Source of the DNA: Brevundimonas sp.
GTDB lineage: Bacteria; Pseudomonadota; Alphaproteobacteria; Caulobacterales; Caulobacteraceae
Assembly: GCF_016463295.1 (NCBI RefSeq)
Contig: NZ_JAEMRO010000016.1
Coordinates: 1 to 37,043, forward strand
Direction of reading: 5' to 3'
Length of the DNA: 37,043 bases
Part shown: positions 1 through 37,043 of the stretch, piece after piece
Layout of the letters: each line of letters starts with the position of its first letter
How positions within the stretch are numbered: the first letter of the stretch is position 1
Position numbers and translations under genes: made by a program
Notes under the pieces: generated by a model
Databases searched by the model: none
Seen by the model: the letters and a program-made list of their open reading frames with translations, nothing else
Told to the model about the DNA's origin: nothing

Positions 1-2317
<2,317 letters not shown>

Positions 2318-2380
2318 CTTGTTTTCCTTCTGCGGGGCTTCCCGCGAAAATTCAGACAGTGGAGTAGAGCGAAAGACCGT

Positions 2381-2404
2381 CCCTCCCCGCTTTCGCGGAG
2401 AGGG
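2381..2404 (-). other. rpoB-rpoC intercistronic hairpin with GAAA tetraloop
   Basis: Read on the minus strand, this is a 10-base-pair stem (CCCTCTCCGC / GCGGGGAGGG, one G-U pair) capped by GAAA, lying 13 bases after the rpoB stop codon. No T-run follows, so it is unlikely to be a terminator. A second, smaller stem (GCGGG-AAGC-CCCGC at 2332-2345) sits just before the rpoC Shine-Dalgarno sequence. Possible roles are RNA stability, RNase processing, or tuning of rpoC translation; these are inferences. Confidence 0.6.
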
Positions 2405-2417
2405 ATAATTCGGTCGG

Positions 2418-6533
<4,116 letters not shown>

Positions 6534-6766
6534 TCTGTCTTCCCAATGCCAGCCGGGCAGCTGGCGTCAAATGCAGCAGCCACGGCTTCGCCAATCCGGC
6601 GACCCGTGACCATCGGTTTCGGCGTCCACCCTCGGGCCTTTCGGCTCCAGGACGCCTGAAATGTAGGGCTCCCTTGGGGAGGAGCGCGTCTTCGCTCGGT
6701 CGGAGGGCGACGGACCGGGCCTCGACGCTTTCGCGCGCGGACTCATGGAGTTCTGCGGAGCGCGGA

Positions 6767-6794
6767 CATATACGCCCTTCTTCGGCGAAATAAA
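6767..6794 (-). promoter_or_regulatory. Weak candidate rpoBC promoter
   Basis: On the minus strand, TTTATT and TATATG hexamers are separated by 16 bases. Transcription from here would give a leader of about 225 bases before rpoB. The -35 match is poor, and this is simply the best AT-rich pair in a stretch that must contain a promoter. Other sites in the same region remain possible. Confidence 0.22.
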
Positions 6795-6844
6795 GGCCCC
6801 GATCACACCGGATCGGCCGCAGAGCGAAGATTTTTCGCCGCCGG

Positions 6845-6871
6845 TGTCGATCTGCGCACTCCCGGTGCGTC
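6845..6871 (+). promoter_or_regulatory. Candidate ECF42-type promoter of the secreted YCII gene
   Basis: TGTCGA at 6845-6850 and CGTC at 6868-6871 are separated by exactly 17 bases. The downstream box continues as CGTCTCC. The same hexamer, spacing and CGTCTCC occur at 7400-7426 before the second YCII gene. From memory, ECF42 sigma factors have been reported to use a TGTCGA -35 box and a CGA/TC-type -10 box upstream of DGPF genes, and an ECF42-like gene lies about 1 kb downstream. The expected start of transcription, near 6878, leaves a leader of about 45 bases. Confidence 0.7.
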
Positions 6872-6922
6872 TCCCTGTCGACGCGGGATCGCCGCGCCGC
6901 CCCGAAAAACAGGATGACGCTC

Positions 6923-7348
6923 ATGATCCGCACCACTCTGACATCGCTGGCCGCCGCACTGGCGCTCGGCACCTCGGCCCACGCCGAGGAATTCGCCCTG
7001 TTCGTCTATGAGACCCCCGCCGACTTCGCCGCGCGGGACGACGCCGCCCGCGGCCCCGGATACTGGGGGGCCTATGCGGAACTGGCCCAGGCGATGGGCG
7101 CGGCGGGGATCGTGCGTGGTGGTGGCCCTCTGACCTCCCCGGCGCTTGGCTCCCGCGTCGCCGTCCGGCAGGGTCAATCGTCGGTGACGTCGGTCGATGG
7201 CTCAGGCGAGGCGCTCAGCGGCTGGTTCGTGATCGACGTCGCCGACCGGGCCGCCGCCGAGGCCTGGGCCGCCCGCGTCCCGGCCGCCTCGACCGCCCGG
7301 ATCGAGGTGCGGGCCGTCCTGCCGACGCCCATGCCAATGAACCCTTGA
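6923..7348 (+). CDS. Secreted YCII-like (DGPF-related) protein
   Basis: Small protein of 141 residues with a signal peptide (MIRTTLTSLAAALALG, predicted cleavage after AHA), so probably periplasmic. The mature part aligns by eye with the cytoplasmic DGPF/YCII protein encoded at 7482-7850. Shared features are a ferredoxin-like alpha/beta layout, the G-W/L-F/Y-x-IDV segment, an AxxWAxRxP helix and a terminal IEVRxxLPxPMPMNP versus IEIRPLLPPPPMPG. The DGPF signature is degenerate here (DGSG). The start at 6923 is preferred over the in-frame ATG at 6914 because AGGA lies 8 bases before it and the signal peptide then begins cleanly. The biochemical role of YCII-like proteins of this kind is not established. 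Its position beside an ECF42-like sigma gene and a matching promoter suggest membership of that regulon. Confidence 0.8.
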   Translation: MIRTTLTSLAAALALGTSAHAEEFALFVYETPADFAARDDAARGPGYWGAYAELAQAMGAAGIVRGGGPLTSPALGSRVAVRQGQSSVTSVDGSGEALSGWFVIDVADRAAAEAWAARVPAASTARIEVRAVLPTPMPMNP

Positions 7349-7399
7349 CCCTGGACAAGCGGGGCCGTTCCCTTCGATCGCAAGTTTTTCGTCGTCTGT

Positions 7400-7426
7400 T
7401 GTCGATCCCGTCCGTGCCCGCGCGTC
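7400..7426 (+). promoter_or_regulatory. Candidate ECF42-type promoter of the DGPF-sigma-FKBP operon
   Basis: TGTCGA at 7400-7405 and CGTC at 7423-7426 are separated by 17 bases, the same geometry as at 6845-6871, and the downstream box again reads CGTCTCC. The sequences between and around the boxes differ, so the match is not simply a recent duplication of the whole region. The site lies 55 bases upstream of the DGPF start codon, whose operon encodes the ECF42-like factor, implying positive autoregulation. Confidence 0.72.
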
Positions 7427-7481
7427 TCCTCATTGTCGGTCATCGCATCCGCCGATCGCCGACCCACCTCACGGAGCTCAC

Positions 7482-7850
7482 ATGCAATACGTTCTTCTGA
7501 TCCACGAACCCGAAACCGAATCCTATCCCCAGGGCGAGGCTGATCCGGCCTGGCACGCCATCCTGCAGGCCCACACCGAGTACGGCGGCCAGATGCATGG
7601 TGCCGGCGTCTTCGTCGGTGGTGCCGGTCTGAAGTCGGCCAGCCTGGCCACCACTGTCCGCGTCACGCCCCAAGGCCGCACGGTTCACGACGGCCCCTTC
7701 GCCGAGACGCGCGAGCAGTTGGGCGGGCTGTATATGATCGACGTGCCCGATCTGGACGCCGCCATCGACTGGGCCAAGAGGCTGCCGATCGCCGGCAACG
7801 GGTCGATCGAGATCCGCCCCCTGCTGCCCCCGCCACCGATGCCGGGCTGA
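7482..7850 (+). CDS. DGPF/YCII domain protein
   Basis: Protein of 122 residues without a signal peptide, cytoplasmic. It carries the hallmark DGPF tetrapeptide inside VHDGPFAETREQLGGLYMID at about residues 67-86, and an N-terminal MQYVLLIHEPE strand with the histidine typical of YCII-related proteins. The Shine-Dalgarno sequence is CACGGAG, about 6 bases before ATG. The next gene, an ECF42-like sigma factor, starts 10 bases after the stop. DGPF proteins are the characteristic genomic partners and reported targets of ECF42 sigma factors. Their enzymatic function is unknown, though a role in detoxification or stress is often suggested. Family assignment is firm; function is not. Confidence 0.92.
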   Translation: MQYVLLIHEPETESYPQGEADPAWHAILQAHTEYGGQMHGAGVFVGGAGLKSASLATTVRVTPQGRTVHDGPFAETREQLGGLYMIDVPDLDAAIDWAKRLPIAGNGSIEIRPLLPPPPMPG

Positions 7851-7860
7851 TCGGCGTACC

Positions 7861-9087
7861 TTGAGTCTTCTCGACCAGACCTTTCGACAGACCGGCGGGC
7901 GCGTCATCTCTGCGCTCGCCGCGTCCTTCCGCGATCTGGACCTGGCCGAGGAGGCCTTTGCCGAGGCCTGCGCCCGTGCTGTCGAAAAATGGAGTGACGC
8001 CCCGCCCGCCGACCCCGCCGCCTGGCTGTATGCCGTCGCCCGGCGCTGGGCGCTGGATCGCTATCGGCGCCGCGCCACCGCCGCCGCCTGGCGTCCCGAT
8101 GCCCCCCCGCCCGAGCCGACGCCCGAGGACCAGGTGATGGCCATGGACGACCCCATTCCTGACGAGCGACTGCGCCTGATCTTCGTCTGCTGCCACCCTG
8201 CGGTAGCCCACGACGCGCGCGCGGCCCTGACCCTGCGGACGGTTTGCGGCCTGACGACGGCGGAGGTGGCGACCGCCTTCCTGCTGCCCGAGCCGACCCT
8301 GGCCCAGCGGCTGGTCCGGGCCAAGCGCAAGATCGCCGAGGCCGGGGTGCCGTTCGACATCCCCGCGCCCGACCGCTGGCCCGAGCGGATGGACGCCGTC
8401 CTGTCGACGCTGGAGGTCGCCTATGCCCAGGCCCATGCTGACGCGGCCCTCGCCGGGCCCCATGCGGATTTCGCCCGCGAGATGCTGCATCTGACCGACC
8501 TGCTGGCCCGGCTTGTCCCTGATGACCCCGAAGTCCTGGCCCTCGCCGCCACGGTTCGCTTCACCGAGGCGCGCCGCCCGGCCCGGCTGGCCGCGGATGG
8601 GGCCATGACGCCGCTGGCCGACCAGGATGTGCGTGACTGGAATGGAGAACTTTGCGTGCAGGCCGAGCGGCTGCTGTCCAGCGCCGCTGCCTTGGCGCAC
8701 CGGAACCGCCACCCGCCCGGCGCGCGCGCGTTGCAGGCGGCCATTCATGCCGTACATGCCGACCGACGCCGATCCGGCCTGACGGACTGGCGAGCCGTCG
8801 TCGGTCTGTACGATGCACTTCTGACCCAGCGTGACGACCCGGTCATCCAAACCAACCGCGCCATCGCTGTGTCGGAGGTCCAGGGTCCGGCGGCAGCCCT
8901 GTCGCTTCTGGACGCCGCGCCTCAGCGTGACTGGCTGCCGTGGCGGGCCGCGCGTGCCGACATGCTGGCGCGTCTCGGTCGGGAGAGCGAGGCGGTGGCC
9001 GAATACGATGCGGCTCTCGCGCTGCAGCCCTCCCCCGCCGAAGCCCTATTCCTCGCCGCCCGCCGCGCTGCTAGCGTCGCGGCATGA
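7861..9087 (+). CDS. ECF42-like RNA polymerase sigma factor with long C-terminal extension
   Basis: Sigma-70-family ECF factor, 408 residues, roughly twice the size of a classical ECF sigma. Sigma region 2 spans about residues 8-80 (DLDLAEEAFAEACARAVEKW, then AWLYAVARRWALDRYRR). Region 4 spans about 105-165, with a helix-turn-helix around LTTAEVATAFLLPEPTLAQR. The remaining 240 residues form the helical DUF6596/TPR-like extension typical of ECF42 proteins, which from the literature is needed for activity and replaces a dedicated anti-sigma factor. None is encoded nearby. Translation appears to start at TTG 7861, 10 bases after the DGPF stop; no better ATG or GTG precedes region 2. The stop overlaps the FKBP start (ATGA), so the three genes form one operon. 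Confidence 0.92.
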   Translation: MSLLDQTFRQTGGRVISALAASFRDLDLAEEAFAEACARAVEKWSDAPPADPAAWLYAVARRWALDRYRRRATAAAWRPDAPPPEPTPEDQVMAMDDPIPDERLRLIFVCCHPAVAHDARAALTLRTVCGLTTAEVATAFLLPEPTLAQRLVRAKRKIAEAGVPFDIPAPDRWPERMDAVLSTLEVAYAQAHADAALAGPHADFAREMLHLTDLLARLVPDDPEVLALAATVRFTEARRPARLAADGAMTPLADQDVRDWNGELCVQAERLLSSAAALAHRNRHPPGARALQAAIHAVHADRRRSGLTDWRAVVGLYDALLTQRDDPVIQTNRAIAVSEVQGPAAALSLLDAAPQRDWLPWRAARADMLARLGRESEAVAEYDAALALQPSPAEALFLAARRAASVAA

Positions 9088-9605
9088 CTCGCACCCCGCT
9101 TCTTGCCGCCGCCGCCCTCAGCCTGACCCTCGCCGCCTGCGCCGGTGCGTCCAGCCAGCCGGCGATGAACCTCGATTTTTCGGGCAGCAACACCCAGGAA
9201 AACTGGAACGCCGGCAATGCGGCCTATCTGATCGTCAACGGTGGCAAGCGCGGCTGGACCACGACAGAAAGCGGCCTGCAGTATCGCCGCGTCGGACCGT
9301 CCAAACCCGACGGCAAGCAGCCGGTCGCGACCGATACGGTCAAGGTCCACTATCGCGGCACCTTCGTCGACGGGCGCGAGTTCGACAGCTCCTATTCCCG
9401 CAACGAGCCCGCCGAGTTTCCGTTGAACCGCGTGATCAAGGGCTGGACCGAGGGTGTCGCCCTGATGCGTGAGGGTGAAAAGTTCGAGTTCGTCATCCCC
9501 GCCTCGCTAGGGTACGGCGACCGCTGGGTCGGCGGCGACGACCTGCCCCCCAACTCCACCCTGCTGTTCACGGTGGAATTGCTGGAAGTTCAGCCCGCCG
9601 CCTGA
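9084..9605 (+). CDS. FKBP-type peptidyl-prolyl isomerase lipoprotein
   Basis: Predicted peptidyl-prolyl cis-trans isomerase, 173 residues, exported and lipidated. The signal ends in a lipobox LAAC with the modified cysteine at residue 19. The FKBP domain runs from about residue 60 to 170 and shows the usual pocket elements: VHYRGTFVDGREFDSS, the VIKGWTEGVALMREGEK helix and loop, IPASLGYGDR, and a final hydrophobic strand. It probably assists folding in the periplasm or at the outer membrane. The start codon overlaps the stop of the ECF42-like sigma gene by 4 bases, and a terminator-like hairpin follows, making it the last gene of that operon. An FKBP lipoprotein is not one of the partners usually cited for ECF42. 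Confidence 0.93.
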   Translation: MTRTPLLAAAALSLTLAACAGASSQPAMNLDFSGSNTQENWNAGNAAYLIVNGGKRGWTTTESGLQYRRVGPSKPDGKQPVATDTVKVHYRGTFVDGREFDSSYSRNEPAEFPLNRVIKGWTEGVALMREGEKFEFVIPASLGYGDRWVGGDDLPPNSTLLFTVELLEVQPAA

Positions 9606-9609
9606 GGCC

Positions 9610-9633
9610 AGGATTACAGGATTGTAATCTTTT
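9610..9633 (+). terminator. Rho-independent terminator after the sigma/FKBP operon
   Basis: GATTAC (9612-9617), loop AGGATT, GTAATC (9624-9629), then TTTT. The stem extends by a G-U and an A-T pair. The AT-rich stem stands out in this GC-rich sequence, and the T-run fits intrinsic termination 5 bases after the FKBP stop codon. Confidence 0.72.
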
Positions 9634-9648
9634 CGACCGTTCGTCGGG

Positions 9649-9677
9649 TTGACCCGCAAGGCCTGCCGTCGTGATCT
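9649..9677 (+). promoter_or_regulatory. Candidate promoter of the M61 peptidase gene
   Basis: TTGACC and TGATCT are separated by 17 bases, between the preceding terminator and the ATG at 9708. The -35 match is good and the -10 match moderate. The gene needs its own promoter because a terminator-like hairpin closes the upstream operon. Confidence 0.38.
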
Positions 9678-9707
9678 CCGGCTCCCCTTTTCTGCCGGAA
9701 GTCCCCG

Positions 9708-11690
9708 ATGATGCGTCCCCTGCCCCGCCTGCGCCTGTGCGCTTCCGCCTGCACCGCCGCCCTGATCATGGCGGCCCCGGCCTGGTCACAGACCCCGGTG
9801 CTGACCCAGCCGCAGGATGCGGCTCTGGCGCTTCCGCGTTCGCAGCCGGCCATCCCGGCCCCGACACAGGCGACCTTTCCAGGCGTGATCCGCTATGAAG
9901 CCGACGTCACAGACCGTGACCGGCGGATCATCAGCGTGCGCCAGACCATCCCTGTCCCGTCAGCGGGGCCCTTCACCCTGTTGTATCCAGAGTTTCTGCC
10001 CGGCAACCATGCCGACACGGGTCCGATCCAGCTCATCTCCGGGCTGACGGTCATCGCGCCGGACGGCCGACGGCTGGAGTGGCTGCGCGATACGGTCCAG
10101 CCCCACGCTTTCCACCTGGACATCCCCCAGGGCGTCACGGAGATCCGGGTCGAGTTCCAGTGGCTGACCCAGCCGGACGGCGGTCCCTGGCGGGTCGTCC
10201 AGACCCCCGGCATGGTCAATATGCAGTGGGAAAAGGCCGTCCTCTATCCGGCCGGCTATGCCGCCACCGGCATTACGATCGAGCCTTCGATCCGCCTGCC
10301 CGAGGGCTGGGGCTATGGGGTCGCCCTTGACACCGTTTCCAACGAAGGCGGCCTGGCGACTTTCGCACCGGTCAGCCTCTATACCCTGGTCGACAGCCCG
10401 ATGTTCGCCGGGGCGCACTATCGCCGCTTTGCGCTCGACGCCGACGGGGCCTCGCCGGTATATCTGAACGTCGTCGCCGACAGGGCTGAACAGCTGGAGC
10501 CGGCGGACGGATTGATGGCCAAGTTCGAGGCCATGGTGGTCCAGGCCGACCGCCTGTTCGGTGCCCGGCCCTTCGACCGCTATGAGTTTCTCGTCGGGCT
10601 GACCAATCAGCTGGGCGGGATCGGGCTGGAGCACCACCGGTCCTCCGAGAACACCCTGGCACCGGACTTCTTCAATCGCGGCACCGGCTCGCTGGGCTCG
10701 CGCCAGTTGCTGCCACACGAGTTCGTCCACTCCTGGAACGGCAAATACATGCGGCCCGCCGACGAGCTGACCGCCAACTACAACGTCCCGACCCAGAACA
10801 CCCTGATGTTCGTCTACGAAGGCCTGACGTCCTACTGGGGCGAGGTGCTGGCCGCGCGCGCCGGTCTGGCGACCAAGGACGAGACCCTGATCGGCATGGC
10901 CGGTCACGCCGCCTTCTACGAGAACCAGCCGGGGCGCCAGTGGCGGGCGCTGCACGACACCCAGAACCACAATCTGCTGGGCTATCGCGTGCCGGGCAAC
11001 TGGCCGTCCTGGATGCGGACGACCACCGACTATTATGACGAAGCCCTGCTTGTCTGGCTGGATGCGGACACCCTGATCCGCGAGGGTACCGACGGACGGC
11101 GCTCGCTCGACGATTTCGCCAAGGGTTTCTTCGGCCGCCAGAATGGCGAGGTCGAGACGCGGGGCTACACGTTCGAAGAACTGGTTGCGGCCCTGAACGC
11201 CGTGCATCCCTATGACTGGTCGGGCTTCCTGCGCGGGCGTCTGGATGCGGTCGGTCCGGACGCGAAGGCTCCGCTGGATGGCATCTCACGCGGCGGCTAC
11301 CGTCTGGTCTATGTCGACAGCCTGACCGACGCCGAAAAGCGTATCCAGACGGGCTGGGCCAGCGACTTCCAGTATTCCCTGGGCTTCAGCCTCTCGTCGG
11401 CGAACCGCATCGGTGGCGTTCGCTGGGGCAGTGTGGCCTATGAACAGGGGCTGGGCGCGGGCTGGGACCTGATCGCGGTGGGGGATCGCGCCGCATCGGC
11501 TGAGGCGCTGCGGGAGGCGATCACGGCTGCCAAGGGCGGATCGGTGCCCCTGACACTGACGGTGAAGAACGGCGACCGCATCCGCACCCTGTCGATCCCC
11601 TATCACGACGGCCTGCGCTATCCGCGACTGGAGCGGGTAGAGGGGACGCCGGACGTGCTGGGCGACATCCTGGCTCCGCGTCGCCGCTGA
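9708..11690 (+). CDS. M61-family (glycyl aminopeptidase-like) metallopeptidase with PDZ domain
   Basis: Secreted zinc peptidase of 660 residues. A signal peptide occupies about residues 1-28 (cleavage near AWS-QT). The M61 N-terminal beta domain follows. The catalytic domain carries H337-E-F-V-H341 within HEFVHSWNGKYMRP, plus a downstream candidate third zinc ligand, Glu371, in VYEGLTSYWGE. A PDZ-like domain lies near residues 560-650 (GGVRWGSVAYEQGLGAGWDLIAV, here split as GGVRWGSVAYEQG and LGAGWDLIAVGD). Order and length match the family. The Shine-Dalgarno GGAAG serves two adjacent ATGs (9708, 9711). Family members cleave N-terminal glycine or alanine from peptides; the physiological substrate here is unknown. 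The gene stands between terminators and appears monocistronic. Confidence 0.93.
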   Translation: MMRPLPRLRLCASACTAALIMAAPAWSQTPVLTQPQDAALALPRSQPAIPAPTQATFPGVIRYEADVTDRDRRIISVRQTIPVPSAGPFTLLYPEFLPGNHADTGPIQLISGLTVIAPDGRRLEWLRDTVQPHAFHLDIPQGVTEIRVEFQWLTQPDGGPWRVVQTPGMVNMQWEKAVLYPAGYAATGITIEPSIRLPEGWGYGVALDTVSNEGGLATFAPVSLYTLVDSPMFAGAHYRRFALDADGASPVYLNVVADRAEQLEPADGLMAKFEAMVVQADRLFGARPFDRYEFLVGLTNQLGGIGLEHHRSSENTLAPDFFNRGTGSLGSRQLLPHEFVHSWNGKYMRPADELTANYNVPTQNTLMFVYEGLTSYWGEVLAARAGLATKDETLIGMAGHAAFYENQPGRQWRALHDTQNHNLLGYRVPGNWPSWMRTTTDYYDEALLVWLDADTLIREGTDGRRSLDDFAKGFFGRQNGEVETRGYTFEELVAALNAVHPYDWSGFLRGRLDAVGPDAKAPLDGISRGGYRLVYVDSLTDAEKRIQTGWASDFQYSLGFSLSSANRIGGVRWGSVAYEQGLGAGWDLIAVGDRAASAEALREAITAAKGGSVPLTLTVKNGDRIRTLSIPYHDGLRYPRLERVEGTPDVLGDILAPRRR

Positions 11691-11696
11691 GCCTCA

Positions 11697-11729
11697 GACC
11701 TCCCCGCCGCCTGCATCGGCGGGGAGGTC
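11697..11729. terminator. Bidirectional terminator between convergent genes
   Basis: A perfect 13-base-pair stem (GACCTCCCCGCCG / CGGCGGGGAGGTC) with a 7-base loop CCTGCAT lies between the M61 stop (11690) and the end of the convergent DJ-1/PfpI gene (11740). There is no clear T-run on either side, so it may act with Rho or as a stability element, but the convergent placement favours shared 3'-end formation. Confidence 0.72.
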
Positions 11730-11739
11730 GCGCACATAC

Positions 11740-12417
11740 CTACTTCAGCAAGGCCAGCAGGGCCTCGGCCGCACCCTCGGACGACGCCGGGTTCTGGCCG
11801 GTGACCAGCTTGCCGTCTGTCAGCACGTGCGGAGCCCAGTCGGCGCCGCGGGAATAACCGCCGCCGTTCTTTTTCAGCTCGTCCTCCAGCAGGAAGGGCA
11901 CGACGTCCGTCAGGCCGACAGCCTCCTCCTCGGTGTTGGAAAAGCCGGTGACCTTGCGGCCCTTGACCAGGAACTCGCCGTCCGGACCCTTCACGTGGCG
12001 CAGGGCGGCGGGCGCATGGCAGACGGCTCCCACCGGCTTGTCCGCCTTGGCGAAAGCCTCGATCAGGGCGATGGATGTCTTGTCCTCGGCCAGGTCCCAC
12101 ATCGGGCCGTGACCACCGGGATAGAAGACGGCGTCATAGTCCTCGGCCTTGATCTCTGACAGCGGATGGGTCGAGGCCAGGGCTGCCTTGGCGTCGGCGT
12201 CGTTTTTGAACCGCTCGGTCGCCTCGGTCTGGGCGTCGGGCTCGTCGCTCTTGGGGTCCAGCGGTGGCTGGCCACCCTTGGGCGAGGCCAGGGTGATGTC
12301 GGCCCCGGCATCCTTCAGGACGTAATAGGGGGCCGCGAACTCCTCCAGCCAGAAGCCGGTCTTCTTGCCGGTATCGCCAAGCTGGTCGTGCGACGTCAGG
12401 ACCATCAGGATTTTCAT
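11740..12417 (-). CDS. DJ-1/PfpI-superfamily protein (glutamine-amidotransferase-like, Hsp31-type)
   Basis: Cytosolic protein of 225 residues in the DJ-1/PfpI superfamily. The nucleophile elbow AVCHAPAAL places the catalytic cysteine at residue 133 next to His134. The GGHGPMWDL loop (101-109) and an N-terminal glutamate pair in GFWLEEF (25-26) complete the usual site of Hsp31-like glyoxalase/chaperone members. These proteins act in methylglyoxal or stress defence; the exact activity cannot be read from sequence. An in-frame start at 12486 exists, but MKILMVLTSHD at 12417 is chosen because it begins the core fold and has an AAAGG upstream. The gene lies downstream of the rplJL terminator on the same strand, so it is probably transcribed separately or by read-through. 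Confidence 0.9.
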   Translation of the reverse strand: MKILMVLTSHDQLGDTGKKTGFWLEEFAAPYYVLKDAGADITLASPKGGQPPLDPKSDEPDAQTEATERFKNDADAKAALASTHPLSEIKAEDYDAVFYPGGHGPMWDLAEDKTSIALIEAFAKADKPVGAVCHAPAALRHVKGPDGEFLVKGRKVTGFSNTEEEAVGLTDVVPFLLEDELKKNGGGYSRGADWAPHVLTDGKLVTGQNPASSEGAAEALLALLK

Positions 12418-12483
12418 GGGGTCAGCCTTTCGGGTTCGGGGAGAGACGGCATTTGGGAAGCCCACGCCGTCGATGCCACGACC

Positions 12484-12521
12484 CAAACGAAAACAGGCCC
12501 GGAGGTTTCCCTCCGGACCTG
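12484..12521 (-). terminator. Rho-independent terminator of the rplJ-rplL operon
   Basis: On the minus strand, a 12-base-pair stem (CAGGTCCGGAGG / CCTCCGGGCCTG, one T-G pair) is capped by GAAA and followed by TTTTCGTTT. It lies about 70 bases after the rplL stop codon. This is a textbook intrinsic terminator and shows that rplJL transcription ends before reaching the distant rpoBC. Confidence 0.88.
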
Positions 12522-12591
12522 CTCATTTCGCAATGCCCTCAAGCAGCGAAGCTCCGCGAGCCTCGCGTCAGGGCACTAAAAAGTTCAGACC

Positions 12592-12978
12592 TTACTTGAT
12601 CTGGACCTTGGCGCCGGCTTCCGTCAGCTTCTTGGCGACTTCGTCGGCGTTCTGCTTGGAGACGTTCTCGACGACGTTCTGAGGCGCGCCTTCGACCAGG
12701 TCCTTGGCTTCCTTCAGACCCAGGTCCGAACGCACGCCGCGCACTTCCTTGATCACGTTGATCTTCTTGTCGCCACCGTCCAGCAGGACGACGGTGAACT
12801 CGGTTTGCTCTTCGGCGGCTTCGGCCGGAGCAGCCGCGCCACCACCGGCCGGCATGGCCATGGCGACGGGAGCGGCGGCGGAGACGCCCCACTTTTCTTC
12901 CAGCATCTTGGACAGCTCGGCGGCTTCCAGGACGGTCAGGGCGGACAGGTCTTCAACGATTTTGGCGAGATCGGCCAT
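12592..12978 (-). CDS. rplL: 50S ribosomal protein L7/L12
   Basis: Stalk protein of the large ribosomal subunit that recruits translation factors; 128 residues, close to the usual length. The N-terminal dimerisation segment ([20 protein letters not shown]) is followed by an Ala/Gly-rich hinge (about residues 35-58) and the conserved C-terminal domain ([20 protein letters not shown], then [13 protein letters not shown], ending KVQIK). The Shine-Dalgarno GAAGGA lies about 8 bases before ATG. It follows rplJ by 67 bases on the same strand. A strong terminator follows instead of rpoB, an unusual arrangement. Confidence 0.98.
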
Positions 12979-13045
12979 TGGGATTTTCCTTCGGAGGATA
13001 GGGGTTCAGATAGAGAGGTTGCAGAGATGAAAGTGGCGAGATGCC

Positions 13046-13561
13046 CTACGCGGCGTCCTTGGTGGCATAGGCGTTGAAAACGCGTGCCAGTTGGCCGGCA
13101 GGAGCTTGAACCACGCCGGCGATCTTGGTCGCAGGTGCGTTGAGCAGGCCCAGCATCGAAGCGCGAATCTGATCCAGCGACGGCAGTTTGGAGAGAGTCT
13201 CCACGCCCTTCGCGTCCAGAACCTTGTCACCCATGAAGCCACCCAGGACGACGAACTTGTCGTTGGCCTTGGCGTATTCGGCAGTGACCTTGGCAGCCGT
13301 CACCGCGTCGTCGGCATAGGCGATGCCCACGGGACCCTTGAACAGGCCGTGGTAGTCGCTGCCGTCTTCGGCTTCGAGCGCCTTGAGCGCCAGGCGGTTC
13401 TTGACCACCTTGAACGTGCCGCCCGCTGTACGCAGGCGACCCCGCAGGTCTTCCATATCCGCAACGGTCAGACCCAGGTTGTGGGTCACGACCACGGCAC
13501 CCGCGTCGGCAAAAACGCCCTTCAGCGTTTCGATCGACTCGGCTTTTTGTGCGCGATCCAT
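13046..13561 (-). CDS. rplJ: 50S ribosomal protein L10
   Basis: L10 anchors L7/L12 dimers to 23S rRNA and, in many bacteria, represses its own operon; 171 residues, a normal length. The start MDRAQKAESIETLKGVF at 13561 is supported by GGAG 7 bases upstream and by family length. The frame stays open further upstream, but that extension is leader RNA, not protein. Recognisable segments include VVVTHNLGLTVADM, TFKVVKNRLALKAL, GPVGIAYADD and the C-terminal helix region that binds L12. It is the first gene of the two-gene rplJL unit, with a good promoter about 290 bases upstream. Confidence 0.97.
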   Translation of the reverse strand: MDRAQKAESIETLKGVFADAGAVVVTHNLGLTVADMEDLRGRLRTAGGTFKVVKNRLALKALEAEDGSDYHGLFKGPVGIAYADDAVTAAKVTAEYAKANDKFVVLGGFMGDKVLDAKGVETLSKLPSLDQIRASMLGLLNAPATKIAGVVQAPAGQLARVFNAYATKDAA

Positions 13562-13836
13562 TGCGGTCTCCAGTCTAGCATTCGCCGCCGGGCTTATTCC
13601 CGAACGGCGGTTGGCCAAAGCACCGCGCATCGCTGCGAGGCGTTCGGGCCGGTCGTATTGTCCGAAGGAGGCTTGCGATCCCGACCTGACCGGATACCGG
13701 TCGCGTCTGGCGTCGTCTGCATCCCCATCTCCCCACGGCGTCAGAGGGCTCTCTGACATTTATGGCCTGGGTGACCCCCAGACCCCGAAGTTCTCGGACA
13801 GGACCGTCAGAACCGGTAGGGTCCGGACGGCGAAGG
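13562..13836 (-). promoter_or_regulatory. Long 5' leader of rplJ, candidate L10 autoregulatory RNA
   Basis: About 270 bases separate the predicted start of transcription from the rplJ ATG. Several hairpins can be drawn on the minus strand, for example GTCAGAG-AGCC-CTCTGAC (13740-13757) and GACCGG-TAT-CCGGTC (near 13689-13703). In other bacteria such leaders bind the L10-L12 complex to shut off translation. I did not identify the specific kink-turn motif, so the regulatory role is inferred from position and length. Confidence 0.42.
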
Positions 13837-13841
13837 GGCGC

Positions 13842-13869
13842 TCTATACACGGCTCGCCGCCAAACTCAA
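13842..13869 (-). promoter_or_regulatory. Sigma-70-type promoter of rplJL
   Basis: On the minus strand, TTGAGT (13864-13869) and TATAGA (13842-13847) are spaced by 16 bases. Both boxes match the housekeeping consensus at most positions, and the site is oriented toward rplJ. It overlaps the upstream region of the divergent DUF4153 gene, which begins at 13930. Confidence 0.7.
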
Positions 13870-13929
13870 GCGCCGGCTCTTCACAAGCGGCGTCGAAGGC
13901 GCTCACATCCCCCTAACGGGAGCGACACC

Positions 13930-15780
13930 ATGACTGAGTCCATCCAGACGGCCATGCCCGAAGCCACCGGCCGCGACAGCCTCGGACGGGCCGCCTCGCC
14001 GCTGTTGTTTCCGATCAGATTAGGCATCGGCGCGGTGCAGGGGCTGGCCTTGTGGTGGCTGTATCAAGCAGCAGATATGAGCTTGATATCCGGACGAGAC
14101 ATAGTGCGCGGTTGGCCCGCCAGCGAACCGACGCTTTTTGCGCCTTTGGTGCTGATTTTTCTCTTCGTGCCAGTTCTGCTGCTTGCCGGGGTTGGGCGGA
14201 TGCGCTGGCGAACCCTGACAATCTGGGCCATCGTCGCCGCGGTCGTCCTGGCCCTGCTCGGCTGGCACGAAGTGGCGCGTCAGAGTGCCGAAACCCTGCG
14301 CTATCCGCCTTTTTTCACTGCACCCCTGTTCCTGTTCGGCGCCGCTGCCCTGTTCATCGGCCACCATCTGATCCTGCCTGCGGACACGGAACGGCGCTGG
14401 ATCGCGACCTTCCCTGGCTATTTCGATACGGCGTGGAAGGCCGGGGTACAGCTAGGTCTGTCCATCGGTTTCACAGGGGCTTTCTGGCTGCTGCTCCTGC
14501 TGGGATCAGAACTGTTCAAGATCATTGGCCTGCCATTCCTCAGCAATCTGATCGGCGAGGAGTGGTTCACCATCCCCTTGACCTGCCTGGTCTTCCCGGT
14601 AGCAGTTCACCTGACAGACGTGCGCGACGGCCTGATCCGGGGCGTGCGGACCGTCGTGCTGATGCTGCTGTCCTGGCTTCTGCTGGTCATGACGGTGCTG
14701 GTCGCGGGTTTCCTTGTCGCACTGCCCTTCACCGGCCTGGATGGATTGTGGGACACCGGCAGCGCGACGGCCCTGGTCCTGTCCGCCGCCGCGGCCCTGA
14801 TCATCCTGATCAACACCGCCTATCAGGACGGCCGACCCGACAACCTGCCGCCCGCGGTCCTGCGTATGGCCGTCCGCGTCGCCGCCGTGCTGATCACCCC
14901 GTTGGTCATTCTGGCCTTCTGGGGTCTGGCCCTGCGCATCGGCCAGCATGGCCTGACGCCGGACCGGATCATCGCCCTGGCCTGCGCCGTCGTGGGCCTG
15001 TCCTATGCTTTTGGCTACGGCGTCGCAGCCCTGCGTCCCTTCTGGCGGCGCGACGCCGCCTGGATGACCCCTCTGGAGCGCACCAACGTCTGGACCGCCA
15101 TCCTGGCCGTCGCCCTGATCCTGGCCCTGTTCAGCCCCCTGGCCGACCCCACCCGCCTGTCTGTCAACGACCAGGTCGCCCGGCTGGAGCGCGGTGCGGT
15201 CACGGTCGAGGCGTTCGACTTCCGCTTCCTGCGTTTCGAAAGCGGCAAGGCGGGGCTGGCGGCGTTGGACCGCCTCTCCGGCTCGACCGATGTAGATGTG
15301 GCACGTCGCGCCAAAAACGCTGCTGCCACGACGGATCGCTACGACGATGCCCTTACCGGCGAGCCCAAGCGCACGCCGGTCTTCGAGGTCTGGCCTGCCG
15401 GAACAACCCTGCCCCCCGACTTCATTTCCGGCGTCGGAACGAGGGACGACCGCTATCACTGCACTGTGGAGACCCCCTGCCTGGCGCGACTCATCGACTT
15501 GAACAGTGACGGCGCTACCGAGGTTTTGACCACCAGCACAGGGTTGATCACGCTCTGGCACCGTCAAGCGAACGGCCAGTGGAGCGATCTTGGCCACTAT
15601 GTTTCGCGTTGCGGAAGCAGGAGGGCCGACGGTGCCTCGCGCGACATACTCAAATCGGACCAACTCAGCGGCGTTGCCCCTGAATGGGCCGATCTGCAAA
15701 TCGACGGAGAACGACTGGAAGCTCGACCCAGCTTGTCTTGTTTGGAGGCAAGCGTGCAGCCTCCTGCGACCGCCCGTTAA
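13930..15780 (+). CDS. DUF4153 domain integral membrane protein
   Basis: Predicted inner-membrane protein of 616 residues. The first 420 residues or so contain about ten hydrophobic segments (for example LFAPLVLIFLFVPVLLLAGV and ILAVALILALFSPLA). The C-terminal 200 residues are soluble. The pattern DTAWKAGVQLGLSIGFTGAF together with LADPTRLSVNDQVARLERG after the last membrane span matches DUF4153 proteins common in alphaproteobacteria; their function is unknown. The start at 13930 is chosen because GGGAG lies 7 bases before it; the longer open frame from 13762 would run through the rplJ promoter and encode an Arg/Pro-rich stretch. It is divergent from rplJ. A hairpin and 120 bases separate it from the next gene. 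Confidence 0.88.
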   Translation: MTESIQTAMPEATGRDSLGRAASPLLFPIRLGIGAVQGLALWWLYQAADMSLISGRDIVRGWPASEPTLFAPLVLIFLFVPVLLLAGVGRMRWRTLTIWAIVAAVVLALLGWHEVARQSAETLRYPPFFTAPLFLFGAAALFIGHHLILPADTERRWIATFPGYFDTAWKAGVQLGLSIGFTGAFWLLLLLGSELFKIIGLPFLSNLIGEEWFTIPLTCLVFPVAVHLTDVRDGLIRGVRTVVLMLLSWLLLVMTVLVAGFLVALPFTGLDGLWDTGSATALVLSAAAALIILINTAYQDGRPDNLPPAVLRMAVRVAAVLITPLVILAFWGLALRIGQHGLTPDRIIALACAVVGLSYAFGYGVAALRPFWRRDAAWMTPLERTNVWTAILAVALILALFSPLADPTRLSVNDQVARLERGAVTVEAFDFRFLRFESGKAGLAALDRLSGSTDVDVARRAKNAAATTDRYDDALTGEPKRTPVFEVWPAGTTLPPDFISGVGTRDDRYHCTVETPCLARLIDLNSDGATEVLTTSTGLITLWHRQANGQWSDLGHYVSRCGSRRADGASRDILKSDQLSGVAPEWADLQIDGERLEARPSLSCLEASVQPPATAR

Positions 15781-15845
15781 CCCCCCGCTCACCCTGCCCG
15801 ACCACCCGATCTTCACCTTGTCGGGCGTAAAACGTCCCGGAATGA

Positions 15846-15871
15846 GCCAGTCCCGCTGAACGAGGACTGGC
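15846..15871 (+). repeat. Inverted repeat between the DUF4153 and response-regulator genes
   Basis: GCCAGTCC and GGACTGGC flank a 10-base loop, a perfect 8-base-pair stem. No T-run follows. It sits 32 bases upstream of the response-regulator ATG and 65 bases after the DUF4153 stop, so it could be a terminator stem or an operator; the sequence does not decide. Confidence 0.45.
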
Positions 15872-15903
15872 CACGATCTGTGATGTTTGAAGGGTGTTTC
15901 CGC

Positions 15904-17370
<1,467 letters not shown>

Positions 17371-17521
17371 CGTCGGCAGCATAGCCTTTCGCGGCTCTCT
17401 GCTCTGCCAGCAGCCGTAGCCGTGGCTCGGCGGCCACCATCCACAGCCCTATCCCCTGTCATATCGGCAGAGGGGCAGATTACGTCCCCATCTGGCGCAT
17501 CATGGGTTTAAGCGTCGGCGG

Positions 17522-19006
17522 ATGAACGCCCTCGCCAGCTTCCCCTCGCCGCTCGATTCCGCGCCTGTCGCCGCCATGCCCCACAATCTGGAGGCCGAGC
17601 AGGCGCTGCTGGGCTCGCTGATGTTCGACAATGCCGTGTTCGAGCGGCTGTCGGACCGCCTGCGCGGCACCCATTTCTACGAACCCTTTCACCAGCGCCT
17701 GTACGACGCCATCGAGGATCACATCCGCCAGGGCATGCTGGCCGAGCCGACGATCCTGATGGAGCGGTTCAAGCAGGATCCGGCCTTTCAGGAGTTCGGC
17801 GGCCTGCGCTACCTCGCCGATCTGGTGGACCGCGCGCCGCCCGCCGCAAACGCGCCCGACTATGCCCGCGTCGTCTATGACCTGGCGCTGCGTCGTGACC
17901 TGATCCGCATCGGCGGCGAGATCATCCATCAGGCCCCTCAGCCGGAAACACCGGCCATCGACCAGATCGAGGGGGCCGAGCAGCAGCTCTATTCCCTGGC
18001 CGAGACCGGCAAGCCGTCGTCCGGCTTCGTCAGCTTTTCCAACGCCCTGTCCGGCGCCGTCCAGATGGCGGCGGAGGCGTATCAGCGTGACGGCAAGCTG
18101 GCCGGTCTGGCCACGAACCTTGACGACCTGGACCAGAAGCTCGGCGGCCTGCACCCCTCCGACCTGCTGATCCTCGCGGGGCGTCCGTCGATGGGCAAGA
18201 CGGCGCTGGCCACCAACATCGCCTTCAACGTGGCGCGCAACTATCGCTGGGAGCCGACGCCAGAGGGACGCAAGACGGTCTCGGGCGGCGTCGTGGCCTT
18301 CTACTCCCTGGAAATGAGTGCCGAACAGCTGGCCATGCGGATTCTGGCCGATGCCTCAGGCGTCTCGTCCGACAAGCTGCGCAAGGGCGAGATCAACGCC
18401 TCGGACTTCGGCAAGATCAGGGACGCCGCGGTCGAGATCGGCGAAAGCCCGCTCTACATCGACGCCACCGGCGGCCTGTCGATCGCCAAGCTGGCCGCCC
18501 GCGCTCGCCGGCTGAAGCGGATGGAGCACGGGCTGGATTTGATCATCGTCGACTATCTGCAACTGGTCACCGTCGGCGAAGGCAGCAACCAGAAGAACCG
18601 GGTGCAGGAGGTGTCGGAGATCACCGGCGGGCTCAAGGCGCTGGCCAAGGAGCTGTCGGTGCCGATCATCGCCCTGTCGCAGCTGTCACGTCAGGTCGAA
18701 CAGCGCGAGGACAAGCGGCCGCAACTGTCCGACCTGCGCGAATCCGGCTCGATCGAGCAGGACGCCGACTGCGTCATGTTCGTCTATCGCGAAAGCTACT
18801 ATCTGGGCCGGGCCGAGCCGCGCGAGGGCACCGAAGAACACCTGAAGTGGCAGGAGGATATGGACCGTCTGGAGCACCAGGCCGAGGTCGTCATCGGCAA
18901 GCAGCGCCACGGCCCCATTGGCATCGTCAAACTGTCCTTCGATGCCGATACCACCAAGTTCGGCAACCTGGCCCAGGGTCAACAGTACGACAGCTACGGC
19001 GAGTGA
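17522..19006 (+). CDS. dnaB: Replicative DNA helicase
   Basis: Hexameric helicase that unwinds DNA at the replication fork; 494 residues, typical for the family. The N-terminal domain begins at MPHNLEAEQALLGSLMFDN (about residue 19). The RecA-like domain shows Walker A GRPSMGKT (220-227), FYSLEMSAEQLAMRIL, Walker B LDLIIVDYLQL, and the arginine-rich QLSRQVEQREDKRPQLSDLR segment followed by SGSIEQDADCVMF. The short insertion after Walker A (RWEPTPEGRKTVSGG) is one I recall from alphaproteobacterial DnaB. About 150 bases upstream hold no obvious gene or strong promoter. There is no sign of an intein. Confidence 0.98.
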   Translation: MNALASFPSPLDSAPVAAMPHNLEAEQALLGSLMFDNAVFERLSDRLRGTHFYEPFHQRLYDAIEDHIRQGMLAEPTILMERFKQDPAFQEFGGLRYLADLVDRAPPAANAPDYARVVYDLALRRDLIRIGGEIIHQAPQPETPAIDQIEGAEQQLYSLAETGKPSSGFVSFSNALSGAVQMAAEAYQRDGKLAGLATNLDDLDQKLGGLHPSDLLILAGRPSMGKTALATNIAFNVARNYRWEPTPEGRKTVSGGVVAFYSLEMSAEQLAMRILADASGVSSDKLRKGEINASDFGKIRDAAVEIGESPLYIDATGGLSIAKLAARARRLKRMEHGLDLIIVDYLQLVTVGEGSNQKNRVQEVSEITGGLKALAKELSVPIIALSQLSRQVEQREDKRPQLSDLRESGSIEQDADCVMFVYRESYYLGRAEPREGTEEHLKWQEDMDRLEHQAEVVIGKQRHGPIGIVKLSFDADTTKFGNLAQGQQYDSYGE

Positions 19007-19017
19007 CAGCGACCTTC

Positions 19018-19045
19018 TTGACACCCCGCAGGACTTTCGGATTAG
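19018..19045 (+). promoter_or_regulatory. Candidate promoter of the lipoprotein pair
   Basis: A perfect TTGACA at 19018-19023 is followed, after 16 bases, by GATTAG as a partial -10 box, 12 bases after the dnaB stop codon. Transcription would begin about 45 bases before the ATG at 19097. Confidence 0.42.
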
Positions 19046-19096
19046 GCTGAGGCGTTAACCGCGCCGGGGGAGGTGCGGTCGTTCGGGGGAAGTCTC

Positions 19097-20224
19097 ATGC
19101 GTATCGTCGTCGCCGCGCTCGCCGCGCTGTCTCTGGCCGCCTGCGCCACTACGCCGGTGCCGAATGCACGGCCCTTGAATGACAGTCAGATCGCCGCGAT
19201 CGGCCCCACGACCTTCACCGTGGTCGAGGACAACAACGGCGTGGCCAAGACCTGGTTCGCCCAGGACAGCTCGGCGGCGGGCGCTCAATACGGCCTGATC
19301 GGTGCTCTGGTGTCGGCGACGATGGACGCCATCATCAACTCCTTCCCAGCCCGTCGCGCCACCAAGACTGCGAATGAAATCGCTGAAGTCCTGCCTGCGC
19401 AGACGCTGAACAACTCTCTGACGATCCACCTCAACAATCAGGTCGATACCACGCCGCCTGCAAATGCCGTGACGATCTCCGACGTTCGAACCGTCCAGCG
19501 CCTGATGCAGCCCACGCCGGCCAATGACACGGTCGAGGTCACCTCGGCCTACACACTGTCAGAAGACGCCTCGACGCTGCAGATCGTCTTCACCCTGACC
19601 TACGCCAATACCGAGGTGCCGTATGTCACGCCCTACACCTTCGAGAAGTCGCCCCCGAGCAGCGAGCTGACGGGGCCGACCTATCGCAACACCTTCACCT
19701 ATTTCTCGCGCCAACTGCCAGTGCCGGAACTGACGCCCGAGCTGCGCGAACGCCTGATCGCCTCGGTGCAGGAGAACTCCCGCGACGAGAATGGTGCCCT
19801 GCCCGTCGAGGGCACTGACGCCTACAAGGCCATGACCAGGGAGATGGAGCAGGCCACCGACGACAACCTGACCAAGGGCGAAATCTCGATCTTCCTGGCG
19901 CGCGAGTGGATCAAGGACAACGGTGCCCTGCTGCGCGCCGAAGTCGACAGTGCCCATCGCCTGCTGGCCCGCTACGCCCTGATCGACATGAACCGCACTG
20001 CCGTTCCCAGCCTGGAAGGTCAGGACGAACTGGTGGAGACACTTCCCGACGGTCGGACCGTTCGCCGCGTGGGCGCAGGGGTGCAGGCCGGCTCCTACAT
20101 CTCCTCGCCCGCCGGCGTGACCAGTTTCACCACCTTTGGCAACACCATGAGCATCGCCAAGGTCCACTCCGAACGGATCGAACAGATTCGCACCGCCGCC
20201 CGAGCCGCCGCCCGCGCCCGCTGA
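19097..20224 (+). CDS. Lipoprotein of unknown function
   Basis: Exported lipoprotein of 375 residues: signal MRIVVAALAALSLAAC with lipobox LAAC and cysteine 16. The start at 19097 has GGGGGAAG just upstream; an upstream GTG at 19073 is less likely. After the signal comes a region with an FTVVEDNNGVAKTWF segment and a glycine/alanine-rich hydrophobic stretch (YGLIGALVSATMDAIINS, about residues 58-76) that could insert into or lie against a membrane. A soluble, Thr-rich beta domain follows (130-230), then a helical region. No enzyme motif or known domain was recognised. A second lipoprotein gene starts 8 bases after its stop, so the two may work together. Confidence 0.8.
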   Translation: MRIVVAALAALSLAACATTPVPNARPLNDSQIAAIGPTTFTVVEDNNGVAKTWFAQDSSAAGAQYGLIGALVSATMDAIINSFPARRATKTANEIAEVLPAQTLNNSLTIHLNNQVDTTPPANAVTISDVRTVQRLMQPTPANDTVEVTSAYTLSEDASTLQIVFTLTYANTEVPYVTPYTFEKSPPSSELTGPTYRNTFTYFSRQLPVPELTPELRERLIASVQENSRDENGALPVEGTDAYKAMTREMEQATDDNLTKGEISIFLAREWIKDNGALLRAEVDSAHRLLARYALIDMNRTAVPSLEGQDELVETLPDGRTVRRVGAGVQAGSYISSPAGVTSFTTFGNTMSIAKVHSERIEQIRTAARAAARAR

Positions 20225-20231
20225 ACCGGTA

Positions 20232-20603
20232 ATGACGCTCCGCAAGCCCTCACGCGCCTTCGCCGCCCTCGCCCTGCTGGCGATGGGCGGCTGCGTCAGC
20301 GGCGTGGATTATGTGCCGATCAGCGACAAGTCCTATTTCGGCTACAGCGACCGGCCGAACGCGGACGGCGGCCACACCGTCCGCGTCGAACTGATGGATG
20401 GCGGCCTGGCCATGGAATACTGGAACCGCCGGGCATCGGAACTCTGCGACGGCAAGGTGGCCCGCAAATCGATGCACACGGCCCTTCGCCCCACCGCGCA
20501 CTACGATCGCTATGGTGCCCAGCCTGGCCATTACATCGTCGAAGGCTACGTCTATTGCGAAACGCCAGCGTCGGCGACGGGACAGGCCGAACCGGCCGCC
20601 TGA
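20232..20603 (+). CDS. Small lipoprotein of unknown function
   Basis: Predicted lipoprotein of 123 residues with signal MTLRKPSRAFAALALLAMGGC, given in two parts as MTLRKPSRAFAALALL and AMGGC; the lipidated cysteine is residue 21. The mature part contains two further cysteines (ELCDGK and VYCETP), which could form a disulfide in the periplasm, and a GGHTVRVELMDGG strand pair. No family was recognised. It begins 8 bases after the preceding lipoprotein and is probably cotranscribed with it. Its TGA stop abuts the stop of the convergent glycosidase-like gene with no base between. Confidence 0.78.
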   Translation: MTLRKPSRAFAALALLAMGGCVSGVDYVPISDKSYFGYSDRPNADGGHTVRVELMDGGLAMEYWNRRASELCDGKVARKSMHTALRPTAHYDRYGAQPGHYIVEGYVYCETPASATGQAEPAA

Positions 20604-23600
20604 TCACCGCATCTCGACCCGGCGCGCACTCGCCGGGATCATCAGTTCCTGACCGGACCAGCTCGCCGCCCGACCGTCTATCCGCACGCGCGCCGGCGGC
20701 GTCTCACCGGTCGGCCACTGGATGACGAAGCCTCCGGGCGGGCTGACCTCGGAGCCTAGCGTCAAGACATAGTCCTGCCCCTCCTGCTTCAGGCGATAGG
20801 TCAGTGGGCCATAGGCGGTGCGGACGCCTTCGACGCCAACCCCGTCTCTTGCCAGCCAGGCGGTCGGAATGCCAGCCGCCAGGACCAGGGCGTGGTCACG
20901 GTCCCGCTCATAGACCAGCAGGTCCAAGGTCGAGCGGATGTAGTCCGAGCTGATCCAGGCATGAGGCATGTCACCGATGAAGCGTGGCTCGCGCGCGTCG
21001 CGTCCGACGACCTCGGCCCAGCCGTTCCAGGCGATGGGGCGCATGTCAGCGAAGTAGAAGTCCAGCGCCCTGAGCGCCTCCTCGCGCCGCCCCAAACGCA
21101 CCATCGCGCCGACGTTGCGCAGCTCATAGGGGGTGTAATCCTTCCACGCCTGACGGTTCTCCTGGCGGGCCGTGAAGTTGTCCCACCACTTGTCGAACGT
21201 CCCGGCCAGAAGCTCGGGCGGCAGGTCGTCGATCAGCCCACCGGGCGACAGGCCGATGGTGGTGGAGGTGGCGTCGAAGTCGCCCCTGTCCGCCGCGCCC
21301 GCGATCCAGTCGATGCCGTGCACCTGCGCCGTTGCTCGGATCGAGGCCATGATGTCGGCCTTAAACTCGGCCTCTGACGCCCGGATGCGTGCTGCCGCCT
21401 CCGCGTCGCCCACAGTCTCGGCGATGAAGACCGCATCGCGATAGCCCAGCAGGCCCCAGAAGTCGTCCCAGTAGGAATAGGCTGGTCGGTCCGAATAACC
21501 TTCGTGACTGATGGTCGGGGGCAGCAGACCGAACAGGTGCCGCTTGTCCGCCGCCTGGAACTCGGCGGTGCGGGTCGAGGCGCGCAGGGTGTCCATATAG
21601 CCGATGGCGGCCTGAAGCTGGGGCCAGACCTGCCGCAGCAGGGCTTCGTCGCGGGTGTAGCGATAGGTTTCGGCGGCCAGGAAGACGAACTCGCCGTGGC
21701 TGTCGTTCTCGGGCACCGGATCGGCCCCGCGCGCATCGACGCAGCAGGGCACCTTGCCGTTGTCGAAGACATAGGGAGCGTACCAGCGCAGATAATCCGC
21801 CGACAGATCCGCATGCCCCAGCCGGTTCAGACCCTCGGCCATCATGGCCCCGTCACGGATCCAGCTGCGGTTATAGCTGCGGGTGCCCGGCTGCAGGATC
21901 GGCCCCTGCCGCGACATCAGCATCTGAGCCAGGGAGGAGCGCATGACGTCTTCGATCCGCTGGGCCTCAGGCGGGAGGGTGAGGTCGAAGCGGTCCATCT
22001 TCTCGCGCCATGTGCGGGCGACACGGTTCTCGACGGTGTCGAACGCGGCCTCGCCCGAACCTGTGACCGGCTGCGGTGGTAGGTCGCCTGACAGCGCCGA
22101 GACCCAGCCGAAGGTGCGGGTCTCGCCGGGCTGGAGCGTGACGTCGTACAACATCGCACCGCTGGCCAGGTCTGTGTCCTCGACGCTCACCTCGGCACCC
22201 GCCGCCCGACGACGGGCCGCATCAGCCAGCAAGGCTTGCGGATCGCCGCCCCTCTGGAACCCGGACAAGGCGATGCCGTCAGGCGCGACCATGGGCCGGA
22301 CGCCGAGACCACCGTTCAAAGCCATCGCCGAGCCAGTCCAGCGCAGACTATCGATCGGCCCGACACCGCCCGGCGTCGTCAGGAACTGACGCGGGCCGTT
22401 CACCTGATAGGGCCGCGCCATGAGCGCCAGCGTCAAAGTCTGTGCCCGGCTGGAGGTGTTGGTCAGGGTGTAGCGGCCATACAGCTGTGCCGCCTCGGGC
22501 GTGCCGTCGGCAAAGGCGGTCGTGGTCAAAGTCCATCCGTCGGAGGTCCAGGTGACGGACGGGATCGGCAGGTCGTCATCGCGAAGGCTCTGGGTGACGT
22601 TCACATCCGCCCAGGTCACCAGCCGCCCGTTGTCCAGCACGAACGGCTCGATCGACGGTCCCCCACGGCGCAGTTCGATGGCCCCGTCCTCGCCGATCAG
22701 GCCGCTCTCGCCGCCGCCATCGACCCCGACCAGGGTCCAGTAGGGTTGCTCGCCATGAAAGCCGCGCGGGTAGAGGCCGCGACGGCTCTCGCCGGCCACG
22801 GCAGTGATGAAGGTGGTCGCTGTCTCGCCGAACGACAGGGGTTCGATCTCGATCTCCGACAGGCCGTAGGCGGCGGCCTCCGTGACGCCCAGCCGCTGGC
22901 CGGCGCCGGCTTGGCCGACCACAGTGGAGGTCGATTGCGGAGCCTTGAGATCCAGCCGCAACCAGCGGGCCGAGGCCTCCGGCGTCCGCAGCCAGTCGAT
23001 GCCGCCGTCGCCGCCGGTCACTTCAGTCAGCTCACGCCAGTCACGCCCATCGGACGAGGCCATGACCGCATAGTCCGACGCCGCGCCGCGTTCGGCCCAG
23101 CGGAGGGTCAGGCCGCCGAACTCGCGCTCATAGCCCAGGTCCAGCGTCAGGCTCTGCGCGCCCGCCGCCTCGGTCCGCCAGATGGTGGTCGGGTCGCCGT
23201 CGACGGCCAGACCGGCCAGGCTGCGCCCCGCTTCGCTCGAAGCCTCGGCCAGCGGGCGTGGCGGGACCGAGGGCTCGGGCGGCAGCTCGCGCAGTTCCAG
23301 CTGATCGACCTCGATCCAGCCCTGGCCACCCTCACCTGCGGTGATGACGAACTCGATCCGCTCGGCACCACGGAAGGTCCGGTCCGGGTTTGGGCCCCAG
23401 GCCCAGATGACCTGGCGCTTCTTGATGACATAGCGGGTCCAGTCGCCGGTCGCCTGGAACGCCCGAACCTGACGCCAGTGGACGTTCTCGCCCGAGGCAT
23501 CGGTGAACTTGATCTCCAGCGTATTGGGCCGCATCTCGCCGCGCAGCCAGAAGCTGATCTCGTAGTTCTCGGGCACGGCCATATCGATGGATCGGGCCGC

Positions 23601-23825
23601 GAAGGCATAGCCGGACCGGCCATTGAAATCATAGTCCAGCCGCATGGCCTGGCCGTCACGGCCAGGCACGGCACTGATCCGCGAGGACACGTCGGTGGAG
23701 GCGTCGGCGGTCCACGGCGTCAGGGTCTCGAAGGCGTCAAGGGTGCGGATGGACTGGGCGTGGGCAATGCCTGCGGGCAGGGCCAGCATCACGATCGAGG
23801 CCACAAGACGAACCCACATACGCAT
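20604..23825 (-). CDS. Large secreted discoidin-domain, six-hairpin glycosidase-like protein
   Basis: Exported protein of 1073 residues, last gene of the sugar locus. A signal peptide ends near AHAQ (residue 24). Residues about 25-180 look like a carbohydrate-binding jelly roll (YAFAARSIDMAVPENYEISF, WIEVDQLELRELP). Residues about 190-295 resemble an F5/8 type C (discoidin) domain (GLAVDGDPTTIWRTEA, LTLDLGYEREFGGL, ARWLRLDL). A beta-sandwich follows. The C-terminal 400 residues look like an (alpha/alpha)6 barrel of GH15/GH63-type enzymes (YNRSWIRDGAMMAEGLNRLG, NDSHGEFVFLAAETYRYT, WNGWAEVVGRDAREPRF). It probably hydrolyses an oligosaccharide in the periplasm; specificity is unknown. An alternative start is ATG 23819, better spaced from GGGAG. 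A much longer open frame upstream overlaps the permease gene and is not coding. Confidence 0.86.
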   Translation of the reverse strand: MRMWVRLVASIVMLALPAGIAHAQSIRTLDAFETLTPWTADASTDVSSRISAVPGRDGQAMRLDYDFNGRSGYAFAARSIDMAVPENYEISFWLRGEMRPNTLEIKFTDASGENVHWRQVRAFQATGDWTRYVIKKRQVIWAWGPNPDRTFRGAERIEFVITAGEGGQGWIEVDQLELRELPPEPSVPPRPLAEASSEAGRSLAGLAVDGDPTTIWRTEAAGAQSLTLDLGYEREFGGLTLRWAERGAASDYAVMASSDGRDWRELTEVTGGDGGIDWLRTPEASARWLRLDLKAPQSTSTVVGQAGAGQRLGVTEAAAYGLSEIEIEPLSFGETATTFITAVAGESRRGLYPRGFHGEQPYWTLVGVDGGGESGLIGEDGAIELRRGGPSIEPFVLDNGRLVTWADVNVTQSLRDDDLPIPSVTWTSDGWTLTTTAFADGTPEAAQLYGRYTLTNTSSRAQTLTLALMARPYQVNGPRQFLTTPGGVGPIDSLRWTGSAMALNGGLGVRPMVAPDGIALSGFQRGGDPQALLADAARRRAAGAEVSVEDTDLASGAMLYDVTLQPGETRTFGWVSALSGDLPPQPVTGSGEAAFDTVENRVARTWREKMDRFDLTLPPEAQRIEDVMRSSLAQMLMSRQGPILQPGTRSYNRSWIRDGAMMAEGLNRLGHADLSADYLRWYAPYVFDNGKVPCCVDARGADPVPENDSHGEFVFLAAETYRYTRDEALLRQVWPQLQAAIGYMDTLRASTRTAEFQAADKRHLFGLLPPTISHEGYSDRPAYSYWDDFWGLLGYRDAVFIAETVGDAEAAARIRASEAEFKADIMASIRATAQVHGIDWIAGAADRGDFDATSTTIGLSPGGLIDDLPPELLAGTFDKWWDNFTARQENRQAWKDYTPYELRNVGAMVRLGRREEALRALDFYFADMRPIAWNGWAEVVGRDAREPRFIGDMPHAWISSDYIRSTLDLLVYERDRDHALVLAAGIPTAWLARDGVGVEGVRTAYGPLTYRLKQEGQDYVLTLGSEVSPPGGFVIQWPTGETPPARVRIDGRAASWSGQELMIPASARRVEMR

Positions 23826-23833
23826 ACTCCCGA

Positions 23834-24658
23834 TCACCCCTTCACACTCCCCGCCAGCATGCCGCGGATGTAGTAGCGTTGCAGTGCCAGGAAGAGGATC
23901 AGCACCGGCGCGACCGTGATCACGGCTCCCGCCATCATCAGCTCGATGTCCTGTACGTGCTCGCGCGACAGGGCGGCCAGCGCCACGGGCAGGGTATAGT
24001 TGGACTGGTCCGTCAGGATGATCAGCGGCCACAGGAAGTCGTTCCAGCTGCCCAGGAAGACGAACAGGGCCAAGGTCACGATGATGGGCTGAAGGGTCGG
24101 CAGGACCACGCGGCGGAAGATCTGCCCCTCGGAGGCACCGTCGATGCGGGCCGCCTCCAGCATCTCGTCGGGGATGCTGAGCGCATACTGGCGCACCAGA
24201 AACAGGCCGAAGATCGACGCCAGCCACGGCACAAGCGCCCCGGCATAGGTGTTCACCAGCCCCACCGACTTCAGCATCAGGAACAGCGGCAGGGTACCGA
24301 TCTGGGCCGGTACGACCAAGGCCCCGACCAGGATCTGGAACACCCGATCACGCCCTTTGAAGGCCAGCTTGGCGAAGGCGTAACCGGCGGGCACGGTGAA
24401 GGCCAAAGCCAAAGCCGTGGCCAACGACGCCAGGGCAAAGCTGTTCCACAGATACCGCCCCATGCCCTGGGTCACGAACAGGTCGCGGTAGTGCTCCAGC
24501 GTCCAGACCTTGGGCAGCAGCGGCGGCGGGAAGGTCGCGGCCTCACCCGTGGACATGAAGCTGACCGACAGCATCCAGACCAGCGGGAACAGCACCAGCA
24601 GAGCGATCAGTGCGACGCCGATGTTCAGGATCAGGGCCTTCAGGCGGCGGGCGCTCAT
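23834..24658 (-). CDS. Carbohydrate ABC transporter permease (MalG type)
   Basis: Inner-membrane permease of 274 residues with six predicted spans. The EAA loop that contacts the ATPase is clear: EAARIDGASEGQIFRRVVLP at about residues 178-197. The N-terminus (VALIALLVLFPLVWMLSVSF) and the C-terminal ALQRYYIRGMLAGSVKG are typical of MalG/UgpE-like CUT1 sugar transporters. The start MSARRLK overlaps the stop of the first permease gene by 4 bases (ATGA). The next gene begins 8 bases after its stop. It should form a heterodimer with the upstream permease. No ATP-binding subunit is encoded in the cluster. Confidence 0.95.
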   Translation of the reverse strand: MSARRLKALILNIGVALIALLVLFPLVWMLSVSFMSTGEAATFPPPLLPKVWTLEHYRDLFVTQGMGRYLWNSFALASLATALALAFTVPAGYAFAKLAFKGRDRVFQILVGALVVPAQIGTLPLFLMLKSVGLVNTYAGALVPWLASIFGLFLVRQYALSIPDEMLEAARIDGASEGQIFRRVVLPTLQPIIVTLALFVFLGSWNDFLWPLIILTDQSNYTLPVALAALSREHVQDIELMMAGAVITVAPVLILFLALQRYYIRGMLAGSVKG

Positions 24659-25596
24659 TCGTAGGCCCCCAGACGCTTGGCCACGGCCAGCTGGACCAGG
24701 GTGACGGCCAGGATGCAGAGGAACAGCACGAAGGCGACGGCGCTGGCGGAGCCCAGGTTCCACCATTTGAAGCCCTCTTCATACATGAAGTAGAGCACCG
24801 TCACGGTCGATTGCGCGGGTCCGCCCTGGGTCATCACATAGGGCTCTGCGAACAGCTGGAAAAAGCCCGCGACCGAGATGATCGACACCAGCAGCAGGGT
24901 CGGCGCGATGGCCGGGAGCGTTACGTGGCGGAACTGTTTCCACGGCCCGGCGCCGTCGATGCGCGCGGCCTCGTACAGGTCGTCCGGCACGGTCTGCAGC
25001 ACGGCCAGGAAGATCAGCATGTTGTAGCCGAAGATCTTCCACACCACGAACATCAGGATGGCCGGGATGGAGGTCGAAGGCTGGCCCAGCCAATCCACCG
25101 GCGGGATGCCCACGGCCCCGATGGCCCAGTTGATGACGCCGTATTTGGTGTGCAGCAGGTAGTTCCACAGGACGGCTGTGGCGACCAGCGTCGTCACGAA
25201 GGGGGCAAAGAAGGCCACCCGCCAGATCGGCCGCCACTTGATCACCCTGGCGTTCAGAATCACCGCCGCCGCCAGAGAGGTGATGATCGACAAGGGCACA
25301 CCGATGACCGTGAAGACGCCGGTGTTCTTCATGGCCGTCCAAAACAGCGGATTGGTGAACAGCCGCTCGTAGTTCTGAAGGCCCACGAACCGCATATTGC
25401 CGATGTCGGCCAAGGCATAGATGTCGAAATCCGTCAGGCTGAGCAGCAGGGCCGCGAAGACCGGGACGGCGAAGAAGACGGCAATGGCGATCAGGGCCGG
25501 GGCCACGAAGCCCCAGGCGGCGCGTTCGCGCGAGCGGGGCGTGCCCGGCCTGCGGGTGGCCTTGGCGGTCAGGGGCGGGATGGGCTGTGCGGTCAT
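24655..25596 (-). CDS. Sugar ABC transporter permease (MalF type)
   Basis: Inner-membrane permease of 313 residues with about six spans, starting at AAWGFVAPALIAIAVFFAVP. The EAA loop reads EAARIDGAGPWKQFRHVTLP. The segment VMTQGGPAQSTVTVLYFMYE is a hallmark of MalF/UgpA-like CUT1 permeases. The start at 25596 (MTAQPIPPL) has a strong GGGGAGGGCGGA upstream and overlaps the stop of the binding-protein gene by 4 bases. It overlaps the MalG-type gene likewise. Sugars carried by CUT1 systems are usually di- or oligosaccharides, which fits the secreted glycosidases beside it. Confidence 0.95.
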   Translation of the reverse strand: MTAQPIPPLTAKATRRPGTPRSRERAAWGFVAPALIAIAVFFAVPVFAALLLSLTDFDIYALADIGNMRFVGLQNYERLFTNPLFWTAMKNTGVFTVIGVPLSIITSLAAAVILNARVIKWRPIWRVAFFAPFVTTLVATAVLWNYLLHTKYGVINWAIGAVGIPPVDWLGQPSTSIPAILMFVVWKIFGYNMLIFLAVLQTVPDDLYEAARIDGAGPWKQFRHVTLPAIAPTLLLVSIISVAGFFQLFAEPYVMTQGGPAQSTVTVLYFMYEEGFKWWNLGSASAVAFVLFLCILAVTLVQLAVAKRLGAYE

Positions 25597-26867
25597 TCCG
25601 CCCTCCCCTGCTCGATCATCCAGCGGCGCTTTTCCAGCAGGCGATCGGCCCGGCGGTCGATCTCGGCCCCGGCGGTGGCGGGCGTGTATTCGCCGCGCAC
25701 CATGCGTTCGGCCACGATCTGCATCTCGGTGACGATCCGCTCCCACTCCGGCACCTTGGGCACGGCCCTGGCGCGCGACAGCTGGCCCTTGAAGGCGGCG
25801 ATATAGGGGTCGCCCGCCACCGTCGGCGTAGCCCAGGCGCTCTCCCGTGCGGGCAGATTGCCGGTGATGCCGTTGAACCGCGCCTGCACCGCCGGATCGG
25901 ACAGATAGCGCACCAGCTTCCACGCCGCCTCCTGATGCGGCGACGACCGATAGACGACCAGCGACGAGCCGCCCGGCGCCGAGGCCCCCGGCCCGGTCGG
26001 TCCAGGCACGCCGGACGTCATCCACCGCGTAGTCGGGGCCAGTCGCGTGCGGAAATCGCCGACGCTCCAGGGGCCGGAGAAGTAGAAGCTGAAATAGCCG
26101 CGCTCGAACTCGGTCCAGACGTTGGAAATCTGCGTCGAGGACGCCAGCGGGGCCAGTCCCTCGTCGAACAGGCTCTTGTAGAAGGCCAGCGCCGCCACGA
26201 ACGACGGGCTGGAGAAGTTGCCGCGCGTGTCGCGGTCACGCAGCAGCGGCTCGGTCCCCTGCAGCCCGAACGTCAGCAGTTGTTCGAACTCATTGACCGG
26301 CAGCAGCACCGCATAGTTCCCGGCCCCCGCCACGCGCTTGACCGCATGCATGGCCTGTTTCCAGCCATCCCAGGTCCGGGGCACCGTGTCATACCCCGCC
26401 CGCTCCAGCAGGTCGCTGCGATAGAAGATCAGCCGGGTGTCAACGTACCAGGGCGTCGCCATGGCGCGGCCGTTGATCTGGTTGGTTTCCAGCACCGCCG
26501 GAAACTGATCGGTCAGCAGGTCGTCGGCAAAGCCCGGGAGGGGGCTGATCGCGCCGATGGCCGTCATCTCCGACACCCAGGTGTTGCCGACCTGACTGAG
26601 GTCCGGCAGCGACGACCCGGCATAGGAGGTCAGCAGCTTGGAGTGCGCCGCCGTCCACGGCAGGGCCTGCACCTCCACCGTGATGCCGGGGTTCAGTCGC
26701 TCGAACTCCGGCAGCAACTGGCCGACATTGGTCGCCTCCGACCCCATGGCCCAGAAGCGAAGGCGCGTCGTGCCGTCATCGCGCGACCCGCACCCCGTCA
26801 GCCCGGCCGCGCCCGCACTGGCCAACAGGCCCAGCGCCGTCCTGCGATCCGGGCGGAACAGGCTCAT
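25593..26867 (-). CDS. Extracellular solute-binding lipoprotein, sugar type
   Basis: Periplasmic sugar-binding protein of family 1 SBPs, 424 residues. The N-terminus has paired arginines (PDRRTALGLL), possibly a Tat signal, and a lipobox LTGC with cysteine 26, so it is probably tethered to the inner membrane. The mature part shows the usual features: LRFWAMGSEATNVGQLLPEF, LNPGITVEV, LPDLSQVGNTWVSEM, NGRAMATPWYVDTRLIFYR, and YFSFYFSGPWSVGDFRTRLA. It should deliver ligand to the two downstream permeases. Its start overlaps the glucoamylase-family stop, and its stop overlaps the first permease start (both ATGA), which argues for tight translational coupling. The ligand cannot be read from the sequence. 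Confidence 0.95.
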   Translation of the reverse strand: MSLFRPDRRTALGLLASAGAAGLTGCGSRDDGTTRLRFWAMGSEATNVGQLLPEFERLNPGITVEVQALPWTAAHSKLLTSYAGSSLPDLSQVGNTWVSEMTAIGAISPLPGFADDLLTDQFPAVLETNQINGRAMATPWYVDTRLIFYRSDLLERAGYDTVPRTWDGWKQAMHAVKRVAGAGNYAVLLPVNEFEQLLTFGLQGTEPLLRDRDTRGNFSSPSFVAALAFYKSLFDEGLAPLASSTQISNVWTEFERGYFSFYFSGPWSVGDFRTRLAPTTRWMTSGVPGPTGPGASAPGGSSLVVYRSSPHQEAAWKLVRYLSDPAVQARFNGITGNLPARESAWATPTVAGDPYIAAFKGQLSRARAVPKVPEWERIVTEMQIVAERMVRGEYTPATAGAEIDRRADRLLEKRRWMIEQGRAE

Positions 26868-28306
26868 CCGCGACCCAGCCAGGCCCCGGTGAAGCCGGCA
26901 CGCTTCAGGCCCCGCATCAGGTTCGGTTCGCCGCGCATGCGGCTCCAGACGATGTCGCTGCGATGGTTCTCGATCTGGATGACGATCGGGCCCTGATCGA
27001 TGCCCAGATAGTCGTCGGCGATCCAGCCGCCCGGCGTGATCTTGCCATGCCGCAAGGGTGCGGCTGTCTCCGTCAGGGTCGGGTTGAAGGCGTCGAGGAA
27101 ACCGTACTGGGTATAGACATCCGGATATTGCGCCTTCATCGCCTTCAGGCAGGCCGTGACCTCGGCGGGCGCGAACGGCAGGGACGACATGGCAGCGGTG
27201 GGGGCCAGGGTGCCGTCGTCGCGGTCGCCGGGGCCGCGCGCGGAATAGCTGAAGAACTCCCGCTCCGTGCCGTCAAAGACGACCTGTCTGAAATCGCCCG
27301 GCCCGTCGCAGGCCGTCAGGCCCCAGACATCGGCGGAATAGCCTTTCCAGCGCAGGCTGCTCTCCACCGCATAGGCCCGCTGGCCCTCGACCGCGCGGCG
27401 GCTGTTCTCGAAATAGTCGAAGCCGGGAATCTCCGCCGACTTCTCGCGCAGCCAGGCGTCCTGAATGCCCCGGAAATCGACGAACAGATGGCTGAACTGG
27501 TGCCCGAACAGAGGCGGGAAATGCAGGTGCGGGCGACCCCAGCGGTCAGACCAGCTGCGGTCATAGACGCTGCACCATTCGTCCCAGACGCTGGCGGGCA
27601 CCGGATGGGTCGGGCTGCCGATGGCTAGCAGCAGCACCAGCATGCCCTCGTTATAGACGTTCCAGTCGGCCTCGATGAAGCCGCTCTCGGGGTGCCAGCC
27701 CATGCTGACCCGGTCGGGCCGGACGACGACCCAATCCCACTCCACCCGCTCATAGACGCGCTGGGCCAGCCGCCGGATCTCGCGCTCGTCCCGGTGCGAG
27801 CCGTCGAACCAGCGCGCCGCGAACAGCATGCCGGCGATCAGCAACGTCGTGTCGACCGTCGACAGCTCGGTCCGCCCGAAGCGGTGGCCCGTGTTCATGT
27901 CAAGGAAGTGGTAGAAGAAGCCTTTGTGGCCGCCGACGCCCGTCGCCTCCGGCCCCTGCGGCAGGTCGTGGAAGAAGCGGATGGTGGTCAGGGTCCGCTC
28001 GCGCGCCTCCTCCCGGCTCATCCAGCCCCGCTCGACCCCGATGGGCCAGCAGGTCAAGGCGAAGCCGACGGCCGCCACGGATGAAAAGGACGGTGTCGGC
28101 CAGCGATCGGGCGTCAGGCCGTTCGCGCGATTGGTGACATGGGTGAACCAGTCGAAGGTGCGCCGCTGAAGCTCGTCCATCTCGGGATCGACGGCATTGC
28201 TCACCAGCGGAGCCCTCTGCGTCTGCGCCGCCGCCTGATGCACGCCCAGCCCCAGCATCGCCGCCGACGCCATGGCCGTGCCCATCAGAAATCCGCGACG
28301 ATCCAT
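26864..28306 (-). CDS. Tat-exported glucoamylase-family (PF10091, GH144-like) glucanase
   Basis: Predicted secreted glycoside hydrolase, 480 residues. The start MDRRGFLMGTAMASAAML at 28306 carries a Tat-type RR motif and has AAGG upstream; cleavage is likely near AAAQT. The core matches the so-called glucoamylase family PF10091: DELQRRTFDWFTHVTN, FSSVAAVGFALTCWPIGVER, ARERTLTTIRFFHDLP, GFFYHFLDMNTG, ELSTVDTTLLIAGMLFAARW, and a C-terminal LTETAAPLRHGKITPGGWIA. Characterised relatives in GH144 are endo-beta-1,2-glucanases; others are uncharacterised, so the bond cut here is inferred. It is the first enzyme gene after the receptor terminator and overlaps the SBP gene by 4 bases, tying hydrolysis to uptake. 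Confidence 0.88.
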   Translation of the reverse strand: MDRRGFLMGTAMASAAMLGLGVHQAAAQTQRAPLVSNAVDPEMDELQRRTFDWFTHVTNRANGLTPDRWPTPSFSSVAAVGFALTCWPIGVERGWMSREEARERTLTTIRFFHDLPQGPEATGVGGHKGFFYHFLDMNTGHRFGRTELSTVDTTLLIAGMLFAARWFDGSHRDEREIRRLAQRVYERVEWDWVVVRPDRVSMGWHPESGFIEADWNVYNEGMLVLLLAIGSPTHPVPASVWDEWCSVYDRSWSDRWGRPHLHFPPLFGHQFSHLFVDFRGIQDAWLREKSAEIPGFDYFENSRRAVEGQRAYAVESSLRWKGYSADVWGLTACDGPGDFRQVVFDGTEREFFSYSARGPGDRDDGTLAPTAAMSSLPFAPAEVTACLKAMKAQYPDVYTQYGFLDAFNPTLTETAAPLRHGKITPGGWIADDYLGIDQGPIVIQIENHRSDIVWSRMRGEPNLMRGLKRAGFTGAWLGRG

Positions 28307-28340
28307 GGGCCACACCTTCTTACGCAAACAGAGAACAGTC

Positions 28341-28378
28341 AAAAAATCGGCCGCCCCCCGGGATGCGAGGGGCGGCCG
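28341..28378 (-). terminator. Intrinsic terminator between receptor and enzyme/transport genes
   Basis: On the minus strand, CGGCCGCCCC pairs with GGGGCGGCCG (10 perfect base pairs, 11-base loop) and is followed by A then TTTTTT. It lies 15 bases after the receptor stop and 35 bases before the next start codon. Read-through would have to be partial for the downstream genes to be expressed from the common promoter, or they have another promoter not seen here. Confidence 0.85.
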
Positions 28379-28392
28379 GCAGGCTCAGGAGA

Positions 28393-31300
28393 TCAGAAGC
28401 GGTAGCGCATGCCGATCTGGAACGTCCGGGTCGGGAACAGCACGCGGGAGGGCCGCTCGTAGTTGGGGTTGGGGCTGGTCGCTGATCCCGTCCCACCATC
28501 GAATCCGGCAAAGTTGTCGAAGTTGAAGACGTTGATCGCGTCGACGAACACCGACAGTTCCTGGCCGCCCCAGACCTGGAAGTTCTTGGTCAGGCGCAGG
28601 TCCAGATTCCGATAGGCGAAGGAGTTCGGAATGATGAAGTTGAACTGCTGCGGACGGCCACCGTTCGGACGGTAGACGAAGTTGGCACCCGTGCCGTCGA
28701 AGACGTCAAACGGGACGCCCGACCCCAGCGTCAGAATGCCCGACAGCTGGAAGTCGAAGGGCAGATCGACGATGCCGTTGGCCACAATCCGGTGACGCTC
28801 GTCATTGTCGGTCGGACGAACCGGCGAGTTTTCGATGTCGAAGCAGTCGAAGCAGAAGGCGTCACGGCCACCGTTCTGTTCGGCCTCGGACCAGGTGTAG
28901 GCGATGTTCAGACCCCAGCCGGAATCCCGCGTGTAGTTCTTGTCCAGCTTGACATAGAGGGCCCGGAACTCGCGGCTCTTGTTGTGGTCGGAGGCGAAAT
29001 AGTTGCGGAACTCGTTGGTGCCGTCCGGGCCGCAGAAGCCACCGTTGTCACCAAAGCCGCCACCCTGTGATGGCCGGTTGGGCTCACGGCAGCGACCCAG
29101 ATACAGCCAGGTGAACTCGTTCTCGGTCTTGCCGTAGGCGAGGGTGAATTCGCTCTGCCAGTCGCCGAAACGCTGACGAAGACCCAGGTTGAACTGATCG
29201 GTACGCGGCGGCTCGAAGTCGTTCTTCAACAGGAAGACTTCGCCCTTGCCCGGAATGGTCGCAAAGACCGGGTCTAGACCCGCAGCCGTACCGTATGACG
29301 ACTGCCACAGGATGGGATCGCCCGCGTCACCCGGCAGATCGACGCCCGGACCTGGATCGCGGTCTTCGCCAGCGGGACGGCCTGTCGTACTGAAGAAGGC
29401 GTTCTGGCGAATATCGAACGGCTTGACCAGTTCGTCGTAGGAGAAGTTGAAATTGATCCGGTCGTAGTAACGGCCCGCGCCACCAAAGATCACGGTCGAG
29501 CGATCACCGAAGACATCGTACGAGAAACCGATCCGGGGCTGGAACGCCTTGGCATAGGCCTCACGATTGTTGCCGGTCGAGATATAGTCGGACTGATTGA
29601 AAAAGCTTGGTACGTAGCCGGCGGCACGCCCGCCGGCCGTCGAAGCGAAATACTGGTTCAGACCGGTGACGACGTTGGCCGGGGTCACATAATCCTTGTT
29701 GTTGGCATTGGTCTCATAGTCCCAGCGGATGCCCAGGTTCAGCTCGAGCTGGTCGGTGATGCGCCAGTCATCCTGGATGTAGAGACCGATGACGGTGTTA
29801 TCGAGATCGACGCTAGGAAACGAACGGCCCAGTTCGACGCGGTAAGGGACGGTTGTGCTACCGCTCAGTTCGGGGCGACCACCCAGATCATAATAGAAGA
29901 GTGGGTTGCGACCGAACTGCTTATCGACCTGATAGTTCTGGAAAGATGCCTTTGCCCCGATCTTGATCGTGTGAAAGCCACTCATTTCCAAGTCGCTAAA
30001 CGTCAGATCATTGCGGATGGTTACAGCATTGTCTTGAATGTCCTGCGTACTGTCCCTGCCGCCCAGTTCAAAAATGCTCTGGCCGCCAAAGAAGTCCGGC
30101 TGAAAACCCGGGTCGGGGCTCGTGTCGTTTTCAAACAGACGATACGTTTCACCCAGGTCTGTGAAGTTGGCAGCTCCTGGATTGTAGTTGTAATCGCGGT
30201 AGTCGATCGCGAATTCATTAAGGAAAGTGTCTGTCTGCCACTGCCAGCGTAGGTTGCTACCAATGGTCTGCTGACGCAAATCGTTGGCGCGCGAGAATGC
30301 GGTGATACCGCCAAAATCGCGCAGTTCCGATTCGTCACGATATGTCCCAGACCAATCAATTAGGTGACCTTCGGCGGGCTGCCAGCTCAACTTACCGAAG
30401 AACAGGTCTTCTTCGAAAGGCTTCGCAAACGTTCCCTCAAACTGACCAAAGCGAGTGACAAAGGCAGGGTCTCGACGCTGCAGAGCAACGCTTTCTGCCC
30501 GGTTCTCCTGCTTGTGTTCATATGTACCGAAGAAATGCAGAGTATCGCGAATGATAGGCCCGCCCAGAGCAAAGCCATACTGCTGGACTTCCAAGGGGAT
30601 TTTTTCGCTGTTGTTGAGCTTTTGAAAAAAGTCGCGGCTCGTGAAGCTTTCATCGCGATAGACCCCAAAAATTTCCCCTTGGAATTCGTTGGTGCCCGAA
30701 CGGGTTACTGCCGTGATTATAGCTGACGACGCCTGTTCGTACTCAGCTTTGAAGTTCTGACTTACAACGCGGAACTCTTGAATGCCAGCCTGTGGAAAGG
30801 GGTTACCGCGGCTGTCGTCCTGGCCGATGATGCCACCGGCGATGACGTTGGATTTCAGGCTGGCACCGTCAATGAAAGCATTGATCGATTCGGCACGTTG
30901 ACCACCAGCGGTGATTTGCTGCTCTTCTTCAGTCAAGTTTGCTCGCACACCAGGTGCGAGCGCCGCAAAGTTCAGGAAGTTGCGATTGACCTGAGGCAGA
31001 TTATTGATCTGCTGTGTCGTAACATTGGTGGCGTTTTCAGGCGTGCGCACCTCGGCCAGCCGGCGGCCGGTGACGACGACTTCGCCTAATTCAGTGGCAT
31101 TCGGGTCGGTGGAACCGGTTACAGCAGCTCCGGACACCGACAGGTCCAGATCACCGACCTGACCCACCCCGATGGAGACGACATCGGAACCCGTCTCGCC
31201 ATCTGTGCTGGTGACCGTGATCTCGTAGTTGCCCGGACGCAGTCCCGAAAGGACATAGGTGCCGTTGGCACTGGTTGTCGTGCGGCTGGTGAAGCCGCTG

Positions 31301-31470
31301 GCCGTGTTCCGAGCGACGACGGTTGCGCCGGCTTCGGCGACACCGTCATCGGTCACTGCGCCACGAACGGTCGAGGTCGTCACCTGCGCCGACGCCGCCC
31401 CGGCACCCGCCAGTGAGATCGCCAGTGCCAGCGCCGATGCGGCACCCAGATAAGCCTTGTTGCGTGTCAT
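28393..31470 (-). CDS. TonB-dependent receptor with N-terminal carboxypeptidase-regulatory-like domain (Oar-like)
   Basis: Outer-membrane receptor of 1025 residues. The signal peptide ends ASAQ-VT (about residue 29). A CarboxypepD_reg-like domain (30-115: VRGAVTDDGVAEAGATVVAR, GTYVLSGLRPGNYEITV) precedes the plug (ELGEVVVTGRRLAEVRTPEN, GQRAESINAFIDGASLK). The beta-barrel ends in aromatic RYRF, as outer-membrane barrels do. Such receptors use TonB energy to import large ligands; the locus suggests a glucan. Its ATG overlaps the LacI stop (ATGA), so it is cotranscribed with its presumed regulator. Bases about 29960-31050 are markedly lower in GC than the rest of the gene and window, suggesting a recombined segment covering the plug and early barrel. 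Confidence 0.95.
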   Translation of the reverse strand: MTRNKAYLGAASALALAISLAGAGAASAQVTTSTVRGAVTDDGVAEAGATVVARNTASGFTSRTTTSANGTYVLSGLRPGNYEITVTSTDGETGSDVVSIGVGQVGDLDLSVSGAAVTGSTDPNATELGEVVVTGRRLAEVRTPENATNVTTQQINNLPQVNRNFLNFAALAPGVRANLTEEEQQITAGGQRAESINAFIDGASLKSNVIAGGIIGQDDSRGNPFPQAGIQEFRVVSQNFKAEYEQASSAIITAVTRSGTNEFQGEIFGVYRDESFTSRDFFQKLNNSEKIPLEVQQYGFALGGPIIRDTLHFFGTYEHKQENRAESVALQRRDPAFVTRFGQFEGTFAKPFEEDLFFGKLSWQPAEGHLIDWSGTYRDESELRDFGGITAFSRANDLRQQTIGSNLRWQWQTDTFLNEFAIDYRDYNYNPGAANFTDLGETYRLFENDTSPDPGFQPDFFGGQSIFELGGRDSTQDIQDNAVTIRNDLTFSDLEMSGFHTIKIGAKASFQNYQVDKQFGRNPLFYYDLGGRPELSGSTTVPYRVELGRSFPSVDLDNTVIGLYIQDDWRITDQLELNLGIRWDYETNANNKDYVTPANVVTGLNQYFASTAGGRAAGYVPSFFNQSDYISTGNNREAYAKAFQPRIGFSYDVFGDRSTVIFGGAGRYYDRINFNFSYDELVKPFDIRQNAFFSTTGRPAGEDRDPGPGVDLPGDAGDPILWQSSYGTAAGLDPVFATIPGKGEVFLLKNDFEPPRTDQFNLGLRQRFGDWQSEFTLAYGKTENEFTWLYLGRCREPNRPSQGGGFGDNGGFCGPDGTNEFRNYFASDHNKSREFRALYVKLDKNYTRDSGWGLNIAYTWSEAEQNGGRDAFCFDCFDIENSPVRPTDNDERHRIVANGIVDLPFDFQLSGILTLGSGVPFDVFDGTGANFVYRPNGGRPQQFNFIIPNSFAYRNLDLRLTKNFQVWGGQELSVFVDAINVFNFDNFAGFDGGTGSATSPNPNYERPSRVLFPTRTFQIGMRYRF

Positions 31471-32546
31471 TGTGGGTTCTCCCCCTCCAGGGCTGAAACA
31501 GGATGGACGGCGCGTGCGCCGGGTTGGTGAGTGGACCGGGCCAGGGACGCGGCCGCAGTGGACGCCCGCACGACCAACTGCGGTCGCACGGTTTCGCAGG
31601 ACGTGTCGGCGGAGCCGTCGTCTGCGGTATTGATGATGCGGACCAGACGCTCCAGCGCGCCACGGCCCGTCTCTGCGATGTTGATGCCGAGGGTCGTCAG
31701 TCCGGGCCGGACCATGTCGGCGATCGGCACGTCGTCGAACCCGATCAGGGCGACGTCCTCGGGCACGCGCAGCCCTGCATCCTGCAAGGCCAGCATGGCC
31801 CCGACAGCCATGATGTCGTTGGCGGCGAAGACGGCGTCAGGCTTCAGCGCCATCTCGCTGATCTTTAGACCCGCCACGTGGCCTGAGGCCTGGGTGAAAG
31901 CCCCGTCCAGCACCATGGTCGGCAGACCGGCCTTGGCCATCGCCTGAAGATAGCCGGCCAGGCGGGCCTCGGACTCCAGATTGCCCGCTGGCCCTGAGAT
32001 ATGAACGATCCGGCGACGTCCGGTCTCCAGCAGGTGTTCGACCGCCTGGACCGCGCCGCCGTGGTTATCGACCACGATGGACGGCCGGTCGGCCTCGCCT
32101 GCCCCGCCGTTCATCAACAGGACCGGCAGACGACCCGCCAGGCTGGAAGCCAGATTCGCCGCGTCCAGATGAGGCGAAAGGACGATCAGACCATCGACCC
32201 GACCGCGCATGGAGCGGATGGCGGCGGACGCCTCCTCCGCATCGTCGTGTGAGCTGGAAACGATCAAATGATAGCCCAGGGCCCGAGCGGCCACGTCCAT
32301 GCCGCGGATCAGCTCCGAGAAAAACTCGCCGTACAGGTCGGGCAGGACGACGCCGATCGTCTGGGTCTTGCTGGTCGACAGGCTGCGTGCGCCGGAATGG
32401 GGAACGTACTGCAGGGCCTCGACGGCTTGCAGAACCTTTTCGCGGGTGGCCGCCGTGACAGGGCCCGCCCCGTTCAACACGCGCGAAACCGAAGCCACGG
32501 ACACGTCCGCGCGACGCGCTACGTCACGGATATTGGCCGGCTTCAT
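31467..32546 (-). CDS. LacI-family transcriptional regulator
   Basis: Sugar-responsive repressor of 359 residues. The N-terminal helix-turn-helix and hinge helix (NIRDVARRADVSVASVSRVL, residues 5-24) are followed by a periplasmic-binding-protein-like effector domain (TQTIGVVLPDLYGEFFSELI, DGLIVLSPHLD, IVVDNHGGAVQAVEHLLETG, DAVFAANDIMAVGAMLALQD, VALIGFDDVPIADMVRPGLT). The start MKPANIRDVAR at 32546 fits the family; an in-frame ATG at 32597 adds 17 residues and has its purine-rich sequence too close. It heads the operon and shares ATGA with the receptor gene. A LacI-type palindrome lies about 110 bases upstream. It probably represses its own operon until a breakdown product binds. Confidence 0.94.
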   Translation of the reverse strand: MKPANIRDVARRADVSVASVSRVLNGAGPVTAATREKVLQAVEALQYVPHSGARSLSTSKTQTIGVVLPDLYGEFFSELIRGMDVAARALGYHLIVSSSHDDAEEASAAIRSMRGRVDGLIVLSPHLDAANLASSLAGRLPVLLMNGGAGEADRPSIVVDNHGGAVQAVEHLLETGRRRIVHISGPAGNLESEARLAGYLQAMAKAGLPTMVLDGAFTQASGHVAGLKISEMALKPDAVFAANDIMAVGAMLALQDAGLRVPEDVALIGFDDVPIADMVRPGLTTLGINIAETGRGALERLVRIINTADDGSADTSCETVRPQLVVRASTAAASLARSTHQPGARAVHPVSALEGENPQ

Positions 32547-32653
32547 GCCGCCACCGCCGCGCAAGTTTGCTGGATGATCGCTACGACCAACAGACATCCT
32601 TCCCTGACCGGTCAGGTTCCGGCCCGCTTGCCGCAGGTCCGTCCTTCAATCCG

Positions 32654-32667
32654 TGTAACCGTTTACA
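32654..32667. promoter_or_regulatory. LacI-family operator
   Basis: TGTAACCGTTTACA is a 14-base near-perfect palindrome (one mismatched pair) with the central CG characteristic of LacI/GalR-family operators. It lies 107 bases upstream of the LacI-type start codon, in the 220-base gap after the esterase gene. No clean -35/-10 pair was identified around it. Confidence 0.75.
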
Positions 32668-32766
32668 TGGCACATGGAGATTGCGTCACGCAAGGCCGCA
32701 TTTCGGCCACATCGGAGCAGGGCCTGACGCTGTGGCGCACTGGCCACAAGCGGCGCGGCATGGGCC

Positions 32767-34299
32767 TCAGCGAGGCCGGCTGTAGTAGGCTTCGATCAGG
32801 TCCAGCCTCTCCTTGAACGGGATCGGCTTGGCGACGGGTCCTTCATTGGTGAACTCCAGCAGCCGATCCGGCTCGGCCCCGAACGACGGCCATACTGGTC
32901 GGCCCTCTGCGTTCGGATCGCCCGCTGCGGCGAATCGCGTCCAGTAGTCGGCCATGGCCGCGGCCGCCCGATAGTCCCGCTCGCCCATCGGCCAGTTGGT
33001 CGTGGCCAGATTGTCGAAGACATAGGGCCGCTCCGACGCATGGGTCGCGCCCTCGTGCGGCTCGGGATTGGGATCGGGCACCACGTCGAAGCGATAGAGG
33101 TAGGTCGGATGGCCCGCCCGCGCGTGCAGCCGGGCCAGGTGCCGCGCCGGCTCGTTGAAGGCCAGGTCGCTGACGACATGGGCGTTGTACCCGTCCTCCC
33201 CGCCATAGGCCGTGACGATCGCCGCGCGCTCGTCCGGTGTCATGGCGTCGTCAATCTCGCCATAGGGACTGAGATCGGACGGCTTCATCCACCAGAACTC
33301 GGCGCTGTTGGTGCCGATGATCAGGGGCACTGGAGACTGCCGGCCAGCGGCGAACGCGGCCTCGACATCCTCCTGAACCACCGACCCGTCGATGACCAGA
33401 TTGTCTCCGCCGTAGAAGTTCGGGGCGGGCGCGAGCAGGGTCTCGGCGGGGATGGCCCGCAGATCGGCGGCGGACGGTGTCGTCAGGCCCAGTCGCTGCG
33501 CATAGGCCTGTCCGCGACCCTGCAGCGACGGCTTGCCCAACGCTGAAGGGCGATCCAGCGGTGTGCCCGTGTCGCGCCCCAGCCCCGACTGAACGACCGC
33601 GCGGTGGAACAGGCGACGTGCCTCGGGAGAGATCATCAGGCGCGTCACCGCCGCGCCACCGGCTGACTCTCCGAAGATCGTCACCCGGCCCGGATCGCCG
33701 CCGAACGCCCCGGCGTTGGCCTGCACCCATTTCAGGGCGGCGATCATGTCCATAAGGGCATAGTTGCCACCCGGCTCACCCTCCGGTCGTTCGGCGGCCA
33801 GGGCCGGATGATCGAAGAAGCCCAGACGGCCCAGCCGATAGTTGATCGTCACGACCACCACACCGCGCCTAGCCAAGGCCGTGCCGTCGTACAGAGCCGC
33901 GGTGCCGGAGCCGTTGTTGAAGCCACCGCCGTGGATCCAGACCATGACCGGGGCCGGCTCTGCTGCCTCCAGCGGCGACCAGACGTTCAGCGTCAGGCAA
34001 TCCTCGCTCATGGGCAGCGGCCCGACACCCGGATCTCCGTTGGCCGGTGGCTGGGGACACAACGCCCCGACGTTGCCGGCATCGTGCGGGCCCTCCCAAG
34101 GCTCGACCGGCTGAGGGGGACGCCAGCGCCAGGCTCCCACCGGTGGCGCGGCATAGGGGATGCCCTTGAACGCCTGCACCTGTCCGTTGGTCCGCCCGAC
34201 CAGCACGCCGTCGGTCGTCAGAACCTCCACCACCGGATCGGTCTGTGAAACAGGAGACAGCATAAGGACCGCCGCAGACAGGAGGGAAACCAGGCTCAT
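32767..34299 (-). CDS. Secreted type-B carboxylesterase
   Basis: Alpha/beta-hydrolase esterase of 510 residues, exported by a signal peptide (MSLVSLLSAAVLMLSPVSQ). The oxyanion-hole motif WIHGGGFNNGS (about 121-131), the nucleophile elbow FGESAGG with Ser212, a glutamate in GTNSAEFWWM and the histidine in GATHASERPYVF complete the catalytic set. Early EDCLTLNVW is the second family signature. It hydrolyses ester bonds of unknown substrates; removal of acyl groups from glycans is conceivable but unsupported. Translation has a strong AAGGAAGGGAG just before ATG. It lies upstream of the LacI gene on the same strand, but the 220-base gap with an operator suggests it is a separate unit. A stem (TGTGGC-GCACTG-GCCACA, 32732-32749) follows its stop codon without a T-run. 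Confidence 0.94.
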   Translation of the reverse strand: MSLVSLLSAAVLMLSPVSQTDPVVEVLTTDGVLVGRTNGQVQAFKGIPYAAPPVGAWRWRPPQPVEPWEGPHDAGNVGALCPQPPANGDPGVGPLPMSEDCLTLNVWSPLEAAEPAPVMVWIHGGGFNNGSGTAALYDGTALARRGVVVVTINYRLGRLGFFDHPALAAERPEGEPGGNYALMDMIAALKWVQANAGAFGGDPGRVTIFGESAGGAAVTRLMISPEARRLFHRAVVQSGLGRDTGTPLDRPSALGKPSLQGRGQAYAQRLGLTTPSAADLRAIPAETLLAPAPNFYGGDNLVIDGSVVQEDVEAAFAAGRQSPVPLIIGTNSAEFWWMKPSDLSPYGEIDDAMTPDERAAIVTAYGGEDGYNAHVVSDLAFNEPARHLARLHARAGHPTYLYRFDVVPDPNPEPHEGATHASERPYVFDNLATTNWPMGERDYRAAAAMADYWTRFAAAGDPNAEGRPVWPSFGAEPDRLLEFTNEGPVAKPIPFKERLDLIEAYYSRPR

Positions 34300-34417
34300 C
34301 TCCCTTCCTTAAACGTCATCGCACATTGCCCTCAAATCGAGATTTGCAACACCGATGGTTTCTGGTTGAAACCAACCGTGGCCGACGGCGTTGACGGGGC
34401 CAGCAGCGGGAACAGGC
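34300..34417. promoter_or_regulatory. Divergent control region with two dyads (esterase / HWE kinase)
   Basis: Two symmetric elements lie between the divergent genes. CAAATC-GA-GATTTG is at 34333-34346, and TGGTTTC-TGGTT-GAAACCA is at 34356-34374. Both are perfect inverted repeats in their arms and are AT-richer than their surroundings. They may be binding sites for a regulator acting on one or both genes. No convincing sigma-70 pair or GGAAC/GTT general-stress promoter was found. Confidence 0.45.
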
Positions 34418-35941
34418 TTGAAGATACTTTCCAAATCCGGGGATCCGAATGTCGACCTTGGCCAGGCCTTCGACGCCTCGCCAAATCCCTATGTGCTGAT
34501 GACGCCGGACTTCGAGATTGCCGGTGCCAATCAGGCGTATCTGGACGTGACCAACACCACCCGCGAGGCCATCGTCGGTCGGTCCATGTTCGCAGCTTTC
34601 GATGCCGGTCCGGGCGAGGACGCGCCGGAGAATGTGCGACAACTCCGCGCCTCGCTGGAAAAGGTTCGCGAAACGCGCCAGCGCGATCATCTGGCCGTCA
34701 TTCCCTATTCCATCCCGCGCAAGACCGACACCGGTGAGGTCTTCGAAGATCGCTATTGGAGCGCCACCCACACGCCTCTGCTGAACGAGGCGGGCGAAGT
34801 GGTGATGATCCTCCAGCATACGACCGACATCACAGAGCTGGAGCTTCTGCGCCAGCAGACGCAGGAGGCGGAAGGCGCAGCCCCGCTGAAAGCCCTCGAT
34901 GCCATCGTCGGCGGCAATATCCTGGAACGGGCGCGCCTGGTTCAGGAGGACAACCGCCGCCTGTCCGTCGAGCGCAACCGCTTGGTCGAGATGTTCATGC
35001 AGGCACCGGGATTTGTGGCCGTTCTGTCGGGTCCGGAGCACATTTTTCAGTTCCACAACGACGCCTATCGCCGTCTGATCGGCTACCGCGATGTTCAAGG
35101 ACAACCGGTGGCCCAAGCGATGCCCGAAGTGGTGTCGCAAGGCTATGTGGAGATGCTGGACAGGGTATTCCGGACAGGCGAGCCGGTTCAAGGCAGCGCC
35201 AGCCTGTTCCAGTTTCCGCAGGAACCTGGCGGCCCCCCGTCAGACGCCTATGTCGACTTCAGCTACCAGCCTATCCGCGAGGCAGACGGCACCATCATTG
35301 GCGTGTTCGTCCAAGGCCACGACGTCACGGAATCGGTTCTGGCCGCAGAGCGTCAGAAGCTGATGATCGACGAACTGAATCACCGGGTGAAGAACACCCT
35401 GGCGACGGTGCAGTCCATCGCCATGCAGACGGCCCGATCGCACACCGACCCGGCACGCTTTGCCGCCAGTTTCCAGGCCCGGCTGCTGGCTCTTTCGCAC
35501 ACGCACGATCTGCTGACGCGTAGCCACTGGGAGGGTGCCAATCTGCGATCGATCCTGGAGCACGAAACCCAGGCGCACGATCAGACGCGGGTTCTGCTCA
35601 ACGGCCCCGCGGTCGATCTGGATTCCGCATCGGCTATATCGCTCGGCATGGTCTTCCACGAACTGGCGACCAACGCCGCCAAGTATGGCGCGCTGGCAGC
35701 GCCCGATGGGAAGGTCGTGATCGACTGGACCGTGACGCACTCGCCCACGCGCACCCTGAACCTGACCTGGCAGGAGTCTGGCGTTCAAGACCTGCAGCCG
35801 CCGGATCATCGCGGCTTCGGCAGTCGACTGATCGAGCGCAATGTGCGGCATGACCTTGGTGGGACAGTGTCGATGGACTATGGCTCCACCGGACTGATCG
35901 CCCGCCTGACCCTGCCCCTCGATCGAGACCTGCCCGCATGA
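34418..35941 (+). CDS. HWE-family sensor histidine kinase with two PAS-like domains
   Basis: Soluble sensor kinase of about 507 residues without membrane spans. A first PAS-like domain covers about residues 15-130 (NPYVLMTPDFEIAGANQAYL). A coiled-coil linker follows, then a second PAS-like domain (about 200-310: IFQFHNDAYRRLIGYRDVQG). The phosphoacceptor segment DELNHRVKNTLATVQSI puts His at residue 322. The ATP-binding part shows MVFHELATNAAKYGAL and a WxE signature in SHWEGANL, which define the HWE group. No LOV-type photoactive cysteine motif is seen. No good ATG is available: TTG 34418 is preferred because GGGAACAGG precedes it; TTG 34391 is the longer alternative. Its stop overlaps the following response-regulator gene, its likely partner. 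Confidence 0.92.
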   Translation: MKILSKSGDPNVDLGQAFDASPNPYVLMTPDFEIAGANQAYLDVTNTTREAIVGRSMFAAFDAGPGEDAPENVRQLRASLEKVRETRQRDHLAVIPYSIPRKTDTGEVFEDRYWSATHTPLLNEAGEVVMILQHTTDITELELLRQQTQEAEGAAPLKALDAIVGGNILERARLVQEDNRRLSVERNRLVEMFMQAPGFVAVLSGPEHIFQFHNDAYRRLIGYRDVQGQPVAQAMPEVVSQGYVEMLDRVFRTGEPVQGSASLFQFPQEPGGPPSDAYVDFSYQPIREADGTIIGVFVQGHDVTESVLAAERQKLMIDELNHRVKNTLATVQSIAMQTARSHTDPARFAASFQARLLALSHTHDLLTRSHWEGANLRSILEHETQAHDQTRVLLNGPAVDLDSASAISLGMVFHELATNAAKYGALAAPDGKVVIDWTVTHSPTRTLNLTWQESGVQDLQPPDHRGFGSRLIERNVRHDLGGTVSMDYGSTGLIARLTLPLDRDLPA

Positions 35942-36315
35942 GCCAGCCCCTGTCCGGCCGCAACATCCTGATCGTGGAGGATGAGTCGCTTGTCGCGATG
36001 CTGCTGGAGACTATCCTCGAAGACATGGGCTGCACGACCGTAGGGCCGGCCTCCAGTGTCGAAGAAGGTCTGGCTCTGATCGAGAACGGGGCAGCGCTCG
36101 ACGGTGCCCTGCTGGACGTCAACGTCGCGGGTGTGAAGATCTTCCCGATCGCCGAGGCCCTAGCCGCGCGCGATGTGCCTTTCGTCTTCTCCACCGGCTA
36201 TGGCGAGGGCGGACTGCCAGACGAATGGAAGGGCCGCCCTACCTTGCAGAAGCCGTTCAGCGAAGCGGCTGTGCAGGACGCCTTGATGACCGCCCTCGGC
36301 ATGGCCAGGGTCTGA
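35938..36315 (+). CDS. Single-domain response regulator
   Basis: Stand-alone receiver domain of 125 residues. The acidic pocket is VEDES (residues 13-17) and the phosphoacceptor is Asp60 in LLDVNVAG. The conserved Thr/Ser position lies in FSTGYG and the Lys in LQKPFSE. No output domain is present. HWE kinases are often paired with such receivers, which act as phosphate sinks or relays to another regulator. The start overlaps the kinase stop by 4 bases. The gene ends one base before the stop codon of the convergent oxidoreductase gene. Confidence 0.94.
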   Translation: MSQPLSGRNILIVEDESLVAMLLETILEDMGCTTVGPASSVEEGLALIENGAALDGALLDVNVAGVKIFPIAEALAARDVPFVFSTGYGEGGLPDEWKGRPTLQKPFSEAAVQDALMTALGMARV

Positions 36316-36316
36316 C

Positions 36317-37043
36317 CTAGCGCTTCAGGTCGTTGAGCACTGCCCTGGCCGCATTGTGCCCCGGTGCCCCGGTGACGCCGCCCCCGGGATGAGCGCCGGA
36401 CCCACAGAGATACAGCCCCGGCACCGGCATGCGGTGATCCGCATGGCCCAGGACAGGGCGGGCGCTGAACAGCTGATCCAGCGTCAGCCGCCCGTGGAAG
36501 ATGTCGCCGCCGACCAGGCCGAAGCGCCGCTCCAGATCGCGCGGGCCCAGCGCCAGCCGACCCAGCACAGAAGCCTTGAACCCAGGCGCATGGCGATCGA
36601 CCGTCTCGATCATCAGGTCCGCCACGGTATCGCGATGCTCGTCGGCGAGATCGGGCGACACATGCTGGCAGAACAGGCTGGCGACGTGCTGGCCGGACGG
36701 AGCCAGGCTATCGTCCAGCGTCGAGGGGATCAGCATCTCCACGATCGGCTTTGACGACCAACCGTTCAGCCGCGCCTCCGCATGCGCCCGGTCCATGTAC
36801 TCCAGTGTCGGAGCCATGATGATCCCTGCCGTCAGATGATCCCCCTGCCCGGGCAAGGCGGTGAAGTTCGGCAGTTCCGACAGCGCGACGTTCATGCGGA
36901 ACGTGCCCGACCCCGACTGATAGTTGCCGAGCCGCTCACGGAAGTCGGCGGGAACGACTGCGTCGTCCACCAGCCGGTCGAACAGCAGCCGCGGATGCAG
37001 GTTCGACACCACCGCGCGCGCCCGCACCACGTCGCCGGCCTCC
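36317..37043 (-). CDS. Phytoene-desaturase-like FAD-dependent oxidoreductase, C-terminal part (cut by right edge)
   Basis: The final 241 codons of a larger protein that continues past base 37043, where the frame stays open (reading EAGDVVRARAVVSN). The C-terminal FAD-binding motif of the CrtI/phytoene dehydrogenase-like family is clear: PGLYLCGSGAHPGGGVTGAP followed by GHNAARAVL. Members include carotenoid desaturases and many uncharacterised oxidoreductases such as human PYROXD2. The LEYMDRAHAEARLNGWSSKP segment resembles the PYROXD2-like branch more than a true carotenoid enzyme, but this is a judgement by eye. The N-terminal dinucleotide-binding fold is outside the window. It converges with the response-regulator gene. 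Confidence 0.88.
   Translation of the reverse strand, partial: EAGDVVRARAVVSNLHPRLLFDRLVDDAVVPADFRERLGNYQSGSGTFRMNVALSELPNFTALPGQGDHLTAGIIMAPTLEYMDRAHAEARLNGWSSKPIVEMLIPSTLDDSLAPSGQHVASLFCQHVSPDLADEHRDTVADLMIETVDRHAPGFKASVLGRLALGPRDLERRFGLVGGDIFHGRLTLDQLFSARPVLGHADHRMPVPGLYLCGSGAHPGGGVTGAPGHNAARAVLNDLKR

Follow-up and report, generated by a model that had tools for sequence, protein, structure and literature searches.

Paired TGTCGA-N17-CGTC promoters predicted to join a putatively exported YCII protein to an ECF42 sigma operon in Brevundimonas

Two matching boxes, each preceding a YCII gene in a 37,043-nucleotide stretch of Brevundimonas DNA (hereafter the window, in whose positions all coordinates are given), are very probably promoters recognized by RNA polymerase with an ECF42-type sigma factor, the product of the gene at 7861-9087. 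Through them, this factor would switch on its own YCII-sigma operon together with the gene of a predicted exported YCII protein (Table 1). The predicted regulon is well supported by comparison among genomes and its promoter rule is already published; the less expected element is the apparently exported YCII protein as a putative ECF42 target in Caulobacteraceae. Recognition of both boxes by this sigma factor, positive autoregulation, and export of the first product are what we infer from the sequence. The Brevundimonas-like genome of the window (G000) comprises 2.74 Mb in 152 contigs and is 95.6% complete; the named ECF42 loci closest to that of the window, in a protein search of named genomes, belong to Brevundimonas and other Caulobacteraceae, and no match pointing to a plasmid origin was found for the window.

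Table 1. Features of the YCII-sigma locus and its surroundings in the window
Feature	Position	Strand	Remarks and basis
Predicted ECF42 promoter 1, TGTCGA-N17-CGTCTCC	6845..6874	+	Precedes exported YCII gene; pattern scans, gene calls, motif kept at orthologues
YCII-domain protein with predicted Sec-type signal peptide, 141 aa, DGPF lost	6923..7348	+	PF03795, family alignment, hydropathy
Predicted ECF42 promoter 2, TGTCGA-N17-CGTCTCC	7400..7429	+	Precedes YCII-sigma operon; pattern scans, motif across ECF42 loci
YCII (DGPF) protein without signal peptide, 122 aa, typical ECF42 neighbour	7482..7850	+	PF03795, 72.4 bits
ECF42-type sigma factor, 408 aa, with sigma-2, sigma-4, DUF6596 and weak C-terminal TPR; TTG start	7861..9087	+	Pfam domains
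Divergent gene reading as rpoB	2418-6533	-	Translation read by eye

The two boxes and the sigma factor

Both boxes consist of TGTCGA, 17 bases, and CGTCTCC, and they lie at 6845-6871 and 7400-7426 when counted to the end of CGTC. The first stands 51 bases ahead of ATG 6923, a start codon with AGGA 8 bases ahead of it (an alternative in-frame ATG at 6914 would make the gap 42), and the second 55 bases ahead of ATG 7482. The coordinates, the 17-base spacing, the CGTCTCC box, and the distances of 51 and 55 bases given in the initial annotation of this DNA are thus all correct, and the second box indeed lies upstream of the operon encoding the ECF42-like factor, with the YCII gene (7482-7850) followed by the sigma gene (7861-9087). 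The differing flanks described there were also borne out, with 16 of 60 bases identical upstream and 14 of 45 downstream, and the spacers agree at 8 of 17 positions. Since flanks and spacers differ, the boxes are not recent copies of a single DNA segment, and a recent duplication of one promoter-gene unit was ruled out on these grounds. Neither a sigma-70-type promoter nor a plus-strand terminator was found between the two YCII genes.

The sigma factor contains sigma-70 regions 2 and 4 (PF04542 at 30.4 bits and PF08281 at 30.8 bits, both above cut-off) and a C-terminal extension of about 250 residues past region 4, with DUF6596 at 74 bits and a weak TPR part (TPR_14 at 19.3 bits, below the cut-off of 23.5). 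Among 19 ECF42-like proteins, DUF6596 was detected in all 19 and TPR_2 in 10 at an E value of 0.01, and the gene at 7861-9087 is the only DUF6596 match in G000. The remaining attributes of the family are likewise present: the YCII/DGPF gene ends 10 bases ahead of the sigma start, and the predicted promoters have the TGTCG(A/G)-N17-CGTC form expected of ECF42 targets, which has a precedent in the available part of PMC6180224. No anti-sigma factor gene was found near the sigma gene on inspection of the next two genes downstream, which encode an FKBP-type isomerase and then an M61 peptidase, and of the rpoB-like gene upstream (2418-6533).

Conservation and genomic distribution of the motif

The initial annotation had called for an alignment of the regions upstream of DGPF-ECF42 pairs from related genomes, and this comparison found the boxes conserved. 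A protein search of named genomes yielded 43 named ECF42 loci, or 44 with the window, and TGTCGN-N17-CGTC occurs in 43 of the 44 between 100 and 1000 bases ahead of the sigma gene, the 1000-base limit being set by the analyst. Within the same stretch, none of the other spacings between 5 and 30 recurs on the forward strand, each being limited to one locus or none, and six loci is the maximum for any spacing on the reverse strand. When the stretch was extended to 1700 bases, 42 of the 43 named loci had spacing 17 and 15 had spacing 18, ten of the latter through one conserved site in rpoB-like coding DNA; six showed spacing 9. The sole exception to spacing 17, L057, has GGTCGA at that very spacing with one mismatch. 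In addition, 17 of 101 genomes of the genus contain DUF6596, and TGTCGN-N17-CGTC precedes the YCII-sigma pair in 15 of the 16 besides that of the window; in G066, TGTCGG-N17-CGTC is placed 23 bases ahead of the YCII start, and the best motif of a more distant YCII-sigma pair of the Brevundimonas group (G085, locus L279) is TGTCGA-N17-GGTC and hence not exact. In a class-wide sample picked by YCII similarity, the exact motif was found within 400 bases upstream of 11 of the 19 YCII genes that have an ECF42 signature behind them, and also at 3 of 10 YCII genes without that signature in the fetched stretch. The motif before YCII-ECF42 pairs is common, though not universal.

Given that another ECF factor might read such boxes, their detailed sequence deserves attention. 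It is improbable, though conceivable, that they are read by a different sigma factor, most plausibly of the ECF41 group with its similar TGTC ... CGTC boxes at the same spacing, or by both: the ECF41 promoter of Sinorhizobium meliloti (RpoE9, SMb20029) has TGTC ... CGTC with a 17-base gap when counted alike, according to the available part of PMC6180224, but it reads TGTCAC there, whereas among 47 distinct ECF42-linked motifs TGTCGA accounts for 39 and TGTCGG for 7, TGTCG being part of the search string so that the sixth base alone was free to vary. The base following CGTC is T in 41 of these 47, and the spacer shows little conservation in its middle. Moreover, the motif instances ahead of exported-YCII and DoxX genes in the genus (see below) are confined, among the genomes examined, to those with an ECF42-type sigma gene, which speaks against a different reader.

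Conserved half-site pairs at a fixed spacing are typical of operators as well, and the boxes might accordingly be the binding site of a repressor or an activator. Such a reading is most improbable, for one box repeats the other in neither inverted nor direct orientation, and the pair co-occurs with the sigma gene and matches the promoters listed for S. meliloti RpoE10 in the accessible text of PMC6180224.

A second N17 motif was present further upstream in 6 of the 43 named loci (L034, L042-L045, and L063), followed in all six by a second DGPF-type YCII gene without a signal peptide; extra YCII genes that carry an ECF42-type promoter of their own are therefore found repeatedly, and what distinguishes the window among double-promoter loci is that its extra YCII copy is predicted to be exported. 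Other arrangements were also encountered. L041, as well as contig C15 of G101 (L160 and L172), has a tandem YCII pair behind a single ECF42-like promoter. In three loci of Roseobacter type (L068, L069, and L071), an extra TGTCGG-N17-CGTCC lies about 1210 bases past the sigma start, close behind the sigma gene, resembling the S. meliloti layout ahead of SMc01149.

The genome scan for TGTCGA-N16-18-CGTC proposed in the initial annotation had a divided outcome. This loose pattern has 5 matches in the window against 0.55 expected, 3 of them inside predicted genes, and 79 matches in G000 against 31 in the reversed control; 77 of the 79 fall inside genes called with a small model of codon usage, for which six genes served as training set, and the two intergenic matches are precisely the boxes at 6845 and 7400. 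Since the pattern is so common inside genes, raw match counts were dropped as proof. A tighter pattern, TGTCGR-N16-S-CGTCT, has four matches in G000 and none in the control; of the two further ones, one falls within a gene resembling an M16-type protease and the other lies antisense within a leuC-like gene (both named from their translations). Twenty-one genomes of the genus with a YCII-ECF42 pair (16 identified through DUF6596 and 5 through the ECF42 signature) hold 89 tight matches, of which 20 belong to the YCII-sigma operon, 3 to exported YCII genes, and 5 to the upstream regions of DoxX_2 genes, with 4 intergenic matches lacking a called downstream gene and the remaining 57 inside genes; outside the YCII-sigma operons and the exported-YCII genes, the proportion within genes is thus 57 of 66. 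For ECF42-negative genomes it is 24 of 27 distinct tight matches, drawn from 28 loci at one per genome and forming part of the matches. Taken by position, spacing, and conservation (43 of 44 loci, and the sole intergenic matches in the genome), the two boxes have the properties of ECF42 promoters that had been claimed for them.

The exported YCII gene as a predicted target

The product of the first YCII gene matches PF03795 at 26.7 bits against a cut-off of 24 (read from ATG 6914) and begins with MIRTTLTSLAAALALGTSAHA/EE, by eye a classical signal peptide, whose predicted hydrophobic core reaches 2.09 on the Kyte-Doolittle scale. Its structure model has a mean pLDDT of 88.7, with residues 1-20 at 51-60 and good confidence in the mature part. 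The DGPF motif is lost: the protein reads VDGSGEALSG at that position, and the family alignment shows the D to be variable among relatives. The YCII profile matches a sole solved relative at an E value of 0.01, namely PA1349 (PDB 1s7i). A search of 5.8 billion proteins returned 22 relatives; the 20 that were aligned (38-89% identity) all start with a hydrophobic stretch ahead of the common part, mostly ending in A-x-A. Within the genus, a match of more than 60% identity exists in 4 of 131 genomes (G000, G074, G087, and G096), and the weaker matches (27-38%), where readable, are YCII proteins starting with M-Q/H-Y or similar. All four genomes with the exported YCII gene fall within the 17 DUF6596 genomes of the 101 (Fisher p 0.0006, uncorrected for relatedness).

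In G074, G087, and G096, the exported-YCII gene and the ECF42 gene are on different contigs, and neither an ECF42-like signature nor a DGPF gene was found within 9-15 kb around the former; in G096 and G087 it lies less than 1 kb from a contig end, and the contig split sets no distance to the sigma gene. Nonetheless, TGTCGA-N17-GCGTCT stands just ahead of the exported YCII gene in all three, against a chance expectation of about 0.0002 (from the tight-match rate over three 150-base stretches). With 13 of 16 spacer bases identical between the sites of G074 and G087, the three distant promoters count as about two independent cases plus the window. As the motif is kept on other contigs, the predicted promoter accompanies the exported gene also where the sigma operon is not alongside, and this retention is the strongest sequence-based evidence for the claim that the neighbouring gene is a member of the regulon, a claim which the comparison upholds. 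The same evidence bears on the idea that the 7400 box alone is a true ECF42 promoter and the 6845 box a chance or non-functional match. Most Brevundimonas ECF42 operons lack anything comparable to the 6845 box upstream, and the gene behind this box is confined to the 4 of 131 genomes above; its three orthologues nevertheless carry the same motif, and apart from the 6845 box the genome has a single intergenic loose match, the operon promoter itself, so that this idea is unlikely and two promoters are the preferred reading.

Two genomes of a second Caulobacteraceae genus (G175 and G184) contain the exported YCII gene, the DGPF YCII gene, and the DUF6596 sigma gene in the order seen in the window, with Pfam detecting sigma region 2 and not region 4 in their sigma genes. 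No TGTCG-type motif was found ahead of their exported YCII genes. Both loci (L354 and L355) have TGTATG-N17-CGTCTG in common at this place, perhaps a variant ECF42 promoter with a changed -35 box, two sequences being too few for certainty. Across the class, 31 of 385 genomes match the exported YCII protein at an E value of 1e-14, and 29 loci other than that of the window were read; L374 and L376 gave no readable frame, and judged by eye and hydropathy, no signal peptide start was found among the others. No tie of an exported YCII, DGPF, or DoxX protein to ECF42 was found in the parts covered of the literature searched, which lay mostly outside subscription journals.

DoxX, known systems, and a possible periplasmic arm

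In the five tight matches ahead of DoxX_2, the motif lies 200-284 bases from the gene (PF13564 was confirmed in the two proteins tested), and a sixth DoxX site, with TGTCGT, was found in G096. Identical DNA shows G096 to be the genome of Brevundimonas bacteroides DSM 4726, in which the ECF42 operon, the exported YCII gene on a separate contig, and this DoxX gene occur together. DoxX is present in 41 of the 44 genomes chosen for this test, and its upstream DNA was read in 31 (30 loci from the DoxX search plus L269): the exact motif was found in 6 of 16 ECF42-positive and in 0 of 15 ECF42-negative genomes (Fisher p 0.018, relatedness uncorrected), a match with one mismatch occurring in two of the negatives, G020 and G015. 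There is no such motif ahead of the DoxX gene of G000 itself. DoxX may thus be a third ECF42 target in six ECF42-bearing relatives, and not in the genome of the window, the long leader of 200-284 bases leaving room for another explanation. Furthermore, one DoxX gene of Caulobacter crescentus, CC3257, is a member of the sigma-F regulon, with the promoter GTAACC-N16-CGAA (PMC3511200, in its available part), and hence DoxX is not tied to ECF42 alone.

Between the motif and DoxX, loci L210, L219, L242, L261, and L269 share a conserved palindrome, GTATGCATAC (TATGCATAC in L269), and four of the five have repeated dyads of the GATGTC/GATGAC type, as if further regulators acted on DoxX.

The closest described counterpart is S. 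meliloti RpoE10, as reported in the available part of PMC6180224: like the factor of the window, it is an alphaproteobacterial ECF42 factor encoded behind a YCII gene, with the same boxes, a 17-base spacing, and few targets. Six genes rose when it was overexpressed, including four, from two operons, that increased twofold or more; SMc01149 and SMb20475, both raised, are listed with TGTCGG-N17-CGTC promoters, and all three listed RpoE10 promoters read TGTCGG-N17-CGTC (spacing counted here). In view of these promoters, the rule is not new to alphaproteobacteria, and the novelty that the initial annotation saw in such an extension has to be given up. The two systems differ in the sixth base (G in S. 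meliloti, A in the window) and in their targets, which in S. meliloti have glyoxylase-like and hydrophobic-ligand-binding domains in place of an exported YCII. Autoregulation was not seen there either: overexpressed RpoE10 did not raise the YCII gene ahead of rpoE10, whose motif was suggested to overlap the mapped start, and self-activation is therefore not to be assumed in the window.

Other members of the group, described in sources likewise available in part, lend further context. Sven_0747, Sven_4377, and Sven_7131 of Streptomyces venezuelae resemble the factor of the window in a TPR-rich C-terminal extension (about 200 residues) and a conserved YCII neighbour, while being actinobacterial (PMC8999054). 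According to the same source, regulation of the sigma factor may involve the YCII neighbour, and the TPR extension is essential for activity. Pseudomonas putida ECF-10 is also an ECF42 member (PMC8999054, PMC6180224), its genomic context having been likened to that of S. meliloti rpoE10 (PMC6180224); the available passages of both papers do not mention an exported YCII such as that predicted in the window. A Xanthomonas campestris ECF42 factor was active in S. meliloti (PMC10880074).

As for the mechanism, the sigma factor would be set free to act by a signal in the cytosol, which the DGPF protein possibly passes on to the C-terminal TPR extension; the factor would then amplify its own operon and raise the exported YCII copy. 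In the periplasm, the exported copy, which is without DGPF, may deal with the same small-molecule stress, or it may act back on the signal; more speculatively, it could bind, remove, or report on the inducing compound there. It is a tentative thought, with the odds against it, that the ECF42 one-component system of Caulobacteraceae has gained a periplasmic arm in this way, the exported YCII sensing or removing the inducer outside the cytoplasm and closing a feedback loop across the inner membrane.

The literature examined, in the parts available, names no signal sensed by the widespread ECF42 sigma factors. A tiny and clean predicted regulon, with two intergenic sites in G000 and a putatively exported member, would offer a handle on that inducing signal, and the predicted exported protein may point to the site of action of the inducing compound. 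Given that the predicted exported-YCII promoter also occurs away from the sigma operon in a culturable Brevundimonas strain, the link between the sigma factor and its proposed target is directly testable.
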